Assembly (NCBI GenBank): GCA_027307165.1
Contig: DAHUXM010000020.1
Location: forward strand, 62,001 to 126,000
From: Gemmatimonadota bacterium
Lineage (GTDB): Bacteria; Gemmatimonadota; Gemmatimonadetes; Gemmatimonadales; Gemmatimonadaceae
DNA: 64,000 bases
Direction of reading: 5' to 3'
Position 1 is the stretch's first letter. Each line of letters opens with the position of its first letter. A model generated the notes under the pieces. It saw only the letters and a program-made list of their open reading frames with translations. It was not told the DNA's origin and made no database searches. Position numbers and translations under genes: made by a program. Of the stretch, positions 1 to 64,000 are shown piece by piece.

Positions 1-743
1 GACGATCGGTACTGGGTAGCGTAGCCCTGGCGCTATCGGTCACGATAAAGTATGCAAGCGCTCCGCTCTTCCTACTCGACTTGCTGCACCTTGAAGATCC
101 TGACTCACCACCAAGCGCAATCCAACGCCTCCGAAATTATTTGCCGCGGGGACTTGCGGCAGCAGCGGTCACCGCGATCGTATTCGGGTCGGTATTTCGC
201 GGGGCAGGCTTCTTTTCTTCTACGACCGATGTCAACAAATTCAAATTCTTTCTGCCCAGTGACGCCGTCCGCGCCGTAGCTGCACTGACGAATTTGCCGC
301 TCTGGCGATTCGCGAACTGGGTGGAACTGATATTTCCGGTCGTCATGCTCGTAACGATCTGGAAGTACGTGCACACTCCGTCCCGGGATGCATTCCGGAT
401 TGCGGTGGCAGGCGTGATGCTGGCGGTACTGTTCCAGGCAGCCAATCACGTCTGGCCGTGGTATGTGATTTGGCTCCTGGTCGTTGCGGCGACAGTTCCG
501 CGATCGTTGGTCGCCCGCTGGGCGATGGGAGTGGCTCTTACAGCACCGTTTCCACTGATCGTATGGATCGCATTCCCCAAAAGTGATGGACTGACGAAGT
601 TTCTGCTTCCTGCCCTCTTCGCATATGGCGGAGCTCTGTTGTGGACTATGTGGCTGTGGCGCTATTTCGTTCCATCGAACACAGTGGCGAAACAGGGCAT
701 GCCATCACGCGGCCGAATCTCGAGTCCAGAAGCGACTGTCTAG
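1..743 (+). CDS. C-terminal part of a polytopic membrane glycosyltransferase-like protein (5' cut by window)
   Basis: The reading frame is open from the first bases of the window (frame beginning at base 3), so the start lies upstream; the TTG at 81 is not needed as a start. About 245 residues remain, with several hydrophobic spans and a motif HVWPWYVIW near the middle. The Pro-Trp-Tyr followed by Trp within a membrane segment is typical of GT-C/GT87-type polyprenol-phosphate sugar transferases that act on the outer face of the inner membrane. The tail after WRYFVPSN is polar. The family assignment rests on this motif and the topology only. The next gene follows after 62 bases on the same strand, so the two could be co-transcribed. 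Confidence 0.6.
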   Translation, partial: RSVLGSVALALSVTIKYASAPLFLLDLLHLEDPDSPPSAIQRLRNYLPRGLAAAAVTAIVFGSVFRGAGFFSSTTDVNKFKFFLPSDAVRAVAALTNLPLWRFANWVELIFPVVMLVTIWKYVHTPSRDAFRIAVAGVMLAVLFQAANHVWPWYVIWLLVVAATVPRSLVARWAMGVALTAPFPLIVWIAFPKSDGLTKFLLPALFAYGGALLWTMWLWRYFVPSNTVAKQGMPSRGRISSPEATV

Positions 744-805
744 ATGCCATGGTTACCGCGGCTCACGCTAGCAGTACTCTCGTGGCATCATATCATGGAG
801 TGTTG

Positions 806-1891
806 ATGCGTAAGCCAGGAGTCTATTTCGGACGTATCGTCGATATACACCGAAATGCGCGTGACATTTTCTGCCGAGCCGCGTTGCTACTCAGTGTACT
901 CGGCGCTGGTCCGGCTGCGGCGCAGACGAGCCTCGGTTCCCCTCCCAAGCCTGCCCCGTCCGCTTGGATGGGTCTCATTGGCGAATACGGTGACGGCGAT
1001 CGAATGCTCATTTCCGAACGCAATGGATCGCTCTACGCCACGGTCGAATGGCTCACGCCGTACTCCGTCCGTCAGATTTCCACTGACGTGTTTCAGTGGC
1101 CGCGTGAAGGGTTGTACGGTGGTTCGCGAGTGGCGTTCCAGCGCGGTGCAAACGGCCGCGCAACGCAGCTCACTGTTGGCGGGATAGTATTCCCACGCAG
1201 ACAGATCGGTCCCGAATCCGGCACTCAGCTACGCATAACACCGGTCCGTCCGGTGGAGGAGCTGCGTACCATCGCTCTGGCTGCAGTGCCGCCTGTCGAG
1301 CCGCCGAGCGCGCGCCAGCCGGATCTGGTCGAGCTGACGACACTCGATTCCACGATCAAGCTCGAGATCCGCTACGCAACCACCAACAACTTCCTGGGTA
1401 GCCGCATGTACACGCAGGCGCGCGCATTCATGCAACGGCCTGCGGCAGAAGCCGTGGTTCGCGCCAGCCGAGCGCTGCACAAGCGTGGCTATGGATTGCT
1501 GATTCACGACGCGTATCGCCCGTGGTACGTGACGAAGATCTTCTGGGACGCGACTCCGGCCGACAAGAAATGGCTGGTTGCAAATCCAGCACACGGATCG
1601 ATGCACAATCGCGGTTGCGCCGTGGATCTCACGCTGTACGATCTCAAGAGCGGCCAACCAGTCGCGATGGTCAGCACTTACGATGAGAGCACCGATCGGG
1701 CGTACGCGGAATATCCAGGTGGCACGTCGCTACAGCGTTGGCACAGGGCGTTGCTGCGTTCGGCGATGGAAGCCGAGGGCTTCACCGCGAACCCGCAGGA
1801 GTGGTGGCACTTCGACTACAAGGATTGGCACGATTATCCAATCATGAACGTGACGTTCGAGCAGGTCAGTGCAACGAAGGGCGCGCACTAG
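806..1891 (+). CDS. Secreted D-alanyl-D-alanine dipeptidase (VanX/DdpX family, M15D) with extra N-terminal domain
   Basis: Zinc dipeptidase that would cleave D-Ala-D-Ala outside the cytoplasm. From the ATG at 806 (GGAG five bases upstream) the protein has 361 residues and a signal-like hydrophobic stretch ending in AAAQ near residue 40. The catalytic domain occupies roughly residues 175-355: DAYRPW with Arg238, SMHNRGCAVD with zinc ligands His267 and Asp274, and EWWHFDY with Glu332 as general base and His335 as third ligand, all matching VanX. Residues about 50-150 form a separate beta-rich segment (GEYG, then MLISERNG) like the lipocalin-like domains appended to serine hydrolases; this part is inference. 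No vanH or vanA ligase is nearby, so peptidoglycan or dipeptide scavenging is likelier than glycopeptide resistance. Confidence 0.88.
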   Translation: MRKPGVYFGRIVDIHRNARDIFCRAALLLSVLGAGPAAAQTSLGSPPKPAPSAWMGLIGEYGDGDRMLISERNGSLYATVEWLTPYSVRQISTDVFQWPREGLYGGSRVAFQRGANGRATQLTVGGIVFPRRQIGPESGTQLRITPVRPVEELRTIALAAVPPVEPPSARQPDLVELTTLDSTIKLEIRYATTNNFLGSRMYTQARAFMQRPAAEAVVRASRALHKRGYGLLIHDAYRPWYVTKIFWDATPADKKWLVANPAHGSMHNRGCAVDLTLYDLKSGQPVAMVSTYDESTDRAYAEYPGGTSLQRWHRALLRSAMEAEGFTANPQEWWHFDYKDWHDYPIMNVTFEQVSATKGAH

Positions 1892-2837
1892 AAGATCGCT
1901 TGATCTTGTCGATGTCACGCATGTAGACCTCGAGTCCGAGATCCGGGAGCGTTCGCGAGTATCCGGCGATGAGCTGCGCGTCGTAGCGGTCCAGGTCGAA
2001 CTTGAACGGATCTGCCGGATCCAGGTCGACGATCTGCATTTCAGCGTCGAGCATCAGAAGCTTGCCGAAGCGTAACGTGCCACCGCGATACAACATGAAA
2101 TTGCGCTGGCTCGGATCTGGGATGCCGAGTTCCCCGGGTGTCGCCTCGCCGCCGAAAGTCTCAACCATTTCATTCCCAACGATCCGTACGGCAGTCACGC
2201 GCCCCTCGATCGTCGGTGGCGGGAGAATGCTGTCCGGTGCGAGATAGATGTCGTTGCCCACGGCGGACGCGCCATGCGCCTTGCTCAGATCCACCAACTT
2301 CTGCAACGACATTCCGAGGCCGTGCATCAGGTGTGTGACGCCAAGGCCGATGATCTTCGTCTGGACCGGATGCATGCGGATGTGTCCATCGGGTGTCGCG
2401 CTTACTTCCGCCCTGATCGTGAACGGCAGGGCGGCGACCTTGTGCAGTGTCCCCGTCAGTACTATCTGCGATCCGGAAATCGTGACGTGCAGTCCGGAAA
2501 GCGGCGCACCCTTGTACGCGAACACGTACTTGTTGAGCAGCGCCGTAATATCGTTCGCGTTCAGACCGACTTCAGCACTTGCGAGATGGATGACGAGTGA
2601 TCGCTTGTCGTCGAACAGGACGGGACCGGCAGACTTGCTGCGTATCGTTCCGCGGAGCCGGTGGATGTGGAGCACTATCTCCGGATCGACGTAGAAATCG
2701 ACGTTCCGCATCTCGACCTGCGTTGGATCGCGTGGCGCAAGCGCCGGTGGTAGATGCGCTGTCCGATACGTGACGGGGGGCGCCCACGCCGCCATGACGA
2801 TTGCGAGAAGACACGGTCCCAACTGTGATCCGACCAT
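1866..2837 (-). CDS. Secreted hypothetical protein
   Basis: A 323-residue protein starting at ATG 2837 with a hydrophobic, signal-like N-terminus (LLAIVMAAWA). The body alternates short beta-like segments with polar turns and has no cysteine after the first ten residues or so. Phrases such as LHVTISGSQIVLTGTL and LPFTIRAEVSA recall lipid-binding, LmeA/DUF2993-like folds, but I do not recognise it firmly. It is convergent with the dipeptidase and the two coding ends overlap by 26 bases. Function unknown. Confidence 0.7.
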   Translation of the reverse strand: MVGSQLGPCLLAIVMAAWAPPVTYRTAHLPPALAPRDPTQVEMRNVDFYVDPEIVLHIHRLRGTIRSKSAGPVLFDDKRSLVIHLASAEVGLNANDITALLNKYVFAYKGAPLSGLHVTISGSQIVLTGTLHKVAALPFTIRAEVSATPDGHIRMHPVQTKIIGLGVTHLMHGLGMSLQKLVDLSKAHGASAVGNDIYLAPDSILPPPTIEGRVTAVRIVGNEMVETFGGEATPGELGIPDPSQRNFMLYRGGTLRFGKLLMLDAEMQIVDLDPADPFKFDLDRYDAQLIAGYSRTLPDLGLEVYMRDIDKIKRSSSARPSLH

Positions 2838-3023
2838 TCGATTTGCAGCGTAACCACGTTACACGCGTATACAAACGACTCGAGCGCGAACAGCGGGATT
2901 CCTGCGGCGAACCGTGCGTTGTACGCTGCTATCGCATGCCAGCGATCGATCGTCCCGGCGTCTCCCCCTGTCCAACACGCGCGCGAGTCTGTAACATCCA
3001 GCGAACTCTGGCGGGGGTTTTCC

Positions 3024-4214
3024 ATGGCGGCTCCAGTTTCACAGAGCGAAACCGTAGAGACGGTTCGCGAAGAGGTCATAGGGTGGCGGCGCTACCTGCA
3101 TCAGCACCCTGAGCGCTCGTTTCACGAGGAGCGAACCTCCCAATGGATTGCCGACACCCTCGCTGGATTCAGCGGCCTCGAGATCACGCGACCCACTCCA
3201 ACGAGTGTCCTGGCGCGCCTCAAGGGTGCGAGTCCGGGGCCGGTGCTGGCCATCCGTGCAGACATCGACGCTCTTCCGATCGAGGAGCGCAACACCCACA
3301 GTTACATTTCCCGGAACCCGGGCACCATGCACGCGTGCGGCCACGACGGGCATACGGCGATGCTGCTCGGCGCCGTGAAAGTGCTGGTCGGCCGACGCGA
3401 TTCGCTCGCTGGCGAGGTGCGTTTCATCTTCCAGCACGCCGAGGAGCTGCATCCTGGCGGGGCAGAGGAGTTGGTGAAGGCTGGTGTGATGGACGGGGTG
3501 GATATCGTGATCGGCGCACACCTCTGGCTTCCTCTCGAGGTTGGAAAGGTCGGCGTAAAGGCCGGTGAACTCATGGCTGCCCCGGACAAGATCTGTATCA
3601 CGATTACGGGAAGCGGCGGGCACGCCGCGCTGCCGCATCAGACCGTCGATCCGATTGCCGTGTCCGCGCAGTTCATCACCAATCTGCAACACGTTGTCGC
3701 CCGTAACGTCGATCCATTGCAGCCGTCGGTGATATCGATAACGCGGATTGCCGGCGGAACCACGCACAACGTGATTCCAGGCTCGGTTGAAATGGAAGGA
3801 ACGGTACGGACTTTCGATGAGAATCTGCGTACCGAAATGCCGCGGCATATCGAGCGCATTCTCGCCGGCATCACGTCGGCGCACGGAGCGAGCTACACCT
3901 TTTCGTACGAGCGCGGATATCGGCCGGTAGTGAATGACGAGCGCGCCGCCGCACTGCTGCGTCGAGCAGTGGTTCATGCGCTTGGTGAGGAGGCGCTTAC
4001 CGAGGCCATTCCCTGCATGGGCGGCGAGGATTTTTCAGCGTACCAGCAACGTGCTCCCGGTGCGTTCTTCTTTGTCGGTGCACGCTGCGAGGCGCGAGGA
4101 ATAGTACAGCCGCATCATCACGAATGCTTCGACATCGACGAGCGCGCACTCGACTATGGAACGCGCATTTTCGTCGCCGCGGCGCTGGACTTTCTCGCGC
4201 CGTCGCACGGATGA
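3024..4214 (+). CDS. M20-family amidohydrolase / metallo-carboxypeptidase
   Basis: Cytoplasmic M20 amidohydrolase of the IAA-amino-acid hydrolase / hippuricase group, which releases free amino acids from N-acyl or peptide conjugates. The ATG at 3024 gives 396 residues, the usual family length, and starts just before the conserved helix WRRYLHQHPE. Metal-site motifs are in order: RADIDALPIEE, HACGHDGH (Cys105, His107 and His110 region), FQHAEELHPGG with the Glu pair near residue 140, the dimerisation-domain segment GGHAALPHQ, and MGGEDFSAY near the C-terminus. It lacks a signal peptide. The next gene starts on an ATGA overlap, and a symporter follows, so the operon probably couples uptake to hydrolysis of an organic-acid or amino-acid conjugate. 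Confidence 0.9.
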   Translation: MAAPVSQSETVETVREEVIGWRRYLHQHPERSFHEERTSQWIADTLAGFSGLEITRPTPTSVLARLKGASPGPVLAIRADIDALPIEERNTHSYISRNPGTMHACGHDGHTAMLLGAVKVLVGRRDSLAGEVRFIFQHAEELHPGGAEELVKAGVMDGVDIVIGAHLWLPLEVGKVGVKAGELMAAPDKICITITGSGGHAALPHQTVDPIAVSAQFITNLQHVVARNVDPLQPSVISITRIAGGTTHNVIPGSVEMEGTVRTFDENLRTEMPRHIERILAGITSAHGASYTFSYERGYRPVVNDERAAALLRRAVVHALGEEALTEAIPCMGGEDFSAYQQRAPGAFFFVGARCEARGIVQPHHHECFDIDERALDYGTRIFVAAALDFLAPSHG

Positions 4215-4447
4215 GGCGATATCGCTGGCTCGCCGCGATTCCCACGCTCGGGATGCTTGGCGGCGTGCCATTCGCCAATCGCGTACATCCATACGTGCTG
4301 GGCCTGCCGTTCCTGCTCGCGTGGATCGTTGTGTGGGTTGTGATCACCTCCCTCGTGATGGCACTCATTTACCTGCTCGACAGCAGGCGCGATGCCGAGC
4401 TCGCGGGCGCGGTCGCGACGTTGTCTGACGATTCGAGATCGCCGTGA
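4211..4447 (+). CDS. DUF3311 small membrane protein
   Basis: A 78-residue protein whose ATG overlaps the stop of the amidohydrolase. It has two hydrophobic spans separated by the short loop FANRVHPYVLGLPFLL, the hallmark of DUF3311. In many bacteria DUF3311 proteins sit directly before a sodium:solute symporter, as here, and are thought to be small subunits or assembly partners of that transporter. Its stop overlaps the GTG of the symporter by four bases, so the three genes are almost certainly translationally coupled. Confidence 0.85.
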   Translation: MRRYRWLAAIPTLGMLGGVPFANRVHPYVLGLPFLLAWIVVWVVITSLVMALIYLLDSRRDAELAGAVATLSDDSRSP

Positions 4448-5919
4448 CACCGGCGCTCGGTGTAATCATCGGGGTCTTTGTACTGGCCATCGCGCTCGGT
4501 CTGATGGCGCGGCGCGGCCATGTGATGAGTCTCGAACAGTGGAGTGTTGGAGGACGCGGATTCGGATCGGTATTCGTGTTTCTGCTGATGGCTGGCGAGA
4601 TCTACACGACGTTCACATTCCTCGGCGGCAGTGGCTGGGCCTACGGCAAGGGCGCTCCTGCATTCTACATCCTCTGCTACGGTGCGATCGCATACAGCGT
4701 CTCGTATTTCCTGCTGCCGATCGTGTGGCGATATGCGCAGACACGCAGGCTCGTATCGCAGGCGGACTTCTTCGTTGCGAAGTACGAGAGCAAGACACTC
4801 GGTGTCGTCGTTGCGCTCGTCAGCGTCGCGGCGCTGGTGCCATATCTCGTGCTTCAGCTCAAGGGACTCGGCATCATAGTTTCCGAAGCGTCAGGCGGAG
4901 TCATAACGCAGGCAGTGGCAGTGTGGACGTCGAGCATCGCGCTGGTCGGATACGTGGTGGTCTCCGGGGTGCGGGGGTCGGCGTGGACGTCTGCGCTCAA
5001 GGATGTGATGATTCTCGCTGCTGCCGTGGGTATTGGCGTATATCTGCCACTGCACTATTTCGGCGGGTACCGCGCGATGTTCGAGGCCGTCGAGGCTGCG
5101 AAGCCGGGCGCACTTACACTGCCTGCCGCCGGGATGAGCCCGGCGTGGTTCATCTCCACAGTTCTGCTCACGGCGACGGGCTTCTACATGTGGCCCCAGT
5201 TCTTTGCGGGAGTGTACACTGCACGCAGTGAGAACGTGTTCCGCAAGAATGCGGTGATACTTCCGCTGTATCAGCTGGTGGTGCTGTTCGTGTTCTTCAC
5301 CGGGTTCGCAGCGATGCTCGTTGCGCCGGGCCTCAAGGGCGCGGCCGCCGATCTCTCGCTGTTGCGCATCGTCGAGCAGAGCTTCGGATCATGGACTGTC
5401 GGCGCGATCGGCGCCGCCGGTCTACTGACGGCGCTCGTGCCTGGATCGATGATTCTCATTACCGCTGGCACGATCATCTCTCAGAACATTTATAGAGTGA
5501 TGGCGCCCGCCGCATCCGATCGAACCGCGTCGCTGGTCGCACGCTCGCTCGTGCCGGTGTTGACCCTGATCGCCGTGATTCTCACGCTCCGTGGCGGCCA
5601 GACGCTCGTCGTGCTTCTGTTGATGGGCTACAACTTCGTGACGCAACTCTTTCCCGCACTCATATTGAGCCTGGGCGAGCGGCAGCGTGTGAGTGCTGCG
5701 AGCGCGATCGCCGGGATTGTAGCCGGTGAACTCACTGTCGTGTTTCTGACAGTCACGAGTGCATCGGTCGCGACGCTTCTACCCGGCGCGCCGCAGATAG
5801 TGAAGGATCTGAACGTCGGCTTCGTTGCGCTGGCGGTGAATGCAGTCGTGCTTACCGTGGTCGCGGTGGCGACGCGTGTAGAAGCACCGGTCGCTACGGA
5901 ACTGGCGCGTACCCGGTAG
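4444..5919 (+). CDS. Sodium:solute symporter (SSF family)
   Basis: A 491-residue polytopic protein starting at GTG 4444. The N-terminal LEQWSVGGRGFG and GEIYTTFTFLGGSGWAYG match the first helices of SSF transporters, and LQLKGLGIIV, TATGFYMWPQ and the later LTALVPGSMILITAGT keep the family spacing. About 13 hydrophobic segments can be counted. Together with the upstream DUF3311 protein and M20 hydrolase it forms a three-gene operon with 4-base overlaps. The substrate cannot be read from sequence; a carboxylate, amino acid or pantothenate-like compound is typical. The 3' end overlaps the convergent phosphoesterase gene by 26 bases. Confidence 0.9.
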   Translation: MTPALGVIIGVFVLAIALGLMARRGHVMSLEQWSVGGRGFGSVFVFLLMAGEIYTTFTFLGGSGWAYGKGAPAFYILCYGAIAYSVSYFLLPIVWRYAQTRRLVSQADFFVAKYESKTLGVVVALVSVAALVPYLVLQLKGLGIIVSEASGGVITQAVAVWTSSIALVGYVVVSGVRGSAWTSALKDVMILAAAVGIGVYLPLHYFGGYRAMFEAVEAAKPGALTLPAAGMSPAWFISTVLLTATGFYMWPQFFAGVYTARSENVFRKNAVILPLYQLVVLFVFFTGFAAMLVAPGLKGAAADLSLLRIVEQSFGSWTVGAIGAAGLLTALVPGSMILITAGTIISQNIYRVMAPAASDRTASLVARSLVPVLTLIAVILTLRGGQTLVVLLLMGYNFVTQLFPALILSLGERQRVSAASAIAGIVAGELTVVFLTVTSASVATLLPGAPQIVKDLNVGFVALAVNAVVLTVVAVATRVEAPVATELARTR

Positions 5920-6631
5920 CGATAGCGCGCGCCCACGGACTCCCTGATTTCTCGGCGAGCGCTGCTGCGGAATCCCAATCGTATTCGACCGCAATGAAAG
6001 CCGCACGCCAATGTCCGCCGGATTCGTCGAGAATCGCATAGCGTGCGTGCGGGCTGCCACTCTGAATCACGTGCGGATAGGGAACGTCGTCACGGAAAGC
6101 CGGAAGCCCAACGCTGCCCGGATTGATGACGAGAGGTCCGTCCGTGACCATCACCGCGCGCTGCATGTGCGTGTGTCCGCAGAGCACTACCGGCTGTGAT
6201 ATGCCGCGAACGAGATCGCGCACCTGCTCCGGCGGTGCAAGCGAAGCTCCGTTCGGGCCCACGTGCTCGAGGAGATATGTGAGATCGCTGTCCGGCGATC
6301 CGTGGCAGAGAAACATGTCGTCGAGCACTGCTGTGGCTGGAAAGGTCGCGAGCCATGCGCGATGACTGTCGTCAATCTCCGAATACGTCGCCTGATCGAC
6401 AGCTCCCATCTGCTCGAATGGACGATCCAGCAATTGGCGATCGTGATTGCCGCGGATGGTGAGGAAATTGCGAGACATGAGCAGGTCGGCAGTTGCCGCG
6501 GCCTGCAGCGGGCCGGAAAGACAGTCGCCAAGGTTGACAGTCACGTCAGGCGAGCGAGACGCGATGTCCGCGAGGACTTCCTCCAGCGCGAGCAAATTTC
6601 CGTGAACGTCGGCGAAGACGGCTATGCGCAT
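5894..6631 (-). CDS. Calcineurin-like metallophosphoesterase (YfcE/MJ0936-like)
   Basis: A 245-residue cytoplasmic dimetal phosphoesterase. Motifs run in order: FADVHGN (Asp8, His10) at the N-terminus, NLGDCLSG, RGNHDRQ, FLCHGSP and CGHTHMQ, followed by the NPGSVGLP segment found in this subfamily. Such enzymes hydrolyse small phosphodiesters or phosphomonoesters; the natural substrate is unknown. The length fits the Metallophos_2 group. It lies nine bases downstream of the PadR-type regulator on the same strand, so the two are probably one transcript. Confidence 0.88.
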   Translation of the reverse strand: MRIAVFADVHGNLLALEEVLADIASRSPDVTVNLGDCLSGPLQAAATADLLMSRNFLTIRGNHDRQLLDRPFEQMGAVDQATYSEIDDSHRAWLATFPATAVLDDMFLCHGSPDSDLTYLLEHVGPNGASLAPPEQVRDLVRGISQPVVLCGHTHMQRAVMVTDGPLVINPGSVGLPAFRDDVPYPHVIQSGSPHARYAILDESGGHWRAAFIAVEYDWDSAAALAEKSGSPWARAIATGYAPVP

Positions 6632-6640
6632 TGTCGAATT

Positions 6641-6970
6641 CTATTTGCAGTCCGTTGCGGGCGCAGCCGCAAGCCGCTCCAGCCCGGTTGTGGCAAATCT
6701 CGCCATGCTGCGGAGCCGAGCAGCCAGCAGATGCGATCCCTGGCGCGTCAGTCTGTAAGGCTTACGCCGCTCCTCGACAGGAAGCGCCTCGATCAGGCCG
6801 CGCTTCTCCAGCCTGGCGATGGCTGCGTAGAGCGTGCCCGGCCCAAGGGCGACGCCGGCGGAATTCTCGATATCCCTGGTCATCGCGTAGCCATGTTTGG
6901 GCCCGTCTGCCAGGCTCGACAGAACGAGCAGGGACGGGCCGGAAAACCGGCCGGTAGCATCGATTTCCAC
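6641..6970 (-). CDS. PadR-family transcriptional regulator
   Basis: A 109-residue winged-helix regulator starting at GTG 6970. The core SLADGPKHGYAMTRDIE, then LGPGTLYAAIARLEKRGLIE and RRKPYRLTRQG is the PadR signature (helix-turn-helix followed by the wing). The C-terminal dimerisation helix is short, as in PadR subfamily 2. A promoter and a perfect inverted repeat lie directly upstream (see separate entries), which suggests autoregulation. The phosphoesterase follows in the same orientation. PadR proteins often control multidrug ABC or MFS pumps, but none is adjacent, so the target is unclear. Confidence 0.88.
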   Translation of the reverse strand: MEIDATGRFSGPSLLVLSSLADGPKHGYAMTRDIENSAGVALGPGTLYAAIARLEKRGLIEALPVEERRKPYRLTRQGSHLLAARLRSMARFATTGLERLAAAPATDCK

Positions 6971-6991
6971 GCTCGTCGATCCCCCTGGTCT

Positions 6992-7019
6992 GATATATCG
7001 TCCCGCGTACTACGTGCAA
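6992..7019 (-). promoter_or_regulatory. Sigma-70-like promoter for the PadR gene
   Basis: Read on the minus strand there is TTGCAC (7014-7019), a 16-base spacer and TATATC (6992-6997). Both boxes are close to consensus and the start codon lies about 22 bases beyond the -10 box, leaving a short leader with a GGGGGAT ribosome site. The -35 box falls inside the inverted repeat at 7010-7024. Confidence 0.5.
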
Positions 7020-7024
7020 CGTAG
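7010..7024. promoter_or_regulatory. Candidate PadR operator (inverted repeat)
   Basis: CTACGT-GCA-ACGTAG is a perfect 6-base inverted repeat with a 3-base centre. It covers the -35 box of the PadR promoter, the position expected for an autoregulatory operator. Binding by this PadR protein is inferred from position only. Confidence 0.45.
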
Positions 7025-7125
7025 CAGAGGCTGGGGCGCAAAGGGAAGCGATGCCGGGGGCCGCCGGGCGCCGCGACGGCCCGTTATTCGCGGGCGACTA
7101 ATCGCAAAACGAAATGGAGACAGTG

Positions 7126-7521
7126 ATGCTGCGGAACAGGAACGTCTTCGCGACCATCGCGGTGAAAGACATCGAGGTGGCGCGGAAATTCTACGAGGGC
7201 ACACTCGGCTTCGTGCACGACGGCCCGCGGCTCGACGGCGTTCTCAATTTCCGGAGTGGTGCAACGATGTTCATCGTCTACGCGTCGCAGTACGCAGGCA
7301 CGAATCAGGCAACTTCCGCGAGCTGGGACGCTGGCGATGAGATCGAAGACATCGTCACGAGCCTGCGCGGCAAGGGGATAACGTTCGAGCATTACACAAT
7401 GCCCGACACCGTGCTCGAAGGGGACATCCACGTGTCGGGCAACATGCGCGTCGCCTGGTTCAAGGATCCGGACGGAAACATCCTCAATCTGTTCAGCAGT
7501 GGACAGAGACGGAAAGCGTGA
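7126..7521 (+). CDS. VOC (glyoxalase/bleomycin-resistance) family protein
   Basis: A 131-residue single-fold VOC protein. The ATG at 7126 is preferred to that at 7114 because the latter's own codons provide the ribosome site (GGAG, 7116-7119, six bases upstream). It opens with FATIAVKDIEVARKFYEG TLGF, the classic first beta-alpha unit, and ends with AWFKDPDGNILNLF, which carries the usual metal-ligand-like Asp/Asn region. Such proteins act as metal-dependent lyases, dioxygenases or drug-binding proteins; no specific substrate can be named. It is transcribed away from the PadR gene. Confidence 0.85.
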   Translation: MLRNRNVFATIAVKDIEVARKFYEGTLGFVHDGPRLDGVLNFRSGATMFIVYASQYAGTNQATSASWDAGDEIEDIVTSLRGKGITFEHYTMPDTVLEGDIHVSGNMRVAWFKDPDGNILNLFSSGQRRKA

Positions 7522-7587
7522 GACGCGCACGAAAGATGCGGTGGCCGCGGGCAATGCGCACGCGCAGAAATTGATCTGGAGAATTCG

Positions 7588-8211
7588 ATGTCGACTGTCG
7601 GAAAGTGTGTTGGTATAGCGACAGTTGTCGCGGCCATGGTGGGATTCACATTCAGTCCACAAAACGCGGTTGCGCAGGGACCGGCTTTGGTCGTGAGTCC
7701 GATCACCTTCGGAATCTCGGGCGGCGTTTCGGTACCGATGGAAGATCTTGCGAATGGAAGCGGCAAGTTCAGCGGTGTCAACACCGGTTACAACGTCACC
7801 GGCTCGGTAAGTCTTGGGCTTCCCGTGTTGCCGTTCAGCGTGCGCGCAGACGTGGCCTATAATGGATTCGGCACCAAGAACGTCAGTTTTCCCGCGACGA
7901 ATCCGCAAGGTGGCTTCAACGCAGACGCGCGCGTGCTCGGGTTTACAGCCAATGTCGTCGTCCCGGTCCATCTGCTGCCGGTTCCGTTAGTCAGCCCGTA
8001 CCTCATCGGTGGAGCGGGCGTGTACAACGTGCGCATCTCGCCGACCACTGGCGGGAGCACGTCGCAGAGCAATCCTGGATTCAATCTTGGTGTCGGCGTG
8101 TCGGTGCCGTTCGTATTCTTCGATGGGTTCATCGAGGCTCGATACCATCACGTGAACCAGGACATCGGAAGCATGGCTTTCGTCCCGATCACCGTGGGTG
8201 TTATGTTCTAG
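7588..8211 (+). CDS. Secreted outer-membrane beta-barrel protein
   Basis: A 207-residue protein with a TGGAGA ribosome site ten bases before ATG 7588. The N-terminus through NAVAQG is a Sec signal peptide. The mature part is a series of alternating-hydrophobicity strands with Gly-rich turns (GISGGVSVPMEDL, PYLIGGAGVYNVR, GVSVPFVFFDGFIEARYHHV) ending in a short beta-strand with terminal Phe, as expected for an OmpW/OprF-like eight-stranded barrel. No enzymatic motifs are visible. Probably a structural or small-solute channel protein of the outer membrane. Confidence 0.78.
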   Translation: MSTVGKCVGIATVVAAMVGFTFSPQNAVAQGPALVVSPITFGISGGVSVPMEDLANGSGKFSGVNTGYNVTGSVSLGLPVLPFSVRADVAYNGFGTKNVSFPATNPQGGFNADARVLGFTANVVVPVHLLPVPLVSPYLIGGAGVYNVRISPTTGGSTSQSNPGFNLGVGVSVPFVFFDGFIEARYHHVNQDIGSMAFVPITVGVMF

Positions 8212-8217
8212 GGCATA

Positions 8218-9102
8218 ATGCCCCACAGGCGACATGCGTGCGTGCTGGCTGCGGCCCTGGCGTTACTCGCTGCGGGCTGTGCAACCACGAGCCCGTACGT
8301 ACGCGATAACTCTGTCCGTGTAGAGACCGACACAGTCAACGCCGCCTCACTTGGCCGGCGCGTCGCGTACAACGTGGTGCTTCCGTCCGGATATGAAGCC
8401 AGCCAGCGTTACCCAGTTCTCTGGCTATTGCACGGCTATTCCGGCGACAAGGATGACTGGTTGCGTCGCACGGATCTGGTGAAGGAGATCGAGCGGTACC
8501 CATTCATCGTCGTGCTGCCCAGCGCCGAAAACTCGTGGTATGTGAACGCGCCGTCGGCTCCGGACGCGGCGTACGAAACCTTCGTTACCGCCGATCTCTA
8601 CAACGACGTGATCCGGCGTTTCTCCATCGACACGACGCGCCAGGCGATCGCCGGGCTCTCGATGGGCGGCTACGGTGCGGTGATGCTCGGTCTGCGTCAT
8701 CCACACAGATATCGTTTTGTCGGCGGATTGAGCGCTGCACTGTCGGTGGCGAGTGTGATGGGACAATCAGATACCGTTCTCTGGAATGGGACGGGGAAAA
8801 GCATATTGAAAGCGTTTGGATCCGGCGGCGTCGCATCGGTTGCTCAGTACGATCCACTGCGCATCTTCCGTCGGACGATGGCGGACAGTCTTCCGTACGT
8901 GTTTCTCGCCATCGGCACGCACGACGATTATCCGAGTTTCCTGCCGAGTAACAGAGCATTCACGGATTCACTCCGTGCGTATGGCGCACGGTACGAGTAC
9001 CACGAGATTCCCGGTCGGCACTCGTGGATTCTGTGGGGGGCAGAGCTGGAGCCGATGTTGAACGCCGCGTGGCGCGTGCTGCATGGGGATGCTGGCAGAT
9101 GA
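8218..9102 (+). CDS. Lipoprotein esterase (esterase D / S-formylglutathione hydrolase-like)
   Basis: A 294-residue alpha/beta hydrolase. The N-terminus carries a signal peptide with lipobox LLAAGC (Cys at about residue 21), so it is likely anchored to a membrane. The fold markers are VLWLLHGYSGDKDDW near residue 75, the nucleophile elbow GLSMGGYGA near residue 145, and EIPGRHSWILW, whose His completes the triad; an Asp lies in GTHDDYPSF. This is the esterase_D (PF00756) family, which includes mycolyltransferase-like and feruloyl esterases. It follows the beta-barrel gene by six bases and may be in the same transcript. Its last 135 bases are antisense to the end of the serine hydrolase gene. 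Confidence 0.88.
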   Translation: MPHRRHACVLAAALALLAAGCATTSPYVRDNSVRVETDTVNAASLGRRVAYNVVLPSGYEASQRYPVLWLLHGYSGDKDDWLRRTDLVKEIERYPFIVVLPSAENSWYVNAPSAPDAAYETFVTADLYNDVIRRFSIDTTRQAIAGLSMGGYGAVMLGLRHPHRYRFVGGLSAALSVASVMGQSDTVLWNGTGKSILKAFGSGGVASVAQYDPLRIFRRTMADSLPYVFLAIGTHDDYPSFLPSNRAFTDSLRAYGARYEYHEIPGRHSWILWGAELEPMLNAAWRVLHGDAGR

Positions 9103-10368
9103 TGTCTGAGATTGTTTGCCCATCGCCGCATTCACCAACATCCTCGTCACGCCTTCGTCCAGCGGCTTCACATCGGAGAAGTACCCGCGGCTGTTCGTGC
9201 CGACGTTCTGCTTGTTCGTCAGCAGCACGATCGACAAGCCTGCCTTCGGCACGCCGATCACGTACGTTCCCGTGAATCCGTTGTGCATGTAGCTGCCATC
9301 CGGTGTATTCGGTGGTTTCATCCAGCCGAGGTAGTTCTGAAACCGGTCGACGGTGAGAAACGAGTCGACGACGGATGGCCGGATGTACTGATGACCACCG
9401 TATGATCCGCGATTGTTCAACAGATCGAGCAACACGCGCAGGTCGGCGCCGGTCGCGAACAGTCCGGCGTGACCTGCCACTCCGCCGTTCGCATACCACG
9501 AGTTCCCGTCGTCGGTCTCTCCGTTCAGCACGTATTGCCGCCAGCCGTTCCACGCGGTCGGATCGCCACGATAGCGGTATCCGAACGTAGAGTCGTACAC
9601 CATGTGCTTCTCGTAGCCATTTCCCTGTTCCGTCGCGGCGAAATCGGTGAAGCCGTGCTTCTTCGGAAGAAACGTTATCGACTTGAGTCCCAGCGGCTGA
9701 TACAGTTCCTTCTGCACCAATACGTCGAGTGGCTCGCCGCTCACATGCTCGACGATGTAGCCGAGGAGCATGAAGCCGAGATCGCTGTAGTGGCGACCTT
9801 CGCCAACGCCCCACTGCAGCGGCATCTTGCGTATGACGTCGTACGTCTCGTGCTCGTTGGATGCGTGGTAATACAGCGGTTGCCACTGTACGAGTCCCGC
9901 GGAGTGCGTGAGCAGATTGCGAACGGTGATACTGTCGAGATGCGGCCCGCGGAAGTCCGGAAGGTACGTGTAAACCGGTGCATCCACGTTCACCTCCCCG
10001 CGATCGACGAGCATCATCACCGCGAACGTCGTTGCCATCACCTTCGTCACCGATGCGAGATCGAACATCGTGGTGGTACGCATCGGGCGGGGATGTGCCA
10101 GGCGATGCAGATTGAAGTCATACAGCGCCGCGTATCCGAACGCGCGGTTCTGCAACACCTTGCCGTTGCGCGAGACTACGAGCACGGCGCCCGGGATGAG
10201 ATTGTTCGCGACGGCCGCCTGAACCAGCGAATCCGCGGTTGCGAGGCCAGCGGCCATCGCGGGAGATGGCGCAGTTTGTACTACTGCCTGCGCGGCGGTG
10301 CCCGCGCAGGCAGTGAGGACGAGCGATAGGAGCGATATCCGCAAGCACGCGTTGATATAAGGCTTCAT
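8968..10368 (-). CDS. Lipoprotein serine hydrolase (class C beta-lactamase / EstB-like)
   Basis: A penicillin-binding-protein-like serine hydrolase of 466 residues from ATG 10368, chosen because it puts a compact signal peptide with lipobox LVLTAC at the N-terminus; a TTG at 10407 overlapping the upstream stop is the alternative. SVTK supplies the nucleophile Ser and Lys, YSDLGF the conserved Tyr (YSN/YSD box), and HNGFTG replaces the KTG box as in the EstB group. Likely roles are periplasmic esterase or D-amino-peptide hydrolase. The last 45 or so residues, rich in Gln, Pro and Arg, lie antisense to the esterase gene and look unlike the conserved domain, so the tail is probably a read-through extension. 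Confidence 0.85.
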   Translation of the reverse strand: MKPYINACLRISLLSLVLTACAGTAAQAVVQTAPSPAMAAGLATADSLVQAAVANNLIPGAVLVVSRNGKVLQNRAFGYAALYDFNLHRLAHPRPMRTTTMFDLASVTKVMATTFAVMMLVDRGEVNVDAPVYTYLPDFRGPHLDSITVRNLLTHSAGLVQWQPLYYHASNEHETYDVIRKMPLQWGVGEGRHYSDLGFMLLGYIVEHVSGEPLDVLVQKELYQPLGLKSITFLPKKHGFTDFAATEQGNGYEKHMVYDSTFGYRYRGDPTAWNGWRQYVLNGETDDGNSWYANGGVAGHAGLFATGADLRVLLDLLNNRGSYGGHQYIRPSVVDSFLTVDRFQNYLGWMKPPNTPDGSYMHNGFTGTYVIGVPKAGLSIVLLTNKQNVGTNSRGYFSDVKPLDEGVTRMLVNAAMGKQSQTSSASIPMQHAPRGVQHRLQLCPPQNPRVPTGNLVVLVPCAIRTE

Positions 10369-10403
10369 GATTCCGCGTGCGGCTGCGATGATGGTGATTC
10401 GCT

Positions 10404-11453
10404 TCAATCCTGGCGATCGACCACCAGTACGTGGAACGAACCTGGGATCATGGGCGGCCGGCGGCGTCGATTTTCGCCTGGCACCGCTGCCGGCTGCGGG
10501 CCAAACTGTGCGGTGACAGTATAGAGCTTGTGCGTGGTTTCGTCCACAGCCATCGTGCGTGCGCCTCGCTCGGTGGTAATCGTTTGCACGACTGTGAACT
10601 TATCGGGTGAGTCCTCGTGCACTGCCGTGATGCTTCCATCGCCACATGACGCGAATGCGAGCTGGAGCCCGGGGTCGAAGCCCGCCGCGTCCGTACCAAC
10701 GCAGATCGGTAGCGTCGCGACGATACGGCCAGTGTGGTAGTCCATGACGTCCATGGTATGACTCTCGCCGCATGATGCGAACAGCCGTTCGTGCTCGCGA
10801 TCGATTGCGAGGCCACTCGGTCCTTCGCATCCAGTGAGCGGCCAGCGAGCCTTGACCGCCATCGTTCTTGCGTCGAAGGCTGCAATCTCGCTCTTGCTCT
10901 CGACGTTTACGTAGATGGTGCCCGCGTTATCCGACTGGCCAGTCTCCAGTATTCCGCCGATGGAAGCGGTGCCGACGACTTTACCCGTCGCTGCATCAAT
11001 CGCCGTTGCGCTCCCTCCGCTGTGATTCATCGTGAACGCGCGTTTTGTGAACGGATCATAAAGTATGGCGTCCGGCCCCGCTCCGGTCACCTGCACCTTG
11101 CTGATGGTCTGGAGCGTCTTGAGGTCGAAGATTGTCGCCGTCGTGTCACCGCCGTCGCTGGTAAATCCACGATTGAACTCGGTCGCTATGGCGATACCAT
11201 GCACGCCGTTGGTGTTCGGAATGTCGCCAACGACTTTCATGCTCGCCATGTCGATCACCATCACGTGCGATCCGCGCGAGACGTACAATCGACCGCCGGG
11301 TCCGTCGGCCGTGAGGTAGTCCCAGAACCCTTCGCCTCCGACTGGAAGCGTCTTGACGACATGATAGCCGGGCGACTGCGCGGGGAGTTGCGTACCAGCT
11401 GACAGTGCGAAACAAATAAAGACCGCGAAGCGGCCGACGCCACGAGCGTTCAT
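10404..11453 (-). CDS. Secreted YncE-like beta-propeller protein
   Basis: A 349-residue exported protein. The signal peptide ends around AGTQLPAQ, and the mature part contains repeated blades of about 40-45 residues with the pattern G-x-hydrophobic-VIDxxTxK-V-G (VMVIDMASMKVVGD, ATAIDAATGKVVGT, MDVMDYHTGRIVAT), the YncE / 40-residue YVTN propeller type. Blade sequences include GVHGIAIATEFNRGF. These proteins bind ligands or partners in the periplasm; no catalytic residues are evident. Its stop overlaps the possible TTG start of the serine hydrolase, so the two probably form an operon. Confidence 0.82.
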   Translation of the reverse strand: MNARGVGRFAVFICFALSAGTQLPAQSPGYHVVKTLPVGGEGFWDYLTADGPGGRLYVSRGSHVMVIDMASMKVVGDIPNTNGVHGIAIATEFNRGFTSDGGDTTATIFDLKTLQTISKVQVTGAGPDAILYDPFTKRAFTMNHSGGSATAIDAATGKVVGTASIGGILETGQSDNAGTIYVNVESKSEIAAFDARTMAVKARWPLTGCEGPSGLAIDREHERLFASCGESHTMDVMDYHTGRIVATLPICVGTDAAGFDPGLQLAFASCGDGSITAVHEDSPDKFTVVQTITTERGARTMAVDETTHKLYTVTAQFGPQPAAVPGENRRRRPPMIPGSFHVLVVDRQD

Positions 11454-11698
11454 GTGATGCTCCGAAAAGGGTGCACCTAAACTACTTCGCTACTGGGCCT
11501 CGCGTTGTAACACAACTTTGCAAGGCTCAACCCCCGCTACCTGTGTACGCGCGCATACGTATTCTTTTGTCATCCCGCAGTAAGGTGGGCGCCGTAGGTT
11601 CCCCAATCGTGCCGCACATGCACAGCATATCCTGACCTGTCCTGCGTGAAACCTGTAGGCCCTGTTCCCCGAAAGCCTGGGGCACGATGGAGCTTGGA

Positions 11699-12631
11699 AT
11701 GAAACCAAATAGATGGCAGCAGGCTGTCATCGCGGTAATTGTGGTGGTTGCGTTGCTGGCGCTGACAGCGCCGGGCCGTGGCGTCTGGCAGCGCTTCTTT
11801 TCGTCGCTGCGCATCGCGAAGCCGCAGCCTGTCAGTGTCACCATTCCTGGTTTTTCCGGTCCTACAGCGACGCGACGGCTGCAGGACGCAATTGGCGGCA
11901 TGGTTGCCGATACCACGAGCGTCACGCTGGATGAGCCAGACCAGCCCGTTGCGAGCGCACAGGCCGCGAGTCAACTCGCGGGATTCGCTGTGCAGCTCCC
12001 GAGCAAGCGGACTGATCCGCCGACGCTCATAGTAATGGGCGCGCATAGCATCGCGATGACCGTCAACCGTTCGCAGTTGGAAACGATCTTTCGTGAGGCG
12101 GGGATCACCTCGGCATCGTTGCCCACATCATTGAACGGCGCCCGAGTCGCTATCAGAACGCCAAGGGCGATTCGGGCCCAGTATGGACATTGCCCCGTTC
12201 CCGTCGCCAACACTCTGCAGGGCCAGATTCAGGGACCGCCGCCACCGTCGACGGATAACGGTGATTGCGTTGTGCTGATCGAGAGTCCGCCGACATCGGC
12301 CGAGCTCCCATCAGGTCTGGACATGCAGCAGTTGGTTGCGATCGGGCTCGAGCTGTCCGGCATGAGCCCCAATCAGAGACAGGCTTTCCAGAAAATGTTC
12401 ACCTGGCAATCCGCTCTCAGCATGTCGATGCCGCGCTTCATGCGATCCTACGACTCCGTGACAGTCGACGGCGCACCGGGAATGCTCCTGAATACAGCGG
12501 GCCGGCGCGGACCGACATACGAGTTGTTCTGGACGAAAAATGGGACCGTGTTCTCACTCGCAGGATACGGCAGCTCTGCCGATGCTGTCCCACTTGCCAC
12601 TTCAACGGATGAGATGAGGAAACAACCTTGA
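11699..12631 (+). CDS. Membrane-anchored hypothetical protein of an ABC exporter operon
   Basis: A 310-residue protein. ATG 11699 is favoured because GGAG lies six bases upstream; ATG 11687 is in frame. One N-terminal transmembrane helix (VIAVIVVVALLALTA) is followed by an extracytoplasmic region. The C-terminal part VDGAPGMLLN...YELFWTKNGTVFSLAGYG resembles DUF4367-type domains, a comparison I make with moderate doubt. A Pro-rich patch (GPPPPST) sits mid-protein. Its stop shares four bases with the TTG start of the ABC ATPase, so it is very likely a functional partner of that transporter. Confidence 0.7.
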   Translation: MKPNRWQQAVIAVIVVVALLALTAPGRGVWQRFFSSLRIAKPQPVSVTIPGFSGPTATRRLQDAIGGMVADTTSVTLDEPDQPVASAQAASQLAGFAVQLPSKRTDPPTLIVMGAHSIAMTVNRSQLETIFREAGITSASLPTSLNGARVAIRTPRAIRAQYGHCPVPVANTLQGQIQGPPPPSTDNGDCVVLIESPPTSAELPSGLDMQQLVAIGLELSGMSPNQRQAFQKMFTWQSALSMSMPRFMRSYDSVTVDGAPGMLLNTAGRRGPTYELFWTKNGTVFSLAGYGSSADAVPLATSTDEMRKQP

Positions 12632-13554
12632 GCCCATCCGTCGATAACGCGATAGAAACGCGCGGCCTGCGCAAGGTCTTTGGGTCTCATGTCGCGGTGC
12701 GAAATCTCTCGCTGACTGTTCCTCGCGGCGAGATCTTTGGATTCCTGGGACCAAACGGCGCAGGCAAGAGCACTTCGATCAAGATGCTACTCGGCCTCGT
12801 TCATCCCACCAGTGGCGATTCGTTCGTTCTCGGTGCTGCGTCGGGAGATGTCGACATTCGTCGGCGCATTGGCTTCCTTCCGGAAGATTTTCGCTTTTAC
12901 GACTGGCTCACCGCGAGCGAGCTGGTGCAGTTCCACGGGCGCCTGTGCGGTATGACAAAAGAGGAGCTTCGCAGACGTGTGCCGGAGGTGATCGATCTCG
13001 TCGGACTCACGCAACATCAGGACCGGAGGGTAAAGGGCTTCTCCAAGGGGATGCTCCAGCGCATAGGCCTGGCACAGGCACTTGTCCACGAGCCGGACAT
13101 CATCTTCCTGGACGAGCCGACGTCAGGGCTCGATCCAATGGGCCGACTGATGGTGCGCGATATTCTGCGCGCGGAACGCGAGCGCGGCGCGACAGTGTTC
13201 CTCAACTCACATCTCCTCAGTGAAATCGAAGTCACCTGCGATCGCGTCGCCTTCATCAAGAATGGCGAGGTGGTTACAACTCGCGATCTGAGCGATACAC
13301 CCATGGAAGAAGTAGGCGTCGTGATGGGCGCACGGAATGTCTCGCAACAAGCAATTGCGGGCCTTACGCGATGGGCCGAAGCGATCGATCGCGAGCAGGA
13401 GAAGCTGCGATTCCGCGTGCACTCCAGAGACGTGCTTCCCGACATCATGCGCTTTCTGGTTGCTGCAGGAGCGGACATCTTCGAGTTCACTCCGGAACGT
13501 GTGTCACTGGAGCAGATCTTTGTGACGATCATGGGCGAGGACACAAGCCTATGA
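12628..13554 (+). CDS. ABC transporter ATP-binding protein (ABC-2 / NatA type)
   Basis: A 308-residue cytoplasmic ATPase starting at TTG 12628. Walker A GPNGAGKST lies near residue 41, the Q-loop region is FLPEDFRFY, the signature is VKGFSKGMLQRIG (a non-canonical variant of LSGGQ), Walker B is IIFLDEPTSGLDP, and the switch His is in NSHLLSE. The roughly 80-residue C-terminal extension is typical of CcmA/NatA-like subunits. The start overlaps the upstream gene and the stop overlaps the permease start, giving a tight three-gene operon for export or membrane-stress functions. Confidence 0.92.
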   Translation: MSPSVDNAIETRGLRKVFGSHVAVRNLSLTVPRGEIFGFLGPNGAGKSTSIKMLLGLVHPTSGDSFVLGAASGDVDIRRRIGFLPEDFRFYDWLTASELVQFHGRLCGMTKEELRRRVPEVIDLVGLTQHQDRRVKGFSKGMLQRIGLAQALVHEPDIIFLDEPTSGLDPMGRLMVRDILRAERERGATVFLNSHLLSEIEVTCDRVAFIKNGEVVTTRDLSDTPMEEVGVVMGARNVSQQAIAGLTRWAEAIDREQEKLRFRVHSRDVLPDIMRFLVAAGADIFEFTPERVSLEQIFVTIMGEDTSL

Positions 13555-14384
13555 GCAACATCGCGATCATTGCAGGCGTCACGTTGCGCGAGGCGGCACG
13601 GCGCAAGATTCTGTGGACGGCTCTGTTCGCCGGCGCCCTGTTACTGGCGATCTTCGCGATCGCGCTTCGTTTGCAGGTCGTGGAGTTTCAGTCGCGGCCG
13701 ATGTCACCATTCGTCCGCTATCAGGTCGAGAGCGGCATGCTCATGATCGGCCTCTACACGTGCGACTTGCTCGCCGTGGTCCTGACTATTCTCACGTCGA
13801 TCGATACACTTGCAGGCGAGATCAGCTCCGGGACGATTCAGGCAGTCGCAACCAAACCGATTTCCCGTTCGCAACTTCTGCTCGGCAAGTATTTGGGGTT
13901 CGTCGGTATGATCGTCGTGTATGTCGCGGTCACCTTCAGCGCGACCATCGCGGTGGCGTATTCGGTGACTGGCGTACTGCCGGAGAACCCGGTCCATGGA
14001 CTGTTTCTGATCATCTTCGAGTGCATTGTTGCGTTGAGTCTCACCTTCATGTTCGGAACGTGGTTCTCGACGCTGACAAACGGTGTGGTGGTACTTGGTC
14101 TTCAGGCTGTTGCATTCATGGGCGGGTGGCTGGAGCAGGTCAGCGGCTTTTCTCAGAGCGGGCACATCGTCACCCTGGGTGTCGCTTCGAGTCTGATCAT
14201 GCCCGGTGAATCGCTCTGGCGTCGCGCGGCGTACGAGATGCAGACGCCGCTGGCTGGGTCGTTATCGTTCTCGCCATTCGCGAATGTCTCGATTCCGAGC
14301 AGTACCGCGATCGTCTATGCCGCCGCGTATCTCTGCATCGTGCTCGGCGTCGCGATCTGGCATTTCAACGAGCGAGATCTGTAG
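13551..14384 (+). CDS. ABC-2 type transporter permease
   Basis: A 277-residue membrane protein from ATG 13551, which overlaps the ATPase stop as ATGA. Six hydrophobic segments can be read: ALFAGALLLAIFAIAL, LYTCDLLAVVLTILT, FVGMIVVYVAVTFSATIAV, LFLIIFECIVALSLTFMFG, GLQAVAFMGGW and AAAYLCIVLGVAIW. The phrase GEISSGTIQAVATKPISRSQLLLGKYLG is the conserved ABC-2 cytoplasmic loop. It completes the exporter with the preceding ATPase. The substrate is not evident. Confidence 0.88.
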   Translation: MSNIAIIAGVTLREAARRKILWTALFAGALLLAIFAIALRLQVVEFQSRPMSPFVRYQVESGMLMIGLYTCDLLAVVLTILTSIDTLAGEISSGTIQAVATKPISRSQLLLGKYLGFVGMIVVYVAVTFSATIAVAYSVTGVLPENPVHGLFLIIFECIVALSLTFMFGTWFSTLTNGVVVLGLQAVAFMGGWLEQVSGFSQSGHIVTLGVASSLIMPGESLWRRAAYEMQTPLAGSLSFSPFANVSIPSSTAIVYAAAYLCIVLGVAIWHFNERDL

Positions 14385-14522
14385 ACGAGATCGAAGGGAG
14401 GAAGTAGAGTCTCCGAGGTCGCCACGGCAAGGACGTACGCCTGAGGACGAACGTGGCCCTTGCCGGGCCGAGTACTTGTTCGCCAGGTGTGACCGGCGGT
14501 GTGCGGACCTAGTCTATATAGC

Positions 14523-15062
14523 ATGGAAGTGGTGGTTCCCCCAGACGCGGATGTCATCGCCTCGGTCGTGGACGGTGATCTCGACGCGTTCACGATCCTG
14601 GTTCGGCGGTATCGGGACCTGTGCTTCCGCTTTGCGCTGCGAATGCTCGGAAACCGGGACGACGCCGAAGAGGCTCTACAGGACGCATTTGTCCGTGCCT
14701 TCCGTGCGCTCGCAGCGTGCCGAAATAGAGACAGGTTCGGGGCATGGCTGTATCAGATTCTGGTAAACGAGTGCCGTACGCGAGCTACTCGTACGGCACG
14801 TCGCGACCGGTATTTCGTGGATGTGGCTCCAGACCTCATCGATCCTGCTTCGCGCGAAGACTCGGCGATCGGTGAGGAGATCGAATACGCCCTCGCGCAA
14901 CTCGTTCCCGAGCAGCGCGAGGTATTTCTCCTCAGGTACGTCGAGGAGCTCGGTTACGAAGAAATAGCGGAAATCACCGGCGTCGGTGTCTCGGCGCTCA
15001 AAATGCGAGCCAAACGAGGTTGCGAGCGGCTTCGTGAGTTGCTCGAGGGAGTGGTACGGTGA
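14523..15062 (+). CDS. ECF RNA polymerase sigma factor
   Basis: A 179-residue extracytoplasmic-function sigma factor. Region 2 is AFTILVRRYRDLCFRFALRMLGNRDDAEEALQDAF, with the -10-binding segment RFGAWLYQILVNECR. Region 4 is LPEQ-like VPEQREVFLLRYVEELGYEEIAEITG followed by SALKMRAKRG, the -35-recognition helix. No C-terminal SnoaL or other extension is present. Its stop overlaps the GTG of the anti-sigma gene by four bases, the usual arrangement for an ECF/anti-sigma pair. A TATATA stretch eight bases before the ATG may be part of a promoter, in which case the leader would be very short. Confidence 0.92.
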   Translation: MEVVVPPDADVIASVVDGDLDAFTILVRRYRDLCFRFALRMLGNRDDAEEALQDAFVRAFRALAACRNRDRFGAWLYQILVNECRTRATRTARRDRYFVDVAPDLIDPASREDSAIGEEIEYALAQLVPEQREVFLLRYVEELGYEEIAEITGVGVSALKMRAKRGCERLRELLEGVVR

Positions 15063-15739
15063 AAATCCATTCTGATATGGAACACGAAGGCGACGAGCCG
15101 GGCCGCGAGGATGCGGACTTTGCACGCCAGCTGGGGTCCATTCTGCGCACGGCGGAGAGCCCGCGGCCCGGTTTTGAAGAGCGTGTCAGAGCCGCCATTC
15201 AAACCTCGCAGAGCGCGCAAGCCGCGCCCAGCGCAGCCGCGGTGCTCCGACTTCAGCCGCGCGCGGCCGGCATTACGGCATGGCGTCGACGGCGTTCGGT
15301 CACGCTTCCACCGGCCGGCTGGGGCGCTCTCGCCGCTGGTTTTGCAGCGCTTGTCAGTCTCGGGACGCTCGCGGTAGCCCGGACTGGCGAGACGATGCAG
15401 CGGTCGCCTGACGGTACAAATGGTGTTGTGGCCCAGACCACACGTCAGGCTGTGGCGTCACCGTCTCATGACACCGTCTACGTGGTACGATTCGTTCTCA
15501 CGGATGCCCAGGCGCGGACTGTAAGCCTCGTGGGCGACTTCAACGCGTGGGCGAGACGGGCGACCCCGTTGGTCGCGGTCAAGCCCGGCGTCTGGAGTGC
15601 TCAGGTGGCACTCCCCGCAGGGCGACACGAGTACGCCTTCGTGGTCGACGGCAAGCACTGGGTTGCTGATCCTTCCTCGGAACGCCTCGCTGACGATTTC
15701 GACACCCCGAGTTCCGTCGTAACCGTAGGAAGCGATTGA
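15059..15739 (+). CDS. Putative membrane anti-sigma factor with extracytoplasmic CBM48 glycogen-binding domain
   Basis: A 226-residue protein overlapping the sigma gene. Residues 1-85 are a charged cytoplasmic region with EDADFARQLGSILR and FEERVRAAI helices but without a zinc HxxxCxxC motif. A transmembrane helix spans about 87-107 (WGALAAGFAALVSLG). After a linker, residues about 139-225 form a CBM48/AMPK-beta-like fold: TVSLVGDFNAW with Trp164, GVWSAQVALPAGRHEYAFVV, then DGKHWVADP with Trp201. These two Trp are the equivalents of the sugar-stacking residues in AMPK-beta. Anti-sigma activity is inferred from the overlap and topology. A ligand-gated release of the sigma factor, analogous to clostridial RsgI proteins with CBMs, is a plausible model. 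Confidence 0.78.
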   Translation: MKIHSDMEHEGDEPGREDADFARQLGSILRTAESPRPGFEERVRAAIQTSQSAQAAPSAAAVLRLQPRAAGITAWRRRRSVTLPPAGWGALAAGFAALVSLGTLAVARTGETMQRSPDGTNGVVAQTTRQAVASPSHDTVYVVRFVLTDAQARTVSLVGDFNAWARRATPLVAVKPGVWSAQVALPAGRHEYAFVVDGKHWVADPSSERLADDFDTPSSVVTVGSD

Positions 15740-15764
15740 TCAGCCAGAATAGCGCCAGTATCGC

Positions 15765-16943
15765 GTGATCATAGCGGCAATTATCAAGAACTTCCATTTG
15801 ACGTCTGGGCGCGTCAGTTGGAGTATTCTTCTCGCCGCCGGATTGGCAGCTGGATCGAGCGTTCCCGCAGTCGCGACGGCTCAACGGGTTGTCTCCTCCC
15901 TGGACGTGCAGGAGACACAGCTTCGATACGCCGATTCCCTGAATGCAACCGCAACTGGTCTCACGCCATCGTTCCGGGCCGGTTGGGATAATGCCATCGT
16001 GTCCGCGTCGGGGACCTTTGCGCAGCTGGCCCGAGCGTGGAGTGCCAACGGATCAGTCGGCGCATCGGCGTTCACGCCAGCGGTCGGCGCATTCTCGGCC
16101 GAGCTGGCAGCAACGTTGGGCGGGAGCGAGCATCAGGACGGCAACCGGACCGGTGCCGCGATCGGGATGGCTCGCCTGCATCTGGATGCGGCGGGCCTCG
16201 GCGCGTGGGTTGGCGCGGGCGGCGGTACGACCTCGGACGGTTCGCGCTGGCGCAGCGTGCGCGAGGGCGAGGCGGGCCTCTGGTATGCGAATGGACCGGT
16301 CAACGCGACGCTTACCGTACAACCGACCGCCGTTGACGATTCCCTTCGCTACACGGACATGGCCGCGGAAGGACAGTGGCGAGTCGGGATGCTCGACTTG
16401 GGAGCGGTCGCCGTTACGCGCGCGGGCTCGCATCTCCCGGCGCTCGGCACGGGGGCTCGTGCGTGGGGCAGCGTCAGTGCAGTTGCATGGCTGTTGCCGC
16501 GCGTCGCATTGCTGGCCAGCGCCGGTACCTACCCGGTGGATTACACGCAGGGCTTTCCCGGCGGGCGATTCGTGTCGGCGGGCGTGCGCATTTCCCTGAC
16601 GCGCAGTGCGCGACAGGTTCCACTGATGGTGAAGCTCAAACCTGTGGCGACGGCAGCCGGTGTAGCCGAGCTCCAGTTGGCGGCTGGCGCCGGCGGACGA
16701 CGGATCCTCCGGCTCCGGGTACCGGGGGCTCGCACCGTGGAAGTGAACGGCGATTTCACCGGCTGGGCGCCGCGCACGTTGAGCCGTGGAGCCGACGGCT
16801 GGTATTCGTTCGAGACGCCTCTCTCGCCGGGCATCTATCAGATGAATGTCCGTGTGGACGGGGGCAAGTGGCTTCCACCGCCGTCGCTGACGACTGTAAC
16901 GGACGAGTTTGGCGGACTGGCGGCCGTTCTGATTGTACCATGA
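15765..16943 (+). CDS. Secreted protein with beta-rich body and C-terminal CBM48 domain
   Basis: A 392-residue protein from GTG 15765, 25 bases after the anti-sigma gene. The signal peptide ends near ATAQ at residue 40. Residues about 45-300 consist of repeated amphipathic strands (SFRAGWDNAIVSASGTF, AAIGMARLHLDAAGLGAWVGAGGG, VRISLTRSARQVPLMV), which suggests an outer-membrane barrel or beta-sandwich. The last 80 residues are a second CBM48 domain: TVEVNGDFTGWAP, GWYSFETPLSPGIYQMNVRVD and GGKWLPPP, keeping both sugar-stacking Trp positions (about 334 and 369). The shared domain and adjacency suggest it is a regulon member or co-sensor of the sigma switch. Confidence 0.78.
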   Translation: MIIAAIIKNFHLTSGRVSWSILLAAGLAAGSSVPAVATAQRVVSSLDVQETQLRYADSLNATATGLTPSFRAGWDNAIVSASGTFAQLARAWSANGSVGASAFTPAVGAFSAELAATLGGSEHQDGNRTGAAIGMARLHLDAAGLGAWVGAGGGTTSDGSRWRSVREGEAGLWYANGPVNATLTVQPTAVDDSLRYTDMAAEGQWRVGMLDLGAVAVTRAGSHLPALGTGARAWGSVSAVAWLLPRVALLASAGTYPVDYTQGFPGGRFVSAGVRISLTRSARQVPLMVKLKPVATAAGVAELQLAAGAGGRRILRLRVPGARTVEVNGDFTGWAPRTLSRGADGWYSFETPLSPGIYQMNVRVDGGKWLPPPSLTTVTDEFGGLAAVLIVP

Positions 16944-17106
16944 CCACTTCGATCACGTCATGCAGCTCGTCACACTCTCGTTGCAATTCGGATGTGACCG
17001 GACCGGGTCAGCGTGCAGTCTAACCGAGTGAAGGTCGATATCAGCGGCGAGGCAGAGTGCTTCATCAGCTGATGGGCCAACGCTCCTGTTTCCCAAGAGT
17101 CCTGCG

Positions 17107-17862
17107 ATGAGAATGCGTTCAGTCACGACAGTGAGCAACAGCATCATTGCACTCGTGTTTCTTGCGAGCTCTGCAATCGCAACTGCACAGAGCAGCGCGG
17201 TTGACCCGTCAGCGCGACTCTCGGCCGTGCTGCCGGCGGATGTCGCCCAGCACGTGCTGGCAGTGATAAGTGATGCGCGCTCGGACAATCTGCCATCCGA
17301 CGCAGTGCTGAACCGGTCGCTCAAATTTGCGGCACGCGGCGTTGCGGCACCGGACATCGCACGTGCAGCGGACGAACAGCTTGCCCGCATGCGTGCAGCG
17401 AGAGAAGCGCTCCGGACGGCACGCAGTGCTCAACCCACCGGCGACGAGATAGAGGCTGGCGCCGAGGCTTTGCGTGAAGGTGTGAGCGGTCCCGACGTTT
17501 CCAGGCTCGCGCGGAGTGCGCCGAGTGGACGCTCTCTTGCTGTACCGCTGTATGTAATTGGAAGCCTGGTGAGTCGCGGTCTGCCGTCCGATCAGGCGTT
17601 GCAGCGAGTTCAGAGCAAGCTCGCGGCGCGCGCGTCCGACGCCGACATCGAGTCGTCCGGACGCGATAATGACGTAGCGTCAGAGAATCATTCGAACGAG
17701 GGTCGCGGGAAAGGTGTTGGCGGCGGTCGCGGGAGCGAGGCAGGAACGGGCGCTGCTGCGCATGGACCGCCTGCGGGCGTTCCTGGTAATGCAGGTACTC
17801 ACGGACGAGCGAGCGGCGCGACGCACGGTAATCCGCCGACGACTGGCAAGGGTCGTCCGTGA
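17107..17862 (+). CDS. Secreted hypothetical protein with Gly/Asn/His-rich tail
   Basis: A 251-residue protein with a clear signal peptide (FLASSAIATAQS). Residues 35-190 are helical and Ala/Arg/Asp-rich with two similar segments, each resembling a short helix pair (LPSDAVLNRSLKFAARGVAAPDIARAAD and LPSDQALQRVQSKLAARASDADIE). The last 60 residues are low-complexity Gly/Ala/His/Asn and probably disordered. I recognise no named family. It sits between the CBM48 gene and a DUF4382 lipoprotein on the same strand. Confidence 0.7.
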   Translation: MRMRSVTTVSNSIIALVFLASSAIATAQSSAVDPSARLSAVLPADVAQHVLAVISDARSDNLPSDAVLNRSLKFAARGVAAPDIARAADEQLARMRAAREALRTARSAQPTGDEIEAGAEALREGVSGPDVSRLARSAPSGRSLAVPLYVIGSLVSRGLPSDQALQRVQSKLAARASDADIESSGRDNDVASENHSNEGRGKGVGGGRGSEAGTGAAAHGPPAGVPGNAGTHGRASGATHGNPPTTGKGRP

Positions 17863-17942
17863 TGATGGCAGGAACGGGCGCTGATCGTCGCGCTCGCGCG
17901 GGCTTTTGCGAAAACTTTCAACCTTTCTGGAGCAAAGAATCT

Positions 17943-18893
17943 ATGAGTCGTCACATTACTTCCCACTCTGTCGTCGCACTCGCGTTGTGTGCTACTACAG
18001 CTCTTGCAGCGTGCAGCTCCGGTTCGGACAGTGGCATGTCGCCATCCACGTCAGGATCGGTTTCCATTGCACTGACCGATGCTCCATTCCCCTTTGATTC
18101 AGTAGCACGCGCCGATCTCTTCGTCGTGCGGATCGATGGCAGGCTTGCCGACGTGGACTCGGCGGATGCGGACAGCGGGAAGGATGATGACTCCCACACC
18201 AACACCGATCCATCGCACGGTTGGGTAACACTCGCAACGCCAAACCAGACCTTCAATCTTCTCGATCTGCAGGGCGGGAAGTCGGTCAACCTTGCACAGC
18301 CCACGTTGCCGACGGGAACGTATCGCGGCTTCCGGCTCGTGCTCGACGTCGACAAGTCCTCGATAACTCTCAAGAATGGAACGGTTCTGACGGGCGCGAA
18401 CGGTGGAATCAAATTCCCGGGCGCCGGACGGAGCGGGATCAAGATCAATCTTGCACGGCCGTTTTCTGTCGTGGGCGGCAAGTCGCAGATGCTCATCGAC
18501 TTCGATCTGGGCCGCAGCTTCGTCATGCGTGGCAACAGCATCGGCAAGAACGGTCTGATCTTCAAGCCCGTGATTCGCGCGACTGCAGTCGAGGAGACCG
18601 GTGGAATCTCAGGAACGATTCACGATTCGACGGCTACAGGAACGCCAGCCGCGCATGCGTCCGTGGAGATTCTCAAGGCGGGCACCGCCCTCACGGATAC
18701 GGTGTCGGCCAACGTGGTTGCGACGACCACCTCTGATGCGAACGGCGTGTACTCGGCGATGTGGCTGCAGCCTGGAACCTACGCAGTACGCGCGACACCG
18801 CCGACTGGCTCGTTGAACCATCCCGCGCTCGTTCCGACTGTGACGGTGACATCGGGCAAGACGATCAGCGGTGTCGATGTAGTATTGCCGTAA
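17943..18893 (+). CDS. DUF4382 lipoprotein
   Basis: A 316-residue exported lipoprotein from ATG 17943 with lipobox ALAACS (Cys at about residue 24). Residues about 38-205 are the DUF4382 domain: GSVSIALTDAPFPFDSVARADLFVVRID, then TFNLLDLQGGKSVNL and LPTGTYRGFRLVLD, ending in FKPVIRATA. The C-terminal 85 residues form a carboxypeptidase-regulatory-like beta-sandwich (GTIHDSTATGTPAAHASVEIL, DANGVYSAMWLQPGTYAVRA). Such proteins are surface- or periplasm-exposed with unknown ligands. An Asp/Ser/His-rich insert (SADADSGKDDDSHTNTD) could bind a cation. A perfect 40-base palindrome follows the stop. Confidence 0.85.
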   Translation: MSRHITSHSVVALALCATTALAACSSGSDSGMSPSTSGSVSIALTDAPFPFDSVARADLFVVRIDGRLADVDSADADSGKDDDSHTNTDPSHGWVTLATPNQTFNLLDLQGGKSVNLAQPTLPTGTYRGFRLVLDVDKSSITLKNGTVLTGANGGIKFPGAGRSGIKINLARPFSVVGGKSQMLIDFDLGRSFVMRGNSIGKNGLIFKPVIRATAVEETGGISGTIHDSTATGTPAAHASVEILKAGTALTDTVSANVVATTTSDANGVYSAMWLQPGTYAVRATPPTGSLNHPALVPTVTVTSGKTISGVDVVLP

Positions 18894-18916
18894 AGCAGAT
18901 CGCCTTGTGATTTTCC

Positions 18917-18956
18917 GATGGCGCAGTCCGAGTCGATCGACTCGGACTGCGCCATC
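18917..18956. terminator. Perfect 40-base palindrome between convergent genes (bidirectional terminator candidate)
   Basis: The left 20 bases (18917-18936) are the exact reverse complement of the right 20 (18937-18956), with no mismatches. It lies between the DUF4382 gene stop (18893) and the methyltransferase stop (18971). There is no T-tract on either side, so it would have to stop transcription from both directions by its stem alone or with Rho. Confidence 0.6.
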
Positions 18957-18970
18957 TGCGTTGGAGCGCG

Positions 18971-19825
18971 TTACGCCGGCCGTTTCAGTATCGCCTGAAG
19001 CATCCGGGCCCGTCCTTCGACGAGGTTACGTCCAAGGTTCGCCATCATGATGGGGAAGTCGGGCGGTGTTATGAGGTGAAGTCCGATTGCAGGAGATGAC
19101 GGGGCTCGGGAGCGTGCATCCTGTTGTCTTGCGATCCACTCATTTGCGATGGCGGTCGTATCCGTCCAGGATACGACGTCGAATCCGGTGGCCGAGAGTA
19201 CATCGCGCAGTGCCTCGGATGTGAGAAGGAAGCTGATGGCGGGCTCACGTGCCCATGGAACCGGAAATATCAGCGGCTCGCCGTTTCCACCTATTACATC
19301 GTAGATCGCGAACAGACCGCCCGGCTTGAGCACGCGAAAGATCTCAGAGTAGAGTCGAGCTCTATCGTGAATGTTCATCGCGACGTGTTGCGTCCAGGCG
19401 TGGTCGAAGCTCAAGTCCTCGAAGGGAAGTGCGAGCGCGTCGGCGACACGGAACGTTGTTCTGTGTGCGAGCCCCGTGCGCTCGGACAGCATCGTGGCGC
19501 TATCGACGAACGACGGACTGAGATCGATTCCAGTTACGTGCGCGCCGTATGTAGCGGCGAGAAAGCGACTGGGGCCGCCGAGTCCGCTTCCGACATCGAG
19601 TATCGTTGCTTCGGGGGCGATTTGCAGCTCCGCCGCGAGCTCTTCGGTCGCGGCAAGACCGCGGACGTGGAACTCATCCAGCGGGGCGAGATCCTTCCAG
19701 TATATCAGGTCGTTATTGCCGGTAAGACCAGTCTGCTTGAGAGCGTCCCCTATCTGTGTCCTGAGCGATGTGGCGGCGTAGTGGCTTACGACGGCGGAGG
19801 AACTGCCTGCGTCGGGGTGGCTCAT
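18971..19825 (-). CDS. SAM-dependent class I methyltransferase (UbiE/sarcosine-methyltransferase-like)
   Basis: A 284-residue cytoplasmic methyltransferase. Motif I is ILDVGSGLGGPSRFLA near residue 75, motif post-I VTGIDLSPSFV, motif II/III DLSFDHAWTQHVAMNI and VLKPGGLFAIYDVIGG, all in Methyltransf_11 order. The N-terminal HYAATSLRTQIGDALKQTGL and LDEFHVRGLAATEELA resemble the small-molecule (sterol, glycine/sarcosine) methyltransferase group. The substrate is unknown. It is transcribed divergently from the CPBP protease with about 90 bases between them. Confidence 0.88.
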   Translation of the reverse strand: MSHPDAGSSSAVVSHYAATSLRTQIGDALKQTGLTGNNDLIYWKDLAPLDEFHVRGLAATEELAAELQIAPEATILDVGSGLGGPSRFLAATYGAHVTGIDLSPSFVDSATMLSERTGLAHRTTFRVADALALPFEDLSFDHAWTQHVAMNIHDRARLYSEIFRVLKPGGLFAIYDVIGGNGEPLIFPVPWAREPAISFLLTSEALRDVLSATGFDVVSWTDTTAIANEWIARQQDARSRAPSSPAIGLHLITPPDFPIMMANLGRNLVEGRARMLQAILKRPA

Positions 19826-19916
19826 CGGTCCATCCAGTTGGCTGAGATTGAGGTAAAATTATCGCCGTTCGCAAATTCGTGAGCAAACAGTGGTCCTCAT
19901 TTCCTCCGGAGAGTCG

Positions 19917-20732
19917 ATGCACCGCTTCACGCCGCGTCTGACGAGAGAGCTCGCAACGTTCCTGATCCTCACGTTCGGGCTAAGCACCATCTTCTACATA
20001 TTGTTCGCCAGAGCTGGAACGCTGACGGCGGGCGGCGGCTCCTACGTCTTGATGCTGATGTGGTGCCCGGGAGTGTCGGCGCTCGCGACTCGCCTGATCT
20101 TTCAACGCAACGTGCGTGGCGAGGGATGGAAGTGGGGACCGACGAGATATGAAATCATCGGTTACTTGCTTCCCATCGTCTATGCGGCAGCAGCCTATGG
20201 CGCTGTATGGATATCCGGATTCGGTGGTGTAGACCTCGGTCGGTTTCACGTATCCGCGTGGCGATTCATCATCCTCGGCATCCTCACGAGCGTGGTCTAC
20301 GCGCTTGGAGAGGAACTCGGCGGGCGCGGTTTTCTGGTGCCGAAGCTCGCGGAAGGGCTGACGTTCACGCGCACCGCGTTCGTGAGTGGGCTCATCTGGT
20401 CGGTGTGGCACATACCTCTCATTGTCTTCGCGGACTACAACGGCGGTACGCCCGCAGCATACTCGATCGCGTGCTTTGTCGTGATGGTCGTTGGGATCAG
20501 CTTCCCGATGGCGTGGCTGCGTCTCCGGTCACGAAGCGTATGGCCGACTGCGATCATGCACGCGAGTCACAATCTCTTCATACAGGGATTCTTCGACACC
20601 GTGACGGTGAATACTGGTAGAACGAAATATCTGTTGAGTGAGTTTGGGGCAGTACTCGCATTTGCGGCTGTTGTCACGGGTTTCATTTTCTGGAGGCTCC
20701 GTTACCGTCTGGCGGATTCGACAGACAACTGA
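19917..20732 (+). CDS. CPBP-family intramembrane glutamic protease
   Basis: A 271-residue polytopic protein from ATG 19917, preceded by GGAGAG. The conserved CPBP (Abi) motifs are present: GEELGGRGFL (Glu132, Glu133, Arg137), WSVWHIPL with His165, and HASHNLF with His and Asn near residue 213. About eight membrane segments surround them. Family members cleave prenylated or membrane-bound substrates, confer bacteriocin immunity or process anti-sigma factors. No toxin gene is adjacent. Confidence 0.88.
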   Translation: MHRFTPRLTRELATFLILTFGLSTIFYILFARAGTLTAGGGSYVLMLMWCPGVSALATRLIFQRNVRGEGWKWGPTRYEIIGYLLPIVYAAAAYGAVWISGFGGVDLGRFHVSAWRFIILGILTSVVYALGEELGGRGFLVPKLAEGLTFTRTAFVSGLIWSVWHIPLIVFADYNGGTPAAYSIACFVVMVVGISFPMAWLRLRSRSVWPTAIMHASHNLFIQGFFDTVTVNTGRTKYLLSEFGAVLAFAAVVTGFIFWRLRYRLADSTDN

Positions 20733-20769
20733 GCATCGGCTCGCGAGACGTCTGACAATCGCGATCGAC

Positions 20770-21519
20770 TCACAGACCGAACGGATGCCCGCGTAGTCGT
20801 CGTAACCGATGCACCACTGCGTTGCTGACGAGATCGCCTAGTAGCGTGCCGGCGATCACGTCACTGGTCCAGTGTTGATCGGCGTGTATGCGCTGCCAAC
20901 CCACGAGCGTGGTCGCGCCGATCCCGAGTACGCGAACCCAGGGCTCGTGTGATTCTATCGCCGCCGCTGCAGCGATCGAGGCGATGTGCGTCATGTGTCC
21001 GGACGGAAACGAGTGGAAGTCGCCGCGGCTCGTGAACGGGTGAAAGCGTCCGGGATTCCCGCTCACCATCGGGCGTTCTCGGCCTACTGCGCTCTTGAGC
21101 AGGCCATCGACGATGTCAGATGCGGCGTAGCCCGCCGCCGCGTCGACGATATCGTCCGCGGTGCGTCTTCGTCCTGCGATGCGCTCCACCAGATACGAAC
21201 CGGCCAGTACCGGTATGATGTGTCCAGCCGTCCCCAGGTCGTTGCCGGCGTTAGAAAGTGAATTGACGACTGCACTGTGCCCGCGGTTTGCGATCACGCG
21301 ACGCATGGGCCGATCGAGTGCAGCACCAGTGGCGAGGAGCACGGCTGTCGCGGTGACGGTCGGTTGCGGAAAGCCTGTGCTGTCGCGCGCGCTGTCGCTC
21401 TGCGCCTGAAGCGGCGACGCCGGAACGGTCGCCGTCGCCGCTATGGCGAGCAACGTGGTGTAAGTCGCGACGGTACGACGGATGGTGAAGCGCATGGCGC
21501 GATGTACAGTGAGATGCAT
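20770..21519 (-). CDS. PAP2-family phosphatase (exported)
   Basis: A 249-residue phosphatidic-acid-phosphatase-type enzyme. The three motif blocks are KSAVGRERP, SFPSGH and GWQRIHADQHWTSD, with the catalytic His in the last two. The start is uncertain: ATG 21519 is taken here, ATG 21495 gives the neatest signal peptide (ending SPLQAQ), and an upstream ATG at 21597 is possible. A signal peptide plus weak membrane segments (LAGSYLVERI, VLGIGATTLVGW) indicate periplasmic activity on lipid or polyprenyl phosphates. It lies on the minus strand, convergent with the CPBP gene. Confidence 0.82.
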   Translation of the reverse strand: MHLTVHRAMRFTIRRTVATYTTLLAIAATATVPASPLQAQSDSARDSTGFPQPTVTATAVLLATGAALDRPMRRVIANRGHSAVVNSLSNAGNDLGTAGHIIPVLAGSYLVERIAGRRRTADDIVDAAAGYAASDIVDGLLKSAVGRERPMVSGNPGRFHPFTSRGDFHSFPSGHMTHIASIAAAAAIESHEPWVRVLGIGATTLVGWQRIHADQHWTSDVIAGTLLGDLVSNAVVHRLRRLRGHPFGL

Positions 21520-21618
21520 TACTGTTGCCAGTGGCGCGGGGACCCGAGGGCAAAGTGTACTCGCCGCTCCAAGTTCCAACGGTTCATCCCAATTCACACG
21601 ACGATGAACAAAATCATC

Positions 21619-22521
21619 CTAATAGCGTGAAATCTTCAGCTCCGGTAGAACGCGAGCGTAATCGTACAGCAGGAGCTGCCCCGCTGGAATGTCGAGAATC
21701 ACAAGCCAGCGACGCAGGAAGTCGGTACCCAGAATTCCGTCGCACTCTGGTACACCCCAATTCTTCCCGTACTGCTCAATGGATGTGTGGATCCACATCG
21801 AGTGTTGCATCGGCTTGGTGTCCGGAAACAGAAGAGGCACGTCGCACTTCTCATTCCGGGCCAATCCAATCTCGTCCAGGGTATGTCGTTGTGAAGAAAT
21901 GCGGTTCGCAATGCGTGCCGAAATCCACGAGCTGCGACCCGAAACGACGGCGAATGTCGGAGTTGTGCGGAGACCGTCGATCGTCAATGATCTAGTAAAC
22001 GGAACGCCGTCCAGGACGTTCGGCAACAGATCCAGCCGGTGTGTCGGGTCTGGAAGAAGCGCACGTATAGCAGCGTGCTGAGAGGTCCGTGCTATCTCGC
22101 CGCTCGCCCAGTCTATTCCGAGCAATCCGTCATTGAAGAACATCGTCCCCAACGTACCGGCATAAGCAGGATCATATCCTTTCTCTGTCGGAAGGGCTTG
22201 GATTGTCGCCGTATTGAATACACGCTGTCGACCCAGCACAACGAAGTCGCCTGTTGGGCACACCCCGAACTGGTCGCCACGCCATTCGATGGTGAACCCT
22301 CGCCGCTCGACATAAGATCGGTCGAGGTAAACGTCGAGTCGCATACCGGTATCCAATATGAGAACGGCGTCGTCACCTTCAATCTTGGCGGCAACAAGCA
22401 AGCGCTCGGCGGCACGAACGACGGGGAAAACGGAATCGTCAGGAAAGCCAAGTCGCTGAAGTAGCAAGGAAGTCGTATCTTTTCGGGGAACCCACCCGAC
22501 GCTCACGGTCGCGCGCGACAA
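21619..22521 (-). CDS. Retropepsin-like aspartyl protease domain protein
   Basis: About 300 residues with features of clan AA proteases: AVLILDTGM (Asp57 of a D-T-G box) near the start of the domain, and CDGILGTDFLRRWLVILDIPAGQLLL near the end, which matches the second conserved ILG-(x)-D-F segment. There is no clear signal peptide from the TTG at 22521; GTG 22506 or later codons could be the true start, since TTG 22521 shares its base with the start of the divergent gene. A mid-protein repeat LGTMFFNDGLLGIDWASGEI echoes the C-terminal segment, so the protein may contain two half-domains. Substrate unknown. Confidence 0.6.
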   Translation of the reverse strand: MSRATVSVGWVPRKDTTSLLLQRLGFPDDSVFPVVRAAERLLVAAKIEGDDAVLILDTGMRLDVYLDRSYVERRGFTIEWRGDQFGVCPTGDFVVLGRQRVFNTATIQALPTEKGYDPAYAGTLGTMFFNDGLLGIDWASGEIARTSQHAAIRALLPDPTHRLDLLPNVLDGVPFTRSLTIDGLRTTPTFAVVSGRSSWISARIANRISSQRHTLDEIGLARNEKCDVPLLFPDTKPMQHSMWIHTSIEQYGKNWGVPECDGILGTDFLRRWLVILDIPAGQLLLYDYARVLPELKISRY

Positions 22522-23153
22522 TGGAATTTAGGGCATTTGGCTCACAGGCGCTGAAGGGCGTGGCCGGGCACATCTCTCGTGCCCTTATTGGCGTGGTCGC
22601 ACTGGTTTGCGGACGCGCCTCCGCGTACGGAATTCCGCTTGTCAGCTTCGACGACGCAAAAGATGGAGTCAACGAGCTCTTCTTCGCCAAGGTCACCCTG
22701 GCGCTCGGGCTGATCGACAAGTACGACCGCCGCCGACTCAGTCGTATGCGCCAAGACCTGTCCGCAATCTGGCTCCTGCGAGCGGGCGAGGCATACTTCG
22801 AAGTCAGCACGCGACGCTGTGTACTAAGTTGGCAGAATGTAGTTGCAGGCGATGCACGATCAATTGCCATGATGCTGGTGCACGAGGCAGCGCACGCGCG
22901 GATATGTGGCCGCGGAGTGGCGAAGATGCCACGAGCAACCGCGGCGCGCCATGAGGCTGCAGCAGTCCGTCAACAAATGGCCTTCGCCACGCTCCTGCCC
23001 GATAACGAATCGCTGCTGAAGTACTACAGCACCGTGCTCCAGACACCGTGGTGGACTTTAGAACAAAAGCGTGAACGCGAGCTGGCACGATTGCGAGCCT
23101 ACGACATGCCGGAGTGGATCATGCGTCGAACGATGCGCCGGTATGATCATTAA
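22521..23153 (+). CDS. Zincin-like protein with HExxH motif
   Basis: A 210-residue protein starting at ATG 22521. A hydrophobic N-terminal segment (ALIGVVALVCG) may be a signal or anchor. LVHEAAHARICG places His121, Glu122 and His125 in a zinc-protease-type HExxH helix; Glu or His further on (RHEAAAVRQQ) could give the third ligand. The rest (ELFFAKVTLALGLIDKYDRRRLSRM, ERELARLRAYDMPEW) is helical and basic. I recognise no named family. Protease activity is inferred from the motif only. Confidence 0.62.
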   Translation: MEFRAFGSQALKGVAGHISRALIGVVALVCGRASAYGIPLVSFDDAKDGVNELFFAKVTLALGLIDKYDRRRLSRMRQDLSAIWLLRAGEAYFEVSTRRCVLSWQNVVAGDARSIAMMLVHEAAHARICGRGVAKMPRATAARHEAAAVRQQMAFATLLPDNESLLKYYSTVLQTPWWTLEQKRERELARLRAYDMPEWIMRRTMRRYDH

Positions 23154-23222
23154 GCCGCACGCACAGCGAGTCGTCCGAGCTCATATGCGCTGGACATTTT
23201 CATCCACACGGATTCGGTATCT

Positions 23223-23549
23223 GTGAAAGTCACTGTCCGGAAAATCGGCGCATCGATCAACCGCCAGTTCCTTGGTGCCGTCGTCTGGCTCCTTGCGTGG
23301 GTTCTGGGATTCTTTGTCGTGTTCCTCGGCTTAGTTGGCCACCGGAATGAATCGGCCGGCATATTCGGGCGCTTGGCCGACGACGTCATTCTTTTTGCAT
23401 GCATCGGAGGGATAGTTCTTCGGATCGCCGGACGCCGAGCTTCCGCCCGCGCGTTGAGCCATGGACTCCGTATTGCGGGGAGCGTTTGCTATTCGATCGC
23501 TCTGATGGCTGTCTTCGCGATCCTCGTGGCGGCTATGACGTCGCTATGA
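23223..23549 (+). CDS. Small membrane protein, hypothetical
   Basis: A 108-residue protein from GTG 23223 with three hydrophobic segments (VVWLLAWVLGFFVVFLGLVG, VILFACIGGIVLRIAG, SIALMAVFAILVAAM) and a basic N-terminus (KVTVRKIGASINR). No motif is recognised. It follows the zincin-like gene by 69 bases on the same strand. Confidence 0.5.
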   Translation: MKVTVRKIGASINRQFLGAVVWLLAWVLGFFVVFLGLVGHRNESAGIFGRLADDVILFACIGGIVLRIAGRRASARALSHGLRIAGSVCYSIALMAVFAILVAAMTSL

Positions 23550-23759
23550 GACGAAGTTCACAGCATTCCTAGGCACGCGATGGTATGGGGACATCTTTGA
23601 TCGATCGCTCGATAGTGCAGTAGTGCAGGCAGATTCGCCGCCGCCCAATGCGATCCGTTGCAATTTTTGCTGCCGCGCGATCGGTGATCGACGGCGTAGT
23701 GCTCGGATTCGCAGCACATGGATGCGCACGACGCGAGCGCGAGCCCAGGGCGCGTGGAA

Positions 23760-24287
23760 TCAGGCGCGACGGCGTGTCATTCGGGAAGACAAAAGTCGCC
23801 GCCAAACTAGAAATAGCGGCAAGTATATGGCGCCCAAGACAGTAAAGATGCGAAACAGCACAGCGGAGCCGTTGTCCAGGTTTCCACCCGGCCGGTCCGG
23901 ATCACGACTCATGACGACGCTTGCGCTTCCATCATCTAATGCCGGGCAGTGCTTGGAGAGATGAAGATGATCGTCCCCGATCCAGTGGTCGTGCCTAATG
24001 ACGAGGACTGCCGGGCCGCGATAGAGAGTGTCGAATTCTGACGCAAATCTTCCGGGACGCCACACTTGTTGCGCACCAGCATCTGCGCTTGCCGGCGACG
24101 TAGCGACGGTGAACTGCTGGTTTCTGTAACCATGCCAGAATCCTGTGACATTTACTGCTACACACTCTGCAGGGTCAGTGGGCTCATGTAGGAGGATGGA
24201 TTCGACGGGTAACATGATTGCCAGTACGACAAGCAGGATAGCGGCACGCCGTACGCGCGGCGAATGTCGTATACGTTTCGAAGCCAC
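23760..24287 (-). CDS. Membrane protein of unknown function
   Basis: A frame of 175 residues from GTG 24287, starting just before the helix AAILLVVLAIMLPVESILL; the frame is open further upstream to 24509, but that part overlaps the divergent gene. The middle is extracytoplasmic (VNVTGFWHGYRNQQFTVATSPA, IRHDHWIGDDHLHLSKHCPAL, with several His and Asp) and a second helix (FRIFTVLGAIYLPLFLVW) precedes a basic C-terminus RRLLSSRMTRRRA. The topology is two-pass with both ends inside. Function unknown. Confidence 0.45.
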   Translation of the reverse strand: MASKRIRHSPRVRRAAILLVVLAIMLPVESILLHEPTDPAECVAVNVTGFWHGYRNQQFTVATSPASADAGAQQVWRPGRFASEFDTLYRGPAVLVIRHDHWIGDDHLHLSKHCPALDDGSASVVMSRDPDRPGGNLDNGSAVLFRIFTVLGAIYLPLFLVWRRLLSSRMTRRRA

Positions 24288-24411
24288 AGGCCGAAACCGC
24301 TGTAGCCAGCGCGGATTCGCAAGTCGGTATGGGCACGCACTGAATCGGCCTATCGAGGCCGCACTATCCAGTCTTTCGCAACGGAGCGGGGCGTCGCAAA
24401 TTAGCTCCGAT

Positions 24412-25236
24412 ATGTTCGATCCTCTCAATAAGGACGCATACGGAGTCGTTCTCCTCGTCGTGTTCGGCGGCGGAGCGTTGCTGCTACAGGGCGCCGCCAC
24501 ATGGAGCAACTACAAGGACGCACGCGAGCGAATCGACAAGGAAGGGAGTGAGCAGTCCCAGGATAACCATCCTGTCCCATGGACCGGATCGCGCGTACGA
24601 TTGACGCTCGCCGCTGTTGTCGCCGGCACCATGGCGGCGGTTATTATCGCGGCTCGCACGGAATCCCTGTTTGGTTGGATGTTCGAAAGTGGGATCGCCC
24701 TTGCGATTCTGCTCTCTCGCCCGCGATGGGCAGCGGTCGCCGCGATCTCGCTCGTGTCAGTGCGGTACGGGACAACAGTTCAGGGTGACGCCGGTGTTAT
24801 GCGGAATCCGTGGGGCGTCTATCCCATTTTTGGAACTGCTGCGTTTCTTCTCCTTGGCATTCCACTGGCTGCAGTCTCGCAGCAGCAGTATGATCCCGCT
24901 TATCTCACCGTGGCGCTTCTCCCGTTTGCGTTCGCGATGTGGATAGTCTTTGCGCTCGAGCCACTGGTCAAGTGGCTCACCCCTCTACCGAAGGATCACT
25001 CGCATCTCGTGTGGTTATCTGCGATCCGTCATCCAACTATGTCTGCGCTGACGGGCGCCGCAATTTTTGCGACGTTTGGACTGATCATGGCAATTCATGA
25101 CTCATCCGGTGCACTCGGGGCCTCGGGATTCTTTGCCTATATTGGCGCCATGATGGGCATCATGTTCTGGGAGGCAAAGTACGGAACCAAGGCGCGGCGA
25201 ATACGCGCGCACGGCACGTATGGAGACCATTCGTGA
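24412..25236 (+). CDS. Polytopic membrane protein, hypothetical
   Basis: From ATG 24412 this gives 274 residues with about seven hydrophobic segments: VVLLVVFGGGALLLQG, LAAVVAGTMAAVIIAA, ESGIALAILLS, IFGTAAFLLLGIPLAAV, VALLPFAFAMWIVFAL, LTGAAIFATFGLIMAI and GFFAYIGAMMGIMFW. A charged loop (YKDARERIDKEGSEQSQ) follows the first helix. No recognisable motif. The start at 24412 is preferred over the long upstream extension, which is basic and Arg/Ser-rich. Its stop overlaps the GTG of the next small gene. Confidence 0.6.
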   Translation: MFDPLNKDAYGVVLLVVFGGGALLLQGAATWSNYKDARERIDKEGSEQSQDNHPVPWTGSRVRLTLAAVVAGTMAAVIIAARTESLFGWMFESGIALAILLSRPRWAAVAAISLVSVRYGTTVQGDAGVMRNPWGVYPIFGTAAFLLLGIPLAAVSQQQYDPAYLTVALLPFAFAMWIVFALEPLVKWLTPLPKDHSHLVWLSAIRHPTMSALTGAAIFATFGLIMAIHDSSGALGASGFFAYIGAMMGIMFWEAKYGTKARRIRAHGTYGDHS

Positions 25237-25508
25237 GTCGCATCAGTGATGGAACTCCGCGCGGCGACTCGACAGCCAGAATTGCATCCGCGGGAATGTC
25301 GGCGATAGAAGGTGACGACTGGGAGCGCGGCATCCGGCTTACCCGCGCGGCATACATTCGCGGGCTTCCGGACTCAAACTTCTACCATGACTATATCGTT
25401 GCGACGACCCTTGCCAAGCGACCATCAGATGTGCGTGCAGCATGTAAAACGCTCGCCAAACTCTGGCCTGCGCATTCAGCGGATAGAAGCATGTGCAAAA
25501 CTAAATGA
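25233..25508 (+). CDS. Small hypothetical protein
   Basis: A 91-residue soluble protein starting at GTG 25233, four bases overlapping the preceding stop, so translational coupling is likely. It has a helical core (GDDWERGIRLTRAAYIRGLPDSNFYHD, VRAACKTLAKLWPAHS) that resembles a single TPR-like helix pair, with two cysteines near the C-terminus. Not recognised. Confidence 0.45.
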   Translation: MSRISDGTPRGDSTARIASAGMSAIEGDDWERGIRLTRAAYIRGLPDSNFYHDYIVATTLAKRPSDVRAACKTLAKLWPAHSADRSMCKTK

Positions 25509-25526
25509 CTCAGCCGGTGATCCTAC

Positions 25527-26015
25527 TCACCGCCCATCTCCCCGCCGCGCCGCCTCGATCTTCGCAATGTCGATCTTCTTCATCGTCATCATTGCGTCCA
25601 TTGAGCGCTTCGCTGCTGCGCGGTCCGGATCGGTCGTCGCTTCGAGCAGCGCGCGTGGTGTGATCTGCCAGGAGAAGCCCCAACGATCCTTGCACCAGCC
25701 GCACTGGCTCTCCTCGCCACCATTGCCGACGATCGCGCTCCAGTAACGATCGGTGTCTTCCTGATTGTCGGTAAGGACCATGAAGCTGACGGATTCGTTC
25801 GGCTTGAAAAATGGGCCGCCATTCAGGCCGATGAATGACTGACCAAGCACGGTGAACTCGACGGTGAGTTCCTCGCCGGCCTTCGTAGACGGATTGTCTG
25901 AGGCCGAGGCGTGGCTTGCTCCGACCTTGCTGTCGGGGAACACGCTCGCATAGAACTCGGCCGCCTTGCGGGCCTCGCCGCGGTCGTACCACAGGCATGT
26001 AGTCATCTTGTTCAT
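25527..26015 (-). CDS. VOC-family protein of the PhnB / 3-demethylubiquinone methyltransferase-like group
   Basis: A 162-residue protein; ATG 26015 is chosen because GAGGAG lies ten bases upstream. The sequence CLWYDRGEARKAAEFYASVFPDSKVG, FTVLGQSFIGLNGGPFFKPNESVSFMV, and GWCKDRWGFSWQITP is typical of the PF06983 VOC subgroup, with the conserved CGWCKDRWG. Despite the historic name, these are not known methyltransferases. Located next to the DUF72 gene on the same strand, with 37 bases between them. Confidence 0.88.
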   Translation of the reverse strand: MNKMTTCLWYDRGEARKAAEFYASVFPDSKVGASHASASDNPSTKAGEELTVEFTVLGQSFIGLNGGPFFKPNESVSFMVLTDNQEDTDRYWSAIVGNGGEESQCGWCKDRWGFSWQITPRALLEATTDPDRAAAKRSMDAMMTMKKIDIAKIEAARRGDGR

Positions 26016-26052
26016 GTCTGCTCTCCTCAGGTGTCGCTGGAAAAGAAGTGGC

Positions 26053-27189
26053 TCATAGCGAAGCGAGTCGCGCAATCAGTTCTCTTGCGTTCGTCGCGCC
26101 GTAATTCGCGTAGCAGTTGTTGGCGAGCACGACCGTGCGCTCCGCCTCGGACGCAGCCTCCTCGATCTTGGAGACAAGGCCCGTGAGCTCCCGTGCGGTG
26201 TAGAGATATCTGTAACGCTCGACCGTCGGAACCTTGGCCGCTTCCCACGTTGCTGCTCGGCGTCCATGCAATCTCACGATGGAGAGCGTGGGCGTAGTGA
26301 CCGCCGGTACTGCCGGAACGCTGCTCTTCATCCCCTGCGGCCCGTCGACAATGACGTGCGTCAGCGACAGATCACGAAGCATGTCGAGTGTCCACTGCGT
26401 TGCCGTGTCGCTCGAATACCAGAACTCATTCCGGAACTCTACGGCAACAGGTATTCCCCGGAGCCGCTCCGCTGCCTCCTTGATCTCATGCTTGTTCTCG
26501 GGCGTTGGAAGGAACCAGCGCGGATACTGGAGCAGGATGCCGCCCATCTTGCGAGCCAGTATCAAGGGACCGAGTGCGTCGAGAAAGTAATTCCATACCG
26601 CTGCCTTCACGTCGAGCGCGAGATCCTTTCCGTATATCCTGGGTTTTGCGGCGAGCTCCGGCGGAAGAAGTTCGAGCAATCCTGCGGGGAGTCGCGCGAC
26701 CTCCGTCGGCTGCCCGGTCATCAGGGCGTGCGCCTTTATGTAGAAGAGAAAATCGTCCGGAGTTCGCTTGCTCCAGAGCGTGGCCGTCGCGCGTTCGGGC
26801 AGCGAGTAATACGACGAGTCGACTTCGACAACGGGAAACTGGCTTGCGTAATACCTGAGTCTGTCCTCGGCGCTCGACGTTCCTGCAGGATAGAACACAC
26901 CAGCGCGCGTCATCGTCGGATCGGTCCACGACGAAGTACCGATGCGGATCTCGTGCGCTCCCTTCTTGCCCCACGGTATTGGCGCGCCGATCAGGTCCGC
27001 TGGCGTCTCGGCAACCGCGCGCTCGGCGCGCTGGCGCGCTTCGGCGAAGCCTGGATCGTGCGCCGGATCTAGATCAGGGGCCGGGCGAGGTGGTGCCGCT
27101 TTTGGGCTCACTTGACTGGCTGGCGTTCCGGGGGGAGGGAGTTCGCGCGAGGTCGATTGGCAAGCTGCTCGAGTGCAAGATTCGGGCAA
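26053..27189 (-). CDS. DUF72 domain protein (YecE-like TIM barrel)
   Basis: A 378-residue protein from TTG 27189. The DUF72 core begins near residue 80 with IRIGTSSWTDP, then SAEDRLRYYASQFPVVEVDSSYYSLP, FLFYIKAHALMTG, GILLQYPRWF, IPVAVEFRNEFWYS and VVLANNCYANYGATNA. The family has a TIM-barrel fold with unknown activity, possibly linked to nucleic acids or sulphur transfer. The N-terminal 80 residues are Pro/Ala-rich and likely disordered; a later start cannot be excluded. Confidence 0.86.
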   Translation of the reverse strand: MPESCTRAACQSTSRELPPPGTPASQVSPKAAPPRPAPDLDPAHDPGFAEARQRAERAVAETPADLIGAPIPWGKKGAHEIRIGTSSWTDPTMTRAGVFYPAGTSSAEDRLRYYASQFPVVEVDSSYYSLPERATATLWSKRTPDDFLFYIKAHALMTGQPTEVARLPAGLLELLPPELAAKPRIYGKDLALDVKAAVWNYFLDALGPLILARKMGGILLQYPRWFLPTPENKHEIKEAAERLRGIPVAVEFRNEFWYSSDTATQWTLDMLRDLSLTHVIVDGPQGMKSSVPAVPAVTTPTLSIVRLHGRRAATWEAAKVPTVERYRYLYTARELTGLVSKIEEAASEAERTVVLANNCYANYGATNARELIARLASL

Positions 27190-27361
27190 GATTGGGGCGC
27201 GAAAACAGCAGCGGCGGCCATCGCATTATGACCGCCGCCGCAGAAGCGAGGCGTATCTCGTAAACGCACGGACGTCGCCTAGCGCCGATGGCGGTATATT
27301 CTTTCGCGCGTGCAGGGAGACCCCTGACGCACACAGCTAATCACCCACGACACAACCCGCC

Positions 27362-27730
27362 ATGAACTCCATCATCGCTTCGCAAGTCGTCGACATTCCG
27401 TACAGCATGACGACGACGGGATTCGACATCCCCGGCTTTCGAATCGTGGCAAACGTGGGCGTGGTGCGCGGTGTTGTCGTCCGGTCACGGTCGGTGTTTG
27501 GGACCCTGGGGGCCGGCCTGCAAACCTTGTTCGGCGGGAACATCTCGCTCTTTACAGAACTCGCCGAGCGCACCCGTCGACAAGCGTTTGACACCATGTT
27601 GGTTCACGCGCACATGGCAGAGGCCGACGCGGTGATCGGCATCCGCTACGACGCGAATGAGTTGATGCAGGGCGTGACCGAAGTCCTCTGTTATGGGACG
27701 GCTGTCCAGGTGCAACCGCTCGAAGCCTGA
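27362..27730 (+). CDS. YbjQ/UPF0145-family protein
   Basis: A 122-residue protein from ATG 27362. The central stretch FRIVANVGVVRGVVVRSRSVFGTLGAGLQTLFGGNISLFTELAERTR and AEADAVIGIRYDANEL is diagnostic for UPF0145/YbjQ, a family of small putative heavy-metal-binding, pentameric ring proteins. No catalytic residues are known. Stands alone between the DUF72 gene (divergent) and the tRNA. Confidence 0.88.
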   Translation: MNSIIASQVVDIPYSMTTTGFDIPGFRIVANVGVVRGVVVRSRSVFGTLGAGLQTLFGGNISLFTELAERTRRQAFDTMLVHAHMAEADAVIGIRYDANELMQGVTEVLCYGTAVQVQPLEA

Positions 27731-27875
27731 GTCGCCTGCCCGATCAGGGCCGGCTCTGTCACGCGCTCGGACAGGGAGCTCGGAGTCCACGCAGCAGATC
27801 GTAGCAATAGAGAGATGACCTCTTTACCAACTCGGCTCTCAACGCAAACTTGGGGACTTTTTGGGGACATTACAT

Positions 27876-27909
27876 GCAAAGCGGTCAATTACATCAGTGG
27901 CCGCTTTGC
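27876..27909 (-). terminator. Hairpin downstream of tRNA-Phe
   Basis: GCAAAGCGG (27876-27884) pairs exactly with CCGCTTTGC (27901-27909) across a 16-base loop. It lies 35 bases beyond the 3' end of the tRNA gene in its direction of transcription, where a terminator is expected. No T-tract follows, so the assignment is tentative. Confidence 0.35.
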
Positions 27910-27943
27910 GCGTAACTCCTTCAGAGGCAACATTTTACTCCAG

Positions 27944-28016
<73 letters not shown>

Positions 28017-28157
28017 AAACCATTGTCCTGCAACCACTTACCGCTTTCACCACCACGTGGATGAGCCATTCCACCCACGCTTCCCGGTAAGCCCTAAAAA
28101 TCTAATGGCGCCCGCTACCCAACGGTACCGGGACGAACAGTCCCCGCACGAGCAGCC

Positions 28158-28685
28158 TTATGCCTGCTGCCGCTCCCGTAGTCGCCGCATCTTGTTCCGC
28201 GCCCCGCACACCTGCATCGAGCACCAGGTCTTCGTCCCGTTCTTCGTCGTGTCGTAGAACGAGGCCCTGCAGGTCGGATCCTGGCACAGCTTGAATCGCT
28301 CCCACATCCCCTTCGACATCGCGTCCAGCGCCATGACGAGTACGCTGGCGATGGGTGCGTTGCGCCCGGTCACGGCGCTAGCACTCAGCTTCACGTCTCC
28401 GAACGGCCCGACAACCGGATGCACGCCGAGTGACTCGATCAGCTCGTTCAACAGGCGCGCGGGCGCGTCGTCGCCACGCTCGCCATTGTTCATCGCCTCG
28501 AGCGAGCGCAGTGCTTCCCTGAGCGCCATCGCCTGACCGAAGATCTCGCGCGTGGACGTCGCCGCTCGCGCGAGTCCGTGCTCCCGCGTCCACTCCAGCC
28601 AATCATCCACACCTGTAAAGTCACGCCACAGAAACGACTCGAGCACGTAGTACTGGCCCGGGGTTCCCGGCCGATGTTCGGGCAT
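28158..28685 (-). CDS. CGNR zinc-finger protein (ABATE domain)
   Basis: A 175-residue protein with a strong GAGGAG site before ATG 28685. The N-terminal three quarters are the helical ABATE region (GQAMALREALRSLEAMNNGE), and the C-terminus holds CQDPTCRASFYDTTKNGTKTWCSMQVCGARNKMRRLRERQ, i.e. a four-cysteine zinc finger with the CGxRNK box. Members are proposed transcriptional regulators. It is divergent from an EamA transporter with an inverted repeat between them, which suggests local control. Confidence 0.88.
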   Translation of the reverse strand: MPEHRPGTPGQYYVLESFLWRDFTGVDDWLEWTREHGLARAATSTREIFGQAMALREALRSLEAMNNGERGDDAPARLLNELIESLGVHPVVGPFGDVKLSASAVTGRNAPIASVLVMALDAMSKGMWERFKLCQDPTCRASFYDTTKNGTKTWCSMQVCGARNKMRRLRERQQA

Positions 28686-28709
28686 TTACGGTCTCCTCGA
28701 AATCACGGA

Positions 28710-28738
28710 TTGACTTTGGTCAGAAATCGCGTTACCAT
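28710..28738 (+). promoter_or_regulatory. Possible promoter for the EamA transporter
   Basis: TTGACT (28710-28715) is separated by 17 bases from TACCAT (28733-28738). The -35 box is near consensus while the -10 box is weak. The -10 box falls inside the left arm of the inverted repeat, consistent with a repressor site. Confidence 0.35.
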
Positions 28739-28759
28739 CTAACATGTATTGATGGTAAC
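28731..28759. promoter_or_regulatory. Inverted repeat, candidate operator between CGNR and EamA genes
   Basis: GTTACCATC and GATGGTAAC are perfect 9-base arms flanking an 11-base centre. The site sits in the 88-base divergent intergenic region and ends five bases before the ribosome site of the transporter. It is a natural binding site for a dimeric regulator, possibly the CGNR protein itself. Confidence 0.5.
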
Positions 28760-28773
28760 ATTCCGGAGTTGAT

Positions 28774-29760
28774 CTGACAAGCATTACATCCCGAGACGAG
28801 CCGGCTGCAACACAACGGAAGGCGCGCCTGCGTGCCTTCGCCGCACTCGCGCTCAGCGTCTTCTGTATCGCGTGGTCTGCACCGCTCGTTCGATGGGCCG
28901 ACGTACCGGGTGTCACCTCGGCGTTCTATCGCGTACTCGTCGCGGTTGTAGTGCTCGTCCCATATTGGTTGCTGTCGCGCCGCGGGAAATTGCCATCGGC
29001 GAGAGCGACGATCATCGCCCTGCTCGGTGGCGCGTTCTTCGCGATGGACCTGGCACTCTTCAATACGGCGGTGCTCAAGACGTCGGCGACCACCGCAATG
29101 GTGCTCACCAACAACTCGCCGATACTCGTCGGTCTCGGAACGTGGCTGCTGTTTCGCGAGCGTCCCAAGCTGACGTTCTGGATCGGTCTGATGCTCGCGC
29201 TCGGTGGCTGCGTCGTCATGGTCGGAGGCGACATGCTGAGAACGGGCGGCGGCGGTGTGGGAATCGGTGACGTGGGCGGCGACATGCTCGCAGCGGGTGC
29301 GTCGGTGTTCTTCGCTGCATACCTGATCACGACGGGACGCGTGCGCGCGAGCATGGATACGATCACCTTCACGACACTCGCGATTGTCGGCAGCGTCGTC
29401 ACGATGTGGATTGTCTGTCTGTTGATGAAGGCGCCACTGGTTGGATTCAAGGCGTCGGCATGGCCATCGCTCATCGCGCTTGGACTGGTAACGCAAGTCA
29501 CCGGCTATCTAGGAGTCACCTACGCGCTCGGTCGGCTCCCGACGACGGCGGCGTCCGTCGGCTTGCTCGGCGTCGCGCCGGTCACCGCGCTTCTCGACGT
29601 CGTGTTCCTCGGCGAGCCACTTCAACTGGCGCAGATCATCGGCGGCACTCTGGTGCTCGCCGGAATCTTTACGGTCAACCGCCGTACCAAAGCGCCAGCT
29701 ACTGCCAGAATCGCCAGCCCCAACAGCGCACTGCGCAAACTCCCGCCACAGACGACGTAA
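28774..29760 (+). CDS. EamA-family (DMT) transporter, apparent CTG start
   Basis: A ten-helix drug/metabolite exporter. The first ATG, GTG or TTG in frame is the GTG at 28951, which would delete the first membrane helix. Upstream the frame is open to a stop at 28756 and encodes the family N-terminus (FCIAWSAPLVRWADVPGVTS). The only near-start codon with a ribosome site is CTG 28774, with GGAG five bases before it, giving 328 residues. Two EamA repeats are visible: the first ends around GLGTWLLFRERP and the second around LDVVFLGEPLQLAQIIGG, each with the typical E-x-L or E-R-P closing motif. Substrate unknown. Confidence 0.85.
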   Translation: MTSITSRDEPAATQRKARLRAFAALALSVFCIAWSAPLVRWADVPGVTSAFYRVLVAVVVLVPYWLLSRRGKLPSARATIIALLGGAFFAMDLALFNTAVLKTSATTAMVLTNNSPILVGLGTWLLFRERPKLTFWIGLMLALGGCVVMVGGDMLRTGGGGVGIGDVGGDMLAAGASVFFAAYLITTGRVRASMDTITFTTLAIVGSVVTMWIVCLLMKAPLVGFKASAWPSLIALGLVTQVTGYLGVTYALGRLPTTAASVGLLGVAPVTALLDVVFLGEPLQLAQIIGGTLVLAGIFTVNRRTKAPATARIASPNSALRKLPPQTT

Positions 29761-29891
29761 CAGCGACGTAACACGACCGTGTGAAATCCGCGCCCGCACT
29801 GGTACGATCGCGTGACAATTCCGTTGCCATGCAATGATGAACGGCTCCCAACTTCCCTTGATCACGTCTGCCAAAGGGAGGGGGAGAAATC

Positions 29892-32828
29892 ATGTTTCGT
29901 TTATTCGTTCATCCACGGCGTCACGGCGCGACGATGCAGCGCGCGTCTGCCGGCTCTGCATTCAATACTGCATCCACTGCAACACGCCGATGGTATCTTG
30001 CGCTGATAGTGACGATCGCATCTGTCACGCTCAACACTCAGCTCGCTGCGCAGCAGGCGAACGTGGTGATTGCGGGCCGCGTGGCGGACAGCGCAGCGTT
30101 CGCGATCTCGGGCGCGATTGTGCACATACGCGGCACGCGAGTGGGGGCAATCACTGATGCGAACGGGCGCTATCGCATCGCCCATGTTCCCGCAGGAACG
30201 GAAACGATTGTCGTCACTGCGCTGGGCTACGCGCCCGACTCCGTGCTCGTATCGCTGTCAGCTACGGGTTCGACAATCCGCGACGTCGTGCTGCGTCCGG
30301 CGCTGCAGCGGCTCTCGCAAGTCGTCGTACGTGCATCACCGCGTCTGGCTGAGACTAAGGCGGCTGCACTTGCCAGACAACGCAACGCGAGCAACATCGT
30401 CTCCGTGCTCTCCGGCGACGAGATTCGCTCGCTCCCCAACTTCAATGCCGCCGAGGCCGCGGGGCGCATCCCCGGCGTCTCACTCGAGCGCGATGAGGGC
30501 GAGGGAAAGTTCGTGCAGGTCCGCGGAACCGAGCCGCGGCTATCGAACGTAACGGTCGACGGTGTGCACGTTCCCGGGACGGAGAAGGATCGTATCCCCA
30601 AGCTTGACGACGTGCCTTCGGATCTCCTGGGCGCGATCGAAGTCTCCAAGACGCTCACTGCCGACATGGATGCCGACGCGATAGGTGGCTCAGTGAATCT
30701 CGTAACAAAGACGCCGGAAGGCCCACCCCACGGCTACATAGCAGGACAGTACGGGCAAATCGATCTGCACTCGCGTGACACGTATCAGGGCAGTCTCACC
30801 TACGGTGGACGATTCGGTGAGGATGGCAAGCTCGGCTTTCTCATTGGCGGATCGGCGGATCGGAACAACCGGAGCATCGATGATGTCGAGCCGGCGTGGG
30901 GGGTCTACAGCACGCCGAATAAAGTCAGCGTTTCAGCGCCGAACGAGTGGAGCTTGCGCGATTACCTGTATCAGCGCGAACGGTACGGTGTGGGCGGTGA
31001 TCTGGATTATCGCTTCGACGCGCGCAACCAGGTGTATGTGAAAGGGCTCTGGAGTCTCTTCAATAACTACGGTACGCGCTGGGTCTACGACATCTCGGGC
31101 GACGCGAGCCCAGCGACTTCCACGAGTGGTACAATCGCGGGCGCAGGACTCCAGCGTCAATCGCAGTTCCGCACTCCCAGGGAGCAGCTGTGGGCCGGGT
31201 CGGCTGGAGGTAAGCACGAGGTTGGTGCCTGGACCGTTGATTATGCCTTCGACGCTGCGGGCACGAGGCAGCTGGACAAGAACTACCGCTCGTCCAACTT
31301 CGACTACACAGGTCCGGACATCACGGTTGGCTATACCGCTGCCGACCACACGTATCCGCAGTACCAGTATCAGAACGCAGGCGACGCTGCGGCTGCAGCG
31401 AACCCGGCGAACTATACGCTGAGCGGTTATTCGTTGAGTGATCATATCACAACCGGGCGTGATCTCGGCGGAGCTGCGAACGCGCTTCTCCAATATGAGG
31501 CGGCAGGATTCGCGAGTCAGCTCAAGCTTGGTGTGCGGTACCGCAACGAGCGAAAGGATTTCACGAATGAGCAGCAGCAATTCAACAGCATTGGCTCGAG
31601 CCCGCTCGCTCTCTCGAACGTGCAGGGAAGCTTTACCGACCCAAGCTTCTATCAGCAACTGGCGAGCGGTTATTCGCTTGGCCCCGTGCCGAACAACGGC
31701 GCAGTGAACGCATACGAAGACGCGCACCCATCGCTGTTCAATGAGACGAGGGATCCTGTCAAGGATTCGCTCGGCAGCTTTGCCGGTACGGAGCGAATCA
31801 TCGCTGCTTACGTGATGAACACAACCGATGTGGGCGCTCTGCGTGTCAACCTTGGACTGCGAGTGGAGACTACCAACGCCAGTTATCGCGGGCACTCGCT
31901 CTCGACCGCTACCGACACGGCCGGAAACGCGATTGGAGCAACGGTGCTGCAGGACGTGCGCGGCACCAAGAATTACACCGACCTGTTTCCGAGCGTGCAG
32001 CTTCGTTATGCAGTGAATCCGGCGACGAATGTGCGCTTCGCGGTGACACGCGGCATCGCGCGGCCTAACTATCCGGACCTCGCGCCCAATCAATCGGGAA
32101 CGATCTGCAGTACCTGTGCGAACCAGCCGGATCTCAGTGGCTTCACGACAGGAAATCCAGACCTGAAGGCGCAGCATGCATGGAACTATGACCTGCTGGC
32201 CGCGCATTACCTGAGCAGCGTGGGAGTGATCTCAGGCGGCGTGTTCTACAAGAGTCTGAGCGATGTCATCCTCACGCGGCGGTTCATGTATACCGGACCC
32301 GGACCGTTCAACGGCTACATCGGGACCGCGCCCGAGAACGGCGGCGGAGGTTGGCTCGCTGGTGCCGAGGCGGCCTGGACGCAGCGATTCGTATTTCTTC
32401 CGGGCGTGCTCGCCGGGCTCGGCATCGACGCTAACTACACGCACACCAACTCACGCGTACTGGTGGATCCAGAGTCCGGGCGACACGCACCGCTGTTGCG
32501 CCAGTCGCCCAGCATCGCCAATGCGTACGGCACGTACGACAAGGGTCAGTTCTCAGCGCGGCTCGGCTGGACATACAACGGCGCGATGATCAACGCCTAC
32601 GGAGACGGCACAGCTACTGCCAACGGCGACAACTACTTCTATCCGCATGGGCAAGTGGATGGTTCTGCCGTCTACAATCTGAACCGTGCGGTGCAGATCC
32701 AATTCCAGGTGCTCAACATCAACAACGCTGTCTTCGGTTTCTATCAGGGCACGCCGGGACACGAATACAACTTCCAGCGCGAGTATTATGGACAGACGTT
32801 CTTTCTGGGAGCGAAGGTTGGCTTCTGA
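29892..32828 (+). CDS. TonB-dependent outer-membrane receptor
   Basis: A 978-residue receptor from ATG 29892 (GGGAGAAATC upstream). The signal sequence is preceded by a basic segment and ends near QLAAQ at residue 55; ATG 29934 is an alternative start. A carboxypeptidase-regulatory-like domain follows (VVIAGRVADSAAFAISGAIVHIRGTRVGAITDANGRYRI), then the plug (NIVSVLSGDEIRSLPNFNAAEAAGRIPGVSLERD, VRGTEPRLSNVTVDGV, DADAIGGSVNLVTKTP) and a 22-strand barrel ending in TFFLGAKVGF, with terminal Phe. The plug phrases match the TonB-Xanth-Caul group that imports carbohydrates or siderophores. The next gene starts inside its last codons. Confidence 0.92.
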   Translation: MFRLFVHPRRHGATMQRASAGSAFNTASTATRRWYLALIVTIASVTLNTQLAAQQANVVIAGRVADSAAFAISGAIVHIRGTRVGAITDANGRYRIAHVPAGTETIVVTALGYAPDSVLVSLSATGSTIRDVVLRPALQRLSQVVVRASPRLAETKAAALARQRNASNIVSVLSGDEIRSLPNFNAAEAAGRIPGVSLERDEGEGKFVQVRGTEPRLSNVTVDGVHVPGTEKDRIPKLDDVPSDLLGAIEVSKTLTADMDADAIGGSVNLVTKTPEGPPHGYIAGQYGQIDLHSRDTYQGSLTYGGRFGEDGKLGFLIGGSADRNNRSIDDVEPAWGVYSTPNKVSVSAPNEWSLRDYLYQRERYGVGGDLDYRFDARNQVYVKGLWSLFNNYGTRWVYDISGDASPATSTSGTIAGAGLQRQSQFRTPREQLWAGSAGGKHEVGAWTVDYAFDAAGTRQLDKNYRSSNFDYTGPDITVGYTAADHTYPQYQYQNAGDAAAAANPANYTLSGYSLSDHITTGRDLGGAANALLQYEAAGFASQLKLGVRYRNERKDFTNEQQQFNSIGSSPLALSNVQGSFTDPSFYQQLASGYSLGPVPNNGAVNAYEDAHPSLFNETRDPVKDSLGSFAGTERIIAAYVMNTTDVGALRVNLGLRVETTNASYRGHSLSTATDTAGNAIGATVLQDVRGTKNYTDLFPSVQLRYAVNPATNVRFAVTRGIARPNYPDLAPNQSGTICSTCANQPDLSGFTTGNPDLKAQHAWNYDLLAAHYLSSVGVISGGVFYKSLSDVILTRRFMYTGPGPFNGYIGTAPENGGGGWLAGAEAAWTQRFVFLPGVLAGLGIDANYTHTNSRVLVDPESGRHAPLLRQSPSIANAYGTYDKGQFSARLGWTYNGAMINAYGDGTATANGDNYFYPHGQVDGSAVYNLNRAVQIQFQVLNINNAVFGFYQGTPGHEYNFQREYYGQTFFLGAKVGF

Positions 32829-34452
32829 GTCGCGCCTATCATGGGCCTTGGTGCTGGTGAGCGTGGCCGTGGTTGGTAGTTTGCGCGCCCAGACTGCTGC
32901 GCCGCGACCAGTGCTGGATGATCGCAAGGATCAGACAGCACTGGTCGTGCTGATCGCGATCGATCAGATGCGTCCGGACTACTTCGATCGATTCGGAGCG
33001 CAGCTTTCAGGAGGCCTCGGACGGATCCGAGCTCGCTCAGCGTTCTTTCCGCACGGGTTGCAGGATCACGCAAATACCGAAACCGCTCCGGGGCATTCGA
33101 CCATGCTCTCAGGGCGCGAGCCCACGCACACGGGGATTGTGAGCAACGATCGAGGCGTTTCGGATCGGACAGCGCCGCTCATCGATGCGACTGGGGAGGG
33201 CGCGTCACCGAGACGCTTTCTCGGAACGACGCTTTTCGACTGGATGCGCGCTGCAGATTCAGGCGCGCGGGTGCTCTCGGTATCACGGAAGGACCGCGGG
33301 GCGATCCTTCCTGTGGGACGTGCGCGTGGCGCGGTGTACTGGTGGGCTGATGGCGCGTTCACTACAAGCAAATATTACCGTGATACGCTTCCTGCCTGGG
33401 TAACCGCGTTCAACGCGCGCCGCGGCATCGATGCACTCGCAGGCACGGAGTGGACGCTCCTCCTTCCTGCGTCCAGTTACGCCGAGCCCGACACGATGCC
33501 CTTCGAGCACGGAGGGACGGACGTGGCTTTCCCGCATGCACTCCCATCCACGGCGGCAGCTGTGCGCAAGCAACTCGCCAACTATCCGCAGATGGACTCG
33601 TTGACGCTTGCCTTCGCGCTGGACGGCGTACAAGCGCTTGCTCTCGGGCAGCGGGGGCACACCGATCTCCTCAGCATCTCGCTGTCTACCACCGATGCAA
33701 TCGGTCATGCATACGGCCCCGACTCACGCGAGATCCACGATCAAATACTGCGGCTCGATCGTTGGCTTGGTGTGTTCCTGGACTCGCTCGCCAAGGAGGT
33801 TCCACCGGACAGGATGGTGCTCGCTCTTACCTCCGACCACGGCGTCACGTCCTTTCCAGAATACCTCGCAATGCGGCATCAGGGCCACCCGGGTCGTGTC
33901 TCGCTTGACCAGGTAACACGCACTCTCACGAAAGCTTTCGGCCCGAACCTCGCCGTCGATTTCGACTTCGATGCGAGCAACGGCCTGGTCATCGCGGATA
34001 CGACTGCCCTGCGCGCGCGCGGCGTCGACGTGGACAGCCTGTCGCGCGCGACGGCCAGGATGATCGCAAGTATCCCCGGGGTGGCGCGGGTGTACACGCC
34101 GAGCTCGCTCGCTGCAGCTCCGGCGAACGACTCCGATGCCGTGCGGTGGCGTCGCGCCGTTCCGATCAGTGTGATGTGGCTCGCCTGTGCCGTTGCAGCA
34201 CCGGGTGTAGTATGGTCGGACGGAAGTCTCAAGGCGGAGCACGGAACGATGAGCCTGGTAGACATGACAGTACCGATCGCATTCATGGGACGCGGAATCA
34301 TGCCACGCGCTTTGAGCAGCACTGCTCGCAGTGTGGATATCGCACCCACACTTGCCGCCTATCTCGGGATCCGTCCTATGGAGGCGCTGGACGGACACGT
34401 GCTGACAGCGGTGTTGGGAGGTGCGCCGACTACGTTCCTGACCCACCGATGA
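32818..34452 (+). CDS. Exported type I phosphodiesterase / alkaline phosphatase-superfamily protein
   Basis: A 544-residue protein. TTG 32818 is chosen: GGAG lies six bases upstream and it gives a clean signal peptide (LVLVSVAVVGSLRAQ). Motifs: LIAIDQMRPDYFDRF with the first metal Asp, ETAPGHSTMLSGREPTHTGI with the nucleophilic Thr, STTDAIGHAYGPDS with Asp and His ligands, and ALTSDHG with Asp-His. These match the nucleotide pyrophosphatase/phosphodiesterase family, related to PafA-like phosphatases. The coding region overlaps the receptor gene by 11 bases, so the two are translationally coupled and the enzyme may process the imported ligand. Confidence 0.88.
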   Translation: MASESRLSWALVLVSVAVVGSLRAQTAAPRPVLDDRKDQTALVVLIAIDQMRPDYFDRFGAQLSGGLGRIRARSAFFPHGLQDHANTETAPGHSTMLSGREPTHTGIVSNDRGVSDRTAPLIDATGEGASPRRFLGTTLFDWMRAADSGARVLSVSRKDRGAILPVGRARGAVYWWADGAFTTSKYYRDTLPAWVTAFNARRGIDALAGTEWTLLLPASSYAEPDTMPFEHGGTDVAFPHALPSTAAAVRKQLANYPQMDSLTLAFALDGVQALALGQRGHTDLLSISLSTTDAIGHAYGPDSREIHDQILRLDRWLGVFLDSLAKEVPPDRMVLALTSDHGVTSFPEYLAMRHQGHPGRVSLDQVTRTLTKAFGPNLAVDFDFDASNGLVIADTTALRARGVDVDSLSRATARMIASIPGVARVYTPSSLAAAPANDSDAVRWRRAVPISVMWLACAVAAPGVVWSDGSLKAEHGTMSLVDMTVPIAFMGRGIMPRALSSTARSVDIAPTLAAYLGIRPMEALDGHVLTAVLGGAPTTFLTHR

Positions 34453-34550
34453 CACGCGAGCGGCTGTCCGTCGAACTGGAACGACTGTAAGTTTCAAAAA
34501 GGTTTCAAGAACGCGCCACTCCCGGGCGCGCAATCTGAGGGGCTATTCCG

Positions 34551-35330
34551 ATGCTGAATGCACCTCGTCATGCCGAAGGCGCTGTCGCTTCACTCGGTCC
34601 ACCCATCGCGATTCCAACGGGCGGACGCCCCCGCGCAGCGGTCGGACGATTCTGGTATTCGCGCCCGCCCATCTGGCCATCCGTGCTCAGCGCCGCACTC
34701 CACGTCGCGGTGGTCGCCGCACTGGTCTGGACGGTTGGCGACGTACTCGATCGCCCGCAACCCGAAGGTCAGCTGGTCTCGTTCATCCCTCCGCCTCCGC
34801 GCAGTCCGTCCGTCGCTGGCGGTGGTGGCGAACACATAGCGGCATTCGCGTCGCTGGCGTACTTCTCCGGCATCGGACCCGGCGACGGTGCCAACGGCAA
34901 GGCGGAAAAGACCGACCGTGCAGCCAGGCGTGCCGCCGACAGTGACGTCCACGCCCCGGCCGCCGCCGTAGATACGGCGTCCGCGGCCGGTGACAATGTC
35001 TACACCAGCTTCGAGGTGGACAATGCGGTGCAGTTCTCGTACGGCAGCGCGGTTCCTCAGTATCCGCCCGATCTGCTGGCCCGCCGCGTGCCGGGAAAGG
35101 TCACGGTGCGATTCATCGTCGATACGTCAGGCACGGCCGACGTTCGGTCGCTCGAGATAATCAACTCCACCGATCCGCAGTTCGCCGCATCCGTGCGCGA
35201 CGCGCTTCCGCGCATGAAATTTCAGCCGGCGCGCCTCAACGGCAAGCGCGTGCGTCAGCTGGTGGAGCAGCCCTTCCGCTTCAACATCGATACGACCACG
35301 CCGAACCCACTCGACTCGGCGACAGAATAG
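34551..35330 (+). CDS. TonB-family energy transducer
   Basis: A 259-residue inner-membrane protein. A basic N-terminus precedes one helix (LSAALHVAVVAALVWTVGDVL), followed by a Pro/Gly-rich periplasmic linker (FIPPPPRSPSVAGGGGE) and the C-terminal TonB_C domain (PQYPPDLLARRVPGKVTVRFIVDTSGTADVRSLEIINSTDPQFAASVRDALPRMKF). GAGGGG lies ten bases before ATG 34551. Situated 98 bases after the phosphodiesterase, it probably energises the adjacent receptor; no ExbB/ExbD genes are in the window. Confidence 0.88.
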   Translation: MLNAPRHAEGAVASLGPPIAIPTGGRPRAAVGRFWYSRPPIWPSVLSAALHVAVVAALVWTVGDVLDRPQPEGQLVSFIPPPPRSPSVAGGGGEHIAAFASLAYFSGIGPGDGANGKAEKTDRAARRAADSDVHAPAAAVDTASAAGDNVYTSFEVDNAVQFSYGSAVPQYPPDLLARRVPGKVTVRFIVDTSGTADVRSLEIINSTDPQFAASVRDALPRMKFQPARLNGKRVRQLVEQPFRFNIDTTTPNPLDSATE

Positions 35331-35341
35331 TAGTTTGAATA

Positions 35342-36790
35342 ATGGCACAATCGCTCCCGCACTTTCGTCTCTTCGTCACCGGCGCGACTACTTCGGCAGC
35401 CGACGCAACGGTGTTCTCTCCCTACGACCGCACGCCAATCGCAACGTTCGCTGTCGCTGACGCCGGCGTGATCGAAACGGCGCTCGCCACTGCATCGGCG
35501 CTGTTCCGCGACAGAGCCAGATGGCTCGAACCTGCAGCGCGCATCGACATTCTTCGCAAGCTCGCGGATCGAATGGACGATGACGTCGAGCAGCTCGCAA
35601 TGACGATCGCGCGCGAAGGCGGTAAACCACTGGTGGATGTGCGCGCCGAGGCAATTCGCGCGGCCGATTCGGTGCGCGGATGTGTGGACGTGCTGCGCAC
35701 TCAGCACGGCAGCGAGATTCCGATGCGACTGAACGCTGCGTCATCGCATCACATGGCGTACACGTCGCTCGAGCCAGCGGGGCCGGTCGTCGCGATAAGC
35801 GCATTCAATCATCCGCTCAATCTCATCGTGCATCAGGTGGCGACGGCGATCGCCGCTGGCTGTCCGGTAATCGCGAAGCCCGCCGAGCGCACGCCGATGT
35901 CGTGCTTCGAGTTCGCGAAGATGCTGCACGACGCGGGACTGCCGGATGGATGGTGTCAGGTGGTGGTGCCGATGGATCATGCGCTGTCCGAGCGTCTCGC
36001 GACAGATCCGCGCGTCGCGTTTCTCACGTTCATCGGAAGTGCGAAGGTGGGCTGGATGCTGCGGTCGAAATTGCCACCAGGTACGCGGTGCGCGCTCGAG
36101 CATGGTGGTGCTGCGCCGGTTATCGTCGCGGAAGACGCCGACATCGAGAAGATGCTTCCGATGCTTGTGAAGGGTTCGTTCTATCACGCGGGGCAGGTGT
36201 GCGTTTCGATCCAGCGAATCTTCGCGCACCGCTCGATCGCGAAGCAGCTTGCCGACAAGCTCGCAGATCGTGTGAAGAAGCTTCGCGTTGGCGATCCGAC
36301 GAGTGCGGACACGGAAGTCGGTCCACTCATCGCAACTTCCGAAGTCGATCGCGTCGAGCAGTGGGTACGCGAAGCGAAGGATGGCGGCGCGAAAGTGCTG
36401 TGCGGCGGCAAGCGAATCTCCGACACGTGCTACGCATGCACCGTGTTGTACGATCCACCGCGCGACGCGAAGGTCAGCACGCTCGAAGTATTCGGCCCCG
36501 TGGTATGCGTGTATCCGTACGACCACATGGACGATGCGATCGATCGCGCGAACGCACTGCCGTTCGCGTTTCAGTCAGCGATCTGCACACGCTCGCTCGA
36601 CACCGCATTGCGTGCGTTCCGCCGGCTGGATGCGACTGCGGTGATGGTAAACGAGAGCACGACCTTCCGTGTGGACTGGATGCCGTTCGCGGGACGACGA
36701 ACGTCCGGACTCGGCACCGGCGGAATCGGCTACTCCATCCGTGACATGCAGGTGGAGAAGATGCTCGTCATCAAGTCGGACGAGCTGTAA
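35342..36790 (+). CDS. Aldehyde dehydrogenase family protein
   Basis: A 482-residue NAD(P)-dependent dehydrogenase. The cofactor-binding stretch GPVVAISAFNHPLNLIVHQVATAIAAGCPVIAKPAERTP, the general-base segment RCALEHGGAAPVIV (Glu), and the catalytic Cys in FYHAGQVCVSIQRIF are in the usual order, followed by LEVFGPVVCVYPY and a C-terminal SGLGTGGIGYSIRDM. The start ATG 35342 lies 11 bases after the TonB stop. Close to the succinate-semialdehyde / glyceraldehyde-3-phosphate (non-phosphorylating) type; the precise aldehyde is unknown. Confidence 0.9.
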   Translation: MAQSLPHFRLFVTGATTSAADATVFSPYDRTPIATFAVADAGVIETALATASALFRDRARWLEPAARIDILRKLADRMDDDVEQLAMTIAREGGKPLVDVRAEAIRAADSVRGCVDVLRTQHGSEIPMRLNAASSHHMAYTSLEPAGPVVAISAFNHPLNLIVHQVATAIAAGCPVIAKPAERTPMSCFEFAKMLHDAGLPDGWCQVVVPMDHALSERLATDPRVAFLTFIGSAKVGWMLRSKLPPGTRCALEHGGAAPVIVAEDADIEKMLPMLVKGSFYHAGQVCVSIQRIFAHRSIAKQLADKLADRVKKLRVGDPTSADTEVGPLIATSEVDRVEQWVREAKDGGAKVLCGGKRISDTCYACTVLYDPPRDAKVSTLEVFGPVVCVYPYDHMDDAIDRANALPFAFQSAICTRSLDTALRAFRRLDATAVMVNESTTFRVDWMPFAGRRTSGLGTGGIGYSIRDMQVEKMLVIKSDEL

Positions 36791-36826
36791 GACGGTGGTG
36801 GACGGAGCCGCCGGATTCGTCAGAAG

Positions 36827-36947
36827 TCGTCATTCCCGCGAAAGCGGACTCAGAGAATCGTCATTCCCGCGAAAGCGGGCTCAGAGAATCGTCATTCCCG
36901 CGAAAGCGGGCTCAGAGAATCGTCATTCCCGCGAACGCGGGAATCCA
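36827..36947 (+). repeat. Tandem array of four 31-base repeats
   Basis: The unit begins TCGTCATTCCCGCGAAAG, continues with a GCGGG closing arm and ends TCAGAGAA. Copies lie at 36827-36857, 36858-36888 and 36889-36919; a fourth (from 36920) diverges after the hairpin into GGAATCCAT. Each unit contains the small palindrome CCCGCGAAAGCGGG. The array sits just after the aldehyde dehydrogenase gene. There are no spacers, so it is not a CRISPR array. The core matches a widespread REP-like intergenic element type. Confidence 0.85.
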
Positions 36948-37024
36948 TGTTATCGATCTCCAATTGCTATGACGATGAAAACTGGTCGGCAATAGATGGA
37001 TTCCCGCTTTCGCGGGAATGACGA
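36920..37024. repeat. Inverted pair of 29-base REP-like elements (MITE-like)
   Basis: The last tandem copy (36920-36948) and an inverted copy (36996-37024) are reverse complements except for one base. They enclose 47 bases with no coding potential. The arrangement looks like a small non-autonomous element or a paired REP unit able to form a long hairpin. Confidence 0.75.
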
Positions 37025-37041
37025 GACTTTAGAATTCCCAA

Positions 37042-37061
37042 GGCGCGGATGTATCCGCGCC
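37042..37061. repeat. Short palindrome (9-base arms)
   Basis: GGCGCGGAT-GT-ATCCGCGCC is a perfect hairpin downstream of the inverted REP unit. A further short GGCGGGAATGACGA remnant follows at 37066-37079. It could act as a terminator or belong to another short repeat family. Confidence 0.55.
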
Positions 37062-37091
37062 CTACGGCGGGAATGACGATGAATTGCCCGC

Positions 37092-37313
37092 CTAGTGCGT
37101 CGTACTCGCTGGCGCTGGCGCCGCCGGTGCCTCGGCGGGCTGAATCACCGTCGACCGCTCATTCGGGGAAATCGGGTTGATCGGGTCGTGCCAGACCGTG
37201 AGGTGCAGGAAGAATAGAAACGCCCATGTCGCAGCGGTGAGTACGAGGGCGGTTCCGACGCCCCACCATCCACTGTGTGGGCCGGTCAGTTTTTCATTGT
37301 TTTCAGCGGGCAT
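37092..37313 (-). CDS. Small single-pass membrane protein
   Basis: A 73-residue protein with one helix (GWWGVGTALVLTAATWAFLFFLHLTVW) and an Ala/Pro-rich C-terminal tail ending TTH. The short loop after the helix, HDPINPISPNERSTVIQ, is polar. Not recognised; the size resembles accessory subunits of membrane complexes. It lies on the minus strand after the aspartyl-protease gene. Confidence 0.6.
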   Translation of the reverse strand: MPAENNEKLTGPHSGWWGVGTALVLTAATWAFLFFLHLTVWHDPINPISPNERSTVIQPAEAPAAPAPASTTH

Positions 37314-37379
37314 TCGTCAAATGTAGTGCGTCCGGAAGTGTGATAACAAGCGCGATCGTGCACCCGAACACCCATTCGG

Positions 37380-38732
37380 TCACTTGCTCGCGATGTCCAG
37401 CCGGCCGTTGGTCATGTCGATCCGGAGTATGCCGCCGCGACCCGCGTCGGCGCCAAGGGTGCCGTCCAGGGTGAAAATGGTCGGGTACTGCGCTTCATAA
37501 AGGAAGATTCGCTTGAACGTGAGCGGGATATCACCCAGGTACAGCCGCACCGAAGGGATCACGATACCCGATTCGCTCTTGCTCCCGCCGAAGCCCAGTA
37601 CGGTACGCCGCTCGGCGGGCCTCCACCTGGCGTGGGTCTTGGTTGCCATCCCGGGCGTGCCGAAGGTCTCCTCGGCGCCTGTGTCGAGGACCAGATGGAC
37701 CGTCGCGCCGGTTTCGGAGATCAGGGTCACGATCGGTACGCCATACCAGGAGAGATTGCGTCCCTTTTCCTCCCCCTTGGCCGGCCGGCGGGGCGATGGC
37801 TTGCGGAGAATGACCCGATCGTGGATATCATCGATCGTCAGGTCGAGCGACCGGATCACGTCGAAGCCGATCACGCCGTCGATGGGTTGCGGCGCGAGGC
37901 CGGAGCTGACCTCCCGCATCTGGAGCGCGCCGGGGCTGACTATCATCGCGCGCGCGTTGGTGACGGTCACACCACCGATCTTCAACGAGTTGACGACTGC
38001 CGCTCGTGTTGGCAGTCGTCCGACGGATGTCACCAGCTCCAGCGTGTCGCCGTTGATGCCTGCGACATGGGACGCGTCCGCCACGTCCGACGTAAGGATC
38101 GTGATGCTCGACCCCGTGTCCAGCCAGAAGTGTCGAGTGACACCGTTCACTACCACGGGGACGATCGGCACACCGCTCTCCGAGTGCCCGAGCGGCACGA
38201 CGGACATCGAATCCGCGAACGCGATGCTCGTCGAGACACCCCTGAACGCCGACGCCCAGGTCTCGACACCTGCAGCATCCCGGGACTCACTCTTGGCCGA
38301 GTCGGCATAGAACGCCAGCCGGGTCCAGTTTCCTTCGGCGGTAAGGATCGCACCGTAGGTGATTCGCGCGGCATTGCGGACCACGCTGTCCTTTGCCGAC
38401 AGAAGCGGGACGACGGTCGAGTCCGCCGCGGCATTGTCTCCGCCGAGGAAATCCTCGATGGCGTCGGCAAGCTTTCGCTGCTCGCTCCCGTCGGCGACAA
38501 TCCACGCGGCCTGGACGTTCACATCCGCGAGTGCCTTCCAGAACGTATCGTACCAGCGGATGGCAGCGTGCGGCGCGTCGCCCGGACGCGGTTGCGATGC
38601 TTCGACCACGGGCCGAGCCGTTATGACGAGCGGTTTCGGCGTGATGCACGAGGTCGATGCGAGAAGCAACGCGGCGCAGATTACGCGCGGCGGCGGAGTG
38701 CCTTTCAGATACTGGGCGCGATGCTCGGCCAT
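37380..38732 (-). CDS. Lipoprotein with two retropepsin-like aspartyl protease domains
   Basis: From ATG 38732 the protein has 450 residues and a lipobox LASTSC (Cys29). The first half contains a helical segment, then HFWLDTGSSITIL (Asp205) and GVIGFDVIRSLDLTID, a complete clan AA unit. The second half repeats the pattern with HLVLDTGAEETFG (Asp350) and LDGTLGADAGRGGILRIDM. Two D-T-G boxes in one chain recall pepsin-like two-lobe enzymes built from retropepsin units. Membrane-anchored on the periplasmic side. The substrate is unknown. Confidence 0.82.
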   Translation of the reverse strand: MAEHRAQYLKGTPPPRVICAALLLASTSCITPKPLVITARPVVEASQPRPGDAPHAAIRWYDTFWKALADVNVQAAWIVADGSEQRKLADAIEDFLGGDNAAADSTVVPLLSAKDSVVRNAARITYGAILTAEGNWTRLAFYADSAKSESRDAAGVETWASAFRGVSTSIAFADSMSVVPLGHSESGVPIVPVVVNGVTRHFWLDTGSSITILTSDVADASHVAGINGDTLELVTSVGRLPTRAAVVNSLKIGGVTVTNARAMIVSPGALQMREVSSGLAPQPIDGVIGFDVIRSLDLTIDDIHDRVILRKPSPRRPAKGEEKGRNLSWYGVPIVTLISETGATVHLVLDTGAEETFGTPGMATKTHARWRPAERRTVLGFGGSKSESGIVIPSVRLYLGDIPLTFKRIFLYEAQYPTIFTLDGTLGADAGRGGILRIDMTNGRLDIASK

Positions 38733-38868
38733 GGTTCGATATGGTCGCTCCACAGATCCAATATGCACTGGGCGCCGTACTGCGCCATTGGAAACCCGGA
38801 GCTATATCTTAAGACCCCGGAGACATTCTGTTCGTTTCCGCGCCGTACCTCCAGGGGGGAGACCCTAT

Positions 38869-39591
38869 ATGGCTGTTGAACGACATCACTGGTTCGTACG
38901 CGTGACGCACTGGGTGAACGCGGTGGCGCTCGTGATCATGATCGGGAGCGGGTTGCAGATATTCAACGCCTATCCAATGTTCGCGCGGCGTGGAATGACG
39001 TTCTGCTGTTATCCTTTCGCGGGGAAGGCCATACCGCACTGGGCGACATTCGGTGGATGGCTAGCCGGTGCGCGCAACTGGCACTTTGCGATGATGTGGC
39101 TGTTCGTGGTGAACGGCATCGCGTACGTGATCTTCATCTACCTGCACGGCGAGTGGCGCGACCTGGTCCCGCGTCGTGGTGACGTTCGCGATTCCTGGGA
39201 GATGCTCAAGTTCTACGCGTTCGTGCGCAAGAAGCATCCGCATCAGGGCAAGCACAACGCTCTGCAGAAATTCACTTATTTCGCGATCCCGATTCTCGCA
39301 GCGCTCGCGGTGATAACGGGCCTCGCAGTGTGGAAGCCGGTCTCGCTCGCTCCACTCACCAATCTGATGGGTGGATACGTGTACGCGCGTTACTGGCACT
39401 TTCTAGTGATGCTCGCGCTCGTCGTTCTTTCAGCGATTCACATATTCATGGTATTCGCCGTGGATCCGTATTCGATACGCTCTATAGTGACGGGGAAGTA
39501 CAATCCCGATCGTGCGCCGGAGTTGCGTGATGCACGTCCGTTCTATCACATCTTCACTCGCGCGAGGCACGACGTCGATGCGCAGGCGTGA
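38869..39591 (+). CDS. Membrane cytochrome b subunit (cytochrome b561 / thiosulfate-reductase-like)
   Basis: A 240-residue four-helix heme protein from ATG 38869, preceded by GGGGGGAG. Heme-ligand His positions are in VERHHWFVRVTHWVNAVALV, GARNWHFAMMW, ARYWHFLVMLALVVLSAIHIFMVF, the pattern of Ni/Fe-hydrogenase or formate-dehydrogenase gamma-type cytochromes. It passes electrons between the quinone pool and a periplasmic partner. The molybdoprotein gene begins within its last codons, so the two clearly form one electron-transfer pair. Confidence 0.88.
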   Translation: MAVERHHWFVRVTHWVNAVALVIMIGSGLQIFNAYPMFARRGMTFCCYPFAGKAIPHWATFGGWLAGARNWHFAMMWLFVVNGIAYVIFIYLHGEWRDLVPRRGDVRDSWEMLKFYAFVRKKHPHQGKHNALQKFTYFAIPILAALAVITGLAVWKPVSLAPLTNLMGGYVYARYWHFLVMLALVVLSAIHIFMVFAVDPYSIRSIVTGKYNPDRAPELRDARPFYHIFTRARHDVDAQA

Positions 39592-40285
39592 CTTTCTTCT
39601 TGCCAGTGGCGGATTGAGTGCATCGTGGCTTCTCGCTGCGTGCGGTTCGCGCGGACCGAAGGGCGCTGAGAAGCTGTTGAAGTATGCGATGCGAAAGAAC
39701 GAGACGCTCGAGCGCGGACTGTTCCGTCATACGTCGATGGATGCACCGTCGTCGCGATGGCGCAACGCGGGGGTGGCGTTACCGAAATATTACATTTCGG
39801 ATACAGTTCCAGTGTGGGACATTTCGGCGCGCGGACAGTGGACGCTCGAAGTGTCGGGGCTCGTCACGCGTCCGCTCACACTGACGATGGACATGCTGCA
39901 GCGTCTGCCGCGAATCACGCAGCGCGTGAATCATTACTGCGTCGAGGGATGGACCGCGGTGGAAACGTGGACAGGAGTTCGGATGAGCGATCTCGCGCGT
40001 GCAGCTGGCGCGACTCCGGACGCGAAATACGTCGACTTTCAGTCGTTCGACAACGACTACCACGAGAGCTGGGACATCGAGAGCGCGATGCATCCGCAGA
40101 CGCTCATCTGTTACGGACTTGACGGCAGGATGCTGGAGCCCGGCCACGGCGCGCCGGCGCGTCTCTTCTCACCGGTGAAGCTGGGCTACAAGAACACGAA
40201 ATACCTCACAAAGATAGTCTTCATGCCCAAACGCAACGGCGGATACTGGAGCGACCAGGGCTACGAGTGGTACGCGGGGACGTAG
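39578..40285 (+). CDS. Tat-exported molybdopterin oxidoreductase (sulfite oxidase / MsrP-like)
   Basis: A 235-residue molybdoenzyme. ATG 39578 gives MRRRDFLLASGG, a twin-arginine signal, followed by a lipobox-like LLAAC (Cys22). The oxidoreductase fold shows in LEVSGLVTRPLTLTMDMLQRLP, HYCVEGW with the Mo-ligating Cys121, WTGVRMSDLARAAGA, VDFQSFDNDYHESWDIESAMHPQTLICYGLDG and GAPARLFSPVKLGYKNTKYL. It matches the YedY/MsrP and sulfite-oxidase core. Starts 14 bases inside the cytochrome b gene. The pair resembles MsrP-MsrQ-type methionine-sulfoxide repair, but the membrane partner is a b561-like protein, so the substrate is open. Confidence 0.88.
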   Translation: MRRRDFLLASGGLSASWLLAACGSRGPKGAEKLLKYAMRKNETLERGLFRHTSMDAPSSRWRNAGVALPKYYISDTVPVWDISARGQWTLEVSGLVTRPLTLTMDMLQRLPRITQRVNHYCVEGWTAVETWTGVRMSDLARAAGATPDAKYVDFQSFDNDYHESWDIESAMHPQTLICYGLDGRMLEPGHGAPARLFSPVKLGYKNTKYLTKIVFMPKRNGGYWSDQGYEWYAGT

Positions 40286-40341
40286 GGGGCGGGGACGTAG
40301 GGGGCCGGAGTGGGGACGGGGCGGGGACGGAGTGGGGACGG
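40274..40341 (+). repeat. G-rich tandem repeats with G-quadruplex potential
   Basis: GCGGGGACGTAGGGG occurs twice in tandem (40274-40288, 40289-40303). The first copy contains the stop codon of the molybdoprotein. It is followed by three 11-base units close to AGTGGGGACGG (40309-40341). Four G-runs of at least four within 30 bases fit a canonical G-quadruplex pattern on the coding strand. Confidence 0.7.
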
Positions 40342-40413
40342 ACTCCGGACGGGCCCGGGAGGAAATTTCTGCCGGTGAATAACGCGCGGATGTAGCCGAG
40401 ACTTGGCGACACT

Positions 40414-41781
40414 ATGTCCGCGCGCATCAACCTTTCAGAGGTGATTTCCGCGCTTTCGTGTGCGCTGGATCTCACGGAAGGCCAGCCCATTGGCCACACG
40501 ATGCGCACCTGCCTGATCGGCATGCGCCTGAGCCGCGAGCTGGACATGAACCCGTCAGACAGCGCCGCGCTCTACTATGCGCTCCTTCTCAAGGACGCCG
40601 GCTGTTCCAACAACGCTGCTCGGCTCTGCCAGCTGTTCGGGACGGACGATCTCGAGCTCAAGCCTCGAATGAGAAATGTCGACCGCCAGAACAGGGTGGC
40701 TCTCGCTGTGGAGACGGCACGTACGGTCGCGATGGAAGGCGGCCTCTCGGACAAGCTCAGGCATTTCGTTGGCGTCGCCCGCGCCGAAGACGTGATGAAG
40801 GAGATCATGGGATTGCGGTGCGAGCGAGGCGCTGACATCGCCATCCGGCTGGGATTCCCGCAGGCCACCGCCGATGCGGTGAGACACCTGGACGAGCACT
40901 GGAACGGCAAGGGCCATCCCGACGGGCTTGCCGGACCCGCGATCCCGCTCATGTCGCGGATCGCGAATCTTGCCCAGGTGATCGATGTGTTTCATCAGCA
41001 TGACGGCTCCAGAGGCGCGATCGGGATCGCGCGGCGCCGGAGCGGGACCTGGTTTGATCCGGCCCTTGTGGATCGCGTCGTGGGGTGGCGTCATGAATCG
41101 AGCTGGTGGGAGAGGCTCGACAGTACCGATCCGACCGATGAAGTGATCGGCGCCGAGCCCGCGTCACAGCTGCGCTGGGTGAGCGAGGAGGATCTGGATG
41201 TCGTGGCGCGCGCCTTCGCCGACATAATCGACGCCAAGTCACCGTACACCTACTCGCATTCCCGCAACGTGGCGTCGTATGCGCTGGGCATCGCGCGCGA
41301 GATGAAGCTCGATTCAGGCACTCAGCGACGGGTATACCGCGCCGGCCTTCTTCACGACATTGGCAAGCTGGGTGTGTCGAATTCCATCCTCGACAAGGCC
41401 GGACCACTTACCGATTCCGAGCGAAAATCGGTGGAGCGCCATCCGTTCTTTACCTGGGAGATCCTGTCCCGGGTACCTGCCTTCCGCGACTTCGCCTGGT
41501 CGGCGGCCCTGCATCATGAACGACTGGACGGCAGCGGTTATCCATGGCATCTGAGCGGTAACAGACTCGACATGACCGCGAGAATTCTGTGCGTCGCCGA
41601 CGTGTACGAGGCTCTGACGGCTGACAGGCCATACCGCGCGAGTCTCCCGTGGATAGAATCGTCCCGAATCCTGAACGAGGGCCGCGGGACGGCTTTCGAT
41701 CCGACCGTTCTCGATGCTCTGGCAGCCTTCAGAAGTGCCGTCGCTGACATGACCGAGCTGGTTCCTCTGGTTGCTGCATGA
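40414..41781 (+). CDS. Tandem HD-GYP protein (cyclic-di-GMP phosphodiesterase type), first domain degenerate
   Basis: A 455-residue cytoplasmic protein. The C-terminal half has an intact HD-GYP domain: HSRNVASYALGIA, GLLHDIGKLGV (His314, Asp315), ERHPFFTWEIL, ALHHERLDGSGYP near residue 370 and VADVYEALTADRPYR. The N-terminal half is a related copy in which the HD pair is replaced (LLKDAGC near residue 60) and the GYP motif reads HWNGKGHPDG near residue 160. So one domain is probably catalytic and the other regulatory. The family degrades cyclic di-GMP or cyclic GAMP. Confidence 0.86.
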   Translation: MSARINLSEVISALSCALDLTEGQPIGHTMRTCLIGMRLSRELDMNPSDSAALYYALLLKDAGCSNNAARLCQLFGTDDLELKPRMRNVDRQNRVALAVETARTVAMEGGLSDKLRHFVGVARAEDVMKEIMGLRCERGADIAIRLGFPQATADAVRHLDEHWNGKGHPDGLAGPAIPLMSRIANLAQVIDVFHQHDGSRGAIGIARRRSGTWFDPALVDRVVGWRHESSWWERLDSTDPTDEVIGAEPASQLRWVSEEDLDVVARAFADIIDAKSPYTYSHSRNVASYALGIAREMKLDSGTQRRVYRAGLLHDIGKLGVSNSILDKAGPLTDSERKSVERHPFFTWEILSRVPAFRDFAWSAALHHERLDGSGYPWHLSGNRLDMTARILCVADVYEALTADRPYRASLPWIESSRILNEGRGTAFDPTVLDALAAFRSAVADMTELVPLVAA

Positions 41782-41844
41782 CGCGTCGCCGCTCACGAAT
41801 CATTCACTGACGCCCGTCCGCTTCGATCGACCGTTCACTGCCTG

Positions 41845-41874
41845 TTGTCTTCTCAGAAACATACGTAGTATATT
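41845..41874 (+). promoter_or_regulatory. Sigma-70-like promoter before the 85-residue protein
   Basis: TTGTCT (41845-41850), an 18-base spacer, and TATATT (41869-41874). The expected start point is near 41881, which argues for ATG 41895 rather than GTG 41880 as the start codon. Confidence 0.5.
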
Positions 41875-41894
41875 TTCGCGTGCTAAGCGAACAG

Positions 41895-42152
41895 ATGGCG
41901 ACCCAATTTCGTGCGGCTCTGAGGACGCATTGCTCGGTCCCGGAGGGCGCGCACGACGAGGTACGCAGCGCGGTAAGCTGCGCTGCGGCAGAGGCGCATG
42001 ATGGCGGGCTCAGCGCGGCGCAGTTCGTGATCTGGGTGAAGCGCATCTGGGACGAGATCATGGACGAGGGAGCGCTCGCGGACAGTCCTGATCCGGCCCA
42101 CATTCGCGATGTTGTAATCTCCTCGGCGATAAAGGCGTACTACGTGCAATAG
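41895..42152 (+). CDS. Small hypothetical protein
   Basis: An 85-residue, mainly helical acidic protein (GTG 41880 would add five residues). The segments AHDGGLSAAQFVIWVKRIWDEIMDEGA and DVVISSAIKAYYVQ are amphipathic and no cofactor motif is visible. It has its own promoter and terminator and so is a single-gene unit. Not recognised. Confidence 0.55.
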   Translation: MATQFRAALRTHCSVPEGAHDEVRSAVSCAAAEAHDGGLSAAQFVIWVKRIWDEIMDEGALADSPDPAHIRDVVISSAIKAYYVQ

Positions 42153-42211
42153 TTAGCCACGTCCCCGCTCGCACGGCGTCGCGCACAGGCCCGTACGTCA
42201 TGCAGATTCGG

Positions 42212-42241
42212 GGCACCGCTTCGGCGGGGCGCCTTTAACTT
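42212..42241 (+). terminator. Hairpin with TTCG tetraloop before the glucan synthetase gene
   Basis: CCGC-TTCG-GCGG with further GGC/GCC pairing around one mismatch (42212-42233) is followed by TTTAACTTT. It lies between the 85-residue gene and the large synthetase gene and fits an intrinsic terminator. Confidence 0.5.
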
Positions 42242-42248
42242 TCGCTAC

Positions 42249-45200
42249 GTGGCCACAGCTACCCCCCCAAAAACCGAAAAAAACGTCCTCAAGCGCTTCC
42301 TCGCCTGGACCGGGACCGAAGATGATGGCGCTGGCGCCGCCCATCTCGTAGCTCCGATCCGAGGCGAGGTGCTCGGCGTCGAGCGACTCGCCGAGCGCGC
42401 ACGTGCGGTCGCGCGCCAGGAAAAGATCGGGCCGCCGCCGCTGCGACGCGGCCCAGGGCCGCTGCTTCGCAGACTGGACGACACCAGGACTGTACTGAAG
42501 CAGATCCAGCACGCACTGAGTGATGCTGCTGCACATGGCGTCGACATCTCATCGGCTGGCGAGTGGTTGCTGGACAACTACTACATCGTTCAGGAGCACA
42601 TGCGTGAGGTACGCACCGCGCTCCCGCACAAGTACTATCAGGAGCTGCCCAAGCTCGCGACCGGCACGCTGGCAGGGTATCCGCGTGTGTACGAGCTGGC
42701 GATCGAGCTCATCGGTCATACAGAAGGCAGACTCGATCTCGATAACATCACGTTGTTCACGCGTGAGTTTCAGCGCGTGTCGCAGCTCAAGCTGGGCGAG
42801 CTGTGGGCGATTCCGACGATGCTGCGGCTCGGCCTGGTCGAGAATATTCGCCGGATGGCACTGCGCACGGCTGCACGATTGGCGGAGGTGCAGGAAGCCG
42901 ACGTGTGGGCGACACGCATGCGCACTGCGAGCGCCGAGTCGTCGGATGCGTTGTCACAGGCGCTTTCGACATTCATAGATCACCATCCGCAACTGACGCC
43001 GACGTTCGTCGCGCGCTTTCTGGGACAGATACGCAGCTACCAGACGAATTTCACGCCTCTGGTGTGGCTGGAACAGTGGATCGCGGAAGACGGGCTCAGT
43101 GCCGAAGACGCCGTCACGCGCTCGAATCGTCGTATCGCGATAACGCAGGTCACCATCACGAACAGCATCCAGAGCCTGCGCATGATCGCGCGCCTGGACT
43201 GGAACGAGTTCGTCGAATCCCAGAGCGTGACGGAGAGACTGCTGCGCGACGATCCGGCTCACGTCTATGGCGACATGACGTTCGCGTCGCGCGACGAGTA
43301 CCGCCATGCAGTCGAGCAGATAGCCAAACGCACCAAGCGCGACGAGGACTCGATCGCCAACGAAGTGCTTGCCCTGGCGCGCGAGTATCCCGGCGATGCG
43401 CGCATGTCGCACGTGGGCCACTGGCTGATTGGCGAGGGCAGGCTCACCCTCGAGGAGCGCACTCAATACATCCCGACGATCGGCGAGCGCGTATATCGAT
43501 GGGCCAAGCGTCACCCGAGCATGATTTACTTCGGCGTGATATCGACGGTGACGCTGCTGGTGTTCGTCCTGATGCTGGAGATTGCTCCGATCGCGACGAC
43601 GGGCTACGCACTGCTGCTGATACTGCTGGTTGCGATTCCAGCGAGCGAGGTTGGTGTCGCGGTCGTGAACAAGTTGGTGACGGTGATCGTGCCGCCGCAC
43701 CTGCTTCCGAAGATGGATTATCGCGACGAGGGTATTCCCGCGCAAGCGCGAACCGCCGTCGTTGTTCCAACATTGTTCGCAACTGTTGCGTCGGTGCGCG
43801 AAGCTCTGGAGCATCTCGAGGTGCAGTATCTCGCGAATCCGGATCCGAATCTCCGTTTCGTCATCCTCAGCGATTTCACCGATGCCAGGACCGAGACTCT
43901 TGCCGGTGACGCGCACGTCGTGGACGCGATCGAGAGCGGCGTCAGGGGACTGAACGACAAGTACAGGACGCCAAGCGACGCCGGTCCATTTCTGATCTTC
44001 CATCGCGCGCGCAGGTGGAACGAGACCGAAGGCGTGTGGATGGGATGGGAGCGCAAGCGCGGCAAGCTCGCGGAGTTCAATCGCTTTCTGCGTGGCGGAT
44101 CCACTGACGCGTTCCCCGTGATTGCCGGCGATCCCTCGTGGCTCGTGGATGTGCGTTACGTCATAACGCTCGACTCCGACACGGTGCTTCCGCGCGGCGC
44201 AGCCGCACAGTTGGTCGGAACCATGGCGCATCCGCTGAATCGCGCCGAATACGATGAAACGCTCGGGCGTGTGACTCGCGGCTACGGGATTCTCCAGCCG
44301 CGCGTTGGTGTTGCGCTCACGAGCGCGTATCGCTCCAAGTTCGCAGCGATTCACTCGGGCCACCCCGGCGTCGATCCATACACGACAGCGGTGTCGGACG
44401 TGTATCAGGATCTGTACGGCGAGGGAAGCTTTACGGGCAAGGGGATCTACGACGTCAACGCATTCGAGGAAGCGACGCATGGTCGTTTTCCCGAGAATAC
44501 GTTGCTGAGCCACGATCTCATCGAAGGCACGTACACGCGCGCTGGTCTCGTCACCGACATCGAGCTCTACGACGACTATCCGACACGCTATCTCGCCTAC
44601 ACGCGCCGCAAGCACCGCTGGATTCGCGGCGACTGGCAGATCCTGAGCTGGCTGGGCGCAACGGTACCGGGTCCCGATGGTCTGGAGCCGAATCGACTAT
44701 CGACGCTCTCGCGCTGGAAGATCTTCGATAACCTGAGACGGTCGCTCGTAGAGATAGCGTTGCTGGTGTTGTTGCTCGTTGGCTGGTTCATCCTGCCTGG
44801 TTCGCCGATGCTATGGACGCTCGTCGTGCTGGGGTTCATCGCATTTCCGTGGCTGTTCTCGGCAGTACTCGAGATACTTCAGCCGCCGACCGACCAATCT
44901 CTGCAGGCGTACTACGGTGCAGTTGCGCGCGACATAATGGCGAACGCCGAGCAGTTCACCCTTGCGGTAACGTTTCTACCGCACCAGGCGTGGGTATCGG
45001 CGGACGCGATAGTGCGCACACTGGTACGCCTGTACGTGACGCACCGTCACATGCTCGAGTGGCAGACAGCGTCGCAGGTGGAACGCGCGATGCGCTCCGG
45101 TGCAGACCGCGAAGTGTATCGCCGCATGTGGCCCGCAGTGGTGATCGGTCTGCTTGCCGGCGTCGGTGCGATGGTGGGTGTGTACTATACAGGCGAGACT

Positions 45201-48200
45201 GTCGGATTACGCGTGTTGGCCGCTGCCGCAACGGTTCCGCTGGCGATCCTCTGGATTGTGTCGCCCAGCATCGCATCTGCTCTCTCCGCTCCGGCAATTC
45301 CGGGCGAGGTGAAGCTCGGCGAGGCGGAGCGCGCACGCGCCGAGCGGTATGCGCGATTGCACTGGGAGTTCTTCAATCACTTCGTGACCGAGCAGACGAG
45401 CTGGCTCGCGCCGGACAACTTTCAGGAAGATCCCGAGCCGGAAGTCGCCCTTCGCACGTCGCCGACCAACATCGGTCTTCAGCTGCTGGCGACGGTCAGC
45501 GCCGCCGACCTTGGCTTCATCACTCGGCAGGACATGATCGAGCGCCTGGAGCAGGTGTTCCGGTCACTGGACAAGATGAGCCGTTATCGGGGTCATTTCT
45601 TCAACTGGTACGACCTCACGACGCTGCAGGTGCTGGAGCCTGCGTACATATCGACTGTCGACAGCGGCAATCTGGCCGGCCACTTCATCGCACTGAAGCA
45701 GGCATGCATTCAGATAATCCACTCGCTGCAACCGCGCACGATCGAGATGGAAATTTCCGGCCATTCGCTCGCGGGTGGCATAGTCGCCGCCAGGTCGGGG
45801 GAGCGGATGCAGGGGACCGTGGCGCCGGGCGAGGATGTCGGCGACGAGTGCGCACGACTGCGCGCGATTGCGGATCGCGCATTTGCCTACGCGTCCGAGA
45901 TGGATTTTACATTCCTGTACGATGAGCGCAGGAAGCTGTTCTCCATCGGATATCATACGAGCGCCAGTTCGTTCGACAATTCATTCTACGATCTGCTTGC
46001 GTCCGAAGCACGCCTTGCTTCGTTCATAGCTATCGCCAAGGGCGACGTTCCGGTCGAGCACTGGTTTCATCTCGGACGCTCGCTCACGTCTGACAGGGGC
46101 ATCCGTGCTCTCGCTTCGTGGAGCGGCAGCATGTTCGAGTATCTCATGCCGGTGCTCGTGACGCAGTCGTACCCGTTCACGCTGCTGGATCAGACCTACC
46201 ACGGTGCAGTGCGACGACAGATTCTGTACGGTGCGGAGAGAAAGACGCCGTGGGGAGTATCCGAATCCGCATACAACATGCGCGACCGGAATCAGGTATA
46301 TCAGTACCGCGGTTTCGGTGTGCCGGATCTTGCGCTGAAGCGCGGGCTCAACAAGGACCTGGTCGTCGCGCCGTATGCGACCGTGCTCGCGATGTTGATC
46401 CAGCCGCATCAGGCAATCCGCAACCTCGCCCTGCTCGAGAGTGAAGGAGCCCTGGGGCCGTACGGCTTCCGTGACGCCATCGACTACACGCGTCCGGATC
46501 CGGGATCCACGCGCGCGGTGGTTGGAACGTACATGGCGCACCACATCGGGATGAGTCTGGTGGCACTCACCAACGCGTTGCAACGTCAGGTGTGGCAGCG
46601 ACGTTTTCATGCGGATCCGCTGGTCCGCTCAAACGACCTGGTTCTTCAGGAACGTATTCCACGACGCCTGGTAGTGCAGCGTACCGGCAACGAGGACGAG
46701 CCGGTCCCGACGACGCCGGTGGAAATCGCGAAGCCAGCCGTACGGGAAACGGACACGCCTTACACATCCCAGCCACGCATCGCGCTGCTCGGCAACGTTC
46801 CCTACACTACGCTCATCACCAACGCCGGCGGCGGTTACAGTCGTTACGGCAATATCGTGGTGACACGCTGGCGCCGCGACACGACGCGTGACAACCACGG
46901 CGAGTGGATATACGTCAAGGACATTACGAGTGGGCGTGTATGGAGCGCAGCCCATCAGCCGGTTGCCGTCGACGCTGACGCGTATCATGTCTCGTTTGCC
47001 AGTGATCGCGTCGAGTTCCACCGCCGGGATGGCGACGTTGACACGAGAATGGAGGTCGTGGTATCGTCGGACGACGCCGCGGAAGTCAGACGCGTGACGA
47101 TCACCAACAGGTCCGCCGTGACGCGCGAGTTCGAGCTCACGAGCTACGCCGAGATCGTGTTGCAGTCGCTCGACACGGACAGACAACACCCCGCGTTCGG
47201 CAATCTCTTTGTCCAGACGGAGTGGGTCGGCGAGCATTCGGCGATCATTGCAACGCGTCGCCCACGCGCGTCGGACGAGAAGGTCTATTGGGGGGCGCAC
47301 GTCGTGGCGACAGGTCCCGAGCGCGTCGGCAGTGTGAGTTACGAGACCGACCGTGCAAAGTTCATTGGTCGCGGGAAATCCGTGCGACATCCCGATGCAA
47401 TGGAAGATGCCGGCAGTCTGTCCAATTCCGCCGGCGCTCCGCTCGATCCGATCTTCTCGCTCCGCGTTCGCATTCGTGTGGCGCCCGGTAAATCCGTCCC
47501 TGTGAGCTTCACCACGCTCGTTGCAGAGACACGCGAGCGGGCTGTGGAGCTTTCGGACCTGTACGATGATCCGTTCAGTGCGCGCCGCGCACTGGATCTG
47601 AGCTGGGCTCAGGCACAGGCAGAGCTGCGCGACCTGGGGATTGCGCCGAGTGATGCTGCCGTGTATCAGCAGTTCGCCGGATACCTGATCTATCCGCATC
47701 CGCAATTGCGGCCGACCGGTACCGAGCTGCGCGACAACACGCGCGGACAGCAGTCGCTATGGCCACTCGGGATATCCGGTGACAACCCGATCCTGCTTGC
47801 GACCATCGACGCACCGGAGGGAATGCCGAGCATCCGGCAACTGCTGCAGGCGCACCATTACTGGAGATTGAAGGGCCTCAAATCGGATCTCGTCATTCTG
47901 AACGAGCGACCGCCGTCCTACCTGCAGGAATTGAACGACACGCTCACGTCGACGGTCATGGCGTCGAGCGAGGCCGCGCTGATCGATCGCTCCGGCGGTG
48001 TGTTCATCCGCCGTACCGACGTACTCAAGCCAGCAGACGTCGCACTGATCCGCGCGATGGCGCGCGTGCATGTTGCATGTGATGGGCTGGGGCTGGGATC
48101 CCTGCTCGAATTTGCCGATGACACGAAGGAATACGCCGGAAGCCCGGACGCTCCGGTACCGCCGCGATATGCGCGTCGTACTGCAGATCGCCATGTGTCG

Positions 48201-50612
48201 CTGGTGCCGTCGGATTCACCAGTTACCAATGGTTTCGGATTCTTCAACGACGCCGGCGAGTACGAGCTGCGGTTGTACGGCACCGAGCTGCCGCCGGCAC
48301 CGTGGGCGAACGTCATAGCGAATCCTGCGGCAGGCTTCGTCATAACGGAAAGTGGCAGCAGCTGCACCTGGGCTGAAAGCAGCTTTTTTTATCGCATAAC
48401 TCCCTGGCACAACGATCCCGTCCGTGATCCATGCAGCGACTGCATCTACCTGCGCGACGACGAGACCGGTGATGTCTGGACTGCGACACCAGCTCCGATC
48501 CGCGAGATGACCGAATACGTCGTCAAGCATGGCGCTGGCTACTCGATCTTCGACCATCAACACGCGGACATACATACGTCCGTGAAGATCGCGATGGCAA
48601 CGGACGATCCGGTAAAGGTGAGCGTACTCAGGATCACCAACAACGGCCGATCGCCAAAACGCATCACGGTGACGAGCTACGTCGAATGGGTGCTCGGCGT
48701 TTCGCGCGACCTGACGCAGCAGCATGTGTACACTTCCTACGACACTGACACCGCATCCATCTTCGGACAGAACTTCTTCGATCAGGAATACTCCGATCTC
48801 GTTGCGTTCCTTGCAATGAGCGGTGATGTGACGAGCTACACGGCGGACCGGCGCGAATTCATTGGACGGAATGGAACGCCTGCCCGCCCCGCGGCTCTGT
48901 CGAAGGCGGCGCTTGGCGAGTCGGTCGGCGAGGTGGTCGATCCGTGTGGCGCGCTGCAGACGAGCGTTACAGTACATCCCGGCGAGACTGCGGAAGTAGT
49001 CGTGCTGCTCGGCGCAAACTCTTCGATGGATGAGGCGCGAACGCTCATCCGCAGGTACAGAACGGTGGAAAGCTCCGTTGCCGAGGTGGATCGCTCGGGC
49101 AAGGCATGGCAGGCCAGGCTCGCGACTATCAAGGTCAGGACACCGGATGAATCGTTCGACCGGATCGAGAACGGGTGGTTGTTGTACCAGGCTCTGTCAT
49201 GCCGGATGTGGGGACGCACGGCGCTGTATCAATCCAGTGGTGCGTACGGATTCAGGGATCAGCTGCAGGACTGCATGGCGTTTCTGTACACCGACGTTCC
49301 CGTTGCACGCGCTCACATCCTGCGCTCCGCCAGCCGGCAGTTCGTGGAAGGCGACGTGCAACACTGGTGGCATCCCAAGAGCGGCCGCGGAGTTCGGACG
49401 CGGTTCTCGGATGACCTGGTATGGTTGCCGTTCGTCGTGGCGCATTACACGGAAGTGACCGGCGACAACGCGGTTCTGGACGAGCAGGTGAGATTCATAA
49501 CGATGCGTCAGCTCGCTCCCGACGAGCACGAGCTGTACGACAAGCCGGATATATCGGACGAGAGCGCGACCATATATGAGCACTGCGTGCGCGCGCTGCG
49601 CAAGGCGTCCACATTCGGGCAACACGATCTACCGTTGATCGGAAGCGGCGACTGGAACGACGGGTACAGCCGGGTCGGGATCGGAGGGAAGGGAGTGAGC
49701 GTCTGGCTCGCTTGGTTCCTCATCGCGACGCTGAAGCGCTTCGCCGAGATCAGCGCATCGCGTGGCGATACGGGAACGCACGACGATTTCCTTGCGATAG
49801 CGGAGCGTTACCGGAACGGAATCGAAACCAACACATGGGATGGCGACTGGTACGTTCGCGCGTACTACGACGACGGTTATCCGCTCGGCTCGAGCAAGAG
49901 CGACGAAGCCAAGATCGATTCCATCGCGCAGAGCTGGAGCGTTCTCTCCGGAGCGGGACATCCGCAACGTGCGCAGTCGGCGATGGTATCCGTCGACCAG
50001 CACCTCGTCCGCAACGACGCGCAGCTGGTCATGCTGCTCACACCGCCATTCGACAAGACCACCCACGATCCTGGCTACATCAAGGGCTATCTACCCGGTG
50101 TACGCGAGAACGGCGCGCAGTACACGCACGCAGCTACGTGGGTGATCTGGGCGCAGGTGATGAACGGCAACGGCGCGCACGCGTTCGATCTGTTCCAGAT
50201 GCTGAATCCTGTGATGCACTCGAATACGAGAGAGGCCGTCGAGAGCTACAAGGTCGAGCCTTACGTGGTCGTGGCCGACATCTACACCGCCGACCAGCAT
50301 CTCGGACGCGGTGGCTGGACGTGGTACACGGGCAGCGCGAGCTGGTACTATCGCACGGGTCTCGAAGGGATACTCGGCTTCACCAAGCGCGGTGATCGAC
50401 TCACGATGAATCCGTGCATTCCGCCCACCTGGGATGGATTCACGATCGAATACATCTACCAGTCGGCAACATACACGATCGAGGTGCGCAATCCGGCGCA
50501 TGTCCAGCGGGGCGTGAAGAGCGTAACCCTGGACGCTGCTGCGGTGACAGATGGAGCCGTGCAGTTGCGCGACGACGGGGCGCACCACACGGTTGTCGTG
50601 GAGATGGGGTGA
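42249..50612 (+). CDS. ndvB: Cyclic beta-1,2-glucan synthetase
   Basis: A 2,787-residue inner-membrane enzyme that makes periplasmic cyclic beta-1,2-glucans from UDP-glucose. GTG 42249 is the only usable start near the N-terminus. Order of parts: helical cytoplasmic region to about 420; membrane helices about 425-482; GT84/GT2-like transferase domain with VITLDSDTVLPRG (DxD near 642) and RKHRWIRGDWQ near 790; further helices around 835-880 and 960-1015; a glucoamylase-like domain about 1040-1450 (GHFFNWYDLTTLQVL, TPWGVSESAYN); two beta-supersandwich segments starting near 1515 and 1975; and a GH94 phosphorylase-like catalytic domain with GSGDWNDG near 2465, which sets ring size. The length is normal for NdvB/ChvB. 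No exporter (ndvA) is adjacent. Confidence 0.93.
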   Translation: MATATPPKTEKNVLKRFLAWTGTEDDGAGAAHLVAPIRGEVLGVERLAERARAVARQEKIGPPPLRRGPGPLLRRLDDTRTVLKQIQHALSDAAAHGVDISSAGEWLLDNYYIVQEHMREVRTALPHKYYQELPKLATGTLAGYPRVYELAIELIGHTEGRLDLDNITLFTREFQRVSQLKLGELWAIPTMLRLGLVENIRRMALRTAARLAEVQEADVWATRMRTASAESSDALSQALSTFIDHHPQLTPTFVARFLGQIRSYQTNFTPLVWLEQWIAEDGLSAEDAVTRSNRRIAITQVTITNSIQSLRMIARLDWNEFVESQSVTERLLRDDPAHVYGDMTFASRDEYRHAVEQIAKRTKRDEDSIANEVLALAREYPGDARMSHVGHWLIGEGRLTLEERTQYIPTIGERVYRWAKRHPSMIYFGVISTVTLLVFVLMLEIAPIATTGYALLLILLVAIPASEVGVAVVNKLVTVIVPPHLLPKMDYRDEGIPAQARTAVVVPTLFATVASVREALEHLEVQYLANPDPNLRFVILSDFTDARTETLAGDAHVVDAIESGVRGLNDKYRTPSDAGPFLIFHRARRWNETEGVWMGWERKRGKLAEFNRFLRGGSTDAFPVIAGDPSWLVDVRYVITLDSDTVLPRGAAAQLVGTMAHPLNRAEYDETLGRVTRGYGILQPRVGVALTSAYRSKFAAIHSGHPGVDPYTTAVSDVYQDLYGEGSFTGKGIYDVNAFEEATHGRFPENTLLSHDLIEGTYTRAGLVTDIELYDDYPTRYLAYTRRKHRWIRGDWQILSWLGATVPGPDGLEPNRLSTLSRWKIFDNLRRSLVEIALLVLLLVGWFILPGSPMLWTLVVLGFIAFPWLFSAVLEILQPPTDQSLQAYYGAVARDIMANAEQFTLAVTFLPHQAWVSADAIVRTLVRLYVTHRHMLEWQTASQVERAMRSGADREVYRRMWPAVVIGLLAGVGAMVGVYYTGETVGLRVLAAAATVPLAILWIVSPSIASALSAPAIPGEVKLGEAERARAERYARLHWEFFNHFVTEQTSWLAPDNFQEDPEPEVALRTSPTNIGLQLLATVSAADLGFITRQDMIERLEQVFRSLDKMSRYRGHFFNWYDLTTLQVLEPAYISTVDSGNLAGHFIALKQACIQIIHSLQPRTIEMEISGHSLAGGIVAARSGERMQGTVAPGEDVGDECARLRAIADRAFAYASEMDFTFLYDERRKLFSIGYHTSASSFDNSFYDLLASEARLASFIAIAKGDVPVEHWFHLGRSLTSDRGIRALASWSGSMFEYLMPVLVTQSYPFTLLDQTYHGAVRRQILYGAERKTPWGVSESAYNMRDRNQVYQYRGFGVPDLALKRGLNKDLVVAPYATVLAMLIQPHQAIRNLALLESEGALGPYGFRDAIDYTRPDPGSTRAVVGTYMAHHIGMSLVALTNALQRQVWQRRFHADPLVRSNDLVLQERIPRRLVVQRTGNEDEPVPTTPVEIAKPAVRETDTPYTSQPRIALLGNVPYTTLITNAGGGYSRYGNIVVTRWRRDTTRDNHGEWIYVKDITSGRVWSAAHQPVAVDADAYHVSFASDRVEFHRRDGDVDTRMEVVVSSDDAAEVRRVTITNRSAVTREFELTSYAEIVLQSLDTDRQHPAFGNLFVQTEWVGEHSAIIATRRPRASDEKVYWGAHVVATGPERVGSVSYETDRAKFIGRGKSVRHPDAMEDAGSLSNSAGAPLDPIFSLRVRIRVAPGKSVPVSFTTLVAETRERAVELSDLYDDPFSARRALDLSWAQAQAELRDLGIAPSDAAVYQQFAGYLIYPHPQLRPTGTELRDNTRGQQSLWPLGISGDNPILLATIDAPEGMPSIRQLLQAHHYWRLKGLKSDLVILNERPPSYLQELNDTLTSTVMASSEAALIDRSGGVFIRRTDVLKPADVALIRAMARVHVACDGLGLGSLLEFADDTKEYAGSPDAPVPPRYARRTADRHVSLVPSDSPVTNGFGFFNDAGEYELRLYGTELPPAPWANVIANPAAGFVITESGSSCTWAESSFFYRITPWHNDPVRDPCSDCIYLRDDETGDVWTATPAPIREMTEYVVKHGAGYSIFDHQHADIHTSVKIAMATDDPVKVSVLRITNNGRSPKRITVTSYVEWVLGVSRDLTQQHVYTSYDTDTASIFGQNFFDQEYSDLVAFLAMSGDVTSYTADRREFIGRNGTPARPAALSKAALGESVGEVVDPCGALQTSVTVHPGETAEVVVLLGANSSMDEARTLIRRYRTVESSVAEVDRSGKAWQARLATIKVRTPDESFDRIENGWLLYQALSCRMWGRTALYQSSGAYGFRDQLQDCMAFLYTDVPVARAHILRSASRQFVEGDVQHWWHPKSGRGVRTRFSDDLVWLPFVVAHYTEVTGDNAVLDEQVRFITMRQLAPDEHELYDKPDISDESATIYEHCVRALRKASTFGQHDLPLIGSGDWNDGYSRVGIGGKGVSVWLAWFLIATLKRFAEISASRGDTGTHDDFLAIAERYRNGIETNTWDGDWYVRAYYDDGYPLGSSKSDEAKIDSIAQSWSVLSGAGHPQRAQSAMVSVDQHLVRNDAQLVMLLTPPFDKTTHDPGYIKGYLPGVRENGAQYTHAATWVIWAQVMNGNGAHAFDLFQMLNPVMHSNTREAVESYKVEPYVVVADIYTADQHLGRGGWTWYTGSASWYYRTGLEGILGFTKRGDRLTMNPCIPPTWDGFTIEYIYQSATYTIEVRNPAHVQRGVKSVTLDAAAVTDGAVQLRDDGAHHTVVVEMG

Positions 50613-50630
50613 CGTTGATGCATGGGCAGT

Positions 50631-50654
50631 AGGGCAGGCACGGGGGCCTGCCCT
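50631..50654. terminator. Hairpin between ndvB and the convergent oxidoreductase gene
   Basis: AGGGCAGGC (50631-50639) pairs exactly with GCCTGCCCT (50646-50654) across a 6-base loop. It starts 19 bases after the ndvB stop and touches the stop of the opposite gene, so it could end both transcripts. No long T-run follows. Confidence 0.5.
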
Positions 50655-52189
50655 TATGGCCGCGCAGGCTCCAGGTCCGCGATCGCAGGCCCGTTCACTA
50701 CCTTGCCATACGGATCGAAGCGGGAGCCATGGCAGGGACAGTCCCACGTCTTTTCGGTGTCGTTCCAATCGACGATACAGTAAAGATGTGTGCAGACTGC
50801 GGAACATTCGTTGACTTCGCCGAACGCATCCTTGTAAACCGCGATCTTGTGCATGCCGCGACGTATGACCGCGCCCGAATTGTTGGGAATCTCGTCAGCG
50901 CTCCCAGCGTCGCCCGGTGTTATCCAGCTCGAATATTGTTCCGCCACATTCAGGTTTTCGCGAGCGAAATGCGGCGCCGCGCGCAGTGCTATGCGGCTGG
51001 GATCGTAAATGTCCGTCCACGGATTCGGGACACCCATGATCAGATCCGTGAGAAGGATGCCGCCAATCGTGCCGTGTGTGATCCCGTGCCCTGAATCGCC
51101 AGTGATGATGTAGATGTGCTCGTCGGCACCGGGATTCTTTCCGATGAATGCAAGACTGTCCACCGGCTCCAGAACCTGTCCCGACCAGCGATACAGGAGG
51201 TCCTGCGCCATGGGAAAGCGCTCGCGCCCCCATCGTTCGAGACGTGCGAAGCGTTGTTCCATGTCCTGCGCCTGACCGGTCTTGTGGTCTTCTCCACCAA
51301 CGATGAGCACTTCGTAATCGGCGTCCGGCCTGTCCGCGGAATGCACGCGGACGTAATGATACGGATCGGCAGTGTCCCACAGAAGCATGTGCGGGATTGC
51401 GTCGGACGGCACGCGCAGTGCCACCACGTACGTGCGATACGCGGCCTGTTTGGTGTGCATGACCATCCAGTCGTTCACCGGCGAGTTGGTGGCGACGACG
51501 ACGTCATCGGCAATGATGGTGTACCCGTCGGCGGTAATCACCGTCGCGGGCGTGCCATCCTCGATGCTTCTCGCTTTTGTCCCTGAGTAGATCCGGCCGC
51601 CATCGCGTGTAATGGCGCGTGCGAGTCCATTCAGATATCGCAATGCATGAAACTGCGCCTGACGTGGAAACCGAAGTGCGACGCCAGTGTCGAATGCGTC
51701 GAGCGGTGCGCACTCGACCAGCTCCGTATCGGCGAGACCTGCCTGATGACTGGCTTCCAGCTCGTCCGTAAGGAGCTCGCTCTTTCCTTCATTGTGGAGA
51801 AAGAGAAATCCGTCCACACGCTCGAAATCGCAATCGATCCCTTCCAGCTCGGCGATGGCTTCAATCCGCTGGATCGCGGCCGTATGCGAATCGGCGGCAT
51901 GCCGAGCCCCTTCATCACCGAAAAGTGTGGCGAGATTGGAATAGCGATCGTCGAGCGCATTGGAGATGTGCGCAGTGGTTCGCCCCGTCTCGCCACTGCC
52001 TACCGGGCCATCGTCGATGACGATCACCGCCTTGCCGGCACGCGTGAGGAGATAGGCGGTGGTCAAACCGGATATGCCGGCGCCGATGATACAAACGTGC
52101 GCGCGTTCATCACTCTCGAGCGGCGGGAACGAGAGGACTTCGGCCGTGTCCATCCAGAGAGATTCGGTCGCGCCGGAACCGGAGTACAT
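50654..52189 (-). CDS. FAD-dependent oxidoreductase (DadA-like) with C-terminal Rieske [2Fe-2S] domain
   Basis: A 511-residue fusion. The FAD-binding GxGxxG is CIIGAGISGLTTAYLL at residues 33-48, with the second strand VIVIDDGPVGSGETGRTTAH. The DAO core includes GYTIIADDVVVATNSPV and YIITGDSGHGITHGTIGG. The last 80 residues are a Rieske domain with ligands Cys466, His468, Cys484 and His487 (VCTHLYC and DCPCHGSRF). This DAO-Rieske fusion is widespread among soil bacteria; the substrate is not established. It is convergent with ndvB and divergent from the DUF3006 gene. Confidence 0.9.
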   Translation of the reverse strand: MYSGSGATESLWMDTAEVLSFPPLESDERAHVCIIGAGISGLTTAYLLTRAGKAVIVIDDGPVGSGETGRTTAHISNALDDRYSNLATLFGDEGARHAADSHTAAIQRIEAIAELEGIDCDFERVDGFLFLHNEGKSELLTDELEASHQAGLADTELVECAPLDAFDTGVALRFPRQAQFHALRYLNGLARAITRDGGRIYSGTKARSIEDGTPATVITADGYTIIADDVVVATNSPVNDWMVMHTKQAAYRTYVVALRVPSDAIPHMLLWDTADPYHYVRVHSADRPDADYEVLIVGGEDHKTGQAQDMEQRFARLERWGRERFPMAQDLLYRWSGQVLEPVDSLAFIGKNPGADEHIYIITGDSGHGITHGTIGGILLTDLIMGVPNPWTDIYDPSRIALRAAPHFARENLNVAEQYSSWITPGDAGSADEIPNNSGAVIRRGMHKIAVYKDAFGEVNECSAVCTHLYCIVDWNDTEKTWDCPCHGSRFDPYGKVVNGPAIADLEPARP

Positions 52190-52267
52190 GACTTGTCAGG
52201 GGTTCGAGGTCTTCGTTGGATATCTTTCCCCAGAGCATTCGGTATGCCACCTCCGCGCGGAGTACAA

Positions 52268-52543
52268 ATGACCGACTCGAACTCGCCTTCCCCGCCAGCG
52301 CACGGCGGATCCAGCAGCACCTGGGTCATCGACCAGATCGAGAACGGCGTAGCCGCCGTCGAAATCAACGGCAATCACGTTGTCACCATGCCGATCGACG
52401 TGTTGCCAAAAGGGGTAAACGAAGGTGACGTGTTGCGCGTCACCATAGCACAGGATCCGGCGGAGCTGGCGCGACGCCTCGCGAAGTCGGCCGCTCAGGT
52501 GGCGAAGGGCGGGACCGGCGGCAAGGGTAACATCACGCTCTAG
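52268..52543 (+). CDS. DUF3006 protein
   Basis: A 91-residue soluble protein starting at ATG 52268. STWVIDQIENGVAAVEINGNHVVTMPIDVLPKGVNEGDVLRVTI is the DUF3006 signature, a small beta-barrel-like domain. In Firmicutes such proteins are often encoded next to ComEC-like metallo-beta-lactamase hydrolases, and here such a gene ends 21 bases away on the opposite strand. Function unknown. Confidence 0.85.
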   Translation: MTDSNSPSPPAHGGSSSTWVIDQIENGVAAVEINGNHVVTMPIDVLPKGVNEGDVLRVTIAQDPAELARRLAKSAAQVAKGGTGGKGNITL

Positions 52544-52564
52544 ACACTCGACCGTGTCCGGCGG

Positions 52565-53596
52565 TCAACTGTCGCCTCCAGCGCATCCACGCGCGCTCGC
52601 CCTGCGATCGCTCGGCCCATTCAGATCCTTGCCAGGCCGGGAGGGTGTGATGGTGTAGCCGCTGCCCGGCAAACCCGGCGATTGTATCGTGACCGTGCCG
52701 TTCTGATCGGTACGATACCACTGCACTCCAGCATTGCGGTATTCCGCCTTTGCCTGCTGATGCATGTGACCGTAATCGTTTACCGCACCAAGTGACGCCA
52801 CCGCCCAGGTCGGCTGAGTAAGCTCCAGATAGCGTGGCGTCACGCCGTTGCAGCTGCCATGATGGTCGGCCTTCAGGACATCGACCTTCATGCCGGGGTT
52901 CACCGCGTAGCCTTCCGCCTCGAAGTGCGCGATCGCGGAGTGTTCGGCGTCGCCCGCGATCCACATCGTAAATGATCCCGAATCCGCACCGACGAGCTTC
53001 ACTGCGACGGAGCGGTTGTTCGGTTTGGCGGGCGCTGCCAGTGGTCGCATGATGTGCATCGTTGCACCGCCGCGCAGCGTGATGGTGCACATCGCCTCGC
53101 CGTCGCCGCACGGGTCATCCGTGCTTCTATACTGCAGGCTATCAGATTGAACCCGCGAGATGACCGAGTCGCGCAGTCGCGCGAGTGTGGACGCGGCGGA
53201 AGGGTCCTTGTCCTCGAAGAAGTACCGGATCCTGATGTGACGGCGCGAATCGAATAGCGGAAGCAGTCCGGTGTAGTGATCGGAGTGTTGATGGGTGAGG
53301 ATCACGACGTCCATGGTTCTGTTGTTCAACCCGAGCGAATCGAGCAGGAATCCCATCCGGCGAGCATCGGGGCCGCCGTCGATCAGGACCCGGCTGTCCC
53401 CGTTGTGGATGTACGTCGCATCGCCCTGCCCGACGTCGAGATCGCGCACCGTTATCGCGGGAGCGGGTGGATCGTTCACACTGGCGTCGCGCTGAATCAT
53501 CCCGCCAGCGCCACTGCTACCGCCCATCCCGAACATGCCGTACGCGATGATGCCGAGAAGGGCGAGTGCAGCGATGGCGATGAGGATTCGGCGCAT
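52565..53596 (-). CDS. ComEC/Rec2-like metallo-beta-lactamase-fold hydrolase (exported or anchored)
   Basis: A 343-residue protein with an N-terminal helix (ILIAIAALALLGIIAYGMFG) that may be a signal anchor. The MBL core is that of ComEC C-terminal domains: RDLDVGQGDATYIH, VLIDGGPD, VVILTHQHSDHYTGL, FTMWIAGDAEHSAIAHFEAEGY and VLKADHHGSCNGV. The domain is separated from any channel region, so it may act on nucleic acids or nucleotides outside the cytoplasm. The C-terminal 30 residues are Arg/Gly/Ser-rich. Confidence 0.88.
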   Translation of the reverse strand: MRRILIAIAALALLGIIAYGMFGMGGSSGAGGMIQRDASVNDPPAPAITVRDLDVGQGDATYIHNGDSRVLIDGGPDARRMGFLLDSLGLNNRTMDVVILTHQHSDHYTGLLPLFDSRRHIRIRYFFEDKDPSAASTLARLRDSVISRVQSDSLQYRSTDDPCGDGEAMCTITLRGGATMHIMRPLAAPAKPNNRSVAVKLVGADSGSFTMWIAGDAEHSAIAHFEAEGYAVNPGMKVDVLKADHHGSCNGVTPRYLELTQPTWAVASLGAVNDYGHMHQQAKAEYRNAGVQWYRTDQNGTVTIQSPGLPGSGYTITPSRPGKDLNGPSDRRASARGCAGGDS

Positions 53597-53668
53597 GAGA
53601 CAAGAATAAGCGATGAATCGAGCCGCGATCGAAACACCGATGCGGCGGCATCATCGAATGTGGATCTG

Positions 53669-54310
53669 CTACCCCGTGAACTCGAGCACGGCCCGCACCG
53701 GCGCCGCATCCAGTCCCGCTACCTTCATCGGCAGCGCGTCCAGCACATATTCGCCCGGCTCGGCCTCGCGCAGATCCAGGTTCTCCAGAACGCATACACC
53801 GCGGTCCAGCAGCTCGTGGTGCACATCCAGTGTCTTGCTCTCACGATCGTCCGCGGAAGGGCAATCCATACCAACGAGAACCACGCCACGCGCTACCAGG
53901 TTCCGCGCACAATCGACCGACAAACTCGGCCAGCTCTCGGGAAACATGCCACGCGCGATGCCCCGTCCCGTCCTGAGCAGCAGACGTGTCGTCGCAGCGT
54001 ACCCGCGCGTGCGACGATCGATCTCTTCGATCCCGATCTCGCCGGCGACATCGGTCACGTCCACAACGACAACCGGCCCCCGGAAGGCTGCGATCGCCAG
54101 CGATTCAGATCCCGCCTCGCCGCGCGTTACGTGCAGCGGCGTATCTGCGTGCGTACCAGCGTGCGGGCTCGACGTCACCGCGCTCACGTTCACGCTCGAT
54201 CCCTCGTCCATGTTCCACGTCCAGAGACACGAAAACGGCGTGTCGCCCGGCCACACTGGTGTGTCGGGCGACAACATCACCGAGATATCGATCACCCGGC
54301 GCTCGTTCAC
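53669..54310 (-). CDS. Cyclase-family protein (kynurenine formamidase-like)
   Basis: A 213-residue metal-dependent hydrolase. The first lines RVIDISVMLSPDTPVWPGDTPF and the motif SPHAGTHADTPLH carry the metal-binding His/Asp residues of the cyclase/KynB family, with GVVLVGMDCPSADDRESKTLDVHHELL near the end. The usual reactions are hydrolysis of N-formylkynurenine or related amides. It follows the transketolase gene by 26 bases on the same strand, so co-transcription is likely. Confidence 0.9.
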   Translation of the reverse strand: MNERRVIDISVMLSPDTPVWPGDTPFSCLWTWNMDEGSSVNVSAVTSSPHAGTHADTPLHVTRGEAGSESLAIAAFRGPVVVVDVTDVAGEIGIEEIDRRTRGYAATTRLLLRTGRGIARGMFPESWPSLSVDCARNLVARGVVLVGMDCPSADDRESKTLDVHHELLDRGVCVLENLDLREAEPGEYVLDALPMKVAGLDAAPVRAVLEFTG

Positions 54311-54336
54311 TGCTTCAGTCCACGCTCATCGAGCCG

Positions 54337-56346
54337 TCACTTGCCGAGCAGCGACTTCGCCGTGTTGACGACGTTCTCCGGCGTCAGGTGAAACTCCTTG
54401 TACAACTCCTGATACGGCGCTGATGCACCGAAATGGTCGAGGCCGATGGCGACGCCGCCCTCGCCGATCCACTTGTACCACGACATCGGCTGCGATGCTT
54501 CGATCGAGATGCGCTTGATTCCGGGTGGCAGCACGCTGTCGCGATATGCCTGAACCTGTTGTGCGAACAGCTCCATGCTCGGCACACTCACTGCGCGCGC
54601 ACGAATCCCCTGCTGCGCGAGTGTATCCTGCGCTTGAAGTATGATCGACACCTCGGATCCGCTTGCCATCAATACGACTTCCGGATCGCCACCGCGAATG
54701 TCGGCCAGGACGTATGCACCGCGCGCGACGTTGCTCGCAGCGGCGTACCTGGTCCGGTCGATGAACGGCAGCTTCTGTCGGGTGAGTATCAGACACACCG
54801 GCGTTCCGATCTTGAGTGCTGCACGCCACGCTTCCGCCGTTTCGTTGGCATCGGCGGGGCGGATGACGGTCATGTTCGGGACCGCTCGCAGATTGGACAG
54901 CTGCTCGATTGGCTGGTGCGTCGGCCCATCCTCACCGAGTCCGATCGAATCGTGCGTGTAAACGTAGATGAGACGCTGGCGCATCATGCACGCGAGTCGC
55001 ATCGGTGGCCGCATGTAGTCGCTGAATATCAGGAACGTCGCGCCGTACGGGATTATGCCGCCGTAGAGCGCCATTCCGTTCATGACGCCGCCCATTCCAT
55101 GCTCGCGTATTCCGAAATGGAAGTTGCGGCCGTCGTAACTTCCCGGTCCGAAGCTCGGCGCGCCCTTCACTATCGTGTCGGTCGAGCTGGCAAGATCCGC
55201 CGAGCCTCCGATCAGCTCCGGGATCTTCGGTGCGATCGCGTTGATCACTGCGCCGGATGCGGATCGCGTTGCGACGTTTCCGGTTTTCGCGTCGAACGTC
55301 GGGATCAGCTCTTCCCAGCCATCCTTGAGAAGACCACTTGCACGTCGCTCGAATTCAGCGCACAGATCCGGGTTCGCCGCCTTCCACTCGTCGTAGAGTG
55401 TGTTCCACGCAGACTGCTCGTCCGCACCCGCGAGTCCCGCGCGTCGCCAGAATGCGAGCGCGTCGGGGTCGACGTAGAACGGCTCCTGCGATGGAATCCC
55501 GAGGTTCTCCTTGGTGAGCTTTATTTCCTCGACGCCGAGTGGAGATCCGTGTGCGGCCGAGGTGTCCTGCTTGTTGGGACTGCCGTAGCCGATGTGCGTG
55601 CGCATGATGATGAGCGACGGACGCTCGGTCTCCGTCTTTGCGCGTTCGATGGCCTCGTCCAGCGCATCCAGATTCTTCACGTCGCCGACGAACTGCACGT
55701 GCCAGCCGTACCCTTCGAAACGGAGCCGCGTGTCGTCGCTGAACGTGAGATCGGTGTTGCCTTCGATCGTTATGTGATTGTCATCGTAGAATCCGATCAA
55801 CCGGCCCAGTTTGTTGTGGCCGGCGAACGATGCGGCTTCGTTCGAGATCCCTTCCATGAGATCGCCGTCACTTGCGATGAAATACGTGTAGTGATCGATG
55901 ATCCGTTGTGCGCGATTGAACACGGCCGACGTGTGTGCTTCCGCGATCGCCATTCCGACTGCATTGCTGAATCCCTGTCCGAGCGGACCGGTCGTCGTTT
56001 CGACGCCAGGTGTGTGTCCGTACTCCGGATGTCCGGGTGTCTTGCTGTGCAGCTGACGAAAATTCCTTATGTCGTCGAGCGACAGATCGTAGCCAGTGAG
56101 ATAGAAGACACTGTACAGCAACATCGATGCATGGCCGCACGACAGTATGAAACGGTCACGGTTGGGCCAGTGCGGGTCGGTCGGGTTGTATCGCAAGTGG
56201 CGCGTCCATAACACGTACGCGAGCGGTGCGAGCGCCATCGGCGTCCCTGGGTGGCCCGAGTCGGCCTTCTGCACCGCATCCATCGCGAGAACGCGGATTG
56301 CATCGATGCACGCCTTCTCGAGTTCTACTGGAGTCTTGTCTGTCAT
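54337..56346 (-). CDS. tkt: Transketolase
   Basis: A 669-residue thiamine-diphosphate enzyme of the pentose phosphate pathway. Markers: [19 protein letters not shown] at the N-terminus, [10 protein letters not shown], the ThDP/metal motif [24 protein letters not shown], then the pyrimidine domain [35 protein letters not shown], and the C-terminal domain with [16 protein letters not shown]. The length is normal and no residue of the active site is missing. Confidence 0.95.
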
Positions 56347-56403
56347 CTGTACGTCGCTCTATCTGGTCAAGGATTGATATGCTGCTTGAGGTACTGCGAG
56401 AGG

Positions 56404-57381
56404 CTACGCGTTCGGCCCGGGAAGCCCGATCGGCAGGTGGATGTTTGGAAGAAGTGCTTCGATCTCGAACCGGCGCGACTCGAGCCATGCTGGCAGCCTG
56501 AGTGCGCGGCCGAGTAGAGGCGCGGGCTCATCGACAGTGAAGCCGGGTCCATCAGTTGCGATTTCGAAGAGCACGCCGCCAGGCTCGCGAAAATAAACCG
56601 ATTTGAAATAATCGCGATCGAGAACCGGCGTCACGTTGTATCCGCCCGCTTCGAGCTCCTCGCGCACATCCAGCTGCGTTCGGTTGTCAGTCGCACGAAA
56701 CGCAACATGATGCACCGTTCCGGCGCCCATCACGCCGGGCCACAGTCCGGGAACGATTCTGAGATCGACAATCGAGCCCGGCTTGCTGTCGTCCGACGTA
56801 TACCGGAAGATGCTTCCCTGTTCACGTGCCAGACGGAATCCGAGTGAGGTAGTGAGCAGATCGGCCGTGTGCTGCTGACCGTCCTGCCACAATGTGACCG
56901 CGTAGACGCCGCGGATCCGGTGTTCCGCCGGGACCTGTACGTCGGTGTCCGCATCCGCGGGAAGCTCACACTGCTCGACGCGCTGATGCGATACCAGCTC
57001 GAGCATCAATCCATCCGGATCCTTGAGCGCGATGACCCGCTCGCCATCGAAGCGCGTGGAAGGCTGCTCGAAATCGACATGGTGCTTCAGCAACCGTTCG
57101 AGCCAGAATCCGACCGATCCCGGTACGATCGCGAACGATGTGACAGCTGCCTGGCCTGCACCCTGACGTCCGCGGCGCGCATTTGGCCAGGGAAAGAAGG
57201 TCAGCAGCGTCCCCGGGCGTCCGATCTCATCACCGAAATAGAAGTGATATGTGGTCGGATCGTCGAAGTTCACCGTTCGCTTGACCAGCCTGAGCCCAAG
57301 GACTCCCGCGTAGAAGTCGATGTTGCGCTGTGGATCGCTGGCGATCGCGGTTACGTGGTGAATCCCTGAGGGAGCGAGCAT
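56404..57381 (-). CDS. Ring-cleaving dioxygenase of the VOC superfamily
   Basis: A two-domain VOC protein of about 325 residues from ATG 57381 (ATG 57450 would add 23 residues rich in Ser and Pro). Domain 1 begins SGIHHVTAIASDPQRNIDFYAGVLGLRLVKRTVNFDDP and holds the FYFGDEIG-like segment; domain 2 has GAGTVHHVAFRATDNRTQLDVREEL and YFREPGGVLFEIATDGPGF, with His and Glu metal ligands. It matches the MhqO/LinE hydroquinone-type ring-cleavage group. The aromatic substrate is unknown. Confidence 0.85.
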   Translation of the reverse strand: MLAPSGIHHVTAIASDPQRNIDFYAGVLGLRLVKRTVNFDDPTTYHFYFGDEIGRPGTLLTFFPWPNARRGRQGAGQAAVTSFAIVPGSVGFWLERLLKHHVDFEQPSTRFDGERVIALKDPDGLMLELVSHQRVEQCELPADADTDVQVPAEHRIRGVYAVTLWQDGQQHTADLLTTSLGFRLAREQGSIFRYTSDDSKPGSIVDLRIVPGLWPGVMGAGTVHHVAFRATDNRTQLDVREELEAGGYNVTPVLDRDYFKSVYFREPGGVLFEIATDGPGFTVDEPAPLLGRALRLPAWLESRRFEIEALLPNIHLPIGLPGPNA

Positions 57382-57459
57382 CTGCTGAAATTTACCCGGT
57401 CCGGTGTCCGGGCCCGAACTCGAAGAATGGCGCAGGCGCACCAGCGCCATTCCAACGCG

Positions 57460-57723
57460 TCACTTCTGGCCGGCGTCGGTCTTCGGGGCCCCGCGAGTCC
57501 CACCGTAGCCCGAGCCCCTGTCCTCCTTGCGCCGCGGTGATCCCGCAGCCGGCTCCACCGCGTCCGCTGGATTCCCGCGCTCCGAGCGGCCCCCAGTGGA
57601 CTCCTTGCCAGCGCCCAGGTTGCCGCCGTCGCCTCCTCCTCCGGTGTTATCGCGCTTCGGCGTACCGGGCTTGCCGATACGTGTTCCGCCGTCGTCGCCG
57701 TAGGGATTGTTTTTCGTCGTCAT
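57460..57723 (-). CDS. Small Gly-rich disordered protein
   Basis: An 87-residue, highly hydrophilic protein with clusters of Gly, Asp, Lys and Arg (DNTGGGGDGGNLGAGKES) and no hydrophobic core. A perfect AGGAGG ribosome site lies seven bases before ATG 57723, which supports real expression. It might be a stress- or desiccation-type disordered protein, but no family is recognised. Confidence 0.6.
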   Translation of the reverse strand: MTTKNNPYGDDGGTRIGKPGTPKRDNTGGGGDGGNLGAGKESTGGRSERGNPADAVEPAAGSPRRKEDRGSGYGGTRGAPKTDAGQK

Positions 57724-57757
57724 TCATGCCTCCTGGCAGAGCCCGATAGATTGGGCA

Positions 57758-59167
57758 ATGCCCGTGCCCGACGACCGTTCGGTAATCCTCGAATCGCACG
57801 AAGAAGGCGTCACTCCCATCACCATCACCGGTGAATGGGAGCATGCCCGTCTCGTTCGCCAGCCGCTCGCGCGCACGATCATGCGCCTGGGACTACCAGC
57901 GGTGGCGTCCACGCTTCTCATGACGCTGTTCTTCACGGTCGATCTGCTCTGGATCGGTCGCTTTCTGGGCCCCGTCGCGCTCGCCGCCGCGACCGCGAGC
58001 GTATTCTGGATCTGGCTCATCATATCGATCGCCGAGCTGGTGAGCATCGGCCTCACATCGCTTGCGGCCCGAAGACACGGTGAGCGCAATCCCCGAGAGG
58101 CGGCGCGCGTCGTGGGTGAGGCGATGGTGTATTCGATCATACTCGGCTCCGCTGTCGCGCTCTTCGGGACGCTGCTGCTGGATCATCTGTTCGCGGTGAT
58201 GAACGTCGAGCCGGCGATCGCAGTCCTCGGGCGCCGCTATCTGGGCACGTATCTGCTCGGCGCGCCGCTCTTTTTTGGCTTCTTCGCAGTCGACGCGGGC
58301 TTTCGTGCAAGCGGCGACACGCGAACCCCACTTGCGATCCTCAGTGTGTCGATCGCTGTAACGATGATCCTCGATCCGATTCTGATACTCGGTCTCGGAC
58401 CTGCGCCAAAGCTCGGGATCGAAGGCGCCGCCATCGCGACGGCGATAACGCGCACCCTGGCATTCGGGTTGGGTGTCGTTGTTCTGCACAAGCGCCGCAT
58501 GGTCAGCTTCGGACGTGTGCGCCGCGCGACGATCGCTGCGATCACGCGCGTCGGCTTACCGACAGCGATGACGGGCGTTGTATTCTCGCTCATCTACATA
58601 GTGCTCACACGCAGCATCGCGCCATTCGGAACCGCGGCGCTGGCCGCGCTCGGAATCGGTCATCGCGTCGAGAGTTGGCTTTACACCATCAGCCTCGGCT
58701 TTGGCGCTGCGGTGGCGGCGATAGTGGGTCAGAATCTCGGCGCAGGCGAAATCAGGAGAGCGGAGAACAGCGGGTGGATCACCGTTGGATACGTGATGGT
58801 GCCCGCTGTGATACTGAGCATACTGGAGCTCACCATCGCACCCGACTTTGCAGGGATCTTCACGAATGATCCGGCAACACAGATGATCGGCGCCGAGTAT
58901 CTGCGAATCAGCGCGCTGTCCAACATGTTCCTCGGCGCCGAGATAGTGTTGGAAGCAGCACTGGGAGGGGCGGGCACCACGCTTCCGCCCATGCTTACCT
59001 CGACTACGTTGACGGCGCTGCGAGTTCCACTCGCGATATGGGCTGCTGCACGGTTCGGAATCGTCGGTGTGTGGTGGGTGATCGTGCTGACAGCCGCAGC
59101 TCGCGGTCTTGCGATGGCGCTTATCTGGAAGAGCGGGGTATGGAAGCGGCGCGCAGTGCTTGCGTGA
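57758..59167 (+). CDS. MATE-family efflux transporter
   Basis: A 469-residue exporter with twelve hydrophobic segments. After a polar N-terminal 40 residues the first helix is IMRLGLPAVASTLLMTLFFTVDLLWIGRFLGPVALAAA, the classic MATE opening; the second repeat starts at AITRVGLPTAMTGVVFSLIYIVLTRSIAPFGTAALAALGIGHRVE. GQNLGAGEIRRAENSGW is the conserved loop of the C-lobe. It exports cationic drugs or metabolites in exchange for Na+ or H+. ATG 57758 is chosen; an upstream TTG-type extension overlaps the divergent small gene. Confidence 0.9.
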   Translation: MPVPDDRSVILESHEEGVTPITITGEWEHARLVRQPLARTIMRLGLPAVASTLLMTLFFTVDLLWIGRFLGPVALAAATASVFWIWLIISIAELVSIGLTSLAARRHGERNPREAARVVGEAMVYSIILGSAVALFGTLLLDHLFAVMNVEPAIAVLGRRYLGTYLLGAPLFFGFFAVDAGFRASGDTRTPLAILSVSIAVTMILDPILILGLGPAPKLGIEGAAIATAITRTLAFGLGVVVLHKRRMVSFGRVRRATIAAITRVGLPTAMTGVVFSLIYIVLTRSIAPFGTAALAALGIGHRVESWLYTISLGFGAAVAAIVGQNLGAGEIRRAENSGWITVGYVMVPAVILSILELTIAPDFAGIFTNDPATQMIGAEYLRISALSNMFLGAEIVLEAALGGAGTTLPPMLTSTTLTALRVPLAIWAAARFGIVGVWWVIVLTAAARGLAMALIWKSGVWKRRAVLA

Positions 59168-59256
59168 CATGAGGAAGACCGCTTACTGACCCAATGCAAC
59201 CGTCGGCTGAATGCTGGTGTGCCGCTGATGGCATGAGTGCGGCGGTACTGCATGGT

Positions 59257-59610
59257 TCACCGGTGCGGATTTCGTGTGCGAATGGCCTGCTGCCGGTTCC
59301 GTGGACACACGGCTAAGCTACATGCTTGCTGCTCGAAGTCCATGGGGCTCAGATAGCCCAGGGTTGAGTGCCTCCGGATTGGGTTGCAAAGGCGCTCGAT
59401 GTAATCGAATACACCGGCGCGGGCTGCATTCCGCCTCGAATACCATTCCCCTGCGGTACGCTCGGTCTTGAGCGAGGAGAAGAAGCTCTCCATCACCGAG
59501 CTGTCCCAGGCGTTCCCAGAGCGACTCATGCTGCATTGGACGTCGAGTGCGCTTAAGAGCTGCTGGAATGACTCGCAAGCGTACTGCGCAGATTCAACTG
59601 GTCGTTGCAA
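59257..59610 (-). pseudogene. IS3-family transposase OrfB, C-terminal fragment
   Basis: The 117-residue frame carries SMSRSGNAWDSSVMESFFSSLKTE with the last catalytic Glu, then IERLCNPIRRHSTLGYLSPMDFE, the standard end of IS3 OrfB. The first two catalytic Asp residues and the N-terminal half are absent, and the frame runs past the element's inverted repeat, so it cannot be active. Confidence 0.85.
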
Positions 59611-59803
59611 CAGTACCTGTCTGATCTGATTGTAACAGCTCGTTTAATGCTTCGGCAGGCGTCTTCCATCCGAGCGTCTTCCGCGGTCTGGTATTGAGCG
59701 CGATTGCCGCCCTGATCCCCCTTCCTCTTTGTCCGCCATTGAACACCTCCACTCTGAACTTATTCAGAGCTAACTTGGTGTCCATCAAACCGGGGGAAGT
59801 CCA
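59283..59803 (-). mobile_element. IS3-family remnant enclosing an IS30 fragment
   Basis: The ends are imperfect inverted repeats: 59283-59308 begins TGGCCTGCTGCCGG and the reverse complement of 59778-59803 begins TGGACTTCCCCCGG, and both run into TGGACAC. The inside on the minus strand keeps only the left tip, an unrelated IS30-type transposase tail, and the 3' end of an IS3 orfB. A complete IS3 element would be over 1 kb, so most of it is lost. No matching target duplication is visible (flanks GAA and ATG). Confidence 0.75.
59594..59715 (-). pseudogene. IS30-family transposase, C-terminal fragment
   Basis: The segment NTRPRKTLGWKTPAEALNELL followed by a short tail ending VATTS and a stop is the C-terminus of IS30 transposases. 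Only about 40 residues remain. It is fused in frame to the left tip of the IS3 remnant. This is a deletion or insertion scar. Confidence 0.8.
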
Positions 59804-59807
59804 ATGC

Positions 59808-60506
59808 GTGACTAACGTGTACGAGTCAGGTACGATGGATGTCAGATATTACGTGCAAAGCGTCGGTTTGGCTCGCCATGCGACGGTTCATGTCTCCGTT
59901 GTGGATTGCCTTACGGGAGATTCCGTTATTGACAATCCAATATTCCGGCTTGGGCTGAAGTCGATATGGGATTCGACGAACACCAACGATACACATCTAG
60001 AGTCGCACATTGAACATGGGTTGTATGAGATCGACTCAGCGGGCACGCACAACTTGAAGGTGCTTTTCGGACCGCACGATGCAATGGACACACCTTGTCG
60101 CAATCTGAATTCGGTTGCTGCCCAACCCACAGACGTGCTACTGTTCAGTGCACATACTCATGGATTCGCGCTGGGCGATTCGTTGCCGCCAACGTGCTCG
60201 GACTCCGCACTTGCCCCTAACCAATATCGAATTTATGGAATTGGAGACGGAGGCCTGAGTCCTGCTGATCAAATACGACAGTACACCGACCGGACGGAGT
60301 ATGGAGTGAAGGCAATGTATGTGATCGACAAGGATTCCATCTATCGCGGTGCAGGGCCTGCTGGACTCGATACTCTCAAGGATGGCGCGGGAACTCCGAT
60401 TTTGGATTCTCGTGGTCGAGTGCAACTAAGTCCAACGTCGGACTGGCGGGACTCTACTCACGCTTTTCCACGCCGACAAACGAGCCCAAATTGCTCCGTC
60501 TACTAA
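59808..60506 (+). CDS. 5'-truncated JAMM/DUF4329-like protein
   Basis: About 230 residues remain after the IS end at 59803; the frame continues back into the IS, so the natural start and N-terminus are probably lost. GTG 59808 and ATG 59835 are possible new starts. The middle reads TDVLLFSAHTHGFALGD and, 30 residues on, GDGGLSPADQI, then YGVKAMYVIDKDSIYR. The HxH plus S-P-x-D pattern and the closing strand resemble JAMM-type DUF4329 domains found at the ends of secreted toxins; a Glu in ESHIEHGLYEID may complete it. The base composition is more AT-rich than its surroundings. The family call is tentative. Confidence 0.5.
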   Translation: MTNVYESGTMDVRYYVQSVGLARHATVHVSVVDCLTGDSVIDNPIFRLGLKSIWDSTNTNDTHLESHIEHGLYEIDSAGTHNLKVLFGPHDAMDTPCRNLNSVAAQPTDVLLFSAHTHGFALGDSLPPTCSDSALAPNQYRIYGIGDGGLSPADQIRQYTDRTEYGVKAMYVIDKDSIYRGAGPAGLDTLKDGAGTPILDSRGRVQLSPTSDWRDSTHAFPRRQTSPNCSVY

Positions 60507-60529
60507 CAACCCATATGAGGGTTACATCA

Positions 60530-60961
60530 ATGCGCTTGTTAGAATACACTGCCATGATCGTGGTGAGTATGGTCTTCAGCACTGCGAGTCAGGCGCAAGT
60601 AACCGGCTTTTGCTGGCATGTTCCAAGTATCGAGCAGGATATGTCGAGTCACATAAAGAGAATGCTCGTGCAATACAGCGCGACACAATTGGCTCCCTAC
60701 CACATTCCTCCATCGGATTCGAACGATGTGATTGTAGTCACCGATACAGCGACCTGCAGGGCCGTTGCTGCTGCCAATCAACGAGCTACGCGTGTGGATT
60801 CTCTAGGTACCCCTCGCCCTGTCGTTGTTGTGCGGACTGGGAATCCCAGCGACCCAGCTTCGATTCGTTATGTCGTCTGGGATAATACGAAAATAGGAGA
60901 GTGGTGGTCTCTTACAGTGTTTGGCCCGAACTTCGAATTCTATAATGGGTTTACAATGTGA
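60530..60961 (+). CDS. Small secreted protein, possible partner of the upstream gene
   Basis: A 143-residue protein from ATG 60530, 24 bases after the JAMM-like gene, with GAGGG eight bases before it. The signal peptide ends STASQAQ. The mature part has the motif FCWHVPSIEQDMSSHIKRMLVQYSATQLAPYHIPPSDSNDVIVV, a cysteine in TATCRAVAAANQRA, and a C-terminal beta region RYVVWDNTKIGEWWSLTVFG. No family recognised. An immunity or chaperone role is only a guess from position. Confidence 0.55.
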   Translation: MRLLEYTAMIVVSMVFSTASQAQVTGFCWHVPSIEQDMSSHIKRMLVQYSATQLAPYHIPPSDSNDVIVVTDTATCRAVAAANQRATRVDSLGTPRPVVVVRTGNPSDPASIRYVVWDNTKIGEWWSLTVFGPNFEFYNGFTM

Positions 60962-60979
60962 CAGAATCTGTCCGGAGCG

Positions 60980-61300
60980 TTGCGCGACTTGGACGTTGGG
61001 ACGTCAGTCATGTCTCCCATCATTGCCGGCGCTTGCTACCGGGTGACAAAGAAAGGGAACGGAGCGTGGAGCTTCCTCGGGAAGGTACCGTACTCGAAAC
61101 GCAAGATAAGGCACTGCATCATATTTGCGATCGCCATCATCGCGTTAATAGGCTGGGGTGGTTCTGGCGGCGAAGCCTCAACGAGAAACGTTTCGTCGGC
61201 AGAGATCGCATCACCGACGTCGTCGTACAGCACAGGTTCGGCAACCGATAGTGCGCAGTCGGTGACGGTAGCCCAATTTAGAGGTCCAGTCGTAAGTTGA
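60980..61300 (+). CDS. Hypothetical single-pass protein, 3' end inside an IS3 copy
   Basis: A 106-residue frame (TTG 60980; ATG 61010 is an alternative) with a basic region and one helix (CIIFAIAIIALIGWGGSGG) followed by a Ser/Thr-rich tail. The last codons and stop lie in the inverted repeat of the next IS, so the original C-terminus was probably replaced by the insertion. Coding status uncertain. Confidence 0.35.
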   Translation: MRDLDVGTSVMSPIIAGACYRVTKKGNGAWSFLGKVPYSKRKIRHCIIFAIAIIALIGWGGSGGEASTRNVSSAEIASPTSSYSTGSATDSAQSVTVAQFRGPVVS

Positions 61301-61340
61301 CAGTCCGAGCTGCGGCGGGAGCCGCGAGGAGGACGGACCG

Positions 61341-61607
61341 ATGCGGAAGAGCCGATTCAGTGAAGAGCCGATCGTCGGCGTGCTCAAGGAAGCCGAGCGC
61401 ACCGGCAAGACCGGGGACGTGATCCGCCGACACGGGATCTCGCGCGAGACCTTCTATCGCTGGCGTAAGAAGTACGGCGGTCTGGAGGTGAGTGAAACGA
61501 AGCGGCTGCGCGCACTCGAGGACGAGAACCGCCAGCTGAAGCGCATCGTGGCCGATCAAGCGCTGAACATCCGAGTGCTGAAGGATGTGCTGGGAAAAGA
61601 GTGGTGA
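61341..61607 (+). CDS. IS3-family transposase OrfA
   Basis: An 88-residue helix-turn-helix protein: [50 protein letters not shown] and a leucine-zipper-like coiled coil [29 protein letters not shown]. This is the DNA-binding half of an IS3 transposase (IS407/IS3-type). It would normally be joined to OrfB by frameshifting. Confidence 0.92.
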
Positions 61608-62223
61608 CGATGCAACAGCGGCGGGCCATCGTCACCAGCACCGAGTCGACCGCCGGAAGCGAACACCCGATCAGCGAGCGACGCGCGTGCCGCTGCCACC
61701 GACGGAGCACCCGAACGAGCTCTGGGCTATGGACTTCGTGCACGACACGCTCTCGAGCGGACGCGCCTTTCGCGCGCTCACACTCATCGACACGTGCACG
61801 CGAGAATCGCTCGCGATTGAAGTGGATGTGAGCCTCGGCGCAGATCGCGTGGTGCGCATCCTGGAGCAACTCCGCATCACGCGTGGACTTCCCGAGCGGA
61901 TCAGCTGTGACAACGGTCCTGAGTTTCGTAGTCGCGCACTCGACGCCTGGGCGTACCGCCAGCATGTCACATTGCACTTTATTCAACCCGGCAAGCCCGT
62001 GCAGAACGCCTTCATCGAGAGCTTCAATGGACGCTTCCGGGATGAGTGCTTGAATCAACACTGGTTTCTCTCGCTGGCTGATGCGCGGCGCACGATCGAG
62101 GAGTGGCGCATTGCGTACAACACCGCTCGGCCGCACCGCGGCCTCGGTGGACGGACTCCGCTCCAAATGGCAGAAATAATGCAAACTGAACGAACCGAAC
62201 AAGCCACGAGACTGTCAGCTTAG
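61585..62223 (+). pseudogene. IS3-family transposase OrfB lacking its N-terminal region
   Basis: The integrase core is complete: [19 protein letters not shown] and [18 protein letters not shown] hold the D-D-E triad with the usual 35-residue spacing, followed by [18 protein letters not shown]. The segment before NELWAMDF is scrambled and Arg-rich instead of the normal HTH_21 domain, so roughly 70-100 residues are missing and the frame relation to OrfA is altered. Probably inactive on its own. Confidence 0.8.
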
Positions 62224-62232
62224 AACTGGTCC

Positions 62233-62665
62233 TAAAGAGAGGCTACCGTCACAACGCCAACGGTGCGATGCGACGTCCGCGGACTCGAGATGAGCAGCAC
62301 TGGTCCGGCGATTAGTGCACGGTACAAGAGACACGCTTTATGAGAATTGATAGCAGCTGCGGCGCCCGCGACGCCATTGCAAGTTGGTTGACTGCCACCC
62401 TTTGGTGATCGAATGCCTAACTCAACTCCCGATAAAAGAGCGGAAGCGGACATTCCGCTACTCTGGTCTTGTCCCCGAGGCTCAAGGCCAGCCTTAAACT
62501 ACGCCCAAATGTTACGCCGTCCGGACCGGGAATCGGGGACAAGACCAATACCCGCCCAGCGATGATGACCCTACGCAAACCATTCGCCAACTGCATTAGT
62601 CCAATAGCTTGCGAAGCTGCTGAAGCCTCGCATTTCAGGGACAAGCGTGCAATAGCGACCTCATC
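62233..62665. other. Intergenic region after the IS3 copy
   Basis: No convincing gene. The longest frames here (both strands) have no recognisable domain and are rich in rare combinations. It holds one clear structure, the 15-base inverted repeat at 62464-62547, and a weaker hairpin of AGCGGAA and TTCCGCT at about 62439-62459 just before it. Confidence 0.6.
62464..62547. repeat. 84-base element with perfect 15-base inverted repeats
   Basis: TGGTCTTGTCCCCGA (62464-62478) and its exact reverse complement (62533-62547) enclose 54 bases without coding potential. The layout is that of a very small non-autonomous mobile element or a long-loop hairpin. It lies next to the IS island. Confidence 0.65.
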
Positions 62666-62680
62666 ATGCTGATCGGGAAA

Positions 62681-64000
62681 ATGAAATACATATCTGCCTT
62701 CACGCGGGCTACAAATCTTGTCCTCGTCACGATCCTCGGGATAACAACAATCACCAGCGCCTTGCCCGCGCAGCTTCCCGATAGCTCGATCGACGCGTTC
62801 CACGATGCGACCAAGCGCGCAAAGTCGGCGCTGGAGCGCGATGCCGGCAAGCTATGGGGATCGCGACTCGATTCGGTCCCATGGCTGGGCGTCAGCGGCA
62901 AGACGATTCTGCTCACGAGCGCCCCCATCGATGTGGCCGGATACACTGCAACGCGCGGTGTCTGGCAAGGTCCGCTGCCTGCGACGATAACGCCGTCGAA
63001 TACTTCGGTAACGTGGGCCGGTCGCCACTGGGCCATGGTGCTGCTTCCTGTCTATGGCGACACGCTCGGCGCTGAACGCTTGCTGATTCACGAAGCGATG
63101 CACGTGCTGCAACCCGCGGTGTTGCCAGCACCGTCGTATGAAGAGACCGGCGCCGGCTCCGGGCTGTTGGACGAAGCGGCTGGTCGCTCCTGGCTGCGTC
63201 TGGAATGGAAGGCGCTCGCAACGGCGCTGCGCAGCAGCGGTGCGAGGCGCGACAGCGCGGTGCACGACGCTCTTCTGTTTCGTGCAGCGCGCTACGCCAT
63301 CGCTTCTCCCGATGAGATAACGCGCGAGCGGGCGCTGGACGTGAAGGAAGGCATCCCGGAATACACCGGCTGGAAGCTGTCCAACTCGCCGCGTGCGTCG
63401 TTCATTGCATCACTGGATTCGGCGCCGACGACGCTCCCGTCATTCGTTCGCGCATTCGAGTACTTCACCGGACCTGCGTACGCGATGCTTCTTGATGACT
63501 ACACCAACGGGCGCTGGCACCGGTCGCTCAGGAGTAATCCTGATTTGCAGTCGATGCTCGCAAGTGCGATTGCATCGCGGAAATTTCCAGCCGAGTCACT
63601 CGTTCGGACAGCACTCATGGCGACATCCGGGACAGCCGTATCGCCAGCAGTCACCCAAGCGGCACACTCACGCGCTCAGATCTACGGCGGTCCGGCGATC
63701 GTCGCCGAAGAAAACGTCCGATGGGCGGATCGCGAGCGCGAGCTCGCCGTGTACCGTAAGGAATTCCTCGACAGCCCCACGGTGCGCCTCCGGCCGCGCT
63801 CGCTCAACGTGAGCTTCAACCCGCGCGGCCAGGCTTCGCTCGGCGCGTCGGGGACGGTGATGGCGAATCTTGCGTGGAAGAGCGCGGATGGTGCATCGCT
63901 CTCCGCACCATCCGGCGCCCTCATCAATCAATCGTGGACCGAGCTGCGCGTATCGCTCGGCGATGTACATCTCGAGCCCGGCGTCGTGAAGCAGACGACT
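62681..64000 (+). CDS. Secreted zincin-like protein (3' cut by window)
   Basis: A frame open from ATG 62681 (ATG 62666 is an alternative) to the end of the window, 440 residues so far. The signal peptide ends TSALPAQ at about residue 31. LLIHEAMHVLQP places an HExxH zinc motif at His137-His141, with GLLDEAAGRSWLRLEWKAL downstream supplying a possible third ligand Glu. Further on, GIPEYTGWKLS and EYFTGPAYAMLLDDYTNGRWH resemble gluzincin-type C-terminal helices. The last 70 residues turn into a beta-rich region (NVSFNPRGQASLGASGTVMANLAW). A metallopeptidase is likely, though no named family is certain. Confidence 0.75.
   Translation, partial: MKYISAFTRATNLVLVTILGITTITSALPAQLPDSSIDAFHDATKRAKSALERDAGKLWGSRLDSVPWLGVSGKTILLTSAPIDVAGYTATRGVWQGPLPATITPSNTSVTWAGRHWAMVLLPVYGDTLGAERLLIHEAMHVLQPAVLPAPSYEETGAGSGLLDEAAGRSWLRLEWKALATALRSSGARRDSAVHDALLFRAARYAIASPDEITRERALDVKEGIPEYTGWKLSNSPRASFIASLDSAPTTLPSFVRAFEYFTGPAYAMLLDDYTNGRWHRSLRSNPDLQSMLASAIASRKFPAESLVRTALMATSGTAVSPAVTQAAHSRAQIYGGPAIVAEENVRWADRERELAVYRKEFLDSPTVRLRPRSLNVSFNPRGQASLGASGTVMANLAWKSADGASLSAPSGALINQSWTELRVSLGDVHLEPGVVKQTT

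Follow-up and report, generated by a model that had tools for sequence, protein, structure and literature searches.

A conserved ECF sigma factor and putative anti-sigma factor with a periplasmic CBM48 domain, encoded beside a predicted CBM48-bearing barrel protein in Gemmatimonadota

Genes and predicted proteins of the locus

The window, i.e., the whole 64 kb stretch of DNA analysed here, belongs to contig C35 (genome size 3.7 Mb), and the three genes that a preliminary description had recognized at 14523-16943 are all present there on the plus strand, together with two genes further downstream on the same strand (17107-17862 and 17859-18893) that it had missed. The first gene (14523..15062) encodes an ECF sigma factor of 179 aa, for which a Pfam scan returned Sigma70_r2 (1.5e-15) and Sigma70_r4_2 (4e-15), both above the cut-off; a short protein with regions 2 and 4 only, it is a normal two-domain factor. 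It overlaps by 4 nt the gene of a 226-aa putative anti-sigma factor (15059..15739), composed of an N-terminal cytoplasmic region, a single transmembrane helix and an extracytoplasmic CBM48 domain, and the coordinates, Pfam and hydropathy all bear out the earlier report of a sigma gene overlapping that of a one-helix CBM48 membrane protein. The helix (residues 88-107, 15320..15379) was assigned by hydropathy and positive-inside bias. Nearly all of 38 homologues have a single helix preceded by more Lys/Arg residues than follow it, which places the CBM48 domain outside the cytoplasm and supports the outward orientation proposed for it.

CBM48 is known mainly from starch/glycogen enzymes and AMPK. 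In the small CBM48 protein the domain (15470..15736) was recognized by both AMPK1_CBM (1.1e-9) and CBM_48 (1.3e-7), above the curated cut-off in each case (38.8 bits vs 26.8 for PF16561 and 32.2 vs 22.4 for PF02922). A search of the family profile against the PDB found the glycogen-binding domain of AMPK beta-1 (1z0n, 1.3e-13) as well as other starch/glycogen proteins. Trp164 and Trp201 both fall within the domain.

Residues 1-84 (15059..15310) form a cytoplasmic, anti-sigma-like region that is devoid of zinc ligands and had no Pfam match. The features of class I anti-sigma factors are found all the same in the surrounding architecture, as the gene adjoins an ECF sigma gene and the protein has one transmembrane helix and an internal N-terminus; relatives of the protein, moreover, begin with YLDGE-like sequences. 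One of them (L082) keeps the zinc motif HIKECDEC (Hx3Cx2C), another (L103) shows a weak zf-HC2 match (0.0027, below the cut-off), and zinc ligands are absent from approximately 44% of class I anti-sigma domains (PMC7406223), for which reasons the N-terminus resembles a class I domain of the ordinary sort in which the zinc has been lost. RseA, RskA and RsiW likewise carry a small N-terminal domain beside an ECF sigma factor, with zinc ligands being optional (PMC7406223). The small CBM48 protein can most likely be placed among the class I anti-sigma factors without zinc, and it would inhibit the sigma factor encoded next to it. The proposal that the missing zinc motif marks a new type of anti-sigma factor was dropped, given how many class I domains lack the ligands. 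In the metagenome-assembled genome that contains L082, the anti-sigma frame (3922-4200) is interrupted by a stop codon upstream of HIKECDEC.

The large CBM48 protein (15765..16943) had been described as secreted and ending in a second CBM48 domain. The terminal CBM48 stood, since AMPK1_CBM matches near the C-terminus (2.4e-6, barely above the cut-off), whereas "secreted" did not: AlphaFold2, VIA-align and Pfam together point to an outer-membrane protein with a signal peptide, a closed transmembrane barrel of 14 strands (residues 43-277) and a periplasmic C-terminal CBM48 domain (residues 302-391). The AlphaFold2 model, made from 14 sequences with a mean pLDDT of 81 (approximately 90 for the barrel, with most blocks at 84-97), is laid out as a signal helix, the 14 strands and the CBM48 domain, and contains no plug. 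Foldseek and VIA-align matched the protein to porins, the best being CymA (rmsd 3.3 over 236 aligned residues) and OmpG, both with Z 20 and both 14-stranded as well, although they share only 6-8% identity with it and neither has a C-terminal CBM48. As CymA and OmpG tie, the substrate of the barrel cannot be read from the match. Barrels with an even number of strands have their N- and C-termini on the periplasmic side. With 14 strands, the CBM48 domain of the modelled barrel protein and that of the anti-sigma candidate should therefore both reside in the same periplasm.

The two genes further downstream encode a secreted, all-helical conserved protein (17107..17862), here termed DUF1, and a DUF4382 plus CarboxypepD_reg protein (17859..18893; Pfam 2e-21). 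DUF1, found in nearly all of the relatives' loci, was modelled by AlphaFold2 with a core pLDDT of 91-98, and a Foldseek search against the PDB gave no match with E <= 0.001, which does not by itself prove a new fold. The DUF4382 protein probably starts at 17943, with a lipoprotein signal ending in ALAAC, and its gene recurs beside the system, often divergently and with a motif copy of its own (L049, L056, and L057).

Conservation and co-variation of the gene set

A homologue was found in 48 of 60 relatives, and the family is present in 197 of 298 Gemmatimonadota genomes. The sigma gene adjoins that of the small CBM48 protein in 39 of 40 neighbourhoods, the one exception (L071) having been fetched around a large-CBM48 match and lacking a small CBM48 partner. 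Among further full-length loci the sigma gene is present in 28 of 30, and the other two start at contig ends. A chance association of the two genes is rejected by these counts, and the pairing of a sigma with an anti-sigma factor, as first suggested, gains support from the gene overlap, from the two genes lying side by side in all the complete small-CBM48 loci seen and from the class I features of the relatives.

DUF1 and the large CBM48 gene are almost always present across the 40 neighbourhoods, and the three families of the system co-vary (Mantel r 0.64-0.76). The usual order in relatives is sigma, small CBM48 protein, DUF1 and large CBM48 protein; the window departs from it in that DUF1 follows the large CBM48 gene and is itself followed by DUF4382. 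Rearranged operons headed by the barrel gene occur in L041, L047, L063, and L066. The barrel gene was not found in L062, L082, L085, and L099, and some distant loci consist of a sigma gene, a CBM48 protein gene and a DUF1-like gene with no barrel gene found. Where a genome has paralogues, their closest relatives lie elsewhere. The source genome holds a second complete copy of the system (L035, 6268-9302, contig C37) with its own motif at C37:62235, and the window and C37 paralogues are further from each other than from their respective orthologues in G002.

The named relatives belong to the Gemmatimonadetes. The gene-order search across Gemmatimonadota that the preliminary description had called for found the order conserved, and it extends to other phyla: among records of the GTDB species collection, the combination turned up under the labels Eisenbacteria, Krumholzibacteriota, Bipolaricaulota, and Nitrospira/Nitrospirae, as well as under Myxococcales, Delta- and other Proteobacteria labels, and the named strain Salinivenus lutea carries it too. 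Since the records outside Gemmatimonadota are mostly MAGs, single taxon labels may be wrong. The remaining CBM48 proteins recovered by the scan of this collection had no sigma gene directly adjoining. A search of plasmid records gave no match.

Promoter motif and candidate regulon

A predicted autoregulatory promoter motif, TGTGACC...TAGTCTA, lies at 14488..14516 on the plus strand, approximately 6 nt ahead of the start codon of the sigma gene, and occupies the same place in most relatives, so that the shared motif whose existence had been raised as a check was indeed found at the head of the operon. A second copy (16993..17022, plus strand) is intergenic and precedes the helical-protein/DUF4382 unit. 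The motif type before the sigma gene and this second transcription unit can be written as TGTGAC-N15/16-GGGTCTA; upstream of sigma genes in general it reads GTGAC-N18-GTCTW/GGGTNT, with the spacing of 18 seen 12 times as against 0.05 in shuffles. The pattern GTGAC-N18/19-GTCTW has exactly two sites in the 64 kb window, those before the sigma gene and the DUF1/DUF4382 unit, where 0.31 would be expected, and a looser scan across loci totalling approximately 670 kb detected 46 sites compared with 10 expected, mostly before sigma genes. Matches to a promoter pattern with a wrong offset, used as control, stayed at chance level. In four genomes, TGTGAC-N16/17-GGGTTAT occurs exactly once per genome, each time at the sigma gene.

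The motif follows the transcription units also where the gene order differs. In L041, L047, and L063, where the large CBM48 (barrel) gene leads the operon, it stands ahead of that gene; in the window, L036, and L042 it precedes DUF1, and in L056 and L057 a divergent DUF4382 gene. The copy ahead of the second unit is found in G002 as well, and in G009 before the equivalent gene. Because the predicted -10 element ends approximately 6 nt before its start codon, the sigma mRNA is probably leaderless, and a similar closeness is seen in several relatives. Upstream of the sigma genes of L044, L053, L055, L068, and L069, the usual motif is replaced by GTAAC/GTGAC...CGTTACC; this subgroup roughly corresponds to a sigma clade of its own, and a change of sigma factor may have brought a change of promoter specificity with it.

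In five genomes (G018, G019, G033, G041, and G042) a stricter pattern matched 33 sites, compared with 7 for the reversed control. A TonB Plug domain lies downstream (within 1.2 kb on the same strand) of 10 of the 28 non-sigma sites in the five genomes, whereas 0.13 would be expected from the 199 Plug domains (p 4e-16), and none of 23 control sites with wrong spacing is followed by one. These regulon statistics postdate the recognition of the motif, but the Plug counts are independent of it. Most of the receptors scanned combine CarboxypepD_reg and Plug according to Pfam, the make-up of SusC-type receptors, and other genes preceded by the motif encode GH127, an OMP_b-brl_4 protein, DUF4382, a PEP-CTERM protein and a signal peptidase I. 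At one of these sites (L227, G019 C3:302205) the motif stands before a GH127 arabinofuranosidase gene, and a TonB Plug domain follows approximately 3.3 kb further downstream. In the source genome, which has 22 TonB receptors, no enrichment of the motif was seen outside the loci of the system itself (17 matches vs 15 for the reversed control), and we therefore claim no wider regulon there. From the placement of these sites, the sigma factor appears to control its own operon and, in relatives with larger genomes, many TonB-dependent receptors.

Possible signal, alternative readings and known systems

As the preliminary description had noted, the outer CBM48 domain of the window protein has both tryptophans. 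Trp164 is kept in all 38 relatives and the position of Trp201 is Trp in 26, being lost in the other 12; position 218 is Asn in 23 of them and Ser in the window protein, while the equivalent of AMPK Lys126 is mostly Ala, as it is in the window. The positions compared are the equivalents of sugar-contact residues of AMPK beta. FNxW is a hallmark of CBM48 in sugar binders and non-binders alike, and the invariance of Trp164, which falls within it, is thus weak evidence for binding. Sugar sensing by the CBM48 domains is accordingly a predicted function.

Starting from the gene set, topology, domain identities, co-variation and motif placement, all established by computation, we infer sequestration, proteolytic release and a ligand. 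The N-terminus of the small CBM48 protein would hold the ECF sigma factor at the inner membrane, and the signal would most likely be a periplasmic glucan or oligosaccharide, perhaps let in by the barrel and bound by both CBM48 domains. Ligand binding, as in RsgI and FecR-type systems, would then open the anti-sigma factor to regulated proteolysis, and the sigma factor would be set free. As the promoter sites suggest, it would transcribe its own operon and the unit of helical-protein and DUF4382 genes; in larger genomes its targets would also include TonB-dependent receptors, mostly of SusC type, along with some CAZyme and envelope genes. The predicted arrangement is that of a soil-type bacterium with an inner-membrane brake and an outer-membrane pore, each having a starch/glycogen-binding-type domain in the periplasm. 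We regard a glycan-acquisition cell-surface-signalling sigma/anti-sigma system, with CBM48 as the predicted sensor, as moderately likely. A more far-reaching version, in which one and the same periplasmic glucan is read by the matched CBM48 domains of pore and anti-sigma factor, the helical protein serving as intermediary, forming a new trans-envelope class in several phyla, is put forward only tentatively and is rather unlikely.

Against the glycan model we counted the mostly alanine Lys126 equivalent, the 12 relatives without Trp201, the lack of motif enrichment in the source genome, the anti-sigma region without a Pfam match and the loci in which no barrel gene was found. Part of this would suit its main rival, a protein-contact device in which the CBM48 domain of the barrel touches that of the anti-sigma factor, directly or via the helical protein, and so signals the state of the barrel without any sugar, as FecA-type receptors do to FecR. 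In its favour are two CBM48 domains in one compartment that are co-inherited and co-vary, as well as the replacement of Lys126 and the loss of Trp201 from about one relative in three; yet both tryptophans are largely kept (38/38 and 26/38), the sites before SusC-type receptors and the GH127 enzyme point to glycans, and the barrel is seemingly absent from some loci, so that we find this reading doubtful. Because most targets are outer-membrane or exported proteins, one of them a signal peptidase I, the system might alternatively sense faulty outer-membrane protein assembly in the manner of RpoE/RseA, with outer-membrane proteins generally as its regulon. However, receptors dominate, no chaperone, BAM or protease target occurs among the sites examined, and the sensor is CBM48 rather than a PDZ/RseB-type arrangement, which renders envelope stress improbable. 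That the CBM48 protein is a co-transcribed membrane accessory instead of an anti-sigma factor would agree with the window N-terminus lacking a recognised anti-sigma domain, but it sits poorly with the overlapping genes, the adjacency found in each complete small-CBM48 locus, and the YLDGE and Hx3Cx2C features of relatives, and we consider it highly improbable.

In its working principle the proposed glycan-sensing system resembles RsgI of Clostridium thermocellum, as had been suggested: RsgI also has a cytoplasmic sigma-binding part, one membrane helix and an outward carbohydrate-binding module, its gene overlaps that of the sigma factor, and the system regulates itself as well as carbohydrate genes (PMC4711584). 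In contrast, its partner SigI is not an ECF factor and its modules are CBM3, PA14 or GH10 on a Gram-positive surface, whereas here CBM48 lies in the periplasm and is joined by an outer-membrane partner and a helical protein; Pfam scans, moreover, found no RsgI N-terminal domain. With FecI-FecR-FecA and the Bacteroidetes ECF/anti-sigma-SusC systems it shares an ECF sigma factor, an inner-membrane anti-sigma factor, an outer-membrane partner and control of TonB-dependent receptors, but its operon has no signalling TonB receptor, its barrel is plug-less and CBM48 takes the place of the STN/FecR contact, with no FecR domain matched by Pfam. The system thus works like RsgI and FecIRA yet belongs to neither family by definition. 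The CBM48 of AMPK beta and starch enzymes has the domain profile and the Trp pair in common with that described here, but is cytoplasmic or enzyme-attached, whereas here the domain lies in the periplasm as part of signalling and porin-like proteins. In the literature searched, which included few subscription papers and had the 2021 ECF reclassification outside its scope, we found no description of a CBM48 anti-sigma factor, nor of CBM48 as the extracytoplasmic domain of class I anti-sigma proteins; an ECF group annotation may exist.

To the best of our knowledge, the sigma factors of Gemmatimonadota are almost unstudied. If the glycan-sensing reading is true, CBM48 would serve as a sensor of a sigma system on both membranes in several phyla, which would give Gemmatimonadota a signalling route, and the helical protein and DUF4382, two families without a role, would gain a probable one. 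The controlled genes would moreover be predictable, and the promoter motif makes the regulon directly testable.
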